Shown: in pieces, positions 1-64,000 of the stretch
How positions within the stretch are numbered: position 1 is the stretch's first letter
Layout of the letters: every line of letters begins with the position of its first letter
From: Microcaldota archaeon
GTDB taxonomy: Archaea > Micrarchaeota > Micrarchaeia > Micrarchaeales > CABMGC01
Direction of reading: 5' to 3'
NCBI GenBank assembly: GCA_021796225.1
Contig: JAJYOL010000004.1
Span: 41,026 to 105,025, forward strand
Length of the DNA stretch: 64,000 bases
Program-made: the position numbers and the translations under genes
The notes under the pieces: generated by a model
The model's database searches: none
Seen by the model: only the letters and a program-made list of their open reading frames with translations
What the model was told of the DNA's origin: nothing

Positions 1-303
1 ATGTATAATATAACAGCACCGAATGCAATTATTCTAGCAGATAGCAGAGATCCTTACATTACGGATAATCCTGTCCATTTTGAATATCACGAAAAAAATC
101 GTAAAAGAGGACGCATGCCTGGGCAATTGCGACTGCGCGTAAGATTCATGCAATATTCTACGCAGTGGCACGATTACCTCTACGTATCGAAAGACGAGAT
201 GAAAGAACTTCTGAACGGAACTGGATGGCGCGTTTCAAAGTTTATCAATTCGGAAGGATTCCGCAGAAACGGCGTATATGTCGCTATAATAAAGAAGATG
301 TAA
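1..303 (+). CDS. C-terminal part of a class I SAM-dependent methyltransferase (paralogue of 2351..3094); 5' end probably lies outside the window
   Basis: Protein aligns end to end with the last ~100 aa of the 2315..3094 ORF (RDPYITDNPVHF...YLYVSKDEMKELLNGTGWRVSKFINSEGFR.NGVYVAIIKKM). Confidence 0.7.
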   Translation: MYNITAPNAIILADSRDPYITDNPVHFEYHEKNRKRGRMPGQLRLRVRFMQYSTQWHDYLYVSKDEMKELLNGTGWRVSKFINSEGFRRNGVYVAIIKKM

Positions 304-335
304 TCCGTTTCGTTCTGCTCTTCCCTCTTGTGCCA

Positions 336-975
336 TTACGCTTCTCCGCTTGCTGCCTTTTCATCCCACACGATCGTGTTGTACTCCTTTGCGGTGTCTA
401 TCGTCCTTATGGGAAGTTTGCCGAACAGCACTTTTTCTATTTCGCCGTATTCCACCTTTACCTGTTCCGGTTTAAGCGTGTCCTTGAAAAATTTGACCTG
501 CTTCTTGTATGCGGAATCGTAATTGTCGAAAACGCCGAGTGCCGTAAAATCGTAATATCCTATAAGCTGCGAACACAGTATGTATCTGCTTATTACCGGA
601 TTCTCATCGTCGGACTTGTACTCTTTTCTAGTTTTCTGCATGTCCTGTTCAAACGTTTTAGGAAGCACGTATTTTCCGAAATGAGACATTACCGATACGT
701 TTTTCGGAATGTCCATCGATAGCGTGAATCGCTTTATGTAGTCCATCTTCATCAGTTTCCAGAATTCGTAGGAAACGGTATTGAAGTGCATGTTCGTCGA
801 TTTCGCTATCTCCTGGAAGCTGACGCGCGCGTTTTCATTGAGTTTCAGCAGCAGATCCTTGTATTTGGGTTTAAGATTCGCGGCTTCGAGAAGAACGTTT
901 CTCAAGGGGAAAAATCCGAGCTGTTTGTGTGCGACTTCCGAAGGCTGCCACGTAACCTTGTAATCGGCAAGCGGC
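336..975 (-). pseudogene. Truncated Lrp/AsnC-like regulator, C-terminal ~2/3 only
   Basis: Near-identical to 3127..3766; identity stops at ~974 and the N-terminal HTH is missing. The 336..1145 ORF is a chimera across this junction. Confidence 0.8.
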
Positions 976-984
976 AACATAGAA

Positions 985-2049
985 GTGGATGATGCAGATC
1001 GCAAATTACTGATGGCTTTGAGCATGAATGCCAGGCTTCCGATACCTCGTCTTGCGAAGCTCGCAGGGTTAAGCGAACAGGCTACGCACACGAGGGTGAA
1101 AATACTCGAAGAAAAGTTAGGGATAAAATATCTGTTAGAAACCAACTTGGAAAGTTTAGGTTATATAACATATCTTGTTACTATAAAATTCCAAGATAAT
1201 ATACCTACTTCAAAAGAAATCGAAGAAACAATAATGGACGAGAACCACATCATATTCGCAGCAACAACCAAAGGGGAATATGATATACTGATGTATCTTA
1301 TCGATGAAGATCCTGCATCTGCCAATGAACATTTTGTACGTTTGCGGTATAAGGAACCTCTTATTAAATATAAAGCGATTTGGAATTTTGGGTACATAAC
1401 CAAATCGCTATCATTTGTTCCACTTAACGAGACATTTATTGAAAACATACTAAAAAATAAAATAGGATCTAAATCTAAAGATATATTTCAATCCCACACT
1501 GGTTCATTGAAACATCGAGAGTTTTTGTTGTTAAAGGAATTGAATTCTGACAGTAAAGTATCTTTTTCTGACATAGATAAAAAATACAATTTAAACAAAG
1601 GAACATCGCGATACGCTTATCACAATCTTAAAAACAAGGGATTAATTGTAAGACCTACGATATCCATGACAAAAGCCGTTGCTAAATATACTGGCATATT
1701 GCAAATCTACAATATAGATTATGAAAAAATACGTGCCAATAGATACAAATTTTTGTTAGATTTGAATGAACACGGATCGGTTGTTGATAGATGTTGTTTG
1801 GCTGGAAATATCGGGTCGCCAAATGGTGCTATGGGTTTATTTCCGTTATCATATGACTTTGAATTAGAAAAAACAGCGGAAAGAGTAAAAGATGAACTGC
1901 AAGGAAGTATAGTAAACACTCTCATCATTACGGGCATAATAAAAGGAGAACTTTGCTACAGAAGAACGGATTCAACCTATACAAAGAATTATAAGGTATT
2001 AACAGAAATGGGCAAAGTAACAAACAAAACCCAAATTAATTATAACTAA
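985..2049 (+). CDS. Lrp/AsnC-like transcriptional regulator with two HTH segments (GTG start at the duplication junction, possibly N-terminally truncated)
   Basis: DDADRKLLMALSMNARLPIPRLAKLAGLSEQATHTRVKILEEKLGIKY is an AsnC-type HTH; same overall architecture as 3127..4173. Confidence 0.7.
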   Translation: MDDADRKLLMALSMNARLPIPRLAKLAGLSEQATHTRVKILEEKLGIKYLLETNLESLGYITYLVTIKFQDNIPTSKEIEETIMDENHIIFAATTKGEYDILMYLIDEDPASANEHFVRLRYKEPLIKYKAIWNFGYITKSLSFVPLNETFIENILKNKIGSKSKDIFQSHTGSLKHREFLLLKELNSDSKVSFSDIDKKYNLNKGTSRYAYHNLKNKGLIVRPTISMTKAVAKYTGILQIYNIDYEKIRANRYKFLLDLNEHGSVVDRCCLAGNIGSPNGAMGLFPLSYDFELEKTAERVKDELQGSIVNTLIITGIIKGELCYRRTDSTYTKNYKVLTEMGKVTNKTQINYN

Positions 2050-2350
2050 TACCCACTGTTTATCATATTATCACTCATATTTACTATATCTCACTTACTT
2101 ATAAAGTTATCTTATCATTCAATTACTGTTCACTCCAACATATGCGTTGGCAATTACCACACAATACTTCTGATAGACACGATCCAAAAACAAGACCTTC
2201 TATATATCGTACACTAAAACAATCAGGTACGAAAGGAAGACAGTCTAATACGAACCGTTCATTTTTACACTCATATCTATAATTTATGAAATAGTACTAT
2301 AACTTCTTTAATATGTGCTTGTGATTTGTATTACCAAAATAGGTAATTTA

Positions 2351-3094
2351 ATGCAATATTCAAGAGCAGATGCACACGGTCAAGTAATACTAAAGTATTT
2401 CAACAAAGAACACAATTTCGATGTTGTTGAAAGGGAAGACGGTTTTGTCAACGTGGACGAAGGTGCGAAACTCTATTTTTCCAAGTATGGCGAATGGGAC
2501 AAAAGCGAGAGGCAGGCCATTCGGCATGCCCATGGCAGGTGTCTTGACATAGGCTGCGGCGCTGGCAGGGTCTTGCTGTATCTGCAACAAAAAGGATTGG
2601 ATTGCGTCGGAATAGACTATTCACCACTTGCAATAAAGGTATGCAAGCTCCGCGGTGTCAAGAATGCAAAAGTCATGGGCATAGACGACGTAACCTCTTT
2701 CAGAAAAGGCGCGTTCGACACGATAATAATGTACGGAAACAACTTCGGTTTGTTCGGCAATAAGAATAAGGCAAAACGCCTGCTTAAAACGCTACACACG
2801 ATCACGTCTGACAATGCGACGATTATTGCCGAAGACAGAGATCCTTATATTACGGATAATCCCGTTCATTTCAAATATCACGCTAGCAATGTCAAACGGG
2901 GAAGAATGCCTGGACAATTGAAGATTCGCGTAAGATTCATGCAGTACTCAACACCCTGGTATGATTACCTCTACGTATCGAAAGACGAGATGAAAGAACT
3001 TCTGAACGGAACTGGATGGCGCGTTTCAAAGTTTATCAATTCGGAAGGATTCCGCAAAAACGGCGTATATGTCGCTATAATAAAGAAGATGTAA
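2351..3094 (+). CDS. Class I SAM-dependent methyltransferase
   Basis: LDIGCGAGRVLLYLQQKGLDCVGIDYSPLAIKVCK motif I and following. Confidence 0.8.
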   Translation: MQYSRADAHGQVILKYFNKEHNFDVVEREDGFVNVDEGAKLYFSKYGEWDKSERQAIRHAHGRCLDIGCGAGRVLLYLQQKGLDCVGIDYSPLAIKVCKLRGVKNAKVMGIDDVTSFRKGAFDTIIMYGNNFGLFGNKNKAKRLLKTLHTITSDNATIIAEDRDPYITDNPVHFKYHASNVKRGRMPGQLKIRVRFMQYSTPWYDYLYVSKDEMKELLNGTGWRVSKFINSEGFRKNGVYVAIIKKM

Positions 3095-3126
3095 TCAGTT
3101 TCGTTCTGCTCTTCCCTCTTGTGCCA

Positions 3127-4173
3127 TTACGCTTCTCCGCTTGCTGCCTTTTCATCCCACACGATCGTGTTGTACTCTTTTGCGGTGTCTATCGTCCTTA
3201 TGGGAAGCCTGCCGAACAGCACTTTTTCTATTTCTCCGTATTCCACCTTTACCTGTTCCGGTTTAAGCGTGTCCTTGAAAAATTTGACCTGCTTCTTGTA
3301 TGCGGAATCGTAATTGTCGAAAACGCCGAGTGCCGTAAAATCGTAATATCCTATAAGCTGCGAACACAGTATGTATCTGCTTATTACCGGATTCTCATCG
3401 TCGGACTTGTACTCTTTTCTAGTTTTCTGCATGTCCTGTTCAAACGTTTTAGGAAGCACGTATTTTCCGAAATGAGACATTACCGATACGTTTTTCGGAA
3501 TGTCCATCGATAGCGTGAATCGCTTTATGTAGTCCATCTTCATCAGTTTCCAGAATTCGTAGGAAACGGTATTGAAGTGCATGTTCGTCGATTTCGCTAT
3601 CTCCTGGAAGCTGACGCGCGCGTTTTCATTGAGTTTCAGCAGCAGATCCTTGTATTTGGGTTTAAGATTCGCGGCTTCGAGAAGAACGTTTCTCAAAGGG
3701 AAAAATCCGAGCTGTTTGTGTGCGACTTCCGAAGGCTGCCACGTAACCTTGTAATCGGCAAGCGCAACCTGCGTGCCTTTGTCCCATCTCACGTACTCGT
3801 CTTTCGAGGGCGCGTTTGCGTATATGAAAAGATCGAACGTGCCTTTGATCTGCGCGACAACCTGTGGTACGCGTGATTTCGCCAGAAGCTTTCCTATTTC
3901 CGTGAAATCCGGCTTTTCGTCAAATCTTGCTATTATTATGTGTCCGTTGGTAAATCCTAGCGCTTCCTCATTCAATTCAGGAACGTAATGTATGCCGAGC
4001 TCCGTTTCCAGTTTTTCCATTCGCAGCGCTACCGAGCGTCTCGATACTCCGAGTTCGTTTGAGATTTTTGTCAAGGAGGATCTCGAATCCTCCGAAAGAA
4101 CCCTGAGTATCTTTTTCGATACGACGTTGTATCTCTGATTGAACTCGCTGGTAAAATTCTCTTCTGTTTCCAT
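3127..4173 (-). CDS. Lrp/AsnC-like transcriptional regulator, tandem HTH
   Basis: ILRVLSEDSRSSLTKISNELGVSRRSVALRMEKLETELGI HTH, second HTH in the C-terminal half. Confidence 0.75.
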   Translation of the reverse strand: METEENFTSEFNQRYNVVSKKILRVLSEDSRSSLTKISNELGVSRRSVALRMEKLETELGIHYVPELNEEALGFTNGHIIIARFDEKPDFTEIGKLLAKSRVPQVVAQIKGTFDLFIYANAPSKDEYVRWDKGTQVALADYKVTWQPSEVAHKQLGFFPLRNVLLEAANLKPKYKDLLLKLNENARVSFQEIAKSTNMHFNTVSYEFWKLMKMDYIKRFTLSMDIPKNVSVMSHFGKYVLPKTFEQDMQKTRKEYKSDDENPVISRYILCSQLIGYYDFTALGVFDNYDSAYKKQVKFFKDTLKPEQVKVEYGEIEKVLFGRLPIRTIDTAKEYNTIVWDEKAASGEA

Positions 4174-4287
4174 GCATTACATATACTGGCTTGCCTTTTT
4201 AAATCATTTCCAAAATAACAGATATTGCTGGTATTTTTTGAAATTTACATTACGTTTAAAAGCAGATGTTCAAAATCACTATTAAGG

Positions 4288-5595
4288 ATGAATTTGGACA
4301 TTAAATTGCGCGCAAATACGTTCATTTGCATATCGTTATTCTCGGGAGGGTCCTTTCCTGTATTGCTTTACTTTCTTACGGGGGTAAACATTGCAGAATT
4401 GCTGTTCCTGTTTTCCGCTTTGTTCATTCCTTCGGCACTCTTTTTTGTCGTCGCATCCGGAAGGACGAAGACGCTGAAATCCTATTTGTCGAATAAGAAA
4501 AGCCTATTCATGATCGGCATTACCGGATTATTGATGTACGTGCCGATGGAATTTCTGATAGGCTATGCGGAACACTTCGTAAGCGCGTCGCTTGCGACGG
4601 TAATATTCCGCACGGCGCCGATACTGATGCTCCTGTTTATTCCAACGTTACTCCGCGAAAGGCTGACAAAGACGCAGTTCATCGCCCTGATGCTCGGATT
4701 TGTCGGCGTATTCATAGCCGTCACCGGCGGAAATCCGATGTCGCTCCTGCATGGCGGCATTGGTAGCAACTTGCCAATAATAGCGATGCTTCTGCTGGCC
4801 GCATTCTCATACGCGCTATCATCCATACTGATAAAGAGATACGTATTCGACATGCAGTCCTCACTGTTCATATACAGCATCTTCCTGTTTGCTTTTTCTT
4901 CCATACTCTTCGCGTCATGGGGCTTCCCACTTTCGCATCTTACGCCGCTTGACATAGGATTGATACTCTACATCGGAATAATTTACAACGTGTACAGTTT
5001 CTACATTTACTTCTACGCGTTCAGGATACTGAAGACGACGTTCTCCACGAACCTGTATTTTCTCTCTCCGTTCGTAACGTTCTTCTTCGCATGGCTGGTT
5101 TTGGGCGAGACGATAAAGCCGTATTATCTCATAATAGGCGCGCTTGTCGGTGTCGGTATATTGATACAGAGATTCGATGCGGTAGGCGGAACGTACAGAT
5201 CAAAAAGCCGCAGCAAATTCGGAAATTCCGTTCTATTCGACGTAACCGGCGCATTCGTCAACACGGGAGAAACCGCGATAAGGAATTCACTATCCGCAGG
5301 CGGAAGGGTGATCGCATTAAAGATAGAAGGAAAGCATACGGATAATGTGCGCAATTTTCTCGGTTCAAACGATGAAGCCGGGGTATATACGGACAATCAC
5401 GCGACGATAACGCAGGAAGCGGAATTCGTGAGAAAAGTGGTCGATGCGAAGCCCGGCGATATGGTGGTCCTCAAGGCAGGTCATCCCGATGAGGCGGAAC
5501 GCTTCTTTACGGGGATGGATGCGAAGGTATTCGGTGAAACCGGGTTAATGGAATCGGATACGTCTTCCTCGGGAACGGTTATTAAATCCGAATAA
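4288..5595 (+). CDS. DMT/EamA-family transporter with a ~130-aa soluble C-terminal extension
   Basis: Multiple TM helices, EamA-like TAPILMLLFIPTLLRERLTKTQFIALMLGFVGVFIAVTGG; hydrophilic tail after ~residue 300. Confidence 0.75.
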   Translation: MNLDIKLRANTFICISLFSGGSFPVLLYFLTGVNIAELLFLFSALFIPSALFFVVASGRTKTLKSYLSNKKSLFMIGITGLLMYVPMEFLIGYAEHFVSASLATVIFRTAPILMLLFIPTLLRERLTKTQFIALMLGFVGVFIAVTGGNPMSLLHGGIGSNLPIIAMLLLAAFSYALSSILIKRYVFDMQSSLFIYSIFLFAFSSILFASWGFPLSHLTPLDIGLILYIGIIYNVYSFYIYFYAFRILKTTFSTNLYFLSPFVTFFFAWLVLGETIKPYYLIIGALVGVGILIQRFDAVGGTYRSKSRSKFGNSVLFDVTGAFVNTGETAIRNSLSAGGRVIALKIEGKHTDNVRNFLGSNDEAGVYTDNHATITQEAEFVRKVVDAKPGDMVVLKAGHPDEAERFFTGMDAKVFGETGLMESDTSSSGTVIKSE

Positions 5596-5666
5596 ATTGC
5601 AAATATTTTCCATTTTTTAACAGAGTATTTAAAGGAAGAAAGGGCAAATACTATCAGGCGTTCAAC

Positions 5667-5819
5667 ATGGCATCAAAACAAACAGGAACTTCAACGGTGC
5701 AGCTTGTACAGCAGATTGCAACGGGATATACCTGCTGGATGTGCAAGTCCGCATACGAGACGCCGTCAGATTTCCTCTGGCACATAAGGGAATGCAAGGA
5801 AGCACAGCCAAGCCAGTGA
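5667..5819 (+). CDS. 50-aa small zinc-finger-like protein, absent from ORF track
   Basis: ATG..TGA translation MASKQTGTSTVQLVQQIATGYTCWMCKSAYETPSDFLWHIRECKEAQPSQ; C-x2-C-x12-H-x3-C; TATA-like tttaaa upstream and hairpin downstream. Confidence 0.65.
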   Translation: MASKQTGTSTVQLVQQIATGYTCWMCKSAYETPSDFLWHIRECKEAQPSQ

Positions 5820-5820
5820 A

Positions 5821-5845
5821 ATATGCCTTCGGCCTGAGGCATATG
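5821..5845 (+). terminator. Hairpin ATATGCCT-TCGGCCTG-AGGCATAT after the zinc-finger gene
   Basis: 8-bp perfect inverted repeat followed by a T-rich stretch (approximate coordinates). Confidence 0.45.
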
Positions 5846-5966
5846 CTATTTATATCTTACTGAGCATATACTACACTGTAAGTTTGCAATGCACAGCATA
5901 AGCTCGCTGTTGCAAGTGCAATTCCTAACGGAAACGCACGCTGCAAGAATATACAAGTTGATTGTA

Positions 5967-6512
5967 ATGAAATTGAGGCCTGCAAGATCAATACGCGGAA
6001 TAATGAGCCAGCCATGGGCAAGATACTCTGTAAAGAAGCCTAGGAAGAACTACATCAAGGCGCTTCCGCACACGAGCCTTCTGATATTCCAAATGGGCAA
6101 CAACAAGCCTACGTTCGACTTGGAACTGGCGCTCATATCCGAGCAGCATGTCAATCTGCGCTCGAACACGCTCGAAGCCGCAAGGCAGGTATCGAACAAA
6201 TATCTGGAACGCGAGCTTCTGTCAAATTACTATTTAAAAATAGTTCCTTATCCTCACATAGTCATAAGGGAGAAGAAGAGAGCTACCGGTGCAGGTGCAG
6301 ACCGTATCTCGCAGGGTATGTCTCTGTCATTCGGAAGCCCGTCTTCTGTAGCGGCAAGAATACAGAAGGGACAGACCGTCTTCCTGCTTCGCACGCTAAG
6401 CGTGAACAAAAAGGTAGCGAGGGAAGCACTGAGCAGGGCCGCGAAGAAAATGTCCGGCACTTACACCATAACGATGAAGGAAATGCAGCCTGTAGGAAAG
6501 ATACTTAACTAG
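5967..6512 (+). CDS. rpl10e: Large ribosomal subunit protein L10e (uL16)
   Basis: MKLRPARSIRGIMSQPWARYSVKKPRKNYIKALPHTSLLIFQMGN. Confidence 0.9.
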   Translation: MKLRPARSIRGIMSQPWARYSVKKPRKNYIKALPHTSLLIFQMGNNKPTFDLELALISEQHVNLRSNTLEAARQVSNKYLERELLSNYYLKIVPYPHIVIREKKRATGAGADRISQGMSLSFGSPSSVAARIQKGQTVFLLRTLSVNKKVAREALSRAAKKMSGTYTITMKEMQPVGKILN

Positions 6513-6547
6513 TTGCGCTTCTTTATCATAATGTTTTGGTAATCAAC

Positions 6548-8011
6548 ATGTCGGAAGATGCGGGCATAAACGAAATCGTAGACCGAAGGATGTTCTACTA
6601 TCCCGGATTTTCAATATATAACGAAATGAGCGGATTCTACGACTACGGTCCCATCGGGCTTAGAATAAGGCGCAATGTCGAATCCGCATGGAGAAATCTT
6701 TTCGTGGAGAGATTGGGCTCTCTCGAAATCGAATCGACCACCATACTTCCCGAAGCGGTGCTCAGGGCAAGCGGCCACGTTGCGACATTCACCGATCCGA
6801 TAGCGGAATGTTCGAAATGCGGAACCGCATACAGGATAGACAAGCTGCTTGAAGAATTCTACGAAAAGCAAAACGATTCCGCCAGCCTCAACGCCGTGAA
6901 GAAGCTTACGATAGACGAGATGGAAGAAGGCATCGGCAGGAACAACATCCTATGCCAGAAATGCGGCGGCAAGCTTACCAAAGTGGAACGCTTCAATCTG
7001 ATGTTCAAAACTAACGTGGGGCACAAGGACGACGTCGCATATCTACGTCCGGAAACCGCACAGGGCGTATTTCTCGATTTCAAGGACATATTCCGCGCAT
7101 ACGGCATGAAGCTTCCTTCCGCAATATGCCAGGTGGGAAAGGCGTACAGAAACGAGATATCGCCGAGGCAGAGGCTCGTGCGCATGCGCGAGTTCACGCA
7201 GATGGAAACCGAATTATTCTTCGATCCGGAGCAGCAGCAGGAACAGCTCAACAGGATGCCGCTCGACGAGATGCTTAAGACGAAGGTGCGCTTCGTTCCC
7301 GCGGGACAGGAGAACGCAATCGAACTGTCGCTCGCGGATTTGGTGAAGGAGAAACTGATACCGAACAAATTCTTCGGCGCAATGCTTCATTTGGAACACA
7401 GGCTCCTCGCGCATCTGGGCATACCGGATGACAAATACCGTTTCAGGCAGCTCGAGAAGGAGGAGCTTCCCCACTATTCGAAAGGCAATGTCGATCTTGA
7501 ACTTTCCACGGAATACGGATTCATAGAGGTCGCGGGCAATGCGTACCGCGGCGATTACGATCTCTCCGCGCACGCAAAATCGTCGAACAGCGACATAAGC
7601 GTCGTAAACGACGGAAGAAAGCTCACTCCGCACGTCATAGAGGCAAGTATAGGGCTCGACAGGCTCATGCTCGCGCTTCTTTCGAATTCCGTCGCAAATG
7701 ACGGAAGGGGATGGTCATGGCTCAAGATTCCCGAATCGATTGCTCCTTACAAATATGCGATATTTCCACTGCAGAAGGATGAGAAGCTTGTGGGAAAGGC
7801 ACTCGAATTGCACAACAGGCTGCACGATCTCGGGATAACTTCTTATTATTCGGAAACCGGAAGCATAGGCAAGCGGTATGCCAAGGCCGACGAGATGGGC
7901 GTTCCGTACTGCATAACCGTGGATTTCCAGAGCCTTGAAGACGGTACGGCAACGGTGCGTATCCGCGATACGACAAAACAGGAGCGGAAGGGCATCGGTG
8001 AGATTTCGTGA
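6548..8011 (+). CDS. glyS: Glycyl-tRNA synthetase
   Basis: FYYPGFSIYNEMSGFYDYGPIGLRIRRNVESAWRNLFV; class II motifs. Confidence 0.93.
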   Translation: MSEDAGINEIVDRRMFYYPGFSIYNEMSGFYDYGPIGLRIRRNVESAWRNLFVERLGSLEIESTTILPEAVLRASGHVATFTDPIAECSKCGTAYRIDKLLEEFYEKQNDSASLNAVKKLTIDEMEEGIGRNNILCQKCGGKLTKVERFNLMFKTNVGHKDDVAYLRPETAQGVFLDFKDIFRAYGMKLPSAICQVGKAYRNEISPRQRLVRMREFTQMETELFFDPEQQQEQLNRMPLDEMLKTKVRFVPAGQENAIELSLADLVKEKLIPNKFFGAMLHLEHRLLAHLGIPDDKYRFRQLEKEELPHYSKGNVDLELSTEYGFIEVAGNAYRGDYDLSAHAKSSNSDISVVNDGRKLTPHVIEASIGLDRLMLALLSNSVANDGRGWSWLKIPESIAPYKYAIFPLQKDEKLVGKALELHNRLHDLGITSYYSETGSIGKRYAKADEMGVPYCITVDFQSLEDGTATVRIRDTTKQERKGIGEIS

Positions 8012-8892
8012 TGCGCACACGCGACTTCGATCTTACTCTCACTTCCATGAGCGGACAGCCCCTGGCTTTTCATTCCGAATATTCGGACAGTAATAAAATA
8101 CGGTTTCTCAAATACTCCACTTCCAAAGGAATCATAAAAATCGAATGGTCGGGCAATTCCCGCTCCGGAGAACTCGATTACGATTACTTCGGCGATTACA
8201 CAGCAAAGGCCGCACGTGCGGAAATAAGAAAGCGTTTCGGCCTCGATGCAAACATGGGCAAAGTGTATTCGAAGATAAGCACCGATGGGTTCATGCGCGA
8301 AGCCATAGACAAATTCCACGGCCTGCGCGTTACGGAAAACGATCCGTGGGAAACCACGATGTGTTTTGTCATATCCCAATTCAATAACATAAAGCGAATA
8401 CGCGGGATAGTCGGAAATTTAACGGAGAAATTCGGCCAGACCGTCGAGATTGAAGGGAGAAGGGGAAAACTCTTTCCGACTCCCGAAGCGATAGCTTCCG
8501 CAAGCATGAATGAGCTCAGATCATGCGGAACGGGATTCCGCGATACGTATCTTAAAGCTGCGGCAAATGCATTCCTCGCGAACGATACTGTTAAATCAAT
8601 CGGGAGCACGGATTATGGCAAGGCGAAAAGCAGTCTTATGGAAATCGAAGGGGTAGGGGACAAGGTTGCGGACTGCATTCTCCTGTTCGGATACGGAAAA
8701 TTTGAAGCATTTCCGATAGACACATGGATTAAAAAGACAATGGAATCATTATACTTTAAAGGAAAGAAGACAACGGTTCGCAACATACACGACGCAGCAT
8801 ATGAAAAATGGGGAGGAATGCGCGGATACGCGCAGCAGTACCTGTTCTGGTATGGCCGCGAGACCGGTTTTGGAGGCAGATTGGATGCTTGA
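8011..8892 (+). CDS. ogg: 8-oxoguanine DNA glycosylase/AP lyase (Ogg-like, HhH-GPD)
   Basis: GIEGVGDKVADCILLFGYGKFEAFPIDTWIKK HhH-GPD motif; overlaps the glyS stop. Confidence 0.85.
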   Translation: MRTRDFDLTLTSMSGQPLAFHSEYSDSNKIRFLKYSTSKGIIKIEWSGNSRSGELDYDYFGDYTAKAARAEIRKRFGLDANMGKVYSKISTDGFMREAIDKFHGLRVTENDPWETTMCFVISQFNNIKRIRGIVGNLTEKFGQTVEIEGRRGKLFPTPEAIASASMNELRSCGTGFRDTYLKAAANAFLANDTVKSIGSTDYGKAKSSLMEIEGVGDKVADCILLFGYGKFEAFPIDTWIKKTMESLYFKGKKTTVRNIHDAAYEKWGGMRGYAQQYLFWYGRETGFGGRLDA

Positions 8893-9454
8893 AGATGGCG
8901 AAAGAATAGAGAAAAAGGTACTGGAGCTGGAAGGCAAGATGGATGCGGTAATGCAACAGTCGAGAAACGTAATCAGGCTTACAGCGAAGACGATAACGCT
9001 CATGCACTCTAAAAGAATGGGAGATGCGGAATCAAATCTCGCAAAACTCGGCGGCATGGTTGCGGAACTGGAACAGGTTGAAAAAGGGTTCGAGCACTAT
9101 TCCCTGCAGGCACATCAGGAATATTCTGAAGCGAAGATCCTGCATCACATACTAAAAACTGGCAAGCTGCCTTCCGTTTCGGAAACTGGGGAAAGCGACA
9201 TCGCGTATCTTCTGGGGCTCATGGACGTAGTGGGTGAACTGAAACGCGAGGCGTTCGACTCCATGCGCGCGGGAGACATTAAGACGGCAGATTCATATTA
9301 CCGCATAATGCTCGAGATATATGATTCGACATCTTCTTTCAGATCGCCATCGGCGATTCTTCCGGATTTCAGGCGCAAGCAGGACGTCGCGCGAATACAG
9401 ATAGAAAGTACTATAGGTGAACTCGTCCGCATGGAAAGCGGCAAAACGCGATGA
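8885..9454 (+). CDS. Translin family protein
   Basis: Helical protein ending with SYYRIMLEIYDSTSSFRSPSAILPDFRRKQDVARIQIESTIGEL, typical of archaeal translin; overlaps the upstream glycosylase. Confidence 0.7.
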   Translation: MLEDGERIEKKVLELEGKMDAVMQQSRNVIRLTAKTITLMHSKRMGDAESNLAKLGGMVAELEQVEKGFEHYSLQAHQEYSEAKILHHILKTGKLPSVSETGESDIAYLLGLMDVVGELKREAFDSMRAGDIKTADSYYRIMLEIYDSTSSFRSPSAILPDFRRKQDVARIQIESTIGELVRMESGKTR

Positions 9455-9588
9455 ACTGGCAGGTACTATATGCGTTTACGAAACACACACCGCATCTCTC
9501 CGTACAGAAGCGAAGAGCGCAAAAGCTTTTTAAAGATTCACTTTTAATACAAAACTAATTGCTAGATAAAAGCACGCGTGATAAAATG

Positions 9589-10164
9589 GTAAACATGGCA
9601 AAAGGAAAGTTTAGGCTGAGACTGCAATCAGCTATGGAATATCTGATGACATACGGTTGGGCTATACTCATTATAGCTGTGGTTCTTGGAGTGCTCTACT
9701 CATTGGGGATATTCAACGGCAACACCGCCCTTGGAACGTCCTGCATATCCATTCCGGGATATCTGTGTGAGAATCCTTCAATGACGACCGCAGGCTTGCT
9801 GTCCTTCACATTCGGCCAGAATACCGGTACAACCGAGTATAACGTGGGCTTTGCGTGTGCTGAAACTTCAACGAGCACGGGCATGCCGAATTCGGGTGCT
9901 ACAAACCCTTGGGAATTCCCTTCATCAACAAGCGGTGCTGTAAGCGGAACGATCCCTGCGAATACTTATACGGCACTATCGGGAAGCCAGGTATCCATAA
10001 CTGGATTGGACTGCTATTCCGGTACTGGCTCTCTGTTCAACCCTGGTGCAGTAGGAACATCCTTCACGGGGAAACTGTGGCTTAACTACACAACATCGTC
10101 GGGAACGCCGAGCAGCAACTGGCTCACGAACCCTATCGGAACGTTGACGGTAAGAACCACATAA
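9589..10164 (+). CDS. Archaeal type IV pilin-like protein with class III signal peptide
   Basis: KFRLRLQSAMEYLMTYGWAILIIAVVLGVLYSLGIF; Ser/Thr/Gly-rich ectodomain. Confidence 0.8.
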   Translation, partial: VNMAKGKFRLRLQSAMEYLMTYGWAILIIAVVLGVLYSLGIFNGNTALGTSCISIPGYLCENPSMTTAGLLSFTFGQNTGTTEYNVGFACAETSTSTGMPNSGATNPWEFPSSTSGAVSGTIPANTYTALSGSQVSITGLDCYSGTGSLFNPGAVGTSFTGKLWLNYTTSSGTPSSNWLTNPIGTLTVRTT

Positions 10165-10173
10165 CTATAAAAT

Positions 10174-10212
10174 CCGCAAGGCAATAATTGGATATTTTCT
10201 ATTGCCTTGCGG
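10174..10212 (+). terminator. 13-bp perfect stem-loop plus T-rich tract after the pilin gene
   Basis: CCGCAAGGCAATA (10174-10186) / TATTGCCTTGCGG (10200-10212), followed by tctttcctttttt. Confidence 0.7.
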
Positions 10213-10320
10213 TCTTTCCTTTTTTAAAAATTTAATCAAATTCAGTGTGTACTTTTTTTCTGTTTTTCCAAAATCGCACGTAATCTTTAAATATCATGTA
10301 AAACCAATTTTCAATCGTTA

Positions 10321-10905
10321 ATGCCTTTTAACGTGTTGAGCGAAAGCATGACTATCCATCTGAGCAAAAGAAAATTCACGTTCGCGCAGACCCTGCGGCT
10401 TAATCATCTGCAGTTAGCATCCGCAAGGGAGGTCGATTCGCTTGCGATGCACGAGGAGCTGAAAGGGATATTCCGCACGGGGACGCTTGTCGCATATCCT
10501 GCTCCCGGAAAGGCACTCCCGAACGAAATCGTTTCGGACGGTTTATATTTCACGGTGCCGAGCGAATGCGTCGGCCTTGTAGATACCGCCATAATCGTCA
10601 CAGGCTATTCGCTCGATTTTGACGGAACGATAATTCCGAACAAGAACGGTTTTTCCATAATGACTGATTTCCCAAAGGAGAGCGGCTACTATTCAATGGG
10701 CAAAAACGGCATCACGGACGGCCATCCGTCGTCCAGCACTGACGGGAATGCAAGATACCTCTGGCGCAGCAACGGGGCATATGTCGGAGCTGTAATACGC
10801 AGCGGCATTCACGCAATAATCAATCCATTCGTAATAGGCATAGCGTCAGAGCATTCGGTTGCGCTTCCCGTAGCTTACAAGCCGCACGCGATCGCTTCGC
10901 AATGA
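10321..10905 (+). CDS. Hypothetical protein (194 aa)
   Basis: Long ORF with TATA-like upstream sequence; family not recognised. Confidence 0.55.
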   Translation: MPFNVLSESMTIHLSKRKFTFAQTLRLNHLQLASAREVDSLAMHEELKGIFRTGTLVAYPAPGKALPNEIVSDGLYFTVPSECVGLVDTAIIVTGYSLDFDGTIIPNKNGFSIMTDFPKESGYYSMGKNGITDGHPSSSTDGNARYLWRSNGAYVGAVIRSGIHAIINPFVIGIASEHSVALPVAYKPHAIASQ

Positions 10906-11065
10906 TCCGAATGCACACCGTGGGATATCCCATTTCTGTCCAAGCCTCTCCTGAATCCTTTCCATGTAGAATACCTTTTTATATGCGTCTTTGTATCAAT
11001 ATACTGCTTGCCGTCCTACGACAAAATTTGCATATGTCCTGCGGCAAAACCCATATGGTGGGATC

Positions 11066-12370
11066 ATGGTCGAACTTCACATATCCGAAGCAAAAAAAGC
11101 AGGAGAAAGCGTAACTATTAAAGGATGGATATACCGCAAGCGCGTAAGCGGCGGCATAGTCTTCATAATTCTTCGCGATATGTCCGGAGTCGTCCAGGCG
11201 GCGATAAAAAAAGACAGCGTTGACGAGGCTACATGGAAGGCCGCAGAAGCGACTACTATAGAATCGAGCGTGGAGCTCAGCGGAACGGTCGTTGAAGACA
11301 AACGCGCCCCTACCGGCTATGAGATAAAGGCGACAAGCCTGAAAAACGTTTCCGTATCCGAACCTTATCCAATAACGGAGTATCAGAGCACCGAGCTTCT
11401 TCTTGACAAGAGGCATCTGTGGCTTCGCAGCCAGTCGATGACTGCAGTAATGAAATTAAGATCGCATTTCTTCAGATACGCGCGCGAATTTCTCGACAAG
11501 CAGAAATTCTTTGAAGTAACCCCTCCCGTAATTACAAGTGCGGGCGGAGAAACAGGCGCAAACCTTTTCGAGGTCAATTATTTCGGCAAAAAAGCGTATC
11601 TTACTGAATCGTCGCAGCTTTACGCCGAAGCGATGATATATTCTCTAGAGCGCGTATATTCATTTGTTCCTTCATTCAGGGCGGAGAAATCCCGCACCAC
11701 AAAGCACCTTGCCGAATACTGGCATTTGGAGCCGGAGATGGCATATTACAACAATGAAATGAATATGGAACTTCAGGAAGGGCTGATAAGCCATATAGCG
11801 GAGAAGCTTGCGAAGGAGCATCAGGACGAATTGACCGTTTTGAATGTCGATCACAAGGCGCTAGGCAAGATCAAGCCTCCGTTCAAGCGCATAAGCTACG
11901 AAGACGCGATTAAAATACTCAATGAAAAGGGATTCAAGCTCAAATGGGGCGACGATCTCGGCGTTGAAGAAGAACGTGCAATCACCGCGGAGGAGGACAA
12001 GCCGATATTCATATGCAATTGGCCTAAGGAAATAAAGCCTTTCTACATGCCGATAAATCCGAAGGATCCGCGTACTGTTGTCTGTTCGGACATGCAGGCA
12101 CCGCACGGTCACGGCGAAATAATCGGCGGAAGCGAAAGAATCTGGAAGTACGACGAGCTGGTCGAAAGGATGCACGAAGTGGAAAAGCTGAAGGACGTGA
12201 AATTCAACATGGATAATTACAGCTGGTGGATAGATCTCAGGCGCTACGGTTCTGTACCGCATTCGGGTTTCGGGATGGGCATGGAGCGCGTCATAAAGTG
12301 GATGCTCAACCTTGACCACATACGCGATGCGATTCCGTTTCCAAGAATGGCAAACAGACTTGAACCGTAA
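11066..12370 (+). CDS. asnS: Asparaginyl-tRNA synthetase
   Basis: OB-fold N-terminus; class II core FVPSFRAEKSRTTKHLAEYWHLEPEMAY; GFGMGMERVIKWML. Confidence 0.9.
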   Translation: MVELHISEAKKAGESVTIKGWIYRKRVSGGIVFIILRDMSGVVQAAIKKDSVDEATWKAAEATTIESSVELSGTVVEDKRAPTGYEIKATSLKNVSVSEPYPITEYQSTELLLDKRHLWLRSQSMTAVMKLRSHFFRYAREFLDKQKFFEVTPPVITSAGGETGANLFEVNYFGKKAYLTESSQLYAEAMIYSLERVYSFVPSFRAEKSRTTKHLAEYWHLEPEMAYYNNEMNMELQEGLISHIAEKLAKEHQDELTVLNVDHKALGKIKPPFKRISYEDAIKILNEKGFKLKWGDDLGVEEERAITAEEDKPIFICNWPKEIKPFYMPINPKDPRTVVCSDMQAPHGHGEIIGGSERIWKYDELVERMHEVEKLKDVKFNMDNYSWWIDLRRYGSVPHSGFGMGMERVIKWMLNLDHIRDAIPFPRMANRLEP

Positions 12371-12441
12371 TCGTTTCCGGTATTGCAAAAACCCAGAAAA
12401 CCTATTTAAATCTGCAATTCTATTGGTAAATAAGTGATTAT

Positions 12442-13203
12442 ATGAGTGAAAATGCCACTTCGAGCGGAGCAATAGTCGTCATATCCTGCATGGACAGAAG
12501 GCTTGTAAATACGCTTAAACCGTTTGAAAATACCGGAGAAACGCTTGCACAGAAAATCGATACGCTTTCAAAAATCTTCAAGACACACGGAACGACCTTC
12601 AACAAACTGAAAGAGCTGCTTTCGGAAACGCAGGGCAAGAATGTCATAATACTTTCCAATGCCGGAACAAACGTAAACGGCTTGTCAAATACATTGCAGG
12701 AAATATCCTCCAAAAATAATGGGATAGAACGCATAATACTGGTAACGCATACGGACTGCGGAGGCATGTCGATAGTCACGAAAGGACTTGTAGAAGGCGC
12801 TACGGAAAGCAGCGACAAATTCTTCAAACATCTCGGCGGTTCCGCTTATTCATCCGCATATCACAAAGGCGACTTGATCGAAACGGTACGAGCGACCGTG
12901 GAAAAGATGAATGCCGAGATCCAAAAAACACACGCGCTAAAATTCTCCAACAACGTCGTCGCGGTGCATATAGACGTCAAGGATCTTGCATTGAAGGAGG
13001 AAGGACATGAACATGTTCTCGTGTGCGCCCTTCCTGGAACATACGGCGCAAATTTCGAAGGGACACCGCGCGACCAGACTTACGGCGTAGTCGGAAATGT
13101 GCGTGATACCGTGCAAGACGTACGCATTGCAACCGACGTTCTGGGGATGAAAAAAGTTCTTGATTTCACCAGTAAAAACACCGGTAAAAAACTGAAAACG
13201 TAA
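12442..13203 (+). CDS. Divergent beta-class carbonic anhydrase-like protein
   Basis: SCMDRR (CxDxR), SNAG, and HTDCGGM (HxxC) in the beta-CA order. Confidence 0.6.
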   Translation: MSENATSSGAIVVISCMDRRLVNTLKPFENTGETLAQKIDTLSKIFKTHGTTFNKLKELLSETQGKNVIILSNAGTNVNGLSNTLQEISSKNNGIERIILVTHTDCGGMSIVTKGLVEGATESSDKFFKHLGGSAYSSAYHKGDLIETVRATVEKMNAEIQKTHALKFSNNVVAVHIDVKDLALKEEGHEHVLVCALPGTYGANFEGTPRDQTYGVVGNVRDTVQDVRIATDVLGMKKVLDFTSKNTGKKLKT

Positions 13204-13212
13204 TTACTTCGA

Positions 13213-14361
13213 TTATGCGAATGCCAGAAGGCCGCAGCATATTACGGCGATTACGCTGGCCCAGAATGCCAATCTTCCGAATCCCGACAGGCGGTGCTTT
13301 CCCATAAGTTTTCCGTTTTGTGCCAGCACGCCCATTGCTATTACCGGACCTATCAATATGAACACCAACGCAACCATTAGCGTAAGAACTAGTCCTATGA
13401 GATCGCTGAAGAAAAAGGGCAGCACAACCGCAGGCAGCGTTTCAATTATGTATATTTTGAACCATGTATTGTCCTTGATGTTCAACGCTTCGACTATGCC
13501 CCACGAACTTGCCAGCGATATTACAACAAGTGCGAGAAATCCTGCTGCGATAATACCCACTGCAAAAAGGTAAGGCGCATAAGCTCCGCCTATTCCTGTT
13601 ATGGCCGCTGTAAGTTCGCCCGAACTGTTTATCAGCGTCGAATGGTTTAATCCTACGCTTGCAAGCACTACTGCAACCATTATCACTTCGCTGAACACGG
13701 CACCGACAAACGTCTCTATTCTCGAGGCCTTTACCGAATGATATTTTTTCTTCGCAGTCGCAGATGTCTGATAAAAGAGCATGAACGGCATTATTACCGC
13801 ACCGACGTTTGCCGCTACGAGGAATAAGAATTCCCTATTTACTCCAGAAGGAAACAGCGGATATCCTTGCAATCCTTTTCCCATAAAAACAATGTATGAA
13901 AATACGAGAACAAGCGATACCGCAAGCAGATACCGTTCCGCTTTTTCATATTCCTTCTTGAATACTACGGCAACATGCGCCAAATATATCAGAGGGAGTG
14001 AGATTACCGGCGATATGCCTATTATTTTCAAACCTACCGCGATGGCCGCATACTCGGCAACGTAACTGAGGAAATCCGTTATTGCCATCGGAAAACTCAG
14101 TGCGATTGAAAGCCTTTTTGAAAAGTTTTCCCTTATCAGTTCGCCCAGTCCTTTTTTCGTTGCCGCTCCGACTCTTCCTGCGACTTCCATTATGAAATAC
14201 AACGGTATTATGAGTGCGAGAAGTATGACTATGAATTCGTATTTGAATGCGGCACCGCTCTGCATTGCGGTTATCACGCTTGCGGCATCGACATCCGCCA
14301 TCATGACAAGCCATGCCGGTCCGAAAACCTTTCTCAAATCCGAAATACTTTCTTTTAACAT
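13213..14361 (-). CDS. NRAMP-family divalent metal transporter-like protein
   Basis: GPAWLVMMADVDAASVITAMQSGA TM1 region and GAVIMPFML TM6 region. Confidence 0.75.
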   Translation of the reverse strand: MLKESISDLRKVFGPAWLVMMADVDAASVITAMQSGAAFKYEFIVILLALIIPLYFIMEVAGRVGAATKKGLGELIRENFSKRLSIALSFPMAITDFLSYVAEYAAIAVGLKIIGISPVISLPLIYLAHVAVVFKKEYEKAERYLLAVSLVLVFSYIVFMGKGLQGYPLFPSGVNREFLFLVAANVGAVIMPFMLFYQTSATAKKKYHSVKASRIETFVGAVFSEVIMVAVVLASVGLNHSTLINSSGELTAAITGIGGAYAPYLFAVGIIAAGFLALVVISLASSWGIVEALNIKDNTWFKIYIIETLPAVVLPFFFSDLIGLVLTLMVALVFILIGPVIAMGVLAQNGKLMGKHRLSGFGRLAFWASVIAVICCGLLAFA

Positions 14362-14454
14362 CTGAACACAATCTTATAACTCGGTTATACACCATACATT
14401 CATAATTCTTTTGCCATACGCCATGAAAAATTCGTATCGTATCCGATACACGCA

Positions 14455-14952
14455 TCAGTCGGTACTACGTCTCATTATCTTTTTAAGAGGTCCTACCTGC
14501 ATGCCTCTTTCCTTATCGTTACCATTATTTACACAGACGTATGCCACTCTGGCCGTTTCAAACAGCCCTGTATCAATACGCGCATCGATATCCAATCCTC
14601 TGGCCGCGTCATCCAAATCCACGGCGACATATCCCGTACCTGAAAAATGATATGATTTTTCTTCGGAATTGAAACCATCCAGATCCTCCATGCGCGTCAA
14701 TTCGCCGTTGCTATTTATGCGATAAGCTCCACGCGTCAGCAATCCTTTCTGCGCAATCCACGCCGGGCCTTTTTCATGCAGTTCCTCTCTGAATTTTTCG
14801 TCGTTTCTGTATTTCAAAACAACATCTTCAAGATTTGCCTGTCTGTATCCATGAGGCACCGCATTTATAGCGTCTGTAGGCGAAACAAGCTTTTCGGAAA
14901 GAAATACCGACAAAATTTTTTCATTTCTTTTATCCATGCGCTTCTTCTCCAT
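14455..14952 (-). CDS. Hypothetical protein (start at internal MEKKRMDKR; longer ORF runs into the tRNA)
   Basis: ORF coding outside the tRNA. Confidence 0.5.
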   Translation of the reverse strand: MEKKRMDKRNEKILSVFLSEKLVSPTDAINAVPHGYRQANLEDVVLKYRNDEKFREELHEKGPAWIAQKGLLTRGAYRINSNGELTRMEDLDGFNSEEKSYHFSGTGYVAVDLDDAARGLDIDARIDTGLFETARVAYVCVNNGNDKERGMQVGPLKKIMRRSTD

Positions 14953-14988
14953 CAAATCCCCTCTTCGGTTATCCTGTAAAATAAATGA

Positions 14989-15063
14989 CGGGCATGACGG
15001 GATTTGAACCCGCAACCAACGGCTCCGCAAGCCGACATGCTATCCAAGTTACACCACATGCCC
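14989..15063 (-). tRNA. tRNA-Arg(GCG), no intron
   Basis: Minus strand: gggcatg-...-tcggc ttGCGga gccgt-tggtt-gcggg ttcaaat cccgt-catgccc-g; cloverleaf closes; 75 nt. Confidence 0.88.
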
Positions 15064-15267
15064 AAATGTGTTCCTGTATATCTGTTAATTGTACCTTAAT
15101 TATTATATTATAGTGCTTCACTTCGGACAGTGACAATTTTTCCGACGTTAATATTTTTGCAGACTTTGAAAAATCCCCTATTCCTGCGTCGTCTACGTAT
15201 ATTTTACTGACGGAAGATTCCGAATAGGTATAAAAAGATATCTGTTATATGTATATCTGGTGAACAA

Positions 15268-15516
15268 ATGGCTGAAAGAGTTGTTGACGAAAGAATAGAC
15301 AGGGAAGACGGATATCTGTACTTCCTAGGAAAGGATGGATATGCGTGGAGAACCCCTATGAAGAACAACCCAAGAGGAAGAAAGTCGAAGGTTGGCTCTG
15401 AAAAGGTCTCCAGGGAAGATGGGTATCTTTACTTCGTAGACAAGAGTGGCTACGTTGCAAGGACAAAGATGAACAGAAAGGGAAGAGTAGCTGCAAAGAG
15501 AAGAAAGAGAAGATAA
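15268..15516 (+). CDS. 82-aa basic protein with two EDGYLYF repeats
   Basis: REDGYLYFLGKDGYAWRTPMKNN / REDGYLYFVDKSGYVARTKMNRK; GGTGA SD-like element upstream. Confidence 0.65.
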   Translation: MAERVVDERIDREDGYLYFLGKDGYAWRTPMKNNPRGRKSKVGSEKVSREDGYLYFVDKSGYVARTKMNRKGRVAAKRRKRR

Positions 15517-15553
15517 CCTTTCAAGGTTATCTATCCGAGTTTGTCTTTATCAG

Positions 15554-15597
15554 GCCTGATCGCGGTGTCTTACTCGGGACACGAATCCGGCAGGCCG
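15554..15597. other. Two-tier stem-loop (possible small RNA or 3' structure)
   Basis: GGCCTG(15554-15559)/CAGGCC(15592-15597) outer stem; GTGTC(15566-15570)/GACAC(15579-15583) inner stem. Confidence 0.3.
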
Positions 15598-15660
15598 CTT
15601 ATTTTCAAGCACAAAAACGTACAATAACCTTAAAACTACAACGTATTCATGTTATATTGT

Positions 15661-16257
15661 ATGGAAACGCAAGCTCCTGAAAAAATGGAATCACTTGAGA
15701 GGTACAACAGACTTTATCTCGAGATAATAAACCGCTATAAGGACTACATAGAGGAACGCGAAAATCTTTACGTCGCGGAACTGCCAAAGCTTGTAACTCC
15801 TGAAAACGAAGCTGTATCGTCATTTGCAAATTCCATAAAGGAAACTTTTCAAGGCTATGAATACGAATCGAATTTCAAGGAGGCTGCACTTAAAGCATTC
15901 GATTACGTGAACAATTCGATATCCGTAGTAGCTACGCCAATACAATTCTGGCTGATGCCTGAAGAAACGCTTTCTTTGAAATGCGGGGATCATTTTGACC
16001 GGGCGGTTCTTCTTTGCAGTATGCTCATAGCGCTTGGCAATCCTTCGTCAAAAATCGCGATAATCACAAAGGAAAATTACAGGGCAATACTCGTATGCTG
16101 CGAGCTAAACGACAAAATACTATACATGGATATAGAAGGAAGGAAGAGCGGCGAGTATGCGAGCAAGGATGATCTTCTGCACGGTTACGGCGCCGATACG
16201 GACGACGAAACGGCCGCTTACGAATTCAATGACAAAATGTACGTTGACCTTGCATGA
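15661..16257 (+). CDS. Transglutaminase-like domain protein
   Basis: QFWLMPEETLSLKCGDHFDRAVLLCSMLIALGNPSSKIAII resembles the Cys-loop of transglutaminase-like proteins. Confidence 0.5.
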   Translation: METQAPEKMESLERYNRLYLEIINRYKDYIEERENLYVAELPKLVTPENEAVSSFANSIKETFQGYEYESNFKEAALKAFDYVNNSISVVATPIQFWLMPEETLSLKCGDHFDRAVLLCSMLIALGNPSSKIAIITKENYRAILVCCELNDKILYMDIEGRKSGEYASKDDLLHGYGADTDDETAAYEFNDKMYVDLA

Positions 16258-16263
16258 ACTTAA

Positions 16264-16392
16264 TCATGCGTGCCCGCGTTTTCTGTGAAGCTTGAATCTC
16301 TTCCTTGCTGTCTTTTTGAGCCTTGCATGCTTCGCTATCTTTCTGTGCGCCTTTCCAACTCTTCTTGTCTTTTTGCTAACGGTTCTCTGCAT
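16264..16392 (-). CDS. 42-aa highly basic small protein, absent from ORF track
   Basis: MQRTVSKKTRRVGKAHRKIAKHARLKKTARKRFKLHRKRGHA, ATG to TGA on minus strand. Confidence 0.55.
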   Translation of the reverse strand: MQRTVSKKTRRVGKAHRKIAKHARLKKTARKRFKLHRKRGHA

Positions 16393-16510
16393 TTGAATAC
16401 CTCAATGTTCCGATTGCAGCGCATATGCGCCTGATCGTAAAGTACCATACAAATATTATCAGATAAATATAAAATATGCTATGCGATTCGGAATTTTTCA
16501 GCATGTCTGT

Positions 16511-17569
16511 TTACATCCATCCGCCTATGCCTTTCTGGCCTTTTGCACTCTTGAATTTGTTAAATCTCTCCGAATATTTCTTGACACGCTCTTCCGAGAA
16601 TCCATGTTCCCTGCACATGAAGTTGACAAGTTTATCCTCGTTGAATGTAAATCTCTTCGATATGTCATTGAAATCCGACATGCTTATTTTCGCAACTTCC
16701 GGTTTTAGGAACACATCCTCGACTTCCTGCGGATCAGCATCGAATTCCAGATTGTATTTTTCCTTCACGTGTTTTGTTATCTTTTCCAGGCTGTCAAACG
16801 TTTTCACTATCTTGAGCGCGGTCATCGGCCCGACGCCTCGTATTCCTGAATTGAAATCCGTTCCTATGAGGATGCCCATCCATATCAACTGCTTCTGCGT
16901 TATGTCGAATTTCGTCAGCAGGTCCTTGAGGATTATCCTCTCCAGTTCCACGTTCACATAAACATTTCTTCCTTGGAGCTTGCGCCTTCCGCTGAACGCA
17001 AAATTCCTTATCACTATTTCTGCACCGAACAGGAACGAATCATAATCTTGACTCGCCGAAGCATACACCAATCCGTCTCTTGCCATCTGCGCAGCCTGCG
17101 CTTCCCCTTCCCCCGGAGCCTGTATGTACGGGATGCCCATGTATTCAAGGAGTTCCTTTGCGCTGTCTATTATCTCCTTATTGATTTTGGTGCTGACCAT
17201 TGCGTAAGTTCTCGCTTCCTCAAGCATTCCTTCCCTTTTGGCTTCTTCCCACTTCTCATGCGCTTCGTTGCGCCTGTTGGCCCGTGCCTGCAGTGTTCGT
17301 TCCTTCAATGCCGGAGGTATTCCGTCAAAAACGTATATCGGAGTTATTCCATAGTCCATGAAATTCGACGACCTATAGAGAAGCCCTGACAGGTGGCTGG
17401 TCACCCTCCCCTTCTCATCCTTCAACGGCGTGCCGTCAGGCTGCCTTATTATCGAAAGGAATTGGTATATCGTATTGAATGCGTCTATCGCTATGGTTTT
17501 TCCTGTAAGGTCCTTGAAGTCAATTTTCTCCTTGACCTCGGCTATCAGCTTGCTTATGTCAACTGCCAA
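16511..17569 (-). CDS. fen: Flap endonuclease 1
   Basis: IAIDAFNTIYQFLS, YVFDG, APGEGEAQAAQMA, ASQDYDSFLFG, IGTDFNSGIRGVGP; C-terminal PIP-like QKGIGGWM. Confidence 0.95.
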   Translation of the reverse strand: MAVDISKLIAEVKEKIDFKDLTGKTIAIDAFNTIYQFLSIIRQPDGTPLKDEKGRVTSHLSGLLYRSSNFMDYGITPIYVFDGIPPALKERTLQARANRRNEAHEKWEEAKREGMLEEARTYAMVSTKINKEIIDSAKELLEYMGIPYIQAPGEGEAQAAQMARDGLVYASASQDYDSFLFGAEIVIRNFAFSGRRKLQGRNVYVNVELERIILKDLLTKFDITQKQLIWMGILIGTDFNSGIRGVGPMTALKIVKTFDSLEKITKHVKEKYNLEFDADPQEVEDVFLKPEVAKISMSDFNDISKRFTFNEDKLVNFMCREHGFSEERVKKYSERFNKFKSAKGQKGIGGWM

Positions 17570-17588
17570 ATCTTTTCACCTCCTGGTT

Positions 17589-18047
17589 TCACTTTTTCTC
17601 CTTTCTTATTGCCATGTCGCCAAGCGTGAGGGGCTCGTTGTGCCTTGGCGGTGCCCTGCTTCGTTCTTCCTTGATTTCCTGCGTAAGCCGCACGTTCAAT
17701 TCCCTTTCAAGCTTCTTCACGAGTTTGTCGTCGGGAGGGAGCTTTTGGTTTTCCACTCTTATCAATACGCTTTCCTTCTCATTTATCCTTTCCGCAAGCA
17801 CTTTGGTGGTCAAGCCCATGGAAGACATCGCATTGCGGATTCTTTTCCCATAATCTGAGACAACTTCGTATTCCTCCGCACTTTTCTTTTCCTGCATGTG
17901 GGAAGGTCTGCTCTTTACCTGCTCTTCGATTACCTCTATGGGGGTTTTGCCCTTTGCGCATCTGGCACATAAGTTCATGATCGCGTTTTCAATTTTTACG
18001 ACATACACAGTGCTGATCTGCCTGCCGCATATTTCACAATCTTCCAT
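17589..18047 (-). CDS. aMBF1-like multiprotein bridging factor (Zn ribbon plus HTH)
   Basis: MEDCEICGR...NLCARCAKG then DYGKRIRNAMSSMGLTTKVLAERINEKESVLIRVENQKL. Confidence 0.85.
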   Translation of the reverse strand: MEDCEICGRQISTVYVVKIENAIMNLCARCAKGKTPIEVIEEQVKSRPSHMQEKKSAEEYEVVSDYGKRIRNAMSSMGLTTKVLAERINEKESVLIRVENQKLPPDDKLVKKLERELNVRLTQEIKEERSRAPPRHNEPLTLGDMAIRKEKK

Positions 18048-18106
18048 AAAATCCCCTTTTACCAATAGTTATATAACATGATAGAAATAAAAGCTAACTG
18101 CATATT

Positions 18107-19588
18107 ATGTCCTCTGAATCTCGGCATGTAAAATCGTCGTATAACGGGGTTACGAAAACCGCCGGGCTTATCGCCGCGTTTGCGATTAACATAGCCGTAT
18201 TGGCATTCCTGATGGGCAGCGGATTCCCAATAATATACTCGGTAGTGTTTGCAATATTTTCACTGATTTTTTCCGGTACGTTCGTCTCCAAACTATTCGG
18301 TTTTCCGGGGTTTCTCGGGTTGTACCTTTTCAAAACACAAAAAGGCATAGTCTCTATAGACAAGCTTTCGAAGAAATGGGTGTGGCTTTGGGACGGCATA
18401 GTGGACTGGGGATTTGTGATGTCCTTCGGCGTGCTTTCCTACTTCGGATTCAAGAAATACGTCTCAAGGCGCATTCTGGTGCTCGGCATTCTCTCGTTGA
18501 TAGCGATGGAAGTGCTCATCCTCCCATATACTAGCGTTGCATCAAGCATACTCAACGTGCCGAAATATACGGCGCAGACGACGGCAACCTACACACCGAA
18601 CACACCGGAAACGTTCTATATCGAATTGGCACTTTCCATAATTGCAGTGATCGGTGGATTCGCCGCTTACATCGTCGCGTTCCTTTTTTACGTACTGATA
18701 ATAGTAATACACGGATTCATGGCATTCGCCGTTGCATCCCTGCCAGGTGGCGCATCTGGGTCATCTACCGCTCTCCCTGCGCCTGCAGGCGTGCCAGTGA
18801 TACTGCTTCCGTTTCTTAAGCCCAGCATAACAATACCTCTCCTGTTGTCTCTTGCTCTCCTTCTCGTAATTCACGAAGTTTCACACGGAATAATTGCACG
18901 AAGATACAAGATAAAGCTGAAATCCGTAGGAGTAATACTGTTCGGAATAATACCTGTAGGGGCATTCGTGGAGCCTGACGAAAAGGAGGTATCCAAGCTT
19001 ACCAAGATAAAGCAGGATAAAATATCCATAGCAGGGGTTTCGATGAACTTCCTGTTTACGCTGGTGTTTTTCATCCCTCTGCTGCTCATGCTTTACGCAG
19101 TGCTCCCACAATTCTTCGCATCGCACATAGTAGTTTCGTCAACCGTGCCCAACTCTCCCGCATTCAATGCGACTCTTGCCGGTGCAACGATTTTGAAATG
19201 GAACAATCACACGGTTAATAATTTCTCCGAACTGGAGTCTGCCGCAGTGCAGGATACTCCCGGAAGCATAGTTACCGTAACGACGACCAACCGCACAGTC
19301 CAACTTGTTGCAAATTCTACCGGAAAGATAGGTGTCATGCTGGTTCAGGAAAACGTGGACACTACGAAGGGATTATTGCCTTCCGCGATAAATTTCATAT
19401 ACTCGTTCATAGCGCTCTCATTTCTGCTTAACTTCCTGATAGCGATATTCAACCTGCTTCCCGTCCCGATGCTTGACGGATTCAGGGTATACAACGCCAA
19501 TCTAGGATACCGCGTGCTTTTGGTTCTGGAAGTAATAATGATATTGGCGCTCGCGCTGCTTATTTTGCCGTGGATTCAGTATTTGTAA
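18107..19588 (+). CDS. Site-2 protease family (M50) membrane metalloprotease with PDZ-like domain
   Basis: LVIHEVSHGIIARRY (HExxH) and NLLPVPMLDGFR. Confidence 0.88.
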   Translation: MSSESRHVKSSYNGVTKTAGLIAAFAINIAVLAFLMGSGFPIIYSVVFAIFSLIFSGTFVSKLFGFPGFLGLYLFKTQKGIVSIDKLSKKWVWLWDGIVDWGFVMSFGVLSYFGFKKYVSRRILVLGILSLIAMEVLILPYTSVASSILNVPKYTAQTTATYTPNTPETFYIELALSIIAVIGGFAAYIVAFLFYVLIIVIHGFMAFAVASLPGGASGSSTALPAPAGVPVILLPFLKPSITIPLLLSLALLLVIHEVSHGIIARRYKIKLKSVGVILFGIIPVGAFVEPDEKEVSKLTKIKQDKISIAGVSMNFLFTLVFFIPLLLMLYAVLPQFFASHIVVSSTVPNSPAFNATLAGATILKWNNHTVNNFSELESAAVQDTPGSIVTVTTTNRTVQLVANSTGKIGVMLVQENVDTTKGLLPSAINFIYSFIALSFLLNFLIAIFNLLPVPMLDGFRVYNANLGYRVLLVLEVIMILALALLILPWIQYL

Positions 19589-19604
19589 TGCGCTTTTACC
19601 TCTT

Positions 19605-20558
19605 TCAGACAAGATCCAGATAGGAATACATTATAGGCATTATTATCGTGGCATCGCCGTCTATGGTGACGTACTTTGCCTTTTCCTTTACCTTGCCCCA
19701 TGATACAGCTTCCGTGAGCCTTGCCCCTGAAAGGCTTCCGTCATACTGGCTTGCGGTTGTTACGTATACCGCATAATCCAATCCTCCTTTGAATTGGTTC
19801 CACCATATGACGTGGTGTTTGCTTATCCCGCCTCCGACCATGAACGCGCCGGTCGTTTTATTGTCAAACGATATGTTGCTCAGCGCCAATTCGTCCTTTA
19901 TCAGATTGAGCTTGAATTTCTTGTCCTGTGAAAACATGGTAAGCTGCGTTCCGAACGCGCCGTCAAGTATTCCCGGGCAGAATATCGGCACCTTGTTTAA
20001 ATACGCCTGCCTGATTATCGAATGCTCGTCCTTGATTCTCTTGCCGAATTCGTTGATGAGCTCGGACGCGCTGTACTCCTCCTTGTAGTCTTTCGAGTGA
20101 TATATATCATTCATTATGTCGTCAAAATACTTTTCGACAGAGAGCCCGTATTCGTCCCTTCCTATGAATATGTTTCCGAGCCTGTATATGTCCATCTGAT
20201 GCAGTTTGCTGTCATCCGCTTCGAATCTGCCCTTGCTGTATTTCCCTCCGAAAGCCTTTGCAAGATCGTGGTCAAGCGTCCCTCCGGTAGTCATTACCGC
20301 ATCGAAGTATTTTATCGAATCGGCAATCATCCCGCGCATTCCCGTAGCTATTATGTCCGCAGGGAAGGAAAGAAAATTGAACGACTTCTTGTCGTTTAGC
20401 ATGTCCTTCAATATGTCAATTCCTGTTATCATATTCTGTGCGGAGAATCCTCCCATATCCCTCATGCTTTCTATGAGCTCCTTAACATCCATTCCTTTCT
20501 TTATGCGTATATCGCGCACTTTGTCTTCAAGCAGAGATTTCTTGTCAGGGTTTGCCAT
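19605..20558 (-). CDS. dys: Deoxyhypusine synthase
   Basis: VMTTGGTLDHDLAKAFGG; GGGISKHHVIWWNQFKGGLDYAVYVTTASQYDGSLSGA. Confidence 0.93.
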   Translation of the reverse strand: MANPDKKSLLEDKVRDIRIKKGMDVKELIESMRDMGGFSAQNMITGIDILKDMLNDKKSFNFLSFPADIIATGMRGMIADSIKYFDAVMTTGGTLDHDLAKAFGGKYSKGRFEADDSKLHQMDIYRLGNIFIGRDEYGLSVEKYFDDIMNDIYHSKDYKEEYSASELINEFGKRIKDEHSIIRQAYLNKVPIFCPGILDGAFGTQLTMFSQDKKFKLNLIKDELALSNISFDNKTTGAFMVGGGISKHHVIWWNQFKGGLDYAVYVTTASQYDGSLSGARLTEAVSWGKVKEKAKYVTIDGDATIIMPIMYSYLDLV

Positions 20559-20777
20559 AACTTCACCAGCTTATGATTTTATTGGACATGATAATTGATA
20601 TAATACGTGTGCATCATAAGCATGTATCTTCCTCGAAGAAAGAGGGTCCGCGGGATAAACACTTATAAACGTTTTCCGAAGCGACATTATGGTTCTGCCG
20701 CTATTCAATGTTTTTTCTTGCCTTTTTAAAGCTATTTATCTTATTCTATTTTGCTTCTTTTGGGCGGGTGATTATGT

Positions 20778-21095
20778 ATGGTGTTACGGAAATTCAGTCT
20801 TTATGATATAGAACAATTCATGAGGGAAGCGGGTGCGGAGCGCATAACGGAAGACGCGGTAATAGACCTTGAAAAGGAAATGGAAAGGCTTGCCGAAAAG
20901 ATATCTAATCGGGCAATGCGTTATGCAGAACACGCGGGACGCAGGAAACTTATACGAAAGGAAGACATAATGCTTACACAGAGGAATGGCACGCAGCAGC
21001 CGATGCAGGGTGCGTCCAATCCTTCTCATATGAGTCCTGACAATTTCAGAAGGAACGCGAGGATTACGAATCCCGCACCTATGAAGGAAAGATAA
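20778..21095 (+). CDS. Archaeal histone-fold protein with ~38-aa C-terminal tail
   Basis: FSLYDIEQFMREAGAERITEDAVIDLEKEMERLAEKISNRAMRYAEHAGRRKLIRKEDIMLT histone fold, then TQRNGTQQPMQGASNPSHMSPDNFRRNARITNPAPMKER. Confidence 0.8.
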   Translation: MVLRKFSLYDIEQFMREAGAERITEDAVIDLEKEMERLAEKISNRAMRYAEHAGRRKLIRKEDIMLTQRNGTQQPMQGASNPSHMSPDNFRRNARITNPAPMKER

Positions 21096-22066
21096 AGGGT
21101 AACCTCCTTTTCATTGACCCTTTTCCAATTCATTATCAGATGCGTCAGGCTGTATATTCTTTTTCCGTAAGGCGCGGAGAGGGTTCCGTCTTTTTGCAAT
21201 ATTCCCAGATCGCTGACCTTGAATTTTCTTCTCAGATGCAGGAAGAATTCTATTATCCAAGGCATGAAGACTATCATTCCGAATATCTCGGCGTTGCCCA
21301 TGACCATGATCGCTACCAGCGCGGCTCCTACTGCATACGTAAAACTGTCTCCCGGTATTATCTTTGACATGTACGTGTTGAACGGAAGAAATGCAAGAAC
21401 CGATGCCACTAATAGTCCTGAGAGCAGCGTACCCATGTAATTTCCAAAGAAGACCGAATATACGAAAAGACCGACGCCGGCTATGATGGCCATGGTTGGT
21501 TGAAGTCCGTCGAAGCCTCCCAGCAGGTTGAACGAATTCGAAACGAATATTATTGCAAGCGGAAGGATTATCAGCGGATATATTAATCCAAGATTGACGC
21601 TGCCAAGGAACGGCACGACCATGCTGCTGACTCCTGCGTTTATCGCAATTAGCGGCAATGCGCCTACGAGGGTGAGTACGGGTTTCTGCCACTGTTTCAA
21701 CCCTTCGCGTATGTCCATTCTGTCCGTGCTCTTGACGCGTTCGCTCTTCACGTTTATGTCATCAAGGAAGCCTACGAATGTTATGAGCGTTATGGCAAGT
21801 GCGGTCGCAAGAAGCCTCGGCAGCGCATCCTTCACAGGAGTAAAGACAAACGTCGCCCCGAACGTGTATACCAATATCCCGACTATCATGCCGAATGAAA
21901 CCGCGACTCCACCGCTACTCGGTACCTTCACAGGTTTTTTCTTGTTTCTGTCTTCTGCTATTATTCCCGCACCATAAAGGTATGTCATAAGAAACCTTGT
22001 GCTTATCACTGTCACTGCAAATGCAAGAATGGAAGGTATTATCACGGTTAGAAAACTGCTGTACAT
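21026..22066 (-). CDS. MraY/AglH/ALG7-like phospho-sugar transferase (GlcNAc-1-P transferase family)
   Basis: KVPSSGGVAVSFG, FVGFLDDIN, FNLLGGFDGLQ, multiple TM helices. Confidence 0.85.
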   Translation of the reverse strand: MYSSFLTVIIPSILAFAVTVISTRFLMTYLYGAGIIAEDRNKKKPVKVPSSGGVAVSFGMIVGILVYTFGATFVFTPVKDALPRLLATALAITLITFVGFLDDINVKSERVKSTDRMDIREGLKQWQKPVLTLVGALPLIAINAGVSSMVVPFLGSVNLGLIYPLIILPLAIIFVSNSFNLLGGFDGLQPTMAIIAGVGLFVYSVFFGNYMGTLLSGLLVASVLAFLPFNTYMSKIIPGDSFTYAVGAALVAIMVMGNAEIFGMIVFMPWIIEFFLHLRRKFKVSDLGILQKDGTLSAPYGKRIYSLTHLIMNWKRVNEKEVTLYLSFIGAGFVILAFLLKLSGLI

Positions 22067-22279
22067 GTTTACATTAATCTTATTACATGCTTAAAAAACA
22101 TGCGTGCAACGGATATGACATCGTGCAAATCACGTTCGCGTATAAACGCATAGAAACCGGCAAAACCCGCCATTTGCAAAAGCATCAAATACGTCGTGTA
22201 GCCTTCACGGCGTGCATGGTATAAATAACAATTACATCAAAGAATGGTATATTCATGCGCTGCAGTTCACGGTGGAATC

Positions 22280-22948
22280 ATGTTTATCGAAAAATTATTC
22301 GGGAGGAAAAAATTCGTGAGTACCATAACTGGGATAAGCATCAAGTTTCTCGGCGAAACGCACACGCTTCCCGGGCTGGAGATAAAAAACAGGAAATTCG
22401 ACGTGTCAATACCCTTTCAGAACAAGATGGGGAGCAGCATGCTTCCCGACATGCTGAAGGTTCCTCCCCTGACTCTTGAGAAAATAGCCGTATTGCCTCC
22501 GTTCAAATTGCTAGGAACGGAACCTTCCCTTCCTGCCAAAGTGGATTTCATGTCCAAAATAATATTCAAGCTGAAACTCGAGGCTCCTCAATCTGGATAC
22601 AACGGCCCGCTTTCGGTTTCCTTTTCAAATTCATCTACCGATCTCATCACATTAAGCGTGAACAAGGTAACGGTGAGCTCCCCGTCCGAAAGCGTGGCGC
22701 TTGACGATTCCGCATTCATGCTCACGGTGCAGAAAGGACAGGTATTCAAAAAAAGCATGCAGCTTTTCAAGATATACAAATTCATGGACAAGGTAAATCT
22801 GATCGAAGCAAGCAAACCCTTCGAAATCGTAAATACGGTTCCGCAGTTGCCTTTAACCCTGGACCATAAGGACAGTTACATAATCGACGTATACTTAAAG
22901 GCTCCCGACTTCAGTTATTCGGGAAGCCTGGAAATAAAATTCAAGTGA
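22280..22948 (+). CDS. Hypothetical protein, stop overlaps next gene start
   Basis: ORF, operonic overlap with 22945..23850. Confidence 0.6.
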   Translation: MFIEKLFGRKKFVSTITGISIKFLGETHTLPGLEIKNRKFDVSIPFQNKMGSSMLPDMLKVPPLTLEKIAVLPPFKLLGTEPSLPAKVDFMSKIIFKLKLEAPQSGYNGPLSVSFSNSSTDLITLSVNKVTVSSPSESVALDDSAFMLTVQKGQVFKKSMQLFKIYKFMDKVNLIEASKPFEIVNTVPQLPLTLDHKDSYIIDVYLKAPDFSYSGSLEIKFK

Positions 22949-23850
22949 TTTGCATGAACCACATGGTTTCAATTCTCCTGGACGAAGAGCTTGCCAATTT
23001 CATAGGCAAAAAGGGTTCCGCTAACGGAATAACGTTTTTCAACAGAAAATCCGGCGATGATGTCATTGTCGTATTATTCCCAACAAATCCCGCTGAAAAA
23101 CCTTACGGCATAGCTGAATCGATCCTCGTATCCGAGCAGATAATCCTGAGCACCAAAAATGTCGACAAAGATCTTGGCGAAGCGATAGTTGCAGCATCTC
23201 TGTCCGGAAAGAAGGTGCTGTTCACCGATGATAACGATGTCAGCAAACTTCTCCCGCAAGGCACGCTTTCAGATTCGCCAGTGATATCGCGCGACAAGCT
23301 TCTGGAAACCATCCTGGCATTCAAGGCCGACGGGGCTTCCGATACATTAAGGATAGACATAGACAAGGCATTTCCGGTCAACGGTGTCGGAACCGTAGTG
23401 CTCGGCGTGGTGATATCCGGGACTGTCAAGGTACACGATACTCTGCATCACACTTCCGGAAAGGAATGCAGCGTCCGTTCGATACAAAGCCAGGACGTAT
23501 CCGTGCAATCCGCGGGTCCCGGCACGCGTGTCGGCCTTGCAATGAAAGGCATAGACCATGACGAAATGGATAAGGGCGACGTCCTTTCGACTTCGCCAAT
23601 ACGCAAAGTGGGGAAGCTTACAGCAACCGTGCATTCAAGTCCGATCGCAAAGGAATCAATACATGAAGGCGCTACGTACACATTGGCATCGAATTTTTCA
23701 CATTCTGTAGTTAAGGTCGCTTCGATAAGCGGCGAATCCGTGACATTCGATCTGGAAAAACCCCTTCCGATAGCAAAAGGCGACGGGATACTTCTCATGC
23801 GCAGTCAGGTGCCCAGGGTATTTGCATCCGGAACGGTCTCCTCCGTGTGA
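22945..23850 (+). CDS. EF-Tu/SelB-like translation-factor paralogue with degenerate N-terminal G domain
   Basis: IDKAFPVNGVGTVVLGVVISGTVKVHDTLHH and AGPGTRVGLAMKGIDHDEMDKGDVLS (domain II), no P-loop in the N-terminal half. Confidence 0.75.
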   Translation: MICMNHMVSILLDEELANFIGKKGSANGITFFNRKSGDDVIVVLFPTNPAEKPYGIAESILVSEQIILSTKNVDKDLGEAIVAASLSGKKVLFTDDNDVSKLLPQGTLSDSPVISRDKLLETILAFKADGASDTLRIDIDKAFPVNGVGTVVLGVVISGTVKVHDTLHHTSGKECSVRSIQSQDVSVQSAGPGTRVGLAMKGIDHDEMDKGDVLSTSPIRKVGKLTATVHSSPIAKESIHEGATYTLASNFSHSVVKVASISGESVTFDLEKPLPIAKGDGILLMRSQVPRVFASGTVSSV

Positions 23851-23856
23851 AGCGGA

Positions 23857-24423
23857 TTACCTGCTCCTGTCCCACAGCTCCCAAAATTCCTTCCGCAGCC
23901 TTTCGACAGCGCTCCTATCTCTCGTAACCTCTATGTGCTCTATGTTGCTGTGCATACCCCTGTAAGTGAGATTTGCGGAACCGCTTACCGCCATTTTTCC
24001 CGATACATATATCTTGGCATGGACGAAGTTGTGCGGTATCCTTATGCGTATCATGTTTTTGTCGAATATCCTGAATATGGCTATCCTGAGAAGCACTATC
24101 CCAACCGATGCAAGGAGCAGTTCAATGTTCATCAGCCTCGCATACAGAAACAACACGTCCATGATTGCAACAAGCGCGGCAAACACGAATACACCAAGCG
24201 TAAATCCCTCTGCCTGCAGTATTTTCTTCGCGGTCGGATCCAGTGATGAAGACAGGATATAGATTTTTTTCCTAAACGCGTTCTTCCTCAGAAAAGACGC
24301 ATAATATGCATCTATATACGGTGACACTATGCAGATCTCCTTTCCATTCCTTATCAGGTCTTCCACATACCTGTGGCTTTCGCGTCCGTGCGTATAGAAA
24401 TTCTTTTTCCAAAGAAGTGCCAT
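23857..24423 (-). CDS. Phospholipase D-like protein with internal transmembrane segments
   Basis: HAKIYVSGKMAVSGSANLTYRGMHSNIEHI; hydrophobic segment LGVFVFAALVAIMDVLFLYARLMNIELLLASVGIVLL in the middle. Confidence 0.75.
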   Translation of the reverse strand: MALLWKKNFYTHGRESHRYVEDLIRNGKEICIVSPYIDAYYASFLRKNAFRKKIYILSSSLDPTAKKILQAEGFTLGVFVFAALVAIMDVLFLYARLMNIELLLASVGIVLLRIAIFRIFDKNMIRIRIPHNFVHAKIYVSGKMAVSGSANLTYRGMHSNIEHIEVTRDRSAVERLRKEFWELWDRSR

Positions 24424-24474
24424 GTTACGAATACCATCTTAATATATAAAACTGCATAATGCAGTTCTACACTT

Positions 24475-25422
24475 ATGGCACAGAACCGCGCGGACCTGCG
24501 GAAGCTCAAGCGATATTTCGTTAATGAGGAGTATGTTCATTTCAACGTGTACCGTAGCCTGTCCCTATCCGAAAAGAACGGAAAGTTGCGAGAGATACTC
24601 GCAAAACTTTCGAAAGACGAATCTCGGCACATGGATTTGTGGAAATCCTTGCCTGTCGGAGACAACAATTCGTCATGCATATCAATCCTTTCGCGCGTAA
24701 AAGTGCCGGCGCTTCTCGTATTGAAACGGATGTTCAGCATAGCGTTCGTTGACAGGATCATGGAAAGGAGCGAACGCATAGTCCTTGACGAATATGCGAG
24801 GGTGACAAAGGGCGATCATCTGCCTGAAGGATACAGAAAAAAAATCCGTGCTGTAATGCGCGACGAACTTCGGCACAAGCAAAAATTCTCAACAGAGATA
24901 ATTCCGTATGAAGGAACGATGGACAATGTGCGTTCCATAATCCTCGGGCTTGATGACGGGATCGTGGAAGTACTGGCGGCAATTTCGGGATTCGCGATGC
25001 TTGCGCATTCGCACATCATAGTTGCCATCGCCGGAATAATAATAGGGATATCGGGAACGCTGTCGATGGCCGGCGGGGCTTATCTCTCGTCGAAATCGGA
25101 ACGCCTCGTGGAAAAGAATTCACATGAACGCAACCACACGTTGCCAATCTCCGATGCATTTTACACAGGTTTGTATTATCTTGCCGGTGCCGCTGTTGTA
25201 ACGTCTCCATTCATATTCGGCCTTTCGGGAATAAACGGGATAGCGGTATCAATAGCTCTTGCGGCGATAGTGATATCCACCGCCTCCGCAATAATAGCCG
25301 TAATAAGCCGTACAAGCATATTGAAACGGATACTGGAAATGCTGGCAATAACACTCACCGCTTCGATATTGACGATGATAATAGGGGCAGTATTGCGCAC
25401 ATATTTCGGAATAAGCCTGTGA
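24475..25422 (+). CDS. VIT1/CCC1-type iron/manganese transporter with N-terminal ferritin-like domain
   Basis: N-terminal ExxH pairs (DESRH, DELRH), then SIILGLDDGIVEVLAAISGFA and SMAGGAYLSSKSE. Confidence 0.85.
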   Translation: MAQNRADLRKLKRYFVNEEYVHFNVYRSLSLSEKNGKLREILAKLSKDESRHMDLWKSLPVGDNNSSCISILSRVKVPALLVLKRMFSIAFVDRIMERSERIVLDEYARVTKGDHLPEGYRKKIRAVMRDELRHKQKFSTEIIPYEGTMDNVRSIILGLDDGIVEVLAAISGFAMLAHSHIIVAIAGIIIGISGTLSMAGGAYLSSKSERLVEKNSHERNHTLPISDAFYTGLYYLAGAAVVTSPFIFGLSGINGIAVSIALAAIVISTASAIIAVISRTSILKRILEMLAITLTASILTMIIGAVLRTYFGISL

Positions 25423-25447
25423 CAAAACATATTCCGACGTGGGGGAT

Positions 25448-26878
25448 TTATTTCTCAAGATTTCTTTTCAGCACGGACACGAGATCCTTGACAACCCTGT
25501 TTTTGTCTTCCAGGCTGGAAAGCTTGATTCCCGATGCCATCCTGTGCCCTCCTGCGGCTTCTATCGCTTCTTCATCGGTTTCCTTCAACTCCTGAAGAAC
25601 TTCCGCAAGATCCATGCGTTCGGAAAGTTTGCGGTCAACCCTTATGGAGATGTACCTGCCCGAATGTACGACGACAATCGGTGCAGAACCTTCCATTTCA
25701 CTCAGCGTTTCGAGAAACTTTGATGAAAAACGGCCGGGCAACGGATAGCGCGTCTCCTCGCTTTTGACGTCTTCAAAATCCAGCACGTATATCTTAGCGT
25801 CATTTGCGTTGTACTTTTTTACCTGTAAAAGGGCATCGGATATCGATTCCGAAAGCCGCATCTTCGCATAAGACACAAGCTCGCTCATCCTTCCCGGATT
25901 TGAAATTATCTTATCTATTTCGTAAGGCGTGATTCCCGTCACTGCCGGACCCAATGCAACTTTTGCATCGCTTGTAAGCATGTCGAGAAGTATTGAAAGA
26001 TCCGCCCCGTTCTGCGTTTCCGCTGCAAACCTGCTGTAATCCCCTATCAACGAGGCGCCTTCCATCGCCAGCGTATTCTGGTTTGAAAATGTCTTTGCAA
26101 AAGTGCACGCCAGATATCCCGCCGTATAATTGGAATCGCCCCCGTTCATCCACGGATTCACATAACAGTCGAACTTCAATCCCTCAAAACCTTCCACTAT
26201 CGGATGATGATCCAGCCATATGACGTCGAAATCGTCATGCAGCGTTTCTATGCCGTCATTGCTTTCCAGCGACGTGCCGAAATCAACGAGGACCAGGAGG
26301 GGTTTTTCCAGCGAAGAATACCCCCTTGAGAGCATCAGGTCGCTCTCGGCGTCGTATCTGTTGTACGCTATGCCGGTGTGCATTATCCATATGATGCTGC
26401 TTTTGGTATCATCAAAGCCGTTCTTTGCCATAAAATCCGTGATTCCGGCAAAAAGGCCGTAAGCGCCTCCGGCGCCGTCGGCATCATTATGAAATCGCAC
26501 TATTACCGGCGCGGCACCCGCGATTTTTTTCAGAAACAGGCTGCCGCATCCGAGCAATTTCTTCCACATTTTTTCCGTAGTGATATCCAATCCTTCGATG
26601 CCTGAAACGTACGGTTTCATGCCCGCGGTCTTATCCACTATGCTATTTGCCCACTTCTCATATTCTTTTTTAATGAGGGTTCCGGAAGATACGTCTACGG
26701 TGTGCAAAACGCTGCCTTCATCGTGCGCCGTTATCCCGTCTCCGGGTTCGAACTGTATGCTGCTTGTGAAGTCCGCTATCCTCTTTTTTTCAACGGTCCA
26801 TATGCTATACTGGATTTCCTCTCCTGCCCTGTTTTTTGTCGACAACACTAATCCTTCCATGTAATTCTCCGCATTCAT
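25448..26878 (-). CDS. DHH/DHHA1-family phosphoesterase (RecJ-like)
   Basis: RFHNDADGAGG, LVDFGTS, WLDHHPI; C-terminal GGHRMASGIKL. Confidence 0.85.
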   Translation of the reverse strand: MNAENYMEGLVLSTKNRAGEEIQYSIWTVEKKRIADFTSSIQFEPGDGITAHDEGSVLHTVDVSSGTLIKKEYEKWANSIVDKTAGMKPYVSGIEGLDITTEKMWKKLLGCGSLFLKKIAGAAPVIVRFHNDADGAGGAYGLFAGITDFMAKNGFDDTKSSIIWIMHTGIAYNRYDAESDLMLSRGYSSLEKPLLVLVDFGTSLESNDGIETLHDDFDVIWLDHHPIVEGFEGLKFDCYVNPWMNGGDSNYTAGYLACTFAKTFSNQNTLAMEGASLIGDYSRFAAETQNGADLSILLDMLTSDAKVALGPAVTGITPYEIDKIISNPGRMSELVSYAKMRLSESISDALLQVKKYNANDAKIYVLDFEDVKSEETRYPLPGRFSSKFLETLSEMEGSAPIVVVHSGRYISIRVDRKLSERMDLAEVLQELKETDEEAIEAAGGHRMASGIKLSSLEDKNRVVKDLVSVLKRNLEK

Positions 26879-26900
26879 GACGCATAGGCGCATGCACCTA

Positions 26901-28028
26901 TTACTTTATGCTTGGAAATGCCTGCGTCTGATTTAATATATCGCTTTGGTTTATCAGCATGTATTCCTGACATGCTTTGTTTACAGTAATGTTTGTTATG
27001 TAACTGCAATAGCTTTCGTTATAGTAATTCGAGGCAAGCGCCGCATAGCAATTATACGAGAAATTTTCCGGAAGCGAAGCGCAAATGCTTACGTTCTTCG
27101 TGGAAACGGCCTCCGCTATTTTCAGCGTATCGTTGCAGCTCGAGCTTCCCAACTGCGTTCCTCCAGCGGTACACAGGCCGTAAAGTTCGGAATAGTTGAA
27201 CGAGGCGCTCTGGGTTGTGTTTGCAGTCGCATTCTGCTGACTAAGTTCAAAGACGCAGTCCTGGCTCATCGTGGAATTTGATATCTCATTGCAGCTCGTC
27301 CGATTGCCGTATTGGACTCCTATCGCCATATAACACAGATCGCGCGCGCTGTAGCTTGGCGAATTGAGGAATTCGGACATCAATACGGGATAATTCAAAC
27401 TCTCGTAAGCTTTCGTGTAATTTAACAGGTCTACCTGGCTTACTATGGCACTGACGATGTTCGTTTCATAGCTTTTGGTCACGTTCCCGCAGTATGCGGG
27501 ATTTCCTTTTTTCAATCCGTAACCGAAATTTATCACTGAATTGCATATCGTCCTGTTGTTCAGGCTTGACAGTGAATTGCATGGCGTGGCGTTGCTCTGC
27601 GATATCGCAATCTGCATCACGCATGCATCCTTGTAGCCGTTTTGCAGGTTGTCGCATGCTGAATACGCGTCAGTCGTTCCCGCTATCTTGTCAACGCATG
27701 TTGCGGCAACGCTTTCATTTCCGGCTTTGTAGCACAATGCCGTATTGTTGCTGCTTTCCCCGATCGTGAGATAGCATGTCTGTTGCATTGAAGGGTTGGT
27801 CAGGAGGCCGCACACGCTTCCGTTGTTTGAACTTAACGCAAGCGAGTAAAGGCACTGCTCCTTATTGCCAGAAAGCGGAATGCTCTGGCACATGTGCAAT
27901 TGGGATCCGCGTGGCACTAGGAATATGGCCAGCGCGGCCACTGCCGCTATGACTATGACTACGAGCGCAAGAATGCGCAGACCCTCTTCTCTCGGGTCTC
28001 CATCATCTGTCTTTTTTCCAAATGCCAT
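26901..28028 (-). CDS. Membrane-anchored Cys-rich protein with many N-glycosylation sequons
   Basis: N-terminal TM helix, repeated Cys-spaced units, many NxS/T. Confidence 0.7.
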   Translation of the reverse strand: MAFGKKTDDGDPREEGLRILALVVIVIAAVAALAIFLVPRGSQLHMCQSIPLSGNKEQCLYSLALSSNNGSVCGLLTNPSMQQTCYLTIGESSNNTALCYKAGNESVAATCVDKIAGTTDAYSACDNLQNGYKDACVMQIAISQSNATPCNSLSSLNNRTICNSVINFGYGLKKGNPAYCGNVTKSYETNIVSAIVSQVDLLNYTKAYESLNYPVLMSEFLNSPSYSARDLCYMAIGVQYGNRTSCNEISNSTMSQDCVFELSQQNATANTTQSASFNYSELYGLCTAGGTQLGSSSCNDTLKIAEAVSTKNVSICASLPENFSYNCYAALASNYYNESYCSYITNITVNKACQEYMLINQSDILNQTQAFPSIK

Positions 28029-28045
28029 CAAAAACAACTGCTATC

Positions 28046-28783
28046 TCAGTACGGTGCCATATCCTCTGCGGCAAAGATCCTGAATCCTGCAGGAGTTATC
28101 TCATAAGGCGTAGTTACGAAACTGTGCTTGCTGCCTCTTATTTTCAGTATTTCGGTTGCAAGCATTCTTTTTGCTTCTTCACCTGTCTGATATAAGGCAA
28201 TAATTCCGTCAAATATGAAGTATTCGGGCTTGAAGAGCAGTTTGTGCCTTTCCGGCGATTCCATTTCAGTTGTCATTATCGAAGTTACGCCGAGCCTTCT
28301 CATGCTAAGTATCAACGCGAGCATGTATTTTCTGTAAAGCGCTTCGTCGCGTATGAGTATGTTGAATACAGAAATGGAATCGACGACGACGCGTGTCGCT
28401 TTGGATGAAACGACAAGCGACTCCATGTCGGAAATCACCTTTCCGAATTCGTATGTCGAACGGGATTCGCCGAAACTCCCGAGCGCGGTTTCCGAAGGGG
28501 CCTTCGCATCTATTATTATCTTGCCCTGCTTTACGAGATCGTCTATGTCGGTAAATTCTGGAAACGTGGACTTGACGTTTTCCAGTATTCTTGACGGTTC
28601 TTCCTCAAATGCAAAGAGTATTCCTGTATTTCCCATCTTCGCATTCCTGTACAGATACTCGAAGCCCATCAGCGTCTTTCCCGCTCCCGGCCCTCCGCTT
28701 ATCAATACCTGGCTCGCTTCCGGTATCCCTCCATAAAGCATCTTGTCTATTCCGCTTATGCCTGTTTTTATCTTGTTGAGCAT
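28046..28783 (-). CDS. KaiC-like RecA-superfamily ATPase
   Basis: TGISGIDKMLYGGIPEASQVLISGGPGAGKTLMGFEYLY Walker A; VVVDSISVF Walker B. Confidence 0.88.
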   Translation of the reverse strand: MLNKIKTGISGIDKMLYGGIPEASQVLISGGPGAGKTLMGFEYLYRNAKMGNTGILFAFEEEPSRILENVKSTFPEFTDIDDLVKQGKIIIDAKAPSETALGSFGESRSTYEFGKVISDMESLVVSSKATRVVVDSISVFNILIRDEALYRKYMLALILSMRRLGVTSIMTTEMESPERHKLLFKPEYFIFDGIIALYQTGEEAKRMLATEILKIRGSKHSFVTTPYEITPAGFRIFAAEDMAPY

Positions 28784-28849
28784 TCCACCATCTCTCTTAG
28801 CTTATACATGCGTGCAGAGTTTTATATAGATATGTTGCGATACCTACTC

Positions 28850-29599
28850 ATGAACAGGAATCTTCTACTGCTGGGCATAATTATTCTCGTAGCTGGTCTT
28901 TTCGTTACATACCAGTCGAGCCAGCAGTTCTTTCAGAATTCCGCAAGTTCCAACGGGGTAAGCAGCGGAAGCATGCATCTGGGCAAAGGCTCCACGGTGT
29001 ACATGCCCGCAACGTTCAATTCCTCAATGCTCATTGCCGTTGCATACAATTCCACCCTTCCGATAAACTTCTACATTGCGAACGAATCCGCATTTTCAAA
29101 CATACTTCCTCACATAAATTCCAGCACGACGGCCGGCAATACCGTGCAATCGCTTGAAGGAAAAGGCATTGAGGTTCTCTACATGGACTCCGCGCGCGGC
29201 GCGTTTCCATATCAGCAGCAGTATGCCGTATCTGTCAAGCCTCCAACGTATCTGGCTGAAAATGCGTCCTACTTCCTTCCTGCGGATACCTATTACATAG
29301 TTTTCAGCAATCTCAATGAAACTGCGAATGCCACTGTTTTCTATTCCATGTATAACCGCACCGAAGCGAGCATTACCCTTTCAAATTCTACGAATCTTCT
29401 GGGATACGGCGTATTCGGCAGTGCGATGTCCCTCATAGGCATTGCGCTTGTCGTGATAAGCCTGTTTCTGAAAAGAAAGACCTCTGAAGAAAAGATCTAC
29501 GCAACCGACGAAGGGATAAACAGACTGTACGATCAGGTGGAGAGAAAGCCTTCATCTAAAAAGGCCGCACCCAAAAAGGGCAAGAAAGCGGTTAAATAG
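28850..29599 (+). CDS. Membrane protein with extracellular domain flanked by TM helices
   Basis: N-terminal TM (NLLLLGIIILVAGLFVTY) and C-terminal TM plus Lys-rich tail. Confidence 0.6.
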   Translation: MNRNLLLLGIIILVAGLFVTYQSSQQFFQNSASSNGVSSGSMHLGKGSTVYMPATFNSSMLIAVAYNSTLPINFYIANESAFSNILPHINSSTTAGNTVQSLEGKGIEVLYMDSARGAFPYQQQYAVSVKPPTYLAENASYFLPADTYYIVFSNLNETANATVFYSMYNRTEASITLSNSTNLLGYGVFGSAMSLIGIALVVISLFLKRKTSEEKIYATDEGINRLYDQVERKPSSKKAAPKKGKKAVK

Positions 29600-29660
29600 C
29601 GATTGTCTAACATGACTTCGTCAGTTACCTTTATTAAGTAATTTTAGCCATATCTATTGC

Positions 29661-30350
29661 ATGGACAGTTTACAGGAACGAATAGCCGGGGAAATAGCCC
29701 TGTCCGACAGTCCGGGCAGCACCATGAAGAAATGGAGGGAGCTATTCGGCGTGTCACAGATAGAATTGGCCAAGCATTTGAAGATATCAACATCAACGAT
29801 AAGCGACTACGAGGGAAACAGGAGGGCCAGTCCCGGAGTAGGGATAATAAAAAGGCTGGTAACTTCACTGATAGCGATAGACGAGCAGCGCGGAGGAGAG
29901 GTAATACGCAATCTTGAAAAATTCGACAAGGAACCGGCGAAGGATCCGTTCTATTTCATACACGATTTCTCGGCACCGATAAGCGGCATGGATTTTGCAA
30001 GGCTTATAGATGCGAAAATAGTTGCAAATCCTGGTTACCTCGATTCGATGAAACTGTTCGGATACACGCTGATCGATTCGCTCCGCGTCATACTTGAGAT
30101 ATCTCCGAGCGAATATCCGAAGCTGTTCGGCACGACAAATGAGCGTGCATTCGTTTTCGACCAGGTCAGCACCGGAAGATCGCCAATGGTCGTGATAAGA
30201 GTAGCTCCGATAAAACCCCGGCTCGTTGTCATACAGAACATAGACCAGGTGGACAAGCTCGCGATAAAGATATCGCAGATAGAGCGCATACCTCTTCTCA
30301 CAACCCGTCTTACTACCGAAGAGGTAAGGACAAGGCTCAACAACATCTGA
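29661..30350 (+). CDS. XRE-type HTH transcriptional regulator
   Basis: MKKWRELFGVSQIELAKHLKISTSTISDYEGNRRASPGVGIIKRLV. Confidence 0.8.
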   Translation: MDSLQERIAGEIALSDSPGSTMKKWRELFGVSQIELAKHLKISTSTISDYEGNRRASPGVGIIKRLVTSLIAIDEQRGGEVIRNLEKFDKEPAKDPFYFIHDFSAPISGMDFARLIDAKIVANPGYLDSMKLFGYTLIDSLRVILEISPSEYPKLFGTTNERAFVFDQVSTGRSPMVVIRVAPIKPRLVVIQNIDQVDKLAIKISQIERIPLLTTRLTTEEVRTRLNNI

Positions 30351-30401
30351 ATACTGTCCTTTTATCTATTTTCATTTCAATGTGTATTGATAGTTGATAG
30401 C

Positions 30402-30755
30402 ATGATGCCGAACATGGATCCGCGCGCGCTCAAGAAGATGATGGAAAGAATGGGCATAAGGAGCGAGGAGATAGACGCGCTCCGCGTGACGATAGAAACA
30501 AGGGACAAGAACATACTGATAGACAATCCCCAGGTTACGCTGATAAACGCACAGGGCAGCAGTTCTTTTCAGATAACCGGAGACATATCCGAAACGGAAA
30601 AATCCGATTCCGAATCCCTTCCCGAAATAAGCGAAGACGACGTCAAGGTTGTCATGGAGCAATCGGGCACGACAGATGAAGAAAAGGCCAGGGATGCGCT
30701 GACAAAATCAAAAGGCAACATAGCCGAAGCCATAATGGCGCTTAAGGGCGAATAA
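30402..30755 (+). CDS. nac: Nascent polypeptide-associated complex protein
   Basis: MMPNMDPRALKKMMERMGI... NAC domain and C-terminal UBA (DDVKVVMEQSGTTDEEKARDALTKSKGNIAEAIMAL). Confidence 0.93.
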   Translation: MMPNMDPRALKKMMERMGIRSEEIDALRVTIETRDKNILIDNPQVTLINAQGSSSFQITGDISETEKSDSESLPEISEDDVKVVMEQSGTTDEEKARDALTKSKGNIAEAIMALKGE

Positions 30756-30782
30756 TCCCGTACCTTTTGCATCAGGCATGCG

Positions 30783-32471
30783 CTAAACGTTTTTCATGTA
30801 AAGAAGTTCGTGCATGCCCTTCGCCTTGAGGAATTCCGACAGGCCCATCACGCGCACGTTTTCAATATTCAATGCGTTGAAATACCTTTGAAAATGCGCA
30901 TTATTGACTATTACCGTAACCCGCGGATAAACGTTGAGCCGGAATTTCAACATCGACGCCGTTTTTTCTATATCCTTAGATCCCGTTTCATATTCGAACG
31001 CTATTTTTTCCCTGCCATAATGCGCAACAAGATCGGGGCCATAGGAGTTGTTGTAGATCCTGCTGTCAATTCCCAGTCTTTTCAACTGCCTGCTTACCAA
31101 TCCCACGCAAACGTCGTGTTCCGGGCTGTTTCTCGGCATGGACATGTACCACTTTCCGTCATATTCCGATTCCGCATCGACAACATGCGACTGTAGGGAG
31201 CCTTCCTTCTCCATCGAATCGAGCCTTTTGACGGTATCCTCCTTTCCAAATCCCAGCCCGTTCATCGCTACGCATATCTCATCCGCGTTAGCGGCAAGCA
31301 TGCACCGCCTTGCGATTTCGTATGTAAGACACGGTTTCTTCGGAGCCCCGTTTCCAAACAATGTTATTACCGGATTCCTCATTCCGGATTCGCATATTAC
31401 CGCTTCGCCTGTTCGCAATCCGCGCAATGCCTTTTTTATCTCGATGAACCTGTTCAGTTCGTTTCCTCCCGAAACCAGATTTGCAAGATAGTTCAAGTCC
31501 TCGGGTTCCCTTTGGTAGAACGCGGCGATAAGCGACGCGTTGGTTCGAATGTCCTTGTCTATGCTCTTGATCCTTTGCGACACCGCTATTATCCCGATGC
31601 CGTACTTTCTCCCTTCCGCGGCTATCTTCCCCGCTATCGATTTCTGTCCAAGTTTTTCGGCCTCGTCTATTATGACGTAGAATCTGGATTTCGGCCGCTT
31701 GTCCATCTGAAGCATGCGCCTGTATATCTTTCTCAGGAAACTTTCTATGTATACGGACTGTGCTTCGTTCGTATGCAATCCCGACAGCACGAATATGCTG
31801 TTTCCATTCATCACGCCGTCCATATCCGCGCTATGCGATACGTTTCCCGTATCAAGGAGGAGGAGCCTGCGTGACAATCCGTCAAGTATTCGCGAATCCG
31901 CCGTTCCCGCCTTCTTTTTCAACAGCGAAATCGAATAGAGCAGATCGTGTATGTTCTGGGCGCGTTCCGTTCCGTACAGCCTTGCATAAGTATACATTAT
32001 GGCTTTGTATAAATGGTAACCCTGCACTTCCCCGAGCCTGAATATTCTCTTCAGCATGCCCGTAAGTTCGCTTGCCCTTTCCCGTTCGCTCGCACCGTCG
32101 AGTTCGAACGCGTTTATTCCGTTATACGCGGCATCGTATATCCTCGCATTGATTTCATCGGCAAGCCCCGAATACTCGTCATGCGGGTCAAGTATGGCAA
32201 CGCGCTCTCCCGCTGCGGCAAGCTGCCTTGCAAGCCCCATGCACGCGTTCGATTTCCCGCTCCCGCTTTCTCCGACCACTACGATATGCGGATTCATACG
32301 GTAATTGGGGTTAAGCATCATGTTCCCGTAATGTTTGCGCTCCCACTGCCACCGCGGCTTGTCGAAATATATCTTTTTCATCACAAGCATCGAAGTTATC
32401 CTGCCAAACGTTATCATTCCGCCTTTTTTACGATTGAATATTTTCCATTTTGACATTTTCCAAAAATTCAT
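30783..32471 (-). CDS. HerA/VirB4-like (DUF87-type) ATPase with possible PD-(D/E)XK nuclease-like C-terminus
   Basis: PHIVVVGESGSGKSNACMGLARQLAAAGERVAILDPHDEY; FYVIIDEAEKL; C-terminal GPDLVAHYGREKIAFEYETGS. Confidence 0.75.
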   Translation of the reverse strand: MNFWKMSKWKIFNRKKGGMITFGRITSMLVMKKIYFDKPRWQWERKHYGNMMLNPNYRMNPHIVVVGESGSGKSNACMGLARQLAAAGERVAILDPHDEYSGLADEINARIYDAAYNGINAFELDGASERERASELTGMLKRIFRLGEVQGYHLYKAIMYTYARLYGTERAQNIHDLLYSISLLKKKAGTADSRILDGLSRRLLLLDTGNVSHSADMDGVMNGNSIFVLSGLHTNEAQSVYIESFLRKIYRRMLQMDKRPKSRFYVIIDEAEKLGQKSIAGKIAAEGRKYGIGIIAVSQRIKSIDKDIRTNASLIAAFYQREPEDLNYLANLVSGGNELNRFIEIKKALRGLRTGEAVICESGMRNPVITLFGNGAPKKPCLTYEIARRCMLAANADEICVAMNGLGFGKEDTVKRLDSMEKEGSLQSHVVDAESEYDGKWYMSMPRNSPEHDVCVGLVSRQLKRLGIDSRIYNNSYGPDLVAHYGREKIAFEYETGSKDIEKTASMLKFRLNVYPRVTVIVNNAHFQRYFNALNIENVRVMGLSEFLKAKGMHELLYMKNV

Positions 32472-32566
32472 AGCATCACCATTACTTGTTCGCAAGTGCC
32501 GCAAAAACGGCGCAAGCAATAAAAAGAACATTGAAGGAATAGCACATCATCCACAAAGGAAATCGC

Positions 32567-33157
32567 ATGGAATTGAAATTTGTAACAACGAACCCCGTCA
32601 AACTCTCGATGGCAAAAAGGATACTGAAAGGATACGGAATAAAGGTCGTGGCGCATCCGTTGGATCTTGCAGAGATACAGGAAACCGATACGGTCAAGGT
32701 TGCGATATCCAAGGCCAGGCAGGCGCTGCACACGATACGCGATTCCTCATTCATGGTGGAAGATACGGGGCTGAACATAGAAGCGCTTAACGGGTTTCCC
32801 GGCGCCTTACTGAAACCGACGATGCATACCATAGGCGAAAAAGGCCTGCTTCTCATGGTGCACGGCATGAATCGAAAGGCGCGATTCGTAAACACGGCGG
32901 TTTTTTACGATAACAACAAGGGCAAGTTCCACACGTTCACTTCATATTCATACGGCAGGCTCGCCATGTCAACGAGCGGAAGAAACATTCCGGGCTGGGC
33001 CGTGGGCAAGATATTCATTCCCGACGGCTGGAAAAAGACCATAGCTTCCATGGGAAAGGAAGAATTGAGCAGGTATATGAAAGATGTGGAAGACGGTTCG
33101 CATTATAGCGACATAGGACAGATGCTCGGTGACAAAATCCGAAAGCGTTCAGTCTGA
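32567..33157 (+). CDS. Ham1/RdgB-type non-canonical NTP pyrophosphatase
   Basis: FVTTNPVKLSMAKRIL, FMVEDTGLNIEALNGFPGAL. Confidence 0.85.
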   Translation: MELKFVTTNPVKLSMAKRILKGYGIKVVAHPLDLAEIQETDTVKVAISKARQALHTIRDSSFMVEDTGLNIEALNGFPGALLKPTMHTIGEKGLLLMVHGMNRKARFVNTAVFYDNNKGKFHTFTSYSYGRLAMSTSGRNIPGWAVGKIFIPDGWKKTIASMGKEELSRYMKDVEDGSHYSDIGQMLGDKIRKRSV

Positions 33158-33997
33158 AGCAAGCTTCCTTATCAGCGTTATCTCGTCCTTCCACGTTATG
33201 TTTTTGCACTCCGGCGTTTCCATTATGAGCGGTTTGCTGCTGACGTTTTTGTAAGACAGGAGGGCTTTGAATCCGTCTATCCCTATGTGTCCCTGACCGA
33301 TATTGTCGTGCCTGTCGCGTCTTTCACCCATTTCGAACTTTGCATCATTCACATGCATTGCACGAACGCGTTTAAGATCGATGTCGTCTGCCATCTTATC
33401 CAATCCCTCCTTCCTGCGTATGTCGTATCCGGCTTCGAACGCGTGGCACGTGTCTATGCAAAATCCGAGTTTTCCCGAATTTCCGAGCGCGCTTTTTTCA
33501 TATATCCTTGTCAGGTCTGAAAGATCGGCTCCTATGCTGTTTGCATGCCCTGCCTGGTTTTCCAGAAGTATCTCGGTTTTGTCGCAGTATTTTGCAACCG
33601 AATCGAGCGCGGCAACGACTCTTGACAGGCTTTCATCAAGATTTAGCCTGCCCTTTCCGCTTCCCAAATGCGTTACCAAATAATCCATTCCCAACTCTTC
33701 GCATCTCAACACGTTGTCCTTCAACGATGCAATCGATTTTTTCCATATCGAATCGTCAGGAGATGCGAGATTCGGCAGGTACGGCATATGCGCGAACAGC
33801 GGCCCGACCTTTTCTTCGGAAGCACGCTTCAGGAAAAGCCCCGCCTCTTTTTTATCAACGGGACTCATCGCCCACGTTCTGGGGTTTGTCACGAACACCT
33901 GTATCGTATCCGCTCCGAGTTCCACTGCCCTGCCTATGGAATAAGACAATCCTCCGGCGCCCGATACGTGTCGTCCTACCTTTACCATTGCCATCAT
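33149..33997 (-). CDS. nfo: Endonuclease IV
   Basis: VGRHVSGAGGLSYSIGRAVELGADTIQVFVTNPRTW; CIDTCHAFEAGYDI; HVNDAK; GQGHIGIDGF; ETPE. Confidence 0.93.
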   Translation of the reverse strand: MMAMVKVGRHVSGAGGLSYSIGRAVELGADTIQVFVTNPRTWAMSPVDKKEAGLFLKRASEEKVGPLFAHMPYLPNLASPDDSIWKKSIASLKDNVLRCEELGMDYLVTHLGSGKGRLNLDESLSRVVAALDSVAKYCDKTEILLENQAGHANSIGADLSDLTRIYEKSALGNSGKLGFCIDTCHAFEAGYDIRRKEGLDKMADDIDLKRVRAMHVNDAKFEMGERRDRHDNIGQGHIGIDGFKALLSYKNVSSKPLIMETPECKNITWKDEITLIRKLASD

Positions 33998-34551
33998 TCA
34001 TTTTTGAGTTTGGAGTATCCTTCCTTCAGAATGGAGAGCTCGTCATTCTTCAACGGGCAGTTGCTGCCGTTGAAAGTGCTGCTCGACAGTACGAACCCGA
34101 GAGCCTCGATTCTCGTCTTGCTGCCTCTTGCGCTTTCCACTATCACGTCTACGGGCCTTTCGGTCTTCTGAAATCTTCCGGTATCATCCGCCCATTTTTT
34201 GAAAACATTGCTCGTATGCATCAAAAGGTCTATCGCATCGACTGCCAGCAGAAATTTCTTCAGTTCCTCTATCCTTGAGGGGGGAACAGATCCGTCACTG
34301 CCGCTGTCTTCGAGATATCTCGACCACGTGCTGCGCATCTCCTTTGCATTTTCCACAACTTTGTTTATCATGAAAAGATCTTCCTCAAGCTCTCCTCCCT
34401 TTTCAGGCATCGCCGGCACGTAACCGGATATGCTCATCCGCCCTTCTTTCTTCTCTTTCTTCAATATGTCTACCGCTTCAAGCACGAGCTCGTCTTTAAT
34501 CTGGGTGAGCACGTCTTCGCACAGGAGCCATGCCTTTACGTCACTATCCAT
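33994..34551 (-). CDS. Hypothetical protein, overlaps nfo start
   Basis: Operonic ORF overlapping nfo by 4 nt. Confidence 0.6.
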   Translation of the reverse strand: MDSDVKAWLLCEDVLTQIKDELVLEAVDILKKEKKEGRMSISGYVPAMPEKGGELEEDLFMINKVVENAKEMRSTWSRYLEDSGSDGSVPPSRIEELKKFLLAVDAIDLLMHTSNVFKKWADDTGRFQKTERPVDVIVESARGSKTRIEALGFVLSSSTFNGSNCPLKNDELSILKEGYSKLKNE

Positions 34552-34566
34552 AATGTCCACAGACAG

Positions 34567-34923
34567 CTATGGTAATCCGATTATAAATAACGATACCCGC
34601 TTCAGCAGGCATCCGAATGCCCTGCCGTGCCAAGCCACATGTGCCAGAGAGGGGCGGGGAACCACCGCCACCCTGTATCTCTGCCATGTGAGACCTTCAT
34701 CGGTCACGAAGACCTCCACTTCATACTCACCGTGCCGTCCGCTTTCGGATTCCTCCCTGCATATCCACGCGAGTTCCGCAAGCTCGTTTGCAAGCCTGCC
34801 GAAATCTTCGCATGCGGAAGAGGTTTCCATGACGCTTTCCTTCTTCTTCCACGCGTCAAATGCGGCCGTAAGTACCTTATCCAGTCCTCTCACAGTTCCC
34901 CTATAGTTTACACTCACCTTCAT
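34567..34923 (-). CDS. Hypothetical protein
   Basis: ORF in line with nfo operon. Confidence 0.5.
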   Translation of the reverse strand: MKVSVNYRGTVRGLDKVLTAAFDAWKKKESVMETSSACEDFGRLANELAELAWICREESESGRHGEYEVEVFVTDEGLTWQRYRVAVVPRPSLAHVAWHGRAFGCLLKRVSLFIIGLP

Positions 34924-35059
34924 GCTACCACCCAGAAACCGGAACCATACACCCAGAAACAGATTGCCATTTTTTACAGCGCTGGCTCCGCTTTTCCAAA
35001 GTATATACTACGATAAACTATATATATTTAACTACACTATCTTATATCAAAGGAAAAGA

Positions 35060-35157
35060 ATTATATAGGACCTTGCCCCCAAGACATCCTGCCGGGCCGT
35101 GCCCGGCAACACCTAGAAACGGAACGGGGCGGTGAAAGCCGCCCCTAACTACTTTTT
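35060..35157 (+). ncRNA. GC-rich structured RNA candidate upstream of aEF1A
   Basis: Hairpins TGCCGGGC-CGT-GCCCGGCA (35090-35108) and GGGGCGG-TGAAAG-CCGCCCC (35126-35145) then TAACTACTTTTT; AT-rich surroundings; TATA-like aaactatatatatttaac upstream. Confidence 0.5.
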
Positions 35158-35386
35158 CGATCATACTTCCCTTGCCAAATAAACGAGTAAAAGCCTGGAT
35201 TTTGGTGTAATTATACGCCGTAAACAAGCAAAAGATTTAAATACGTTACCCTCTATAATATCTTTGCGTGTTATTACACAGAATGTGAAATAAACGTAAT
35301 CTATTGACTGCAATGCATTCTCTAGATTTTTATACTTTTGAATTTCAAAAGGTTACACAAGTCACAAGATTATATTGGTGAATAGA

Positions 35387-36655
35387 ATGGCAGACAAACC
35401 ACACATGAATTTGATCTTCATAGGGCACATAGACCACGGAAAGTCAACGACGGTCGGAAGATTGCTCTACGAAACTAAGGCTGTCAGTGAACAGGATCTT
35501 AAGAAGCTCAAGGATGAAGTCGTAAAGTACAACAGACCTTCATTCGAGTTTGCATTCGTCATGGACCAGCTTAAGGAGGAAAGGGAAAGGGGAATCACTA
35601 TAGACATCATGCACAGGGATTTCCAGACCCAGAAGTACTACTTCACGATTATAGACGCACCTGGACACAGGGACTTCGTAAAGAACATGATTACCGGAGC
35701 AAGCCAGGCAGACGCCGCAGTGCTTGTAGTATCTTGTGTTGACGGTATACAGTCCCAGACAAGGGAACACGCATACCTCGCAAAGGTTCTCGGTATACAG
35801 CAGGTAATAGTCGGTATAAACAAGATGGACGCTGCAGGATTCGACAAGGCAAAGTTCGAAGATGCAAAGGCAAAGGTAAGCGAACTTCTCAAGACTGTGG
35901 GATACGATACGAGCAAGATAACGTTCGTTCCTTACTCCGCACTTGAAGGATCAAACGTAGCCGCAAAGTCTGACAAGCTGTCATGGTACAGCGGACCTAC
36001 GCTCCTTGGCGCTCTCGACACGCTTAACCTTCCAACAAAGCCTCTTGACAAGGCACTCAGACTGCCTGTTCAGGACGTTTACAGCATAGCAGGATTCGGA
36101 ACTGTTCCTGTAGGAAGAGTCGAAACGGGCGTAATGAAGCCTGGCGACCAGATTATAGTAATGCCAAGTGGCGCAAAGACTGAAGTAAGAAGCATAGAAA
36201 TGCACCACCAGCAGCTTCAGAAGGCAGAACCTGGAGACAACGTCGGATTCAACGTAAAGGGCGTTGACAAGAAGGACATAAAGAGAGGAGACGTTATCGG
36301 GCCGGTTTCAAACCCCCCTACGGTTGCGGCAGAATTTACCGCTCAGATAGTGGTAATAAACCACCCTACGGCAATAGCACCTGGCTATACTCCTGTCTTC
36401 CACATACACACGATGCAGATTGCAGCGACTATAGTGGAGATAGTTGAGAAGAAAGACCCTAAGACGGGCCAGGCCTTACAGAAGAACCCTGAGTTCATAA
36501 AGAACGGCGACGTAGCCATCGTAAGGATTAAGCCGAGCAAGCCTATATGCATAGAAAAGTTCGGTGAATTCCCTCAGCTTGGCAGATTCGCCATAAGGGA
36601 TATGGGCCAGACGGTAGCTGCAGGAGTTGTCCTTGACGTAAAGAAAGCGCAGTGA
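35387..36655 (+). CDS. tuf: Elongation factor 1-alpha
   Basis: [53 protein letters not shown]. Confidence 0.96.
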
Positions 36656-36659
36656 GCGA

Positions 36660-36965
36660 ATGGCAATAACAAGGATAAAGCTTATCAGCAGGAACAAGGA
36701 CGACGTGGTCAAGATAGCAAAGCAGATAGTCGAGATCGCGAAGACCGTTGGGGTCAAGTTCAAGGGCCCCATCCCGCTTCCTATCAAGGTGCTTAACATT
36801 CACACAAGGAAGACTCCTTGCGGTGACGGTTCGCACACGTACGAACACTGGGAGATGAGAATCCACAAGTGGCTCGTAGAGATAGACGGAAGTGAACAGG
36901 CGCTGAGACAGCTTATGAGAATAACCGTTCCGGACACCGTTCAGATAGAAATGACACTGTCCTGA
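36660..36965 (+). CDS. rps10: Small ribosomal subunit protein S10 (uS10)
   Basis: IKLISRNKDDVVKIAKQIVEIAKTVGVKFKGPIPLPIKVLNIHTRKTPCGDGSHTYEHWEMRIHK. Confidence 0.95.
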   Translation: MAITRIKLISRNKDDVVKIAKQIVEIAKTVGVKFKGPIPLPIKVLNIHTRKTPCGDGSHTYEHWEMRIHKWLVEIDGSEQALRQLMRITVPDTVQIEMTLS

Positions 36966-37114
36966 TATTTTTCAGGCGTGTCATTTTCTTTTTTCTATTC
37001 CTTCCTTTTTTCCGTTTCATCCACATCAATCATTTTACCATAGCTGCGGCTATAATCGATTGTAAATAAATCCCATACCGGATAAATAAAAAAAGAAGAC
37101 TGCGGCCTGGCAAT

Positions 37115-37405
37115 TCAGTTCCTGCTCAGACCATACAGCCTGTTTATTTCACTGTGATATGCCTTCTTGGTATTATCATCGACATCCGAATTGTCCACCG
37201 CTTTTCTCAGCTCTTCGTGGTTTTCTATGTCTCCTATTACCACTCTTCCGCTCTCCGATCTGAAAGCAAGCGAGCAGATCAATTCAAGGGGATGCGTGAA
37301 CGCACCGTTCTCGGAAGGATGGGTGGGCATGACGCCTCTCCTGATCCATTCCGGTCTTCTGCCATCCTGCTTTCTATTATTGCGTTTCCAAAACATGCAA
37401 AACAA
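37115..37405 (-). CDS. Hypothetical protein (96 aa)
   Basis: ORF only. Confidence 0.4.
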   Translation of the reverse strand: MFCMFWKRNNRKQDGRRPEWIRRGVMPTHPSENGAFTHPLELICSLAFRSESGRVVIGDIENHEELRKAVDNSDVDDNTKKAYHSEINRLYGLSRN

Positions 37406-37452
37406 ACTCTCAATGTGCCTTCTCCTTTGTTGCTAAACACTTAAAAAGCTGT

Positions 37453-38652
37453 TTAGAACGTCTTGTACTTTCCAAGGGAGATATCCATGGTGAGCTTATT
37501 TATGTTTTCCAGCCATCCGTTTGCGATATACTTCGCCTTGCCGCTTATGTCGTCGAAATTGGCTCCGCTTTCCACTATCACGTTCATGTTCAGGTTAAGC
37601 GGTTCGTCAATCCTCTTGCCTATCTGCGAGAGTATTGCGATGTCGCATTCCTGTATCTGCGGATACTGTTTAACAACATCGTCTGCAAGCTGCGTTGCGA
37701 GTATGTTGTATATCTTGCCTATGTGGCTTATCGGGTTCTTGCCCGAAGCCGCTTCAAGGCTCATATGCCTGAACGGCGTTATCAATCCGTTTACCCTGTT
37801 ACCCCTTCCCACTGAGCCGTCGTCTCCCGCCTCGCAGCTTAAGCCGGACTTGGTAAGATAGACGTTTTCACCCTCTATAGCGTCACCCGTGTTGATTTCG
37901 ACCGTCACTTCCTTCTTCGTAAGCGTCGATGCGAGCTTCAGAACGTCGTTCGCTATGCGTTCCTTGAGCTTCACATAGCTGTCGATGTCATTAACCTGGC
38001 TTGCAACGAAAGCTATTGCTATCGTAAGCGTTATCTTGCCGTTTTCTCTGCACCCCATGACCTTAATGTCTTCTCCCACTGCAGGGACCTGTGCTTTGTA
38101 TTCCTTGCTGTTGAGGTAGTTTTCGGTCTTCAGCACTATCGTTTCCGTATCGGTGAATGGTGCAAAGCCTATACCGAATGAGGTATCGTTTGCAAGAGGA
38201 ACATTGCTTGTCCTTCCGAATATGTGCGTAAGATCCGCGCTTCCTTCCGCTATCTTGGAATTTATTTCAAGATCGTTCTCGAAATCGAGATAACGCGTAT
38301 TATCCTTCAGGTATTTGAGCGTCACATCCTTTGCTATCTGGTTTACGTCTATGGTCTTGCCTTCTATTTTGCTTGTGGCTCTTCCGGTGACTATTACCTC
38401 TATCTTCTTCGTTATGTTTCCCCTTCCGAAACCTACGTCCGAAGCCCCCCCGATTATGAGCCCTTTGTCTACATTGTGGTGGAGCACGCTTCCTGCGACG
38501 TTAAGGTATTCCCTGCACAATGCATGGCTTGTTTCATCGACTATGCCATCTATAAGGCTGTCCGGGTGTCCGAGTCCCTTTCTTTCAACGTACTCGGTCT
38601 TCTGTTCTCCAATCGGCTTCAACTCTAGCTTCTCTACGGTTATGTTTCTCAT
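37453..38652 (-). CDS. mat: Archaeal S-adenosylmethionine synthetase
   Basis: VERKGLGHPDSLIDGIVDETSHALCREY; GRGNRVNGLITPFRHMSLEAASGKNPISHIGKIYN. Confidence 0.95.
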   Translation of the reverse strand: MRNITVEKLELKPIGEQKTEYVERKGLGHPDSLIDGIVDETSHALCREYLNVAGSVLHHNVDKGLIIGGASDVGFGRGNITKKIEVIVTGRATSKIEGKTIDVNQIAKDVTLKYLKDNTRYLDFENDLEINSKIAEGSADLTHIFGRTSNVPLANDTSFGIGFAPFTDTETIVLKTENYLNSKEYKAQVPAVGEDIKVMGCRENGKITLTIAIAFVASQVNDIDSYVKLKERIANDVLKLASTLTKKEVTVEINTGDAIEGENVYLTKSGLSCEAGDDGSVGRGNRVNGLITPFRHMSLEAASGKNPISHIGKIYNILATQLADDVVKQYPQIQECDIAILSQIGKRIDEPLNLNMNVIVESGANFDDISGKAKYIANGWLENINKLTMDISLGKYKTF

Positions 38653-38763
38653 TGCATCACAGAATTAAGCATGACTGCATGACTTGTAATTTAACTAAAC
38701 TGGGAATGAAAAAGTATTTATAATTATTGATACATAAATATTACCATTAGTAATAGTGTTGAT

Positions 38764-39348
38764 ATGGATTCATTGAAAGAAGTTTCGGCAGCCGTAAGGG
38801 AAAAGCGCAAACGCCTCCGCATCAGCCAGAAAAGGCTCGCCCGTTTCATTAAAATGAGCCAGAGCACGATTGCAAGGGTGGAAAACGACATTGAACGCCT
38901 GAATCCAAGCTACGATACCATATTCAGGATATCCACGATGCTCAATGATCTTGAAAAAATCGACATTAAAAACGACATGCTCCGCAAAACGGCCGGAAGC
39001 ATAATGCAGAAGAAGATAATCTATGCCAAAGCCACCAATACCGTTGCCGAGGCTATACGCATCATTAAAAATTACGATTTCCCCCGGCTCCCGGTGCTCA
39101 ATAAGGACATGAACGTCATGGGCGCAATATCCCAGAAAAGAGTCATGGGGATTGCGACAAACGAACCTGAGAATCTTGACAAGATACACGTTAGCGACAT
39201 CATAGACAGCGGTCTTCCGCAGGTCGGCCCCGAAGCCGAATTTTCAAAGATACGCAAGATTCTCGAAGAGTGGGATGCCGTTCTTGTTGTCGAGAGGGGC
39301 AAGGCGGTAGGCATAATAACGATATACGACGTTCTGAAGCGCATATGA
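38764..39348 (+). CDS. XRE-type HTH regulator with CBS domain pair
   Basis: REKRKRLRISQKRLARFIKMSQSTIARVENDIERLNPSYDTIFRI, then CBS repeats. Confidence 0.88.
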   Translation: MDSLKEVSAAVREKRKRLRISQKRLARFIKMSQSTIARVENDIERLNPSYDTIFRISTMLNDLEKIDIKNDMLRKTAGSIMQKKIIYAKATNTVAEAIRIIKNYDFPRLPVLNKDMNVMGAISQKRVMGIATNEPENLDKIHVSDIIDSGLPQVGPEAEFSKIRKILEEWDAVLVVERGKAVGIITIYDVLKRI

Positions 39349-39372
39349 CCGTGCAAGTTTATTCCATTACGC

Positions 39373-40287
39373 GTGCGACGGGATTATTCTTATATATTCT
39401 TCAAGAGAGCATTTTTCGGTGTTTGTCTGCTTCCCGATTGGTTTACGATAACGCCTGCGGCTTCAAATCGTTACGGCAGGCTGCGCCATGATCTGGGCGT
39501 GCAGGGGCTCAATACCGTGTGCAAGGAAGCGCACTGTCCTAATTCATCGGAATGCTGGGACAGCGGCACGGCTACATTCATGGTTCTTGGAAAAAATTGC
39601 ACAAGAGGATGCAGATTCTGTGCAGTGAGCAAAATTGCAAAAGGTCCCCTTCCGGATCCGGAAGAGCCGCACAAACTTGCGATTACCGCAAAGGCGTGGG
39701 GTTTGAAATACGTAGTAATAACCTCCGTATGCAGGGACGATTTGGAAGATCAGGGGGCGGAACATTTTGCCAGATGCGTGGCCGAGACAAGAAAGGAAAA
39801 TCCTTCTGCGCTGATAGAAGTGCTGATACCGGATTTCAGCGGAGATAAATCTCTGATAAAACAGGTTGTCGATGCAAAGCCCGATGTTTTGGGACACAAC
39901 ATAGAAACCGTCGAACGAATAAGCCCGAGAATACGCGACAGAAGGGCATCGTACGCCAACTCCCTGTCTGTGCTCAGGGCGGCAAAGGATTTGGGACAGA
40001 AGTATACCAAATCGTCAATAATGCTGGGGCTCGGCGAGACGGACGAAGAGGTTCTGCGAACGTTTGAGGATTTGAGAAGCGTCAATACGGATTTTATATC
40101 GATGGGGCAATACCTGCGTCCTTCATTGCATCATGAACCCGTAGCGGAATACATACGCCCGGAAAAATTCGAATACTTCAGAAAAATGGCGATGGGATCC
40201 GGTTTCAAATACGCGGTTGCCGGCCCGCTCGTAAGAAGCTCTTACAAGGCGGGAGAATATCTCACAAGATCGATAACTTCAAAATAA
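39373..40287 (+). CDS. lipA: Lipoyl synthase (radical SAM); exact start uncertain
   Basis: NTVCKEAHCPNSSECWDSGTATFMVLGKNCTRGCRFCAVSKIAKG. Confidence 0.93.
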   Translation: MRRDYSYIFFKRAFFGVCLLPDWFTITPAASNRYGRLRHDLGVQGLNTVCKEAHCPNSSECWDSGTATFMVLGKNCTRGCRFCAVSKIAKGPLPDPEEPHKLAITAKAWGLKYVVITSVCRDDLEDQGAEHFARCVAETRKENPSALIEVLIPDFSGDKSLIKQVVDAKPDVLGHNIETVERISPRIRDRRASYANSLSVLRAAKDLGQKYTKSSIMLGLGETDEEVLRTFEDLRSVNTDFISMGQYLRPSLHHEPVAEYIRPEKFEYFRKMAMGSGFKYAVAGPLVRSSYKAGEYLTRSITSK

Positions 40288-40296
40288 ACTCCATGG

Positions 40297-41043
40297 CTAT
40301 CTGCTGAAATTCCATTCGTCGCTCCTGTAAGTGTTTTTTGACAGTTCTTCCGCCCTGCTTTTTTCCTCTTCGCTCAAATTTCCAAAAAAGAATTCCTTCC
40401 CTTCGGTGAATCCGGAGAGAAGCGCTTCGTAAAGCCCTTCCTGCGTAACGTTGGAATAATCGAGCACCCGTGTCACCCTATCCTCAACGTTCTTTATCAT
40501 CTTGTCGGATATTTTTTCCTTGCTTACGTTGAGGAGGCCGAACATCTTCTTTACATTGAGATCGTACAGTATCGTTCCGTGCTGCAGAAGCACGCCTTCC
40601 TTTCGCGCCTGTGCATTACCTGATATCTTTTTGCCGTTTACCACTATGTCGTTTATCGGAGCGAATTCGGCTTTTATTCCAAGTTGTCCAAGTCCGTTTA
40701 TTACCCACCCGCAGATTTCTTCATAGCTTTCCCGTATTCCTTTCCTGAAATCCGTCTCGTTTCCTATGACACTGTAGGTAACTTCTCCGTTTTTGTCATG
40801 ATACACGGCACCTCCGCCGGTTATCCGTCGTATGGTGTCAACACCAAGCTCCCTGCATCTTTCAACGTTTACTTCCTCGCGCATGCTTTGAAATCTGCCT
40901 ATCGATACCGCGCTGGGATTCCATGTGTAAAATCGAATCGTTTTCGGGGATTTGCCCTCTCTGACCGCTTCGGATATTGCTTCATCTATCGCCATGTTAG
41001 AGCATGCCGCATTTTCCGAAATCTTAAGTACCCGCCACTCCAT
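40297..41043 (-). CDS. lplA: Lipoate-protein ligase catalytic subunit
   Basis: RRITGGGAVYHDKNGEVTYSVI; NDIVVNGKKISGNAQARKEGVLLQHGTILYDLN. Confidence 0.9.
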   Translation of the reverse strand: MEWRVLKISENAACSNMAIDEAISEAVREGKSPKTIRFYTWNPSAVSIGRFQSMREEVNVERCRELGVDTIRRITGGGAVYHDKNGEVTYSVIGNETDFRKGIRESYEEICGWVINGLGQLGIKAEFAPINDIVVNGKKISGNAQARKEGVLLQHGTILYDLNVKKMFGLLNVSKEKISDKMIKNVEDRVTRVLDYSNVTQEGLYEALLSGFTEGKEFFFGNLSEEEKSRAEELSKNTYRSDEWNFSR

Positions 41044-41323
41044 TTTTCATCGCCATTATCATGGCTTTTGCAAGCGACTCCGGATCTATTCCGACAAGCG
41101 TTATGCCGTTGCTCTCAACAACCTTCTTTACCAGATTTACTATATCGACTTCCGCCGATTTTGCCTGCAGTCCGGTAAGTGCCTTTTCAATGCTCCACAA
41201 TCCCGTTTCGGGATACACGAAAAAATCCCCTGTTATCTCTATCCGTTCTATCTTATCGGAAAACACTATTCTTGTCGCAAGAAGCTTTCCTCCAGGAACT
41301 TTAAGTTTTGCATATCCTTCCAT
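41024..41323 (-). CDS. lplB: Lipoate-protein ligase accessory subunit (C-terminal domain protein)
   Basis: YAKLKVPGGKLLATRIVFSDKIERIEITGDFFVYPE; overlaps lplA. Confidence 0.85.
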   Translation of the reverse strand: MEGYAKLKVPGGKLLATRIVFSDKIERIEITGDFFVYPETGLWSIEKALTGLQAKSAEVDIVNLVKKVVESNGITLVGIDPESLAKAMIMAMKNGVAGT

Positions 41324-41404
41324 CCAACCGCGTAACTACATGAAAATAAGCTATTTATACTTCGTGTATGAATGACTGCATTTGAATTCACGTTCGTGGC
41401 GTTG

Positions 41405-41905
41405 TTACCACGGCACGTCCTTGAGCTTCGCCTTATGCGCTCCCATGTTTGTCGCCTTATGCAATACCCCTGTGAGCACGGTCAAAAACACAAGCCCCCA
41501 TACCGAAGGCATGTGGCCGAATGGGAGTGCGAACAGCAGTGCGAATATGAAGAAAAAGTATTGGTCGAATAAGAGGAAAGGTTTGCCCTCCTTCATCCCG
41601 AGCTGCCTTTTCATAAAACTGCCGAAAAGGTCTCCGAAATGCGTTCCGAAGGTCATCGCTATTCCCGCGGCGAGCATATAAGGGAGAAAAGCGGATTCAA
41701 CCGCTGCCATTATGAATCCTGCAAGAAGTCCGGCAATGAGCCCTATGATTGTCTTATGCTTTCCGAATATCGGTTTTCCGCGAAGCTTTCTACCGCCGTC
41801 TATCGGCGCTCCCCTTCCGAATATCACGGGGGCCCCATTGGCCACGTATGCGGGCCATATGTAAATTATGGGGTAAATTATTATCAAATAAATCGGATTA
41901 TACAT
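41405..41905 (-). CDS. carS: CDP-archaeol synthase
   Basis: YVANGAPVIFGRGAPIDGGRKLRGKPIFGKHKTIIGLIAG; GDLFGSFMKRQLGMKEGKPFLLFDQ. Confidence 0.92.
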   Translation of the reverse strand: MYNPIYLIIIYPIIYIWPAYVANGAPVIFGRGAPIDGGRKLRGKPIFGKHKTIIGLIAGLLAGFIMAAVESAFLPYMLAAGIAMTFGTHFGDLFGSFMKRQLGMKEGKPFLLFDQYFFFIFALLFALPFGHMPSVWGLVFLTVLTGVLHKATNMGAHKAKLKDVPW

Positions 41906-41916
41906 CAAAACAACTG

Positions 41917-44601
41917 TCAATCAGTTATCCTGCCTTCCGCATATTTCGCACTGCCTCCTCCTGAAAAGTGTTTTCCTTTTACAGCTTTCTTGATAATCTC
42001 TATTGCACTCTTTCCTGAATCCTTTCCTGCAATGCACAGTATTTCACCGTTCCTGTTTCTGAGAACAACCGCCTTCGTGCTGTCCTTGCTTACTACGTTA
42101 TCCGCGATCTTGCGCATTGCATCCCTTTCGAAATTCACTTCCTTGTCTATGAATTTCTCCTTGCCCATTGAAGACGACATTTCCTCAACTACGAGCGCCA
42201 TGTTCTCCTTCAGCTTCTCATGCATGTCGCTCTGTTCCTTCAACGATGCCTGCGCCTTTTCCGCTATTCCGAATATTTCCGCATTGAGCACTCTCGAAGC
42301 CTCGTGCAATTCCCTGTCTTCCTTTCCGAAATAATCCAGCGCCGCTGGTCCGGCAACGAATTCTATCCTTATTATTCCGTCGTGCGATCTGTAAGAGTTG
42401 ATTATCTTGACTATTCCCAATATGCTTTCCATTCCTACTGCATGAAGACCGCCGCAAGCCTGTGCGTCAAGCAGATTACCGTTTTTATCCTGTATTTTTA
42501 CTATTCGCATGGATTTTGACGGCACTCCGTGTCCCTGATATATTTCGAATCCATATTTGGATTCGGCTTCCCCTCTCGGTTCGTAATCCGCGCTTACTGT
42601 TATGCCGTTGAATATCCACCCATTGACGAGAGTTTCTATCTTCGCAAGTTCCTCATCGCTCAGTTTTTCGTAATGCGCTATGTCTATATGCGCTTTTTCA
42701 GGTTCCTTTCTAGTACCTTCCTGCCATGCATGTCTTCCCAAAACCTGCCTTGCCGCGGCACTGATAAGATGCGTAGCCGTGTGGTGTGCCGTAAGCCTCA
42801 TCCTTGCTTCCTTATCGACATCCGCGTATACCTTGATGCCTTTTTTGAATCCCTGCTCCTTTCCCGTTTTTGCATCAAGCGTGTGCACTATCACATCTCC
42901 GTATTTTTGCACGTCTGTAACAGTTATTCCGTTTATTTTGCCCCTGTCCGCAGCCTGTCCCCCTCCTTCAGGATAGAAAGGCGTCTTGTCAAGAACTACG
43001 AGGTTCTTGTTTGCAAACAGGACCGTAGCGTTCGAATCCGTGGCAAAATCATAATACAACTGTTTTGTTGCTGGCAGGTCTTCGGGTATGTCCGCATTCT
43101 TCTTTACCTTTTTCTCCTTGCGGGCCATGTCCCCTTCTATTAGATTTTCATAGACGTTTTCCGGCATCTTAAGATCCACGCCCTTCGACTTCGCTTCCGT
43201 TTGCAGAAACTCGGGTGTTATGCCGTTGCTTTCATAAAGCGTGCGCAGCTGCTGCATATCTATCGTGCTTTTCTTGCTTATCAGATTGTCTACAACCTGC
43301 CTCGCGTTTCCCTTGCTTTTATCGTATCTCTGCCGTTCCACGTTTACTATCTTGGTGAATTCGTCCTTGTCAAAAGACTCCCTCAATTCGGGATATATTG
43401 CACTAAGTTCTTCGGCCATCATTCCCGCCAATTCAGGTATGCTTATATCGAATTTGAATTTGTCCATGAAGTCGAACGCTCTTCTGAGTATTATTCTCAG
43501 ATTGTATCCTCCGCCGATGTTTGAAGGAAGCGCGCCGTCTGATACCGCGAACATCAGCGTCCTCGTGTGATCGAGTATCGCGTAAAGCCCCTGGACGGGC
43601 TTGACCTTCTTTTCATACTCCTCTTCGGTTATTCCTGCACTCTTCAGGAGCTGCCTTTCCTTCTCGCGGGCATTCTTCACTTCATCAACATTCAACTCTC
43701 CTGCGAATCTGGAGAATTTTTTGAATGCGGATGTTTCAACTTCTATGCCTGCCGTCTTCCTGAGGCGTGCGAGTATGTCGTGAAATACCGCTTCGTAAGC
43801 GTCATCATATCCTGTGTAAAACCACAGCAGCCTTTCGAATCCCCATCCTACGTCTATAACCTTGCCGTCCAGTTCGCGTATTCCGCCGTTTACGTATTCG
43901 AATTGCGTGAAAACGCTGTTTACCAGTTCTGCTCCGTGTGACAGGCTTTCCGTCGAAGGTCCGAATTCTGAGAAGTCCGGCATTGCCCAAACGTCTTCAC
44001 TGTAAAGTATGTCTTCCTTTTTGGTCCCCATTATCTTCGTAAGGAATTCAAAATTAAGCTCGACGGTTCTGTCCTTCCAATATCCCTCTTTCGGATAATT
44101 GAAAGCGTGCTGCCCCGCCATCATGAATCCGGTAAAATGCCTTCCTGTCACTCCAACGTTTTCTATGTCGCTGAAGCGCAGGCACATCTGCGGCACGATA
44201 AGCGGATTCGCGGGATATTCGAATCCCATCTTACCTCCTTCTATCCTTTGGAAATCCTGTATGCTGGCTATGGTGAAGTACAGATCCCTTCTCCATCTGC
44301 TGACTACTGGATACTTTTTCACTTCAACGTGTCCGTTCTTCTTGAAGAAATCCGAGAATTTCTTCCAAAATTCAACATAACTTATGTCGCGCGGTTTTTC
44401 CCTGAAGAACGAATATTCCGCATGGGAAGAATCCTCGCATACGTCTCTGTCTTCGATGCTCCAGAAATTAAGCCCGCAAATTTTGCACGTGTGCCTGCTA
44501 AAGCCTTCCTTTTCAAACAGTGCCACTTTGTAATACACGTCAGGCGTTTTTGCAAATTCCGCACGCAGGTGCTTCTTATCGAGTTTGTCAAGCTTAAGCA
44601 T
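41917..44601 (-). CDS. alaS: Alanyl-tRNA synthetase
   Basis: ISYVEFWKKFSDFFKKNGH; TAHHTATHLISAAARQVLG; ACGGLHAVGMESIL. Confidence 0.95.
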   Translation of the reverse strand: MLKLDKLDKKHLRAEFAKTPDVYYKVALFEKEGFSRHTCKICGLNFWSIEDRDVCEDSSHAEYSFFREKPRDISYVEFWKKFSDFFKKNGHVEVKKYPVVSRWRRDLYFTIASIQDFQRIEGGKMGFEYPANPLIVPQMCLRFSDIENVGVTGRHFTGFMMAGQHAFNYPKEGYWKDRTVELNFEFLTKIMGTKKEDILYSEDVWAMPDFSEFGPSTESLSHGAELVNSVFTQFEYVNGGIRELDGKVIDVGWGFERLLWFYTGYDDAYEAVFHDILARLRKTAGIEVETSAFKKFSRFAGELNVDEVKNAREKERQLLKSAGITEEEYEKKVKPVQGLYAILDHTRTLMFAVSDGALPSNIGGGYNLRIILRRAFDFMDKFKFDISIPELAGMMAEELSAIYPELRESFDKDEFTKIVNVERQRYDKSKGNARQVVDNLISKKSTIDMQQLRTLYESNGITPEFLQTEAKSKGVDLKMPENVYENLIEGDMARKEKKVKKNADIPEDLPATKQLYYDFATDSNATVLFANKNLVVLDKTPFYPEGGGQAADRGKINGITVTDVQKYGDVIVHTLDAKTGKEQGFKKGIKVYADVDKEARMRLTAHHTATHLISAAARQVLGRHAWQEGTRKEPEKAHIDIAHYEKLSDEELAKIETLVNGWIFNGITVSADYEPRGEAESKYGFEIYQGHGVPSKSMRIVKIQDKNGNLLDAQACGGLHAVGMESILGIVKIINSYRSHDGIIRIEFVAGPAALDYFGKEDRELHEASRVLNAEIFGIAEKAQASLKEQSDMHEKLKENMALVVEEMSSSMGKEKFIDKEVNFERDAMRKIADNVVSKDSTKAVVLRNRNGEILCIAGKDSGKSAIEIIKKAVKGKHFSGGGSAKYAEGRITD

Positions 44602-45466
44602 TCGAACCACCATACCACGTAGTGCACTGCTTGCCGAAAAATTCGCATCTGGTGCACTTCCATCTTTCGGATTCCGGAACAGGTGCTGCCGTGCGCTCTC
44701 CGTTCCAGTATCTCATCGCATAAGTGAGCTCGCTGTCAAAGTTGTCCGTGTTGTATTCGACGTTTACCTCTCCGAGTTCCTTGCCGCTTGAAATATCGCT
44801 GTATCTCAACACGAGATTGTCGTCAATCGGGGGCATGGCTGCCACCCTGTTAAACATCATCTTGAATATTCCCGGAAGGGTGCGAAGCTCTTCCCTAACG
44901 CCTATCTCCGCAAGTCCTTTCTGAAATTCTTCGGACATTCTCATGTTTTCAATTCCATACGCCGCTGACATGTTTGAATAGGTGTATTTGGATTCGCGCA
45001 GATCCTGAAGGAGCTTCCTGTAAAGCATGATCTGCACAAGATGCGATTTTCTGCTCATGTTGCCCACATCCGTGGCCTTTGTAGTTTTATCTTCGACAAT
45101 GACTACCTTGCCGTTGGCTATTCTGAGCTCGTCTATCTTTCCCGTTATTTTATATCCGTTGACGGAACCGTACAGGAAAAATTCCCTGCCGACATGCTTG
45201 TCCATGAGCGTTGAGACCGTGGTATAATTTTCATATGCCGTCTTATAGTACCAGTCGGCACCGCTTCTCGTTTCTACCGTCAAGGGTACGTACACTTCGG
45301 ATTGCCATTTTTCATGAAGCTGTGATCCGCGCTCCATAAACACCGTGCGCTTGGCACCGTAAAGATGTCCAAGTTCCATCTTCTTCTCGCACCAGAACTG
45401 GCTGGCAATGTCCGTGGCCGATATCTTCTTCATGTTAAGCTTTTCCAATACGCCACTTACTTCCAT
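44594..45466 (-). CDS. Cas4/EXO5-like PD-(D/E)XK exonuclease with Fe-S-type cysteines
   Basis: ISATDIASQFWCEKKMEL; GKIDELRIANGKVVIVEDKTTK; CTRCEFFGKQC. Confidence 0.8.
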   Translation of the reverse strand: MEVSGVLEKLNMKKISATDIASQFWCEKKMELGHLYGAKRTVFMERGSQLHEKWQSEVYVPLTVETRSGADWYYKTAYENYTTVSTLMDKHVGREFFLYGSVNGYKITGKIDELRIANGKVVIVEDKTTKATDVGNMSRKSHLVQIMLYRKLLQDLRESKYTYSNMSAAYGIENMRMSEEFQKGLAEIGVREELRTLPGIFKMMFNRVAAMPPIDDNLVLRYSDISSGKELGEVNVEYNTDNFDSELTYAMRYWNGERTAAPVPESERWKCTRCEFFGKQCTTWYGGSNA

Positions 45467-45595
45467 GTTCACTGCCCCAATCAAGACAAAATACAGGATG
45501 TATCAGACCGCCTACCTATCGTCATCGCAAAAGCTCAGCGATCACCAGTCACATCATATACTTTTTTTAATGTAGTTGATAATATTAATAACTTT

Positions 45596-46231
45596 ATGCC
45601 CATAAACGACTTCGAACTCTATATTTTCGACTGGGACGGTACGCTCAGCACGTCAACGCCATTGGTAAAGTTTTCCCGATTTTTCAAGCGCAGATACAAC
45701 GTAAAATATGTCAGGTCTCATCCCGAATACTATAAACGTTCAAGAAACAAAAAGCTCGTGTTCAAGGAGGAGGTGAACCGCTCATATGCCGGCCTTTACG
45801 ACCTCTATCTCACGTTTGCAAAGCCGAGGCTGCAGATTGGCGCCGTAGACATACTGCGTACGCTGAACGAGGCCGGCAAGCAAACCGCTATATTCAGCGA
45901 TTCCAAGCAATACCGCCTTGTAAAGGAAATAAAGCTCCTCGGCCTATCCGACTATGTGGATTACGTCCTAAGTGCGGATACGGTAAAAATGTACAAGCCA
46001 AATCCCGGAGGACTCGAACTCGTAGCGAAGAAGTTCGGCGTAAGCAAAAAGAACTGCATATATATCGGGGACATGGCATCGGATATTCTCACCGCAAGAT
46101 TTGCCGGGGTAAGCTCCTGCGGGGTATGCAACGGCGTCGACTCCAGAGACGTACTTAAAAAGATGGACCCGAACTATCTTTTCTCGGATTTGATAAAGAT
46201 GAACAAGGAATTCTGGTCTATACACGACTGA
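45596..46231 (+). CDS. HAD superfamily hydrolase
   Basis: YIFDWDGTLSTSTP; TAIFSDSKQYR; KPNPGGLELVAKKFGVSKKNCIYIGDMASDILTA. Confidence 0.9.
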   Translation: MPINDFELYIFDWDGTLSTSTPLVKFSRFFKRRYNVKYVRSHPEYYKRSRNKKLVFKEEVNRSYAGLYDLYLTFAKPRLQIGAVDILRTLNEAGKQTAIFSDSKQYRLVKEIKLLGLSDYVDYVLSADTVKMYKPNPGGLELVAKKFGVSKKNCIYIGDMASDILTARFAGVSSCGVCNGVDSRDVLKKMDPNYLFSDLIKMNKEFWSIHD

Positions 46232-46301
46232 AATAACCTTTTCAGGAAGAAATATAAGCCTTGGATGCCATCAATACGTGTCATCTTTCCAGTGTATTTG
46301 C

Positions 46302-47156
46302 ATGTCAAAACTAATTTCGCTTTTCAAGCTTACACGGATAGAGCACAGCATAATGCTGTGCGTGGCGGTTCTCGCCGCGGAACTCATGTCTGGGGGCTTG
46401 CCTGCCCTTCCCATTCTGATATTGAGCCTGATAACCCCCATATTCATCAGCATGGGCGCATTTGCAATAAACGATTACTTTGACGTGGAAGTCGACAGAC
46501 TAAACGAAAAGAAAAGGCCTTTGGTAGTCGGAGAGCTGTCTCCGAAATCCGCACTTTACATAACAGCGGTATCGATGATCGTGGGGCTCGCGGCAAGTGT
46601 TTTCATAAACCCGTTTGCGTTTGTGATAGCTGTGATATTCTGCGTGCTGTCCCTTCTTTACGGATACAAACTCAAAGAGCTGCTCTTATGGGGCAATGCG
46701 TATATCGCGTTTTCCATGGCAATACCATTCATTTTTGGGAATTATGTGGTATCCGGGGTTCTTCATGCATCCATAATATTCGTATCCGCAATGATCTTCC
46801 TAAGCGGACTGTCACGTGAGATACACGGTACGATACGGGACTTGAAGGGCGATATGGCCGCAAGAAACGTACATACCCTTCCAAAGGTTATCGGAAAGGC
46901 CGCATCGGCCCGCATAGCGCTTGTATTTTACGTTATCGCGATACTGATTAGCATATACCTGTTTGCAGACGTATTGCCGTTCAAAGGAAATTTCATATAT
47001 CTGATTCCGATACTCGCTGTCGACTTGAGCCTTCTGTACGTAGGGATAGGATATCTGAAGCGTGATACCGGGAAATTTCACAAACTTGCAAGAAATCTCT
47101 CACTCGCATCGATGGCAATCGCGCTGCTTACATTGCTCATATCAAGTGCGATATGA
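46302..47156 (+). CDS. UbiA-family prenyltransferase (probable digeranylgeranylglyceryl phosphate synthase)
   Basis: MGAFAINDYFDVEVDRLNEKKRPLVVGELSPKSAL; SREIHGTIRDLKGDMAARNVHTLPKVIG. Confidence 0.85.
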   Translation: MSKLISLFKLTRIEHSIMLCVAVLAAELMSGGLPALPILILSLITPIFISMGAFAINDYFDVEVDRLNEKKRPLVVGELSPKSALYITAVSMIVGLAASVFINPFAFVIAVIFCVLSLLYGYKLKELLLWGNAYIAFSMAIPFIFGNYVVSGVLHASIIFVSAMIFLSGLSREIHGTIRDLKGDMAARNVHTLPKVIGKAASARIALVFYVIAILISIYLFADVLPFKGNFIYLIPILAVDLSLLYVGIGYLKRDTGKFHKLARNLSLASMAIALLTLLISSAI

Positions 47157-47615
47157 TTCAATCCTTTTTTTGGAAAACAATCGTCTAAGCCGCGCCGTCT
47201 GTTCAATAACGTGCCTGTGTCCAAGTCCTTTTCTTGCCCGTTCAATGTCTGTATAGAGTGCATTGTTCTTTTTACTGTATCTGTCCCTGCTGTTTCTCGG
47301 CACGATATGCATATGGAAGTGGCGTACCGACATGCCTGAATTCTCTCCTGCCTGGACTATGAGATTGTAAGATTCGTCTTCCGCATCGTACGCTTTTATC
47401 AAAACGGGAATCACCTTTCTCAAAAGAGAATGCATATCCGATATCTCTTTTGCATCGAGTTCGGTTATCCTTTCCACATGCCTTTTCGATACGAGGAGCA
47501 CGTGTCCGGGAACCGTAGGTCTGATGTTGTAAAGTATTACAAAATGTCTGCTCGAGCATACGCTCTCTGAAGATATGACCCGTTTGTCGCAGAAAGGATC
47601 CGCATTTTGTTTCAA
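47142..47615 (-). CDS. HIT family protein
   Basis: VRHFHMHIVPR (HxHxH) and VPGHVLLVSKRHVERITEL. Confidence 0.9.
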   Translation of the reverse strand: MKQNADPFCDKRVISSESVCSSRHFVILYNIRPTVPGHVLLVSKRHVERITELDAKEISDMHSLLRKVIPVLIKAYDAEDESYNLIVQAGENSGMSVRHFHMHIVPRNSRDRYSKKNNALYTDIERARKGLGHRHVIEQTARLRRLFSKKRIESYRT

Positions 47616-49444
47616 CGTCTTCTCCTCCTCCTCCTGACCGTGGTATTAGAACTGACATATGTTTTGCCTTTCAGAAATGCGCTTGCGGAAACAATGGCTA
47701 TTATGATTACCAGGATGACGATTGCTATCAAAAGCAATGCATATACTCCGTACATCTCCTCCTGGAGTTTGTTTATTTTCGTAATGAGTTGCGTATAATT
47801 GGCCTGTGTGACTGTCGTTCCTGTCGTGTTGTACTGGAAAGAACTGCTTATCTCTCCATTGTATTTGTCCAGGTAGCTTGCAAGCAATCCTGTTTCATAT
47901 GCCTGGGTCATATACGAGTTGAACATTGAGGTATTGCCTCTGTTCTGCTGCGCTTCGTATTCATAGAATTGGGATTGCAATACGAATTCGGAAGGCCAGA
48001 TGCCGTTGTTATAAGTCGACAGGTTTCCAAGGATCGGATTCCCCGAAGTTATGTTCTGTATCGACGGCAGCGGAGCGATGAACGAATATACGTATGCCGA
48101 ATTATAGAGTGCAGCGGCATAATTGCCTTCCTTGTAGTTTTTGAGTGCCGATTCCACGTAGAAATTGTTCTGCCCGTATTCGCTTATGTTGTTTATCAGC
48201 ATTGCAGCCGTGTTTTTCAGGGTCGGATTCGTTGATACATAACTTCCTCCCATGGAAGACGCTATCGCATACATTTCACCGGCAGCCTTGCACCACGCGT
48301 CGGCACTTCCGGCAAAACTCATGCTGCTTATCAGCTGATCTGAAGTTTCTGACGCATTCAAACTGCTGTTTGCTTCGGATGCATATATTGTGCCCCACGT
48401 CTGCCTCAGTTCTCCTCCCACCACATATTCATAATTCGTATCTGTCATGCTCGGCGGAACGAGCGAGTTGCAATAGCTGCTTACGTTTTGGACGACGCTG
48501 GATGCACTTTGCGGCGTTATGCCATTGGAATGCACCATGATAAACGCATCTATGTATTCGAGAAATGCGAGGTCAGACGCGCTGTAGAGATATCCTCTTG
48601 CACCTATTTTTTCATATTGCTGCAGTTGGGTTTGCATCTGTCCTTTCAACGCACTGAAATTTTCACCAATCTGTGCTATCCTGTCTTTGGTATAATTGAA
48701 CGTAAACGTTTCAAGCCTTGTAAATGCGCTTATGTTGCACGTAGCGCATTCCGGATTGCCATACGGGAGACCGGAAACTTTATAGTCGACGGAAGTGTTG
48801 TATCCGACTGGTGAAAGGTTTCTGCTGCCGTTTAGGAAACCCAATGCCTGCGTTACGTTTGCCACTTCGATTACCGGTATGTTGAACGTTTGCTGAGATA
48901 TGTAATAAAGCTCGTTTTCAAAACTCCCGTTCTGCGCATAAGGTACGAGTACGTACGACATTCCTCTATTTTTTGCCGCTCCGATTTTATCATAAACCCC
49001 ACCTATCTGCCCTACAGTGCCGTCGGGAGATATCGTTCCCGTTACGGTAAAATCATTCGGAAGGCTCTTCCCTTGCAGGTTATATACTGCAAGGAGCGTA
49101 AGTGCGAGTCCCGCGCTGGGTCCGCTGACATCTGATGTTACTGCTTGATGGTCAGTTATGTGGTATATGTAATTGCTGTTGTTTTCATCTATTCCAAGCC
49201 TCGACGTTGCGTATGCCACTGCCGTTTCCGCAGATATGAGCGTGCTGTTTCCAACAACTGCCGGTCCGGTTATCGATACTGTTCCGTTGCCTGCCGTTAT
49301 GTTCAAAGATATATCGGTGAGGGTTCCCACATCCTGATTGAGAAATACCGCAGGAGCGTGTATGTATGTCGTGTATGCGCCAGCAAATCCGAAAAGCAGC
49401 AGAAAACCCAATAAAAATACCGATGTCCTTGAAAAAATGTCCAT
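47612..49444 (-). CDS. Membrane-anchored S16 (Lon-like) serine protease without AAA domain
   Basis: DVSGPSAGLALTLLAVYNLQGKSLPNDFTVTGTISPDGTVGQIGGVYDKIGAAKNRG (Ser/Lys dyad), N-terminal signal, C-terminal TM, RRRRRRR tail. Confidence 0.85.
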   Translation of the reverse strand: MDIFSRTSVFLLGFLLLFGFAGAYTTYIHAPAVFLNQDVGTLTDISLNITAGNGTVSITGPAVVGNSTLISAETAVAYATSRLGIDENNSNYIYHITDHQAVTSDVSGPSAGLALTLLAVYNLQGKSLPNDFTVTGTISPDGTVGQIGGVYDKIGAAKNRGMSYVLVPYAQNGSFENELYYISQQTFNIPVIEVANVTQALGFLNGSRNLSPVGYNTSVDYKVSGLPYGNPECATCNISAFTRLETFTFNYTKDRIAQIGENFSALKGQMQTQLQQYEKIGARGYLYSASDLAFLEYIDAFIMVHSNGITPQSASSVVQNVSSYCNSLVPPSMTDTNYEYVVGGELRQTWGTIYASEANSSLNASETSDQLISSMSFAGSADAWCKAAGEMYAIASSMGGSYVSTNPTLKNTAAMLINNISEYGQNNFYVESALKNYKEGNYAAALYNSAYVYSFIAPLPSIQNITSGNPILGNLSTYNNGIWPSEFVLQSQFYEYEAQQNRGNTSMFNSYMTQAYETGLLASYLDKYNGEISSSFQYNTTGTTVTQANYTQLITKINKLQEEMYGVYALLLIAIVILVIIIAIVSASAFLKGKTYVSSNTTVRRRRRRR

Positions 49445-49501
49445 GCAGATTTATACCATGCCAATGTTTAAAAACAACCATTGGGCATCCGGTGAACGGT
49501 G

Positions 49502-50770
49502 CTAAAAATCGCCAATCGTGCTTTGTCTCCCTTTCTTCCTGTCTTCTACGTTCATTCTGCCTAGAATATCCACAATGCCGAATACGCCGTCATATCCTGG
49601 TATTGCCTTTACCTTTTCGTCCCTGATTCTCGATATCGCATTTCCGAGGCCTTCATCGACCTTTTCAATGCTTGCGGTATCGCTTTTCAGCAAAACGTCG
49701 AATTCACTTCCGAATTCCCTGACCAGTTTGTCGTATGTGCCTTGCACGTATGCCGTTTTTACTCCCTTTCCGCTCACATATGCTATAACTTCCTGCAAAG
49801 GCACGGTATGCACATACGGTCTTCCCGAATGCGGCATTTCTCCGCTTTCGCGATCGGCAAGTTTTTCCACCCTGTGAAGCACTCCGACGGTCAATCTCTT
49901 CCTGCATTTCGGACATATGTTTCCGTATTTTTCCGATTCCTCCGGGCTTAGCGATACGCCGCAATTTCTATGTCCGTCAAAATGATATTTGCCTTCTTCA
50001 GGATAAAATTCGATAGTCATCTTCGTATCGTGTTCCATTATCTTGCTGCGTATCTTCGAGAATGTCATTTGTTGTTCCCCGAAATCGAATATGGTTGCCT
50101 CTCTGCCTATCTTTTCAAGGGAATGTGCATCGCTTCCAGATATCAACGAATAATTGTCCAACGAAGACACCCTCCAGTTCATTTCCGGGTCGCTGCTCAA
50201 TCCCGTCTCAACAGCGTGAATTCTCTTCGCCTGATCACCATACGCTTCTTGAATGGAGTCGAATCCAGAAAACGCACCCAAAGCACCGAACCACGGCGTC
50301 CATATATGCGCTCCGAATACCATTATGTCCGGGCTTACGCTGTGCATTTCCTCAACAAGCCCTGCCGCACTGAGCTTTAGCACCGGCCTTCCGTCTGCCT
50401 GCAGGTTTCCAAACTTTGCCAATTTATCGTTTATCTGTTCCACAACTTCAACGCTTGGAGCCAATACGCAATTGTGTATCTTTTTAACGTAATCGTTAGG
50501 GTGGGGAGAATCGAATATCGTCGCTATTTCACATGTAAGCATGAATCGCGTTCCAGTTTTGCTGCCTTTCAGCCTGTACAGTCCTGTCTTATCAGGATCT
50601 TCCAATTTCTTTTTCAACTCCGCAAACCAAAGCGGATGGGTGAAATCCCCCGTTCCTATCACATCTATGCCTTTCATCTTAGCGGCGGCGTCTATATTTT
50701 CTGGTACAAGCCTGTCGCTGCATGCTGCCGCATACCTTGAATGTATATGAAGATCCGCTATGTATTCCAT
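49502..50770 (-). CDS. PHP-domain endonuclease Q-like protein
   Basis: MEYIADLHIHSRYAAACSDRLVPENI; HIWTPWFGALGAFSGFDSIQEAYG; zinc motif CGVSLSPEESEKYGNICPKCRKRL; C-terminal QSTIGDF. Confidence 0.8.
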   Translation of the reverse strand: MEYIADLHIHSRYAAACSDRLVPENIDAAAKMKGIDVIGTGDFTHPLWFAELKKKLEDPDKTGLYRLKGSKTGTRFMLTCEIATIFDSPHPNDYVKKIHNCVLAPSVEVVEQINDKLAKFGNLQADGRPVLKLSAAGLVEEMHSVSPDIMVFGAHIWTPWFGALGAFSGFDSIQEAYGDQAKRIHAVETGLSSDPEMNWRVSSLDNYSLISGSDAHSLEKIGREATIFDFGEQQMTFSKIRSKIMEHDTKMTIEFYPEEGKYHFDGHRNCGVSLSPEESEKYGNICPKCRKRLTVGVLHRVEKLADRESGEMPHSGRPYVHTVPLQEVIAYVSGKGVKTAYVQGTYDKLVREFGSEFDVLLKSDTASIEKVDEGLGNAISRIRDEKVKAIPGYDGVFGIVDILGRMNVEDRKKGRQSTIGDF

Positions 50771-50775
50771 TGACG

Positions 50776-51429
50776 TTACCCGCTGTCTTTTACACCGTTT
50801 CTCATGCATAATTTATTCAGGAAACATTTGCTGCATAAAGGAATAGAAGATCTGCAGATGGCGTGTCCATGCGCTTTCATCGCATATGCTATGTTCTTCC
50901 AGTATTTTTTATCAACTATCGCTTTCAAGTCCTCTTCTATGTTATCTGGATTTTTTTCCACGGACAAACCTGTCCTGTTCGATATCTTTATTACCCACGT
51001 GTCAACAGGTATGCCTTCCACGATTCCATACGCATTTATCAGTATAGTATTGGCGGTTTTGCGTCCTATGCCCGGCAGTTCGAGAAGCGACTTCATCTCA
51101 TTTGGAACTCTGCCTCCATATTCCTTATCGACGATTTCGCATGCACGTATTATGTTACGCACTTTGTTTCCTGCAAAGCTTACTCCACTAACATACGATT
51201 CGAGTTCCTTCTGGTTTGCTTCCGAATAGTCTTTTGCAGTATGGTATTTTTTGAATAGTTTTGGAGTTATCCCGTTAACGACAGTGTCGCGCGTCTGCGC
51301 TGACAATATCGCGGCAACAAGCAATTCGATCGGTGTTGAAAAATCAAGATAATAATGCGAATCTGGATAAGTTTTTTCTATAAGTTCGATTACCTTTACG
51401 GAAGATTTAACATCAAGCCTCGCATCCAT
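50776..51429 (-). CDS. nth: Endonuclease III
   Basis: LLVAAILSAQTRDTVVN; LPGIGRKTANTILINAYGIVEGIPVDTWVIKISNRTGL; C-x6-C-x2-C-x5-C. Confidence 0.95.
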   Translation of the reverse strand: MDARLDVKSSVKVIELIEKTYPDSHYYLDFSTPIELLVAAILSAQTRDTVVNGITPKLFKKYHTAKDYSEANQKELESYVSGVSFAGNKVRNIIRACEIVDKEYGGRVPNEMKSLLELPGIGRKTANTILINAYGIVEGIPVDTWVIKISNRTGLSVEKNPDNIEEDLKAIVDKKYWKNIAYAMKAHGHAICRSSIPLCSKCFLNKLCMRNGVKDSG

Positions 51430-51433
51430 CCCG

Positions 51434-51919
51434 TCATCTTTTGTATCCGAACTTTCTCAGCATGTCGTGCCTGTCCTTTACGTCCTTCTCTCCTTCAATG
51501 CCTTTCGGCCTGTAACCGTCCACGATTCCGAGAATGGCATTTCCGTGCTCGCCCTTCGCAATAACCACTTCAACCTGATTCGCAGTGGCACAATAAATGC
51601 GCTGCACTTCGCTTACTCCCTTCACGGCATTTACTATGTTTATCGGATATGCATTCTTGAAGAGCACGATGAAGGTATGGCCCGCCCCGATGTCAAACAT
51701 ATTCTTCCCTGCAAGTTTCTTCAACTCTTCATCGTTTCCATCGGTTCTGACAAGGCAAGGGCCGCTGGCTTCCGAAAAGGCCAGTCCGAATTTTATTCCC
51801 GGCACCGTTTCGACTATCTTTTCGTAAAGGTCCTCCACCGTTTTAATGAAACTTGCATGGCCAATCATGACTTGCAAGTCTTCGGTTTTTTCAATCTTTA
51901 CAATATCTATCGATACCAT
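51434..51919 (-). CDS. Adenosine-specific kinase family protein
   Basis: MVSIDIVKIEKTEDLQVMIGHASFIKTVEDLYEKIVETVPGIKFGLAFSEASGPCLVRTDGND. Confidence 0.85.
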   Translation of the reverse strand: MVSIDIVKIEKTEDLQVMIGHASFIKTVEDLYEKIVETVPGIKFGLAFSEASGPCLVRTDGNDEELKKLAGKNMFDIGAGHTFIVLFKNAYPINIVNAVKGVSEVQRIYCATANQVEVVIAKGEHGNAILGIVDGYRPKGIEGEKDVKDRHDMLRKFGYKR

Positions 51920-51924
51920 AAGAA

Positions 51925-53220
51925 TCACGGCGTTAATCGATCCCTGTCCCGTGGAAACATGGTGCATTCGCGTATGTTGCTGCTTCCGGTTATTTTCATG
52001 GTTATCCTTTCGAGTCCAAGACTCCATCCTGCATGCGGTGGAGCACCCATTCTGAATGCGTTTATGTAAAACTCGAAATCCTTCGGGTTAAGCCCGCGCT
52101 TTGTAAGCGCCTCTTCAAGAAGCTTTGGCAGATGTATTCTCTGTGCGCCGCTCGATATCTCCAGGCCCTTGTATATCAAATCATAACTGTTCGATATCTC
52201 AGGATCCTTTTCGTTCGGCATGCTGTAGAATGCGCGTATGCTCGTGGGATATTCCTTTATTATCACGGCTTCTCCGTATTCCTTTGTGAGAATTGCCTCA
52301 TCCTCCCGTGAAAAGTCCTGCCCGAATTCTATCCTTGAACCGTTTGCCGAGAGTTTCTTCAACGCGTCTTTGTACGCGACCACGTCTATGCTCGGTTTCG
52401 TAAGATTTATGCCAAGCGTTTCAAGGTCTTCCTTATTCGATTCGAGTACGCTGTCGATTATGGAACCGAACGCCTCCTTCAGCATGAATATTGCGTCGTC
52501 ATGGTTTGCAAATCCCATTTCTATATCCATCTGCGTGCTCTCGTTAAGATGGAATACTGTATTGTGCTTCTCGGCTCTGAATACGGGCACGGCCATGAAC
52601 ACCCTGTCCATTCCGCCTATCACGGCGAGCTGCTTGTATATCTGCGGAGATTGTGCAAGATATGCTTTTTTCTCAAAATAATCTATGCTGAACAGATCGG
52701 CTCCGCCTTCCGTTGCGGCTTCGACTATGCTTGGCGGCCTTATTTCCTCGAATTTGTTCTTCAGCGCGAAATTTCTGAATCCTCTCAATATGGAAGACTG
52801 TATGTTGAAGATCGCCGTTGTTTCTTTTCTTCTCAAATCGATGTATCTGTAATTCAATCTAACATCGATGTCGGCAGGCACCTTTCCCGTAACTTCAAAC
52901 GGTATCCCTGCCGATAGCGGATTAAGGTTTGTTACGCTTATTGGTGATAGTTCATAGCCCAGTTTTGCCTGCTGGTTCTTCTTGACCATGCCTTTGACCA
53001 CTACGACGCTCTCCTTCTGCAAATCCATTGCCTTCATGACTTCCGGTGCCGTTACTCCTTCCTTCGCGGTAACCTGCACAATTCCGCTGTGATCGCGCAC
53101 AAGAAGAAAGACTATCTTGCCTATGTTCCTGGTTTCGTGAACCCAACCTGCAACGGTGACCTCTTTCCCGTCCATATCCCCGTTAAGTTCGTTGATGTAA
53201 TGGGTCCTATATGCATTGCT
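51925..53220 (-). CDS. aspS: Aspartyl-tRNA synthetase (probable TTG start)
   Basis: VTVAGWVHETRNIGKIVFLLVRDHSGIVQV; FRAEKHNTVFHLNESTQMDIEMGF; GWSLGLERITMKI. Confidence 0.95.
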   Translation of the reverse strand, partial: SNAYRTHYINELNGDMDGKEVTVAGWVHETRNIGKIVFLLVRDHSGIVQVTAKEGVTAPEVMKAMDLQKESVVVVKGMVKKNQQAKLGYELSPISVTNLNPLSAGIPFEVTGKVPADIDVRLNYRYIDLRRKETTAIFNIQSSILRGFRNFALKNKFEEIRPPSIVEAATEGGADLFSIDYFEKKAYLAQSPQIYKQLAVIGGMDRVFMAVPVFRAEKHNTVFHLNESTQMDIEMGFANHDDAIFMLKEAFGSIIDSVLESNKEDLETLGINLTKPSIDVVAYKDALKKLSANGSRIEFGQDFSREDEAILTKEYGEAVIIKEYPTSIRAFYSMPNEKDPEISNSYDLIYKGLEISSGAQRIHLPKLLEEALTKRGLNPKDFEFYINAFRMGAPPHAGWSLGLERITMKITGSSNIRECTMFPRDRDRLTP

Positions 53221-53349
53221 CAATATAACACCGTATTTAACTCTGCATTCTAAATTAAAATACCTATTCGTAAATGCGTACCGGTAATGCATTTTCTGCA
53301 GTCTTGCCAAAAATTAAAAAATTTATGCATCCAATTGGCTTTAGGTGGC

Positions 53350-53727
53350 ATGATAACGGTGTCTTCCGTAATGAGCAGGCATATAGCGGGAGTGTCACTG
53401 AACACCAAGATCGGCGTCGTATCGGAATTGATGCAAAAATCCCACATCTCACTGGTGCCTGTTCTCGACGGTGCGATTCTGGTAGGGATAATAACAAAAG
53501 ACTCCGTAGGGGAAAATCCGAACGGCGAAATCCCTGCAGGGATGATAATGAAAACGCCGGTATTCGTGGAAGAGCATTCCGACATAGAACACGCGGTGTC
53601 AATTCTCGTTAAAACGGGTTATTCCCGTCTGCCGGTTGTAGATAATAAAAGCAATATGCGGATAACCGGAATAGTAACGTCGACCGGACTTGCCGATGTG
53701 ATAAGGAGACGGGAAGGCAAGATGTGA
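53350..53727 (+). CDS. CBS domain protein
   Basis: Two CBS motifs SSVMSRHIAGVSLNTKIGVVSELMQKSHISLVPVLD / GMIMKTPVFVEEHSDIEHAVSILVKTGYSRLPVVD. Confidence 0.85.
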   Translation: MITVSSVMSRHIAGVSLNTKIGVVSELMQKSHISLVPVLDGAILVGIITKDSVGENPNGEIPAGMIMKTPVFVEEHSDIEHAVSILVKTGYSRLPVVDNKSNMRITGIVTSTGLADVIRRREGKM

Positions 53728-53732
53728 CGCTA

Positions 53733-54350
53733 TTATTTCACAAGCAGTATCTCTATCGAGCTTACTTTGGATGCGGTGCCGTCCTCGTTTTCTATGGCTT
53801 CCGAATTTATCATTATATTGTCAGTGCTTGGATTTCTTGCGGTAGTTACGAACCTGTTTCTTGCAATTTCGGCAACATCGACTGCCTTGCTTATCGCATT
53901 GCCCCTGGCTTTTATCATCACATTATCCTTGCCGCTGTTGATTTGCGTTACGACCGCCAGTACGTAATTCATCGTAGGCTTCTTGCCTATCAAAACGGTA
54001 TTTTCAGCTGCATCGTTTTCTGCCGGATCGTCTTCCGTCTTTGAAAAAAGTATCTGTATCGAACTGACTTTTGAGGTGCTGCCATCCTCGTTGGATATCT
54101 CCTCGGAATTTATCGCTATCGATTCGGTGCTCGGGTCCTTCAATGTGTTTACGAATCTGTTGCGGACTATTTCGGCAACATCGACTGCCTTGCTTATCGC
54201 ATTGCCCCTGGCTCGTATCTTCACCGAATCTGCGCCGTTGTTGAATTGCGTTACGACCGCCAGTACGTAATTCATCGTGGGCTTTTTGCCTATCAAAACC
54301 GTGTTTTTGGATATTTCACCGCTTCCATTAAGAATTTTCCCCTCTTCCAT
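53733..54350 (-). CDS. Tandem (two-domain) Alba DNA/RNA-binding protein
   Basis: Two copies of [20 protein letters not shown]...[20 protein letters not shown]. Confidence 0.92.
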
Positions 54351-54451
54351 ACTCTTTCACCAGACGCAAATCCCTCTTATCACTGTCATTTGTCAGATAT
54401 CCTTTGCTCAACAGGTATATTTAAGCGTTAACATGCGGCGCAAATTTGCAA

Positions 54452-55507
54452 TCACTTCTGCTGCTCTTTGCATATGGTGCTGTTCGCATAGCATATTGCA
54501 TTGCTTGCCGTCTGTGGTATTGCAAGATAATTACAGTTCACAACTACTGTGGGGACCGCAGTTATGTTGTAATATGTTGCAAGAAGTGCCTGCGCTCCTG
54601 TCACGCCCGAACTTCTGTTTACGCACGAATCAAGTTCTGTTAGGTTAAGCCCGGCAGGTTCCGATATGCTTTGCAGCGTGTTCTGCGATATGTAATCGCC
54701 TCCGTATATGCTGTTTAAGGAATCGGCGAAGCGGCTGAAGTTTTTCTGGTTTGCTGCGCACATCATGTATTTTCCAAGGTATTGTGCATTCAAGTCTCCT
54801 ACTTGATTGGCTATGTGCTGATATGAGCTTCCGAATACGGATTCTATGGAGATGTTTACTGCATTTCCATATTTCGTTTCAAGACTGCTTATATTTTCCA
54901 GGCTCTTCACAGAACCGGGTGCATAGGGATCCATGAACCAGTATATGTGCATGGGTGACTTTACGAGGCATGATGTTTTTCCACCGATTGCCACTACGCC
55001 CTGTGCAGCTACCGAATCGTAAGTGCCTATCGGGCTTGCCAATTGTATCGACATGGATGCAAGCGTGGCATTGGAATCGCGTATCAATTCATAGACGTGA
55101 TATTCAGCCCCGGTTGAAGGCAAATACGTCGGTATTTGCACGTACCATTCTTTTACAGATGGCATATACGATACGGACATTGCCGATACATTGGTATAGA
55201 ATGGAAGCAATGAAAGGGAGCTGTTTGTCTGAACATATCCTGCGAGGAACGACTTGGCCAGTGCGCCTATCTGACTTTCGTTGTAATTAGTGGTGTTGGT
55301 TACGGTACCGTTCGTTGCCGTGGAATTTTGCTGGGTCGGAATACTTACCGGTTTGTAATAAGCCGAAGTCACAAGAAGAGCAATGAGTATCACAATCAGT
55401 ATTCCAAGCGTTATGTGTATGTTGTCCAATCCGCCGAATCCGCGCACCTGTTTGACAATCATGCCCTGGTTGTTTTCCACGCTTCTCTTTTTTGACGTCT
55501 TTGCCAT
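54452..55507 (-). CDS. Membrane-anchored thioredoxin/DsbA-like protein lacking the CxxC motif
   Basis: TM anchor; MHIYWFMDPYAPGSVKSLENISSLETKYGN and cis-Pro VPTVVVNCNYL. Confidence 0.75.
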   Translation of the reverse strand: MAKTSKKRSVENNQGMIVKQVRGFGGLDNIHITLGILIVILIALLVTSAYYKPVSIPTQQNSTATNGTVTNTTNYNESQIGALAKSFLAGYVQTNSSLSLLPFYTNVSAMSVSYMPSVKEWYVQIPTYLPSTGAEYHVYELIRDSNATLASMSIQLASPIGTYDSVAAQGVVAIGGKTSCLVKSPMHIYWFMDPYAPGSVKSLENISSLETKYGNAVNISIESVFGSSYQHIANQVGDLNAQYLGKYMMCAANQKNFSRFADSLNSIYGGDYISQNTLQSISEPAGLNLTELDSCVNRSSGVTGAQALLATYYNITAVPTVVVNCNYLAIPQTASNAICYANSTICKEQQK

Positions 55508-55519
55508 ATGAACACCAAA

Positions 55520-55623
55520 CGGGTCCGACGGGACTTTCATTGCCTGACACATACCTGGCAATTTTGAACCCGCGACCATCACCTTAGGACGGTGCTGCTC
55601 TATCCAAGCTGAGCTACGGACCC
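55520..55623 (-). tRNA. tRNA-Arg(CCU) with 29-nt intron in the T-loop (between positions 59 and 60)
   Basis: Acceptor gggtccg/cggaccc; anticodon loop gtCCTaa; T-stem gcggg/cccgt split by intron 55534-55562; canonical BHB. Confidence 0.9.
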
Positions 55624-55810
55624 ATTTGGTTTATAGTAGAAATGAGAAAATATATATACTGCCCCATAGGTGCCGTCTGTGTGGAATTCTCTTTCAGGTT
55701 TTCCACGCTATCCAATTCGAAACGGGTTTTCTGCCATGGGTTCTGAACACCAATATTAATATTTTGATACATGTTAATAGCAAATGAACTGAATATGTTT
55801 CAAACAAAAC

Positions 55811-56413
55811 ATGGTTACCATGAGCATATCCGACACGGTGCGTACGTATCTGAAAAGCAAGCCCTACACACTGGAAGCGTTGGAGAACGGGATAGTCAAT
55901 TACAGTTCCCTAGCCAGATTAATACATGACGAATTGAGGATTAAGAACTATCAGGCTATCAAGGCCGCGATAAGGAGGTATGCTCAGCACATAGCCAAGG
56001 TAAAAGGCGGCATTGAAACCCGTGCCCTGAACATTCTCAAGGAAAACAGGATGGCACTTCTTGACGGCGTTCATGTGATAATATCGCTTGAAGATTTGAA
56101 CATAGAGAATGACGCGAAGGTAAAGATAGATCAGTATTATGTGTATCTCACGCGCAAGGACGTTATCAAATCCCTTCCAAAGAAGACGAGAGAGAATCTG
56201 GTCAAAGTGCGGGATAACTGCTCCGCGGTGATAATCTACTCGGAAGAAAATATAGAAGGAGCGTCAGGTGTTATAGCGTTTATAGCATCGCTTCTTGCCG
56301 AACAGAATATAAACGTAATAGAATTCATTTCCTGCTATACGCAAACAATACTGGTTGTGAACAGGAGCGATGCGCTGCGCAGCTATGAGCTCTTATCACG
56401 CATAATAAAATAA
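55811..56413 (+). CDS. ACT-like domain protein
   Basis: C-terminal AVIIYSEENIEGASGVIAFIASLLAEQNINVIEFISCYTQTILVVN resembles an ACT domain. Confidence 0.6.
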   Translation: MVTMSISDTVRTYLKSKPYTLEALENGIVNYSSLARLIHDELRIKNYQAIKAAIRRYAQHIAKVKGGIETRALNILKENRMALLDGVHVIISLEDLNIENDAKVKIDQYYVYLTRKDVIKSLPKKTRENLVKVRDNCSAVIIYSEENIEGASGVIAFIASLLAEQNINVIEFISCYTQTILVVNRSDALRSYELLSRIIK

Positions 56414-56430
56414 CGCGTAAATTTTAAACG

Positions 56431-56874
56431 TCAAACTCTTTGAATATCCTGAAGGTCCGAGTCCATAATATTCATTTTGAGTATGTATTCCACGTTCATC
56501 TCACTGGCATTTATATCAAGACGTATTTTCCCGTTTGTTCCAGCCACTTCCTTCGCAAGTTCGTCTATATCCCTTATCCACATTTCCTTTGCATTTTGCA
56601 TGTGCAGCGTATCTTTTACCGCAAGTTTGGGATCGTGAACCTCGGTGAATCGTCTTATCTGGATGGTTGCCTTTACTCCTCCAGTTATGTCTTCTTCTTT
56701 GCCGAATTTTACTATTTTGCCCGGTTCATTTTGCAGCATTTCTACCAGACTATTGATATATGCGACTATCGGAATCTTGTCATTTAATTGTGCAGAATAT
56801 GGTGTAGATATGTCCGAAATTTTTACGGCATTCTCGTTCTGTCTGTTTTTTCCCGTCAGATTTTTCATTGCCAT
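56431..56874 (-). CDS. Hypothetical protein
   Basis: ORF only. Confidence 0.5.
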   Translation of the reverse strand: MAMKNLTGKNRQNENAVKISDISTPYSAQLNDKIPIVAYINSLVEMLQNEPGKIVKFGKEEDITGGVKATIQIRRFTEVHDPKLAVKDTLHMQNAKEMWIRDIDELAKEVAGTNGKIRLDINASEMNVEYILKMNIMDSDLQDIQRV

Positions 56875-56946
56875 TCTCACTACCAATAATCTTGATTAAA
56901 TCTAAATGGTTTAAAAACATTTTTCCGATTTCTGCGTCTGACGAAG

Positions 56947-58062
56947 TCAGGCGAAATCACGTGCGCCGAATATCAGATTCTCTATGAGCGTTTCTGCCGC
57001 TTTCAATTCCTGTTTGGTAATCGATTCGTTTTTCGAATGGGGCATGTTTCCTCCCCTACTCATGCATATTATATTGTCAAACTTTCCGGATATCACGTTC
57101 GCTTCGCATGTCCCGTTAAGCGAATCCAAGTTGAATTCCACGCCCGTCGCAGCAGATGCCTTCTTTGCGAGTTCTACTATCTTATTGCTTGGCTCTATCG
57201 AAAATGCCGGAGCCCCTTCTTCCTCGATTTTCCTTATCGAATAGGTACATCCTGTCTTCTCGCATGCACTGGATGCCGCGTTTTCAATTTCTACCAACCT
57301 TTCATTTATCCGGTTTTGTTCGTATGCCCTGGCTTCTCCCTTCATGACCACCTTTCCGGGAACGACGTTTACAAACGTGCCTCCGGATATGGTTCCTATG
57401 TTAAGCGTGCTTCCATCCTGTTTTTTCCCTATATCGAGCGCAGTAAGCATAATCCCTGCAGCCTTTATGGCATTTGCACCTTTCTCGGGATCCTTCGCCG
57501 CATGAACTTCCTTTCCAGTTATCTCCACGTAAAACGGCATCTGTCCGAGTGCCTTGTTTATGAATGTGCCAGTCTTGTTTGATCCGTCTACTACAAAAAC
57601 AAAATCAACGTGCTCCTTCAGATCGAGAAATCCCGCCCCCATTGAGCCGTTTTCCTCACGCGTCGTGAATGCGGCTATTATCTTTGGGTTGCCGCCTTTC
57701 TTCTTTGCCGATATTATTGCATGCATCAATGGTGCAACGGATGCCTTGTTGTCAGCTCCCAATATGCTGTTTCCATCTGTTTTTATCGTGTCCCCTTCGA
57801 TTATAGGCGTTGTTTTGCCTTGCTCTACGGTATCCATGTGTGCGAGAAACAACAGCGTATGGCCAGAACCGTCTATGGTTGCTATAAGGTTTCCCGAATT
57901 GCTGTCATTATTCTTTCCACTGTCATCGAAATGCGCGTCTATGCCTTCGGCAGCAAGCCTCTCTTTTATATAGTGACCAACATCGAGTTCGTTGCCACTG
58001 GGTGACGGTATAGATACCAATTCCATGAACGTGCTTACTACATCGTGATCTTCATCTGCCAA
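56947..58062 (-). CDS. M20-family (PepT-like) metallopeptidase
   Basis: LLFLAHMDTVEQGK; SILGADNKASVAPLMHAI; AFTTREENGSMGAGFLD. Confidence 0.9.
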   Translation of the reverse strand: MADEDHDVVSTFMELVSIPSPSGNELDVGHYIKERLAAEGIDAHFDDSGKNNDSNSGNLIATIDGSGHTLLFLAHMDTVEQGKTTPIIEGDTIKTDGNSILGADNKASVAPLMHAIISAKKKGGNPKIIAAFTTREENGSMGAGFLDLKEHVDFVFVVDGSNKTGTFINKALGQMPFYVEITGKEVHAAKDPEKGANAIKAAGIMLTALDIGKKQDGSTLNIGTISGGTFVNVVPGKVVMKGEARAYEQNRINERLVEIENAASSACEKTGCTYSIRKIEEEGAPAFSIEPSNKIVELAKKASAATGVEFNLDSLNGTCEANVISGKFDNIICMSRGGNMPHSKNESITKQELKAAETLIENLIFGARDFA

Positions 58063-58109
58063 ATAAACACCTTATGCACCGCGCTGAACGGCGCTCTGCC
58101 GATTAAATA

Positions 58110-58676
58110 TTATTGGGTGTTGCGTGCAACGTTCTTCAACGCGAGAGGGTCCTGTACGAGTTCGTGGTTCTCTGCCTGAGATGCAACCGTGTATCCCAAA
58201 ACATACCACTGCCATACCTGATCATGTCCCACTGTAAGAATCTCTTCCTTCACATGCTGAGGTATCTGATCTGTACTAACCTTTGCAAAACCAAGGCTCT
58301 TCAGAACTTCTTGTCCTTTGCTGTATTCGTTCTTCAGACCTACGAATATTGCTCCAGGTTCCTTCTCATGCACCATGTCCAGAAGGTACTTCTTCAATTC
58401 CATGCTTATTCCCTTCCCGCGCTCCTCTTCCTTCACCACGGAAGACCTGAATTCATGCCATCCGGAGATGGGCCAGGTCGTAACGGCCTGGCATCCGATA
58501 ACTTCCCCACCCTCTTTCCTTGCTACCGCGACCCATCCTTTCCCGATCCATTCCCCAACCTCTTTTTCTGTAAGCGGAAGAACTGCCTTTGTTTTGTCAT
58601 ATTCTGTGTTAACGAGCTTAGCTATGCTTCCTGCATCAGCCTGTGTAGCCAAGCCTACCTTGTAACCGAATTCCAT
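58110..58676 (-). CDS. GNAT-family acetyltransferase
   Basis: GWHEFRSSVVKEEERGKGISMELKKYLLD. Confidence 0.75.
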   Translation of the reverse strand: MEFGYKVGLATQADAGSIAKLVNTEYDKTKAVLPLTEKEVGEWIGKGWVAVARKEGGEVIGCQAVTTWPISGWHEFRSSVVKEEERGKGISMELKKYLLDMVHEKEPGAIFVGLKNEYSKGQEVLKSLGFAKVSTDQIPQHVKEEILTVGHDQVWQWYVLGYTVASQAENHELVQDPLALKNVARNTQ

Positions 58677-58809
58677 CTTGTTTCCTCCTGTATGGCGCTG
58701 CTTGAAAATCATGATATCTGTATTATACAAAGCCGAATGTCCTATATTAACTTTGCGTCGCATTTGTTATAAATTAGCCTAAATTGTATCATTTGATACA
58801 AAACTGCAT

Positions 58810-59301
58810 TCACAATATTTCGGTAAATGTTTCATATCCATGCTCCTGTGCGGTCAATGCGGCACCGTTCTCCAGAAAGAACTCCTGCGGGAGTTCGGCA
58901 TTATCGATTTTAACAAAGCCTTCTCTCTGAAGCATTCCTCTGCTTTTCGCAGCGGAATTCACAAATGCTATTGCACGCCATCCTCTATAATTCTTTCTCA
59001 AATGCCCTATGAGGTGCGTATTGATGCCATTTCCGATATGAAGGCCTCTGTATTGCTTGAGCACGATTGCAGACCTCATTTCAAGGCATTTGCTTTTTTT
59101 CCACATGTTTGCGCCTTCGTGCCCTATGATCTTCCCATCTATTGTTGCGACAAACGAAAGTCCATCGCGTATCCATTTTCTTATAGTGCTCCTTCTTACC
59201 GCCACTACCGCTCCGCTCTCATGCGCTTCGTTCTTTATCATCGTGTGTATGCTGTCCACGTCACGCAGGGTCGACTTTCTGTATTTCGGAGTTGCTGCCA
59301 T
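58810..59301 (-). CDS. GNAT-family acetyltransferase
   Basis: LEMRSAIVLKQYRGLHIGNGINTHLIGHL. Confidence 0.75.
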   Translation of the reverse strand: MAATPKYRKSTLRDVDSIHTMIKNEAHESGAVVAVRRSTIRKWIRDGLSFVATIDGKIIGHEGANMWKKSKCLEMRSAIVLKQYRGLHIGNGINTHLIGHLRKNYRGWRAIAFVNSAAKSRGMLQREGFVKIDNAELPQEFFLENGAALTAQEHGYETFTEIL

Positions 59302-59304
59302 TGC

Positions 59305-61221
59305 CTACATCCTGTCTACGACATCTATGCCCAACAGGCGCAGCATGTCCTTTATCACGGACATTGTTGCGGCGACGAGCGTTACCCTCGCGTCGAGCAG
59401 TTTTCCGGAATTCAGCACCGGCGAAGTTTCATAGAATTTGCTGAATGAAGATGAAACGTCAATGAGATAATCCGTGATTACATTCGGCCTGTATTCAGCA
59501 CATGCCTTTTCCAAGATATCACTGGATTCGGAAAGGAGTTTTATCAAACCGAATTCCGCAGAACTGTCAACTCCTGAGTAATCAACTTTCTCCGGACTCG
59601 GTATGCCGATGCCTGCCTTTTCAATTATCCTGCCTGCCCTAGTATACATGTACATGCAGTACGGTCCGCTGTTTCCGCCAAAATCGAGAGCTTTGTCCCA
59701 GGAGAATGTAAGGATCTTTTCCGGAGCTATCTTTAGAAATTCAAATTTTATTGCTCCCGCAGCTATCACGTTTGCCGTATTATCATCTATGTCTCCCTTT
59801 GTCTTCCTGCTGCTTTCGGCCACTTTCTCCCTTACCTTGTTTTTTGCTTCGTCCATCAGGCTGTCCGCTGTGAAACTCTTCCCTTCGCCTATCCATCCGC
59901 CGCTCCGTCCGCTCAAAGATCCGCTTTCAAGTGCAACCTCGCCGTACGCGACATGCATTATGTTTTTCGCCTGTTCCGGATAGCCCATGAGGCTGAAAAG
60001 CGCCTTGAGAATCAACTGCGAGTATCTCTGTGCGGAGCCGATTACGTTAACCGCTATGTCCGTGTTTCCAAAACTTCCCTCGTTTCCCTTTTCTGCAGTC
60101 GTGAATAACTGTTTTCCATTGCGCTGTTTGCGATCCGTTGCGGAATAATGGAATTCGTCCTTCAATAACCCGAATTTCCACATGTGAAATGCCAAATCCT
60201 TTGCGGAATAGGTTGCGGTTCCGTTGCTCCTTATGAGTACTTTCGTATCCTCTGCGGGGTTCTTGAAATCCATTTCAACTTCCTTCATTTTTTCAAGGTC
60301 CACTACTATGCATCCGGCATATTTTCCTTCGCTTTCCTTATGAAGTACGCCTTTTTTCATTCCGACATCGATGGCGGCTTCGAGAAGTTTCGCCCTTACA
60401 ATATCGCTTTCCCATATCCTCAAATCGTGCGATATTCCGTAATTGAATGCTGTTTGATACTGCGCGTCGACGCATTTTTCACTGACTTCACGGGCAAGCT
60501 TTGATTCCTTGGTGTCGAGATTTTCCATATTCTTCAATATGCCGTTTATCTCTCCCGAAATGTCCTTCTCCTTCATGAGTTTGTTTACCTTGACGTATTG
60601 CTCTCCGAGCCACTGGTCGAACTTCTTATCCGGCGTGTCACTCAGATTCATATATCCCCATATGCTTTCCGCTATCTGGAGTCCTAAATCTTCAATGTAA
60701 TCGTCCCGTTCCACCTTGTATCCGCACCGCTCCATTATGTTTGCAATGGAATCCCCGAGAAGCGCATTCCTCAAATGTCCTATGTGCCACGGCTTGCTCG
60801 GATTGACGCTCGGAAATTCTACAAGCGCTTTTTTACCCGAACCGAGATTGCTCGAAGCGCCTTCCTTCTCTTTTTCCAGTATTTCAGCCAGGACGTTTTT
60901 CGAATATTCCTTGACATCAAAATAAGCGTTTATGTATCCGTTTTCGTTTTCCACTTTCATTATCGGGGACCTTGCTTCAATCGCTTCCGCAACTGATTTT
61001 GCAATGTCCTTCGGGGCCTTTCCTACCTTTTTTGCCAGCATGAAGGATATCGAAGAACTGATGTCGCCATGCGCTTGTTTTTGTCCCGATATGCTTGCGG
61101 TTATTTTCTCCATAGGGATATCCGCATCGGGATATGCCTTGCTTATCACATTGCTAAGCATTTGTGAAAACAATTGCCTTGTCGACTTTCCATAACTGAC
61201 CGTGAAATCACTTATTAACAT
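59305..61221 (-). CDS. argS: Arginyl-tRNA synthetase
   Basis: VEFPSVNPSKPWHIGHLRNALLGDSIANI; C-terminal anticodon-binding domain ending LLGIDVVDRM. Confidence 0.95.
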   Translation of the reverse strand: MLISDFTVSYGKSTRQLFSQMLSNVISKAYPDADIPMEKITASISGQKQAHGDISSSISFMLAKKVGKAPKDIAKSVAEAIEARSPIMKVENENGYINAYFDVKEYSKNVLAEILEKEKEGASSNLGSGKKALVEFPSVNPSKPWHIGHLRNALLGDSIANIMERCGYKVERDDYIEDLGLQIAESIWGYMNLSDTPDKKFDQWLGEQYVKVNKLMKEKDISGEINGILKNMENLDTKESKLAREVSEKCVDAQYQTAFNYGISHDLRIWESDIVRAKLLEAAIDVGMKKGVLHKESEGKYAGCIVVDLEKMKEVEMDFKNPAEDTKVLIRSNGTATYSAKDLAFHMWKFGLLKDEFHYSATDRKQRNGKQLFTTAEKGNEGSFGNTDIAVNVIGSAQRYSQLILKALFSLMGYPEQAKNIMHVAYGEVALESGSLSGRSGGWIGEGKSFTADSLMDEAKNKVREKVAESSRKTKGDIDDNTANVIAAGAIKFEFLKIAPEKILTFSWDKALDFGGNSGPYCMYMYTRAGRIIEKAGIGIPSPEKVDYSGVDSSAEFGLIKLLSESSDILEKACAEYRPNVITDYLIDVSSSFSKFYETSPVLNSGKLLDARVTLVAATMSVIKDMLRLLGIDVVDRM

Positions 61222-61352
61222 GTCCTATTTAGGTTTAAATTGCTTGCTCTAAACGTGCTATTTACTAGCAGTTAACTATCCTGCAAATCTGAACTACATA
61301 GCAACTTAAATATGAGAATAGGCGCAATTTTCATTGTGGAGAAGGTGAGAAT

Positions 61353-62669
61353 ATGCTAACTCTAATAAAGGAAAACCCCCAAAAATCCACTGAGCTTAGA
61401 GGAGTCAAAGGGCTTCTCGAAGTATTCAATTTAATAAATCCATATGGTCGTTGGCCTGTCGAATTGAAACTTCTCAATTCTCGTCTCGAAAGCTTGAAAT
61501 ACTCACTCCAGGATATAGAGAAACTGTGCCCTGAAATAGCGATAACCCCCAATACAGGTTATTTTATCTCTGCTGCAATTAATAACAAAATCGAGGACGG
61601 CGAGACCGTTACGTTGAACTTCAATGGGGCAAAAGTGGATGCAATTGGACGTTTTCGTAAAGGAAATGTGATATTGAAGGGGGATGCAGGAAGTCATGCT
61701 GGAGCGTATATGTCTGGTTCTGCCCGACTCACCATATACGGAAATACTGGGGGATTTGCAGGAGAAGAGATGTCTGGTTCTTCTAAACTTACAATCTATG
61801 GGAATACGAAAGCGTACTTAGGTAACGGAATGAAAGGATCCGCCAGTATCACAGTATACGGAAACGCGGAATACTATGTGGGGGGAGGAATGTCTGGGTT
61901 TTCCCAACTTACCATCCACGGAAATATTACAGAAAAAGTAGGTACTGGGATGAGTGGCTCTGCACATATCATATTATATCCAAACCCTGATTCAGAATTC
62001 AATTTACCTGGTCTTTATGCTAATTTACTAGTTGATCTAGGAGAAAAGTCGTATGGTGGTAGAATAGACGTAAACCCTCCAGAAGGGATGGAGATGCCTG
62101 TTTCTAAAACGTCACACTACGCAGAAATATATACGAATGGCAAGCGTGAACCTACAAACATACTACGTTCCCAACTTAGCGATATTAGCAGAAAACGTTC
62201 TTTACTTAGTGAAGTTTTCAGGAAGATTGAAGGAAAAAATGATTCGTCTGTGGATGCTACTCACGTAATTAGAGAATATGTAAATGAAAGCGGGCTGGTT
62301 TACAGAGGTCTTTCTTTTTATGATGAAGAGGAGCGATCTGAAATCCTATCCCTTGCCCTTACAAAGGGTCTTTTACCTCCAGAGATAGTAAAATATAGTG
62401 GTAAGGGATATGATGGCCAGGTGTGTGTAAGTGCTCTTCTTTACGAATCAAAATGGTTCGCCGACGTTGATTATGGCATTATTTTTGTGATAGGTGCAAA
62501 GGGTTTGGAACTTGCCGACGTATTACATACCAAACAATATATACATGAAGCAGAAATGCGTATCGAATATATACCTCCTGAGAATATAAAAGGGTATTAT
62601 CTGGTTAATTCTAAGGAAATTGCGGGTTATACCGAGGTCAATTCCTACAACGGTCAACAAAGCACATAA
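61353..62669 (+). CDS. GXGXG-like repeat protein with possible ADP-ribosyltransferase-like C-terminus
   Basis: Five exact 20-aa repeats (M-[SK]-G-[SF]...[YH]GN); C-terminal VYRGL ... VSALLYESKWFA ... EAEMRIEYIPPENIKGYYLV; low-GC gene. Confidence 0.65.
   Translation: MLTLIKENPQKSTELRGVKGLLEVFNLINPYGRWPVELKLLNSRLESLKYSLQDIEKLCPEIAITPNTGYFISAAINNKIEDGETVTLNFNGAKVDAIGRFRKGNVILKGDAGSHAGAYMSGSARLTIYGNTGGFAGEEMSGSSKLTIYGNTKAYLGNGMKGSASITVYGNAEYYVGGGMSGFSQLTIHGNITEKVGTGMSGSAHIILYPNPDSEFNLPGLYANLLVDLGEKSYGGRIDVNPPEGMEMPVSKTSHYAEIYTNGKREPTNILRSQLSDISRKRSLLSEVFRKIEGKNDSSVDATHVIREYVNESGLVYRGLSFYDEEERSEILSLALTKGLLPPEIVKYSGKGYDGQVCVSALLYESKWFADVDYGIIFVIGAKGLELADVLHTKQYIHEAEMRIEYIPPENIKGYYLVNSKEIAGYTEVNSYNGQQST
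61683..61985 (+). repeat. Intragenic 60-bp (20-aa) repeat array
   Basis: Repeat Met at residues 120, 140, 160, 180, 200. Confidence 0.85.
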
Positions 62670-62791
62670 CGTCAATATCAACAGCAAATCCTTACTTATT
62701 CGAAGAACGCCTGTACGATACGACTTACAAAACCTTTTAAATTTTGCATGGGATACGATAGTTGCAGGTAACTGAAGATGCAGGTAAGCGA

Positions 62792-63649
62792 ATGGTAAAG
62801 ATATACAAATATAACAACAAACTGGCAATATACCTGCCTTTTGACGTAATAAAAGCTTTAAAACTCGAGGAGAACGACGAAGTCGATTTCTTCAAGATGA
62901 AGGATAACATGTTCATCCTTGCCAAGAAAGCTGATATAACATCATTGCTTGTGGGAAATGCTCCAAGCACGCCTTCATATTCTCCTGTCGCTTCGGATGA
63001 AATGTCCGGTCCCGAGATAGCCGTACTGAAGAAGCTCGACACGCTGCGCTATCAGCAAAGAACGCAGGAAAACGTGGAAAAAATGCTTTCTCCTGAAGAG
63101 AAATCTTACTTGTCACAGTTGCTCAAGAAAAAAGCAGTCACGCTTTTTTCAAATCAAAAAAGCGGGCAGAAGATATACAGCATATCGAAAGGCGTTTATG
63201 ATACTTTTCTGATGCGAAAGCGTCCGCAGGGCGCCGTTGCCGTGCAGCAACCGGTTCCCGTTCCGCGCCAGGTCCCTCAAACAAGATATCCTATACAAAA
63301 AATGGGGCTTGAGGATGAAGGCGTCAAAAAACTCGAAGCCGAAGGATTCATAGTTCTGCAAACCGAAGCGGAAGCGGCTCATGTCTCATCCCTATTGGAA
63401 GACAGCATAAGGCACGGGCAGGTATTCGGAACACGTGCATTCAATAAAAAGTTCTACATACTGATGCGCGCATTTTTGGAGAAGAATTCTGGAGCAATCC
63501 TGAAAGAACTGAGATCCGGGACCAAAAAGGTGTCCGAAATAGTCGAGTCGACAAAAATACCCGAAGGGGGAGTAAGAGGCGTACTTTATTATCTTGCAGA
63601 ATCGGGCGACGTGATAGAAAAAAGACGCGATACGTTCATGCTCACTTAA
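62792..63649 (+). CDS. SpoVT/AbrB-like N-terminal domain protein with winged-helix-like C-terminus
   Basis: MVKIYKYNNKLAIYLPFDVIKALKLEENDEVDFFKMKDNMFILAKK; C-terminal KVSEIVESTKIPEGGVRGVLYYLAESGDVIEKRRDTFML. Confidence 0.65.
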   Translation: MVKIYKYNNKLAIYLPFDVIKALKLEENDEVDFFKMKDNMFILAKKADITSLLVGNAPSTPSYSPVASDEMSGPEIAVLKKLDTLRYQQRTQENVEKMLSPEEKSYLSQLLKKKAVTLFSNQKSGQKIYSISKGVYDTFLMRKRPQGAVAVQQPVPVPRQVPQTRYPIQKMGLEDEGVKKLEAEGFIVLQTEAEAAHVSSLLEDSIRHGQVFGTRAFNKKFYILMRAFLEKNSGAILKELRSGTKKVSEIVESTKIPEGGVRGVLYYLAESGDVIEKRRDTFMLT

Positions 63650-63655
63650 CGCGTA

Positions 63656-63811
63656 TCAGAGCACTGCAAAGTGGTCCAGCAATATTACTATTACGGTAAA
63701 CAATGCCACTGCAAAAAGCACTACCTTTGCATTAAGCATAGGGCCTTTTTCCGGCGCATCGTAAAAGCTGAGTATTCCTGCCTGCTGCTGCGGCGTTGAT
63801 AATGTTGCCAC
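63656..63811 (-). CDS. secG: Preprotein translocase subunit Sec61-beta (SecG-type), GTG start, absent from ORF track
   Basis: MATLSTPQQQAGILSFYDAPEKGPMLNAKVVLFAVALFTVIVILLDHFAVL. Confidence 0.8.
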   Translation of the reverse strand: MATLSTPQQQAGILSFYDAPEKGPMLNAKVVLFAVALFTVIVILLDHFAVL

Positions 63812-64000
63812 TTAATCACGTATATATCATATCTTATTGATATTTAAAAATGTTACGCGCCATTATGTATCGGTAGGAACTTGACATCTACATTGCACCA
63901 CCTCGTCAAACCCCAACCATCACATCTTATATCGCAGGAGGTATGCGATAACGCAGGAAAACACATGTATTTTGACCTTTTTCAGTCCAAAGAACCTGTT

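Follow-up and report, generated by a model that had tools for sequence, protein, structure and literature searches.

Non-canonical introns in archaeal tRNA genes are numerous in Thermoproteales and Thaumarchaeota (PMC8450103) and have also been found in Asgard archaea (PMC11291895). The thaumarchaeal introns underlie one of the two bulge-helix-bulge (BHB) models of tRNAscan-SE 2.0 (PMC8450103). Position 59/60 was already listed among the non-canonical intron sites of archaea in a 2014 review, which cites Sugahara 2008/2009 and Chan 2011 on such introns (PMC4090602), and T-loop BHBs are mentioned in PMC6379350. Splicing endonucleases of the epsilon2 type are reported to tolerate BHBs of relaxed form (PMC6379350, PMC12397907). 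Here, we describe a T-loop intron in a tRNA gene of a Microcaldota archaeon, located in a window of 64,000 nucleotides (the whole stretch of DNA analyzed), and its counterparts in the same genome, in relatives of its order and in other archaea.

An interrupted tRNA-Arg(CCU) gene

Positions 55520-55623 of the minus strand read as a tRNA-Arg(CCU) gene that is interrupted in the T-loop by a 29-nt insert between nucleotides 59 and 60 (GCGGG-TTCAAA, intron, T-CCCGT). The 5' part of the gene is GGGTCCG TA GCTC AGCTTGGATA GAGC A GCACC GTCCTAA GGTGA TGGTC, and the 3' part, including the insert, is GCGGG TTCAAA ATTGCCAGGTATGTGTCAGGCAATGAAAG T CCCGT CGGACCC G. The gene and the features used for comparison are as follows:

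55563-55623, minus strand: 5' exon, positions 1-59, comprising the 5' strand of the acceptor stem, D-arm, anticodon arm, 5' strand of the T-stem and TTCAAA of the T-loop (ARAGORN cloverleaf)
55534-55562, minus strand: predicted 29-nt intron at 59/60, ATTGCCAGGTATGTGTCAGGCAATGAAAG (same-site inserts and intronless orthologues)
55520-55533, minus strand: 3' exon, position 60 to 73, TCCCGTCGGACCCG
54452-55507, minus strand: conserved ORF of 351 aa with its ATG at 55507, marker of the syntenic locus
14989-15063, minus strand: intronless tRNA-Arg(GCG), comparison gene (T-arm match to the spliced product)

When 55534-55562 was excised in silico, ARAGORN called the resulting 75-nt tRNA as Arg(CCT), with a normal cloverleaf in which only the uppermost pair of the anticodon stem, a G-A, deviates. 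The T-arm after excision, gcgggttcaaatcccgt, is identical to that of tRNA-Arg(GCG), and the mature tRNA would be predicted to carry TTCAAATCCC. The unspliced gene received no ARAGORN call and scored 21.8 bits with the Rfam tRNA model, below the cut-off of 29 bits. An earlier note on this DNA had proposed a 29-nt T-loop intron with a BHB, a 75-nt product and the T-arm identity with tRNA-Arg(GCG); its intron coordinates proved exact, the T-arm identity and the product length both hold on the sequence, and the relatives described below agree with it. Taken together, the evidence makes us highly confident that this tRNA-Arg(CCU) gene is functional and that its T-loop intron at 59/60 is spliced out through the BHB.

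The adjoining 351-aa ORF showed no Pfam match. Its ATG lies 12 nt beyond the end of the tRNA gene, and GGTG precedes the start. A longer, GTG-started version of this ORF (54452-55582), which would overlap the tRNA, was rejected as a start-site artefact, and the ATG at 55507 agrees with the relatives. The DNA upstream of the tRNA gene contains TATA-like, AT-rich stretches, which, together with the retention of the arrangement in 27 of 29 relatives, suggest that the tRNA and the ORF are on a joint transcript.

Anatomy and folding of the BHB motif

The predicted motif is of the 3-4-3 form, that is, a 4-bp central helix between two 3-nt bulges, flanked by outer and inner helices. All of its elements lie on the minus strand:

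55569-55573, minus strand: T-stem (outer helix), GCGGG (sequence)
55528-55532, minus strand: 3' strand of the T-stem, CCCGT (sequence)
55565-55568, minus strand: central helix, exon strand TTCA, T-loop positions 54-57 (sequence)
55536-55539, minus strand: central helix, intron strand TGAA (near-universal in the introns of relatives)
55557-55561, minus strand: inner helix, 5' strand TTGCC (sequence; covariation across relatives)
55540-55544, minus strand: inner helix, 3' strand GGCAA (sequence; covariation across relatives)
55545-55556, minus strand: intron loop (sequence)
55562-55564, minus strand: 5' splice-site bulge AAA, predicted cut AA/A (from BHB rules and intronless orthologues)
55533-55535, minus strand: 3' splice-site bulge AGT, predicted cut AG/T (from BHB rules and intronless orthologues)

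The probability that a random 29-nt insert would provide both the 4-bp central and the 5-bp inner helix is 1.3e-4, and shuffles of the actual insert gave 2e-4. Folded on its own, the T-arm reaches its energy minimum (-15.3 kcal/mol) with an internal loop where the BHB has its central helix; the bare BHB comes to -13.0 kcal/mol, with apical pairs left out. The other 59/60 T-arms of the genome likewise prefer the internal loop. The BHB claim is therefore based not on folding energy but on covariation, the conserved TGAA and the position of the insert.

The T-stem of the precursor would serve as the outer helix of the BHB. The invariant UUCA of the T-loop (54-57) would pair with UGAA of the intron, giving the 4-bp central helix, beyond which the intron would fold into the inner hairpin. 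The epsilon2 endonuclease would cut both 3-nt bulges after the second base and RtcB would ligate the exons into a normal 7-nt T-loop, so that T-loop modification and folding of the elbow would have to await splicing.

Comparison with relatives

When 98 relatives were searched with this gene as the query, loci of 29 relatives (L002-L030) were found, each with a tRNA-Arg(CCU) gene. In 25 of these an insert follows directly after GGGTTCAAA, at the identical position, while four (L017, L018, L025, L030) are intronless at 59/60. The inserts are 13-43 nt long and have scant sequence in common besides TGAA close to the 3' end; a few relatives (L009, L023) show a mismatch in the central helix. For the 28 distinct inserts of sufficient length for scoring, 89 of 112 possible inner-helix pairs are formed; after 5000 permutations of the 3' halves among the sequences, a procedure that ignores relatedness, the number was 54.8±4.4, with a maximum of 74. 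The recurrence of the insert at one spot in 25 of 29 relatives excludes chance, and a chance BHB is ruled out by this recurrence along with the pairing above permutation and the low random probability.

The intronless genes L017 and L025 each share 71 of 75 nucleotides with the mature tRNA predicted here and L030 shares 68 of 75, with the T-arm core common to all three; L025 also lies at the same syntenic locus. The 351-aa ORF lies next to the tRNA at 27 of 29 loci, among them the intronless L018, L025 and L030; these filled and empty sites are therefore orthologous. On a tree of the downstream ORF, whose deep forks are poorly supported, the three intronless loci require three changes, rather than the one that a single intron loss would imply. 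Intronless orthologous genes, covariation and conserved position thus support the assignment of the BHB, the intron and its predicted boundaries.

These comparisons also bear on two other ways of reading the insert. The intron could be real and spliced in another register, e.g., shifted onward by one base to TTCAAAA/TTGCC...AAAGT/CCC with A60 instead of T60; this would likewise leave a 7-nt loop, and relaxed motifs are within the reach of epsilon2 enzymes (PMC6379350). However, all intronless orthologues and tRNA-Arg(GCG) carry TTCAAAT, and only the 59/60 register has two 3-nt bulges flanking a 4-bp helix, which makes a shifted register quite improbable. Even less credible is a tRNA that works unspliced with an extended T-arm: the unspliced T-arm does form a stable hairpin fold, but with the insert retained, the elbow between T-loop and D-loop would be lost along with the site of TPsiC modification. 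Nor would there be any reason for a covarying BHB with its conserved TGAA, or for orthologues in which the site is precisely empty. Judged from the sequences, the 29-nt intron is almost certainly removed by the splicing enzyme of the cell.

Splicing enzymes

The earlier note had brought an ARMAN-type epsilon2 endonuclease into its reading, and the genome search bore this out. The assembly holds a sole tRNA_int_endo (PF01974) gene (C10:45915-46187), which encodes a protein of 387 residues. Residues 5-387 align to residues 5-387 of the EndA of ARMAN-2 (Candidatus Micrarchaeum acidiphilum; PDB 4FZ2/9W2K) with an E value of 7.5e-152 for 4FZ2. In this alignment, the catalytic Y236/H251/K282 (printed numbering) are identical, and the residues Y160/K161 of the ARMAN-specific loop (ASL) as well as R275 and W384 are kept. 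The alphaN-alpha-betaC units, all on one chain, match those of ARMAN-2 EndA from end to end. By sequence, the enzyme is thus a full-length orthologue of the ARMAN-2-type epsilon2 endonuclease. Both proteins have the catalytic triad, the ASL lysine and the bulge-gripping R/W in common, whereas the present enzyme is a diverged orthologue from another genome, whose activity on the tRNA-Arg(CCU) precursor is predicted. An RtcB ligase (PF01139) is also encoded in the genome.

Further introns in the genome and codon demand

The assembly comprises 789 kb in 15 contigs and is ~83% complete. We scanned it for strict BHB motifs (17,254), all of which were spliced in silico and then rescanned for tRNAs. 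Beside anticodon-loop introns, five tRNAs with an intron at T-loop position 59/60 were found, including tRNA-Arg(CCU); the genome BHB scan gave the other 59/60 genes, listed here with a tRNA-Leu:

C10:67924-68030: tRNA-Arg(TCT), 59/60 intron
C10:75421-75527: tRNA-Ala(GGC), 59/60 intron
C7:17881-17998, minus strand: tRNA-Ser(GGA), 59/60 intron and an apparent intron in the anticodon region
C14:76098-76213, minus strand: tRNA-Ser(CGA), 59/60 intron and an apparent intron in the anticodon region
C8:10858-10955, plus strand: tRNA-Leu(CAA), 13-nt intron fitting 58/59 (also at L052)

The motif of tRNA-Leu(CAA) is relaxed, with a GTTC/GAAC central helix and an inner helix that is almost absent; among genomes of the genus, its insert is conserved in position and variable in sequence. 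Two scan matches, one with a 118-nt intron in a tRNA-Cys and one with a 69-nt intron across two Arg genes, were judged to be artefacts. For a tRNA at C8:46682-46790 (plus strand), the intron that is removed decides between Lys(TTT) and Ile(TAT), and a 34-nt intron beside TAT seems the more natural choice.

AGA and AGG make up 60% of the arginine codons in 616 long ORFs; AGG occurs 13 times per 1000 codons and is used in 93% of these ORFs. Both AGA/AGG-reading tRNAs found, Arg(CCT) and Arg(TCT), have T-loop introns, and translation therefore depends on intron removal, unless the portion of the genome that the assembly lacks holds an intact copy. A second intact tRNA-Arg(CCU) gene, which the earlier note had named, together with silence of this locus, as a finding that would count against it, was not found in the ~83%-complete assembly. 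The same data bear on whether a chance insertion sits in a decayed pseudogene. Standard finders indeed leave it uncalled, but its exons are intact, it is the only CCU gene found for a heavily used codon, it is conserved across the order and its BHB is unlikely by chance. With the demand for AGG and the intronless orthologues that match at 71 of 75 positions, we consider a pseudogene ruled out.

T-loop introns across the order and in other archaea

The spread of T-loop introns was assessed with the pattern GGTTCRAA-N9..39-TGAANNTCC and a control in which TGAA was changed to AAGT. Of 165 genomes from the order, 139 contained the pattern and 7 the control. With a stricter pattern applied to named genomes, most of the matches listed fold, once spliced, as tRNAs of many isotypes; among these matches are Micrarchaeota, Woesearchaeota, Aenigmarchaeota, Nanoarchaeota, Thaumarchaeota, Thermoplasmata and Asgard groups. 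The statement of the earlier note that T-loop introns are rare is not supported by these data: this genome has five introns at 59/60 and one at 58/59, the motif occurs in 139 of the 165 genomes searched and in other phyla, and PMC4090602 lists 59/60.

The thaumarchaeal matches listed are mostly Glu(UUC) in Nitrosopumilales; a short tRNA-Glu(UUC) T-loop intron is common to Nitrosopumilales and other Thaumarchaeota among the matches listed (loci L115, L117, L118, L125, L127, L137-L139, L147, L153, L155, L165, L175 and L189). In a genome of the same genus (G005), the Arg(UCU) intron is identical to that of Candidatus Micrarchaeota isolate clean2166, which places the genus within Micrarchaeota. 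A contig labelled 'bacterium isolate Centralia_MAG_577' (L152) carries a tRNA-His with the same kind of T-loop intron and is for this reason probably archaeal or a mislabelled MAG. When introns of different isotypes were compared side by side by eye for signs of transposition, no clear copies between isotypes within a genome were seen; an ATAAAC start recurs, and one genome (G104) has two tRNA-Arg(CCT) copies.

Why one site may recur

What stands out in these findings is the order-wide recurrence, in which the invariant TTCA provides one half of the splice motif. The T-stem and the TTCRA loop vary little from one tRNA to another, so that half of a BHB would already be in place in every tRNA: the outer helix, most of the 5' bulge and one of the two strands of the central helix. 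An insert may then need no more than a small hairpin and a terminal TGAANN to be spliced. Such a ready half-motif would account for one site recurring across isotypes and phyla with unrelated introns. Tentatively, and with somewhat more doubt than conviction, we propose that the T-loop is a ready-made, Archaea-wide intron landing site where the half-BHB has led to repeated gain, loss and replacement of introns in many isotypes and phyla, and that splicing has become obligatory for reading AGA/AGG in the order.

Single-copy, heavily used tRNAs of the order escape simple finders, and tRNA sets and genome completeness may therefore be underestimated. The T-loop site also offers a natural series of introns (present, absent, diverged and minimal) for testing tRNA intron gain and the coevolution of introns with the relaxed epsilon2 endonuclease. 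In intron-bearing tRNAs, T-loop modification is predicted to come after splicing.

Comparison with known systems

Our literature search, with many subscription-journal papers outside its reach, found no paper on the order-wide pattern in Micrarchaeota. The 59/60 introns listed in PMC4090602 agree with the intron of tRNA-Arg(CCU) in position, in their BHB motif and in the predicted chemistry of the enzyme; the emphasis there is on Crenarchaeota and Nanoarchaeota, whereas here one site is used in several isotypes of a Micrarchaeota order. The T-loop intron of the Nitrosopumilales tRNA-Glu(UUC) has the same TTCA/TGAA core, but belongs to a different isotype and is shorter. Canonical archaeal introns at 37/38, several of which occur in this genome, share the BHB and the enzyme; they sit in the anticodon loop, in contrast to the T-loop intron of tRNA-Arg(CCU). 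This intron is therefore of a documented kind, and what is new is its regular recurrence at one site in the order.

What the first reader, a model, noticed from the sequence alone, without database searches (positions are those of the whole stretch)
61353..62669. Low-GC gene: perfect 20-aa GXGXG-like beta-helix repeats plus possible ADP-ribosyltransferase-like C-terminus
Residues ~110-210 form five in-register 20-aa repeats (Met at 120/140/160/180/200; e.g. GEEMSGSSKLTIYGNTKAYL). They resemble the GXGXG beta-helix of glutamate synthase or FwdC, but here they are not attached to a known enzyme. The C-terminal ~115 aa contain VYRGL, VSALLYESKWFA and EAEMRIEYIPPENIKGYYLV. Their order is reminiscent of R-S-E type ADP-ribosyltransferases, which is an inference from motif pattern only. 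The gene is visibly more AT-rich than its neighbours, suggesting acquisition. A repeat-scaffold plus modifying-enzyme layout would fit an effector or toxin used between symbiont and host.
Basis: partly seen in the sequence, partly recalled or inferred. Interest (0 to 1): 0.75.

Follow-up and report, generated by a model that had tools for sequence, protein, structure and literature searches.

The report
Archaeal β-helix protein with ADP-ribosyltransferase tail
A recently gained gene in a tiny, probably host-dependent archaeon joins a stack-like structural protein, known from a methane-making enzyme, to what looks like an enzyme that tags other molecules with ADP-ribose, a tool often used in microbial warfare; no such enzyme family turned up in the papers searched for this group of archaea.

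Summary
ORF 61353-62669 (438 aa) has five in-register 20-aa repeats (residues 103-202) and is AT-rich (GC3 0.33; mean of the window's long ORFs 0.53, s.d. 0.06). The genome is a Micrarchaeota bin. Residues 79-206 are homologous to the FwdC β-helix (TIGR03122, E 7.5e-18).

The C-terminal ART guess, made from motifs alone, survives its tests. Homologues occur in 13 of 165 genomes of the order and none was found elsewhere in the phylum. R318 is conserved in 11/12, S/T360 in 12/12 and E401 in 12/12. A modest AlphaFold model (pLDDT 56) finds almost only ART-fold proteins at the top of PDB and viral libraries (Tpt1 first). A profile match links the family to the phage T4 ADP-ribosylases ModA/ModB. 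No Pfam, NCBIfam, PHROG or PADLOC model names it.

The gene fills a slot between argS and an AbrB-HTH gene that holds 46 bp in the closest relative. The fusion occurs only here; elsewhere in Micrarchaeota the ART has other N-termini and the β-helix protein stands alone, in up to 11 tandem copies.

Best reading: a mobile R-S-E mono-ADP-ribosyltransferase on a β-helix scaffold, probably a conflict effector. Delivery into a host is not supported: no signal peptide, TM helix, recognised immunity gene or macrodomain was found.

The parts
61353..62669 (+). Whole ORF, 438 aa: FwdC-like beta-helix plus ART-like domain
   Evidence: intact single copy in G000
61470..61658 (+). Head of the beta-helix domain (residues 40-102): 'YSLQDIEKLCPEI..TGYFISAAINNKIEDGETVTLNFNGAKVDAIG', shared with stand-alone Micrarchaeota homologues
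   Evidence: Y50, G69, F71, S73, A75-N77 and I80 invariant in 10 sequences
61659..61958 (+). Five 20-aa GXGXG beta-helix repeats (residues 103-202)
   Evidence: periodicity; TIGR03122 E 7.5e-18 (residues 79-204); PDB 8rja_C FwdC E 2.4e-11; PF01493 E 6.8e-5
61959..62153 (+). Degenerate last repeat and C-terminal cap (residues 203-267), 'YGGRIDV..AEIYTNGKR' as in stand-alone homologues
   Evidence: A4 model covers residues 3-267
62241..62666 (+). ART-like domain (residues 297-438)
62304..62306 (+). R318 in VYRG, predicted NAD+-binding Arg (R of R-S-E)
   Evidence: 11/12 conserved; collinear with the YRG of T4 ModB
62430..62432 (+). S360 (S of R-S-E), VSAL
   Evidence: S or T in 12/12; collinear with the SFT motif of ModB
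62547..62555 (+). E399-A-E401, predicted catalytic ExE
   Evidence: E401 12/12; E399 position Glu in 9/12
61247..62717 (.). Segment present here and replaced by 46 bp in the closest relative G005; the neighbours' promoter-like AT stretches flank it on both sides
59305..61221 (-). argS (arginyl-tRNA synthetase), conserved left neighbour
   Evidence: name assigned from sequence; synteny
62762..63649 (+). AbrB/MazE-N plus HTH-C regulator-like gene, conserved right neighbour present in all 13 genomes tested, so not a partner specific to the ART gene

Best explanation
The gene encodes an R-S-E-type mono-ADP-ribosyltransferase (residues ~297-438) tethered to a FwdC-type right-handed beta-helix (residues ~40-267). 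It arrived as a ~1.5-kb insert in the argS/AbrB intergenic slot. Steps shown by computation: FwdC-homologous beta-helix; a homologous ART-like family with conserved R, S/T and E; ART-like predicted fold; remote profile match to phage ADP-ribosylases; patchy distribution; insertion (or clean loss in the relative). Steps inferred: it binds NAD+ and transfers ADP-ribose (E-x-E suggests arginine or another macromolecular target, by analogy with ModA/ModB); the beta-helix is a rigid docking or oligomerisation scaffold that positions the ART on its target; the biological role is conflict (an intracellular anti-virus or growth-arrest effector more likely than an exported toxin).
For: Beta-helix. ART: homologues in 13/165 genomes of the order (confirmed); R318, E401, Y317, G319, F322, F369 lead the 139 scored columns, S/T360 in 12/12; AF2 model with the order helix-b(YRG)-helix-b(SAL)-b-b-b(EAE)-b; Foldseek PDB top hits Tpt1 (E 4e-4, prob 1.00), cholera toxin A, CC0527, Scabin, ScARP, pierisin; viral-library hits with informative names include DarT, RNA 2'-phosphotransferase, an ADP-ribosyltransferase and a PARP; hhalign to T4 ModA/ModB relatives prob 84%, E 7.2e-6, collinear on YRG and S, against 0.2% for ModA/B versus the beta-helix control. 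Conflict-type behaviour: patchiness, low GC3, near-empty site in G005; homologues beside a TnpB gene (named from sequence) and near an AbiEii homologue; mostly unrelated N-termini among homologues.
Against: The AF2 model is modest (pLDDT 55.8, TM about 0.4), and a second model of the stand-alone homologue was uninformative (pLDDT 51.7; Tpt1 only rank 2 at E 1.4). The profile match covers R and S but stops before the E motif. The window protein departs at two well-conserved non-triad positions (Asp in most, G381 here; Tyr in most, H392 here). No toxicity, export or partner evidence. The only close pair of homologues (G019/G050) differs by 1 synonymous and 3 non-synonymous codons, too few to show constraint.
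Confidence: 0.6

Rival explanations
1. Exported or contact-delivered effector: the beta-helix carries the ART into a host or competitor archaeon, where it modifies a macromolecule.
For: Micrarchaeota are generally host-associated (PMC8975820, PMC12892359); ARTs are common toxin domains of polymorphic and host-directed toxins (PMC3482391); ART homologues carry different N-termini.
Against: No hydrophobic N-terminus or TM segment (maximum 19-residue Kyte-Doolittle 1.25; N-terminus 0.33); no recognisable immunity or secretion gene next door; stand-alone beta-helix relatives occur without ART; polymorphic toxins are rare in archaea (PMC3482391).
Confidence: 0.15
2. Intracellular defence or toxin-antitoxin-like ART: it ADP-ribosylates viral or own macromolecules on infection and the beta-helix is the sensor or scaffold.
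For: Patchy, acquired, unnamed ART family; homologues near TnpB and AbiEii genes; ART domains act in antiviral and T-A systems (PMC9503650); the gene sits alone in a variable slot.
Against: No PADLOC match, no macrodomain antitoxin in any of 13 ART-bearing genomes, no recurrent partner gene.
Confidence: 0.4
3. A catalytically dead or non-ADP-ribosylating domain with the ART fold, used as an NAD(P)- or nucleic-acid-binding module.
For: G381 and H392 replace residues conserved in most relatives; one family member (L046) has Thr for the Arg.
Against: R, S and ExE are all kept in the window protein.
Confidence: 0.15
4. Not an ART at all: an unrelated alpha/beta domain in which the YRG/S/E order is coincidence.
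For: Low-confidence model; no Pfam or NCBIfam ART hit.
Against: Three partly independent lines agree: family conservation, fold search, and profile match to ModA/ModB.
Confidence: 0.1

Closest known systems
Phage T4 ModA/ModB NAD-protein ADP-ribosyltransferases (R-S-E ARTs)
   Same: Collinear YRG, S-x and FA motifs over 82 profile columns (hhalign prob 84%, E 7.2e-6); both have an E-x-E/EQE motif in the expected place
   Different: About 13% identity in the aligned stretch; archaeal; fused to a beta-helix; different E-motif surroundings (EAEMR against EQEWM)
Tpt1/KptA, cholera toxin A, Scabin and pierisin structures (ART fold)
   Same: Top fold matches of the model
   Different: TM about 0.3-0.4; no sequence relationship found; Tpt1/KptA is placed in the H-H-h clade (own knowledge), not R-S-E
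Formylmethanofuran dehydrogenase subunit C (FwdC, TIGR03122; GXGXG, PF01493)
   Same: Residues 79-206 align with the FwdC beta-helix (E 7.5e-18; PDB 8rja_C E 2.4e-11)
   Different: Scores half the equivalog cut-off (64.7 against 130.65 bits); carries a C-terminal ART; belongs to a Micrarchaeota family of stand-alone, often tandem genes
Polymorphic toxins with ART warheads (PMC3482391)
   Same: C-terminal ART joined to a repeat-containing N-terminal part; patchy
   Different: No trafficking domain and no immunity gene found; the ART is the constant part and the N-terminus varies

Membership tests
ART superfamily, R-S-E clade | Split beta-sheet core of two three-stranded units (PMC9503650) | tested here: met
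   AF2 order H-b-H-b-b-b-b-b, Foldseek top hits ARTs; model confidence modest
ART superfamily, R-S-E clade | Conserved Arg on the first core strand | tested here: met
   R318, 11/12
ART superfamily, R-S-E clade | S(T)S / Ser-Thr on the second core strand | tested here: met
   S/T in 12/12; a full ST[ST] only in L039 and L042, 'SA' in the window
ART superfamily, R-S-E clade | Catalytic Glu (often [QE]xE) | tested here: met
   E401 12/12; Glu at -2 in 9/12
ART superfamily, R-S-E clade | NAD+-dependent ADP-ribosyl transfer | not testable with these tools
   needs biochemistry
ART superfamily, R-S-E clade | Sequence-profile similarity to a characterised R-S-E family | tested here: met
   hhalign to ModA/ModB set, prob 84.3, E 7.2e-6; control 0.2; the local match stops before the Glu
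Curated ART families (Pfam, NCBIfam, PHROGs, PADLOC) | Hit to a curated ART model | tested here: not met
FwdC (TIGR03122 equivalog) | Score above the family cut-off | tested here: not met
   64.7 against 130.65 bits; homologous repeat domain, not an FwdC
FwdC (TIGR03122 equivalog) | Genomic link to other Fwd/Fmd subunits | not tested
   immediate neighbours are argS and AbrB-HTH; other Fwd subunits were not sought in the genome
GXGXG beta-helix domain (PF01493) | Tandem GXGXG-type beta-helix turns of about 17-20 aa | tested here: met
   below the Pfam gathering score (22.9 against 32.5) but E 6.8e-5 and supported by TIGR03122
DarTG-type ART toxin-antitoxin | Macrodomain antitoxin | tested here: not met
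   no PF01661 in G000 (83% complete) or 12 other ART-bearing genomes
Polymorphic toxin | N-terminal trafficking or secretion signal | tested here: not met
   no hydrophobic segment, no recognised trafficking domain in Pfam
Polymorphic toxin | Adjacent immunity gene | tested here: inconclusive
   neighbours are conserved genes present without the ART; an unknown or distant immunity protein cannot be excluded

The most novel reading that the evidence does not exclude
Micrarchaeota run their own polymorphic conflict system, in which a lineage-specific ART module is swapped among unrelated N-terminal carriers, one of them the FwdC-type beta-helix that these archaea have separately amplified into tandem arrays with a shared leader; the beta-helix would be the delivery or assembly part.
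Probability: 0.12. Interest if true: 0.85.

Novelty: new variant of a known kind. Interest (0 to 1): 0.55.

Why it matters
ADP-ribosyltransferases are classic conflict enzymes, but searches of the open-access library found no paper joining them with Micrarchaeota or DPANN, and polymorphic toxins are considered rare in archaea (PMC3482391). How DPANN symbionts act on hosts and how they fight viruses is largely open. A defined ART family with a predicted catalytic triad, present in named bins (MAS1.bin63, REEA73), gives a concrete testable enzyme. The fusion also shows that the FwdC β-helix has been reused outside C1 metabolism, in a family that Micrarchaeota amplify heavily without an assigned role.

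Tried and rejected
Pattern-based scans of genome contigs and viral contigs with the window's C-terminus found nothing; A3 recovered two named Micrarchaeota loci and no viral ones; the window's β-helix part found no viral relative. tblastn found no homologue in phage records and only a weak β-helix match in one plasmid. A glutamate-synthase origin of the repeats was dropped: FwdC models match and no glutamate synthase model did. The profile search of A2 against PDB sequences gave only chance TIM-barrel matches. The second structure job, on the stand-alone homologue, was of low quality and its fold search is not used as support. A MoxR-vWA ternary-system reading was considered because two distant relatives of the β-helix domain lie beside such genes (L131, L133), but nothing of the kind is near the window gene. 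The AbrB-HTH neighbour as cognate antitoxin was rejected because it is present in all 13 genomes tested, none of which has the window's fusion gene. No flanking direct repeat marks the insertion.

Full report
Observation. Residues 103-202 are five 20-residue repeats with Met at 120, 140, 160, 180 and 200; identity at lag 20 is 0.41, against a best of 0.23 at any lag in 2000 shuffles. GC3 is 0.33 against 0.53 (s.d. 0.06) for 58 long ORFs of the window.

Where it is. The window lies in a 789-kb, 15-contig genome. Its close relatives include bins titled 'Candidatus Micrarchaeota archaeon' (the contigs of two homologues, MAS1.bin63 and REEA73).

The repeat part. Pfam PF01493 GXGXG (E 6.8e-5), NCBIfam TIGR03122 FwdC (E 7.5e-18, residues 79-204) and solved FwdC 8rja_C (E 2.4e-11) identify it as a FwdC-type β-helix. 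It fails the FwdC equivalog cut-off, so it is a homologue of the repeat domain and not an FwdC. A profile of it (A4) finds relatives in 20 of 303 Micrarchaeota genomes; 83 ORFs match in the fetched regions, including 11 in tandem in G199 (L111). Apart from the window's ORF, and one distant flavoprotein-type ORF (G241) that also has a long extra C-terminus, none carries a further C-terminal domain of note. One homologue (L110, 484 aa) has a 237-aa unassigned N-terminal extension.

The C-terminal part. The first relative found was a stand-alone 191-aa ORF in G041 with VYRG, SAL, FA and EAEVR conserved. The two-sequence profile then found the family in 13 of 165 genomes of the order (two weak hits discounted), and a 12-sequence profile found no convincing further member in the other 138 genomes of the phylum that are held (the profile was trained on the order, so more remote relatives may be missed). 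Of 139 alignable columns, F369, F322, Y317, G319, R318 and E401 are the most conserved; S360 is S or T in all. Single-sequence scans give no named family.

Fold. AlphaFold with three rows gives pLDDT 55.8 and pTM 0.58 with the strand and helix order of an ART. Foldseek against PDB ranks Tpt1 first (E 4e-4, probability 1.00), then cholera toxin A, the CC0527 protein, Scabin, ScARP and pierisin. Against viral models the informative names include DarT and RNA 2'-phosphotransferase near the top, with an ADP-ribosyltransferase and a PARP lower down. As an independent sequence test, a profile of T4 ModA/ModB and phage relatives was aligned to the family by hhalign: probability 84%, E 7.2e-6, YRG on YRG and the SFT motif on SA; the same phage profile against the β-helix alignment gave 0.2%. 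The model of the G041 homologue was too poor to add anything. Together the ART assignment is likely (about 0.9); catalytic activity is probable but untested.

Acquisition. argS and the AbrB-HTH gene are neighbours across the genus and beyond. In G005, the closest relative by these two proteins, they are separated by a short spacer; in several other relatives one or both of an HD-domain-type and an NAXD-type gene (named from sequence) lie between them. Alignment of the G005 spacer to the window shows both flanks preserved and 1471 bp (61247-62717) here in place of 46 bp. Either an insertion here or a clean loss in G005 fits; low GC3 and absence of the fusion from the rest of the genus favour insertion.

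How it may work. Shown: β-helix homology, the ART-like family with its triad, the variable slot. Inferred: NAD+ binding through R318 and S360, catalysis by E401, an arginine or other macromolecular target from the ExE motif, and the β-helix as scaffold. Its role is most economically a conflict effector: the family is patchy, unnamed, has mostly unrelated N-termini (only L039 and L042 share theirs, besides the near-identical G019/G050 pair), and some members lie beside a TnpB gene or near an AbiEii homologue. Whether it acts inside the symbiont (defence or growth arrest) or in another cell is open; the lack of any hydrophobic segment and of a recognised delivery partner makes the intracellular reading more likely. 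No macrodomain was found in 13 ART-bearing genomes, so a DarTG-type pair is not supported.

Novelty. The parts are of known kinds; the ART family and the joining of a FwdC-type β-helix to an ART appear undescribed as far as the held literature and libraries reach.

Noticed in passing
L111:3273-11764, L113, L117, L119, L126, L135 (genomes G199, G186): Tandem arrays of up to 11 FwdC-like beta-helix genes, many with short overlaps of start and stop, most sharing a ~45-aa leader (ALAMAKGF.RY.PE.E..VRK.EV). No function assigned; a strikingly amplified family in tiny genomes.
   Followed up: partly
L117:2640-3428(-), L111:11765-12556(-), L134:6752-7555(-): A second protein family without Pfam hit sits in the same arrays and carries the same ~50-aa leader as the beta-helix proteins (phmmer E 1.2e-17 over residues 1-76), so the leader is a module joined to two unrelated bodies, possibly a targeting signal.
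   Followed up: partly
window:10321-10905(+): A 194-aa ORF of the window belongs to that second family (35% identity over 159 aa, E 3.8e-21, to L066:15280-16044, which lies about 7 kb from the stand-alone ART gene of G041).
   Followed up: partly
L131:4548-8671(-), L133:4918-9257(-): In G179 and G180 a beta-helix gene lies next to a large protein (weak vWA match in G179 only) and a gene that is a MoxR-like AAA ATPase in G179 (Pfam AAA_lid_2/AAA_5), by position and look the same in G180; this resembles MoxR-vWA ternary conflict systems (PMC7159879).
   Followed up: partly
L165, L166, L167, L168, L174 between argS and the AbrB-HTH gene: The slot holding the ART gene here carries an HD-domain phosphohydrolase-like and an NAD(P)H-hydrate dehydratase-like gene in most of the genus; both are missing from it in the window and in G005 (names from sequence only).
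   Followed up: partly
L076:1910-3844: In G122 the ART homologue follows a RIO/protein-kinase-like gene (PF01163 E 3e-4) with almost no spacer, suggesting an operon of two modifying enzymes.
   Followed up: no
window:985-2049(+): The most AT-rich long ORF of the window (GC 0.341, GC3 0.313), another candidate for recent acquisition.
   Followed up: no
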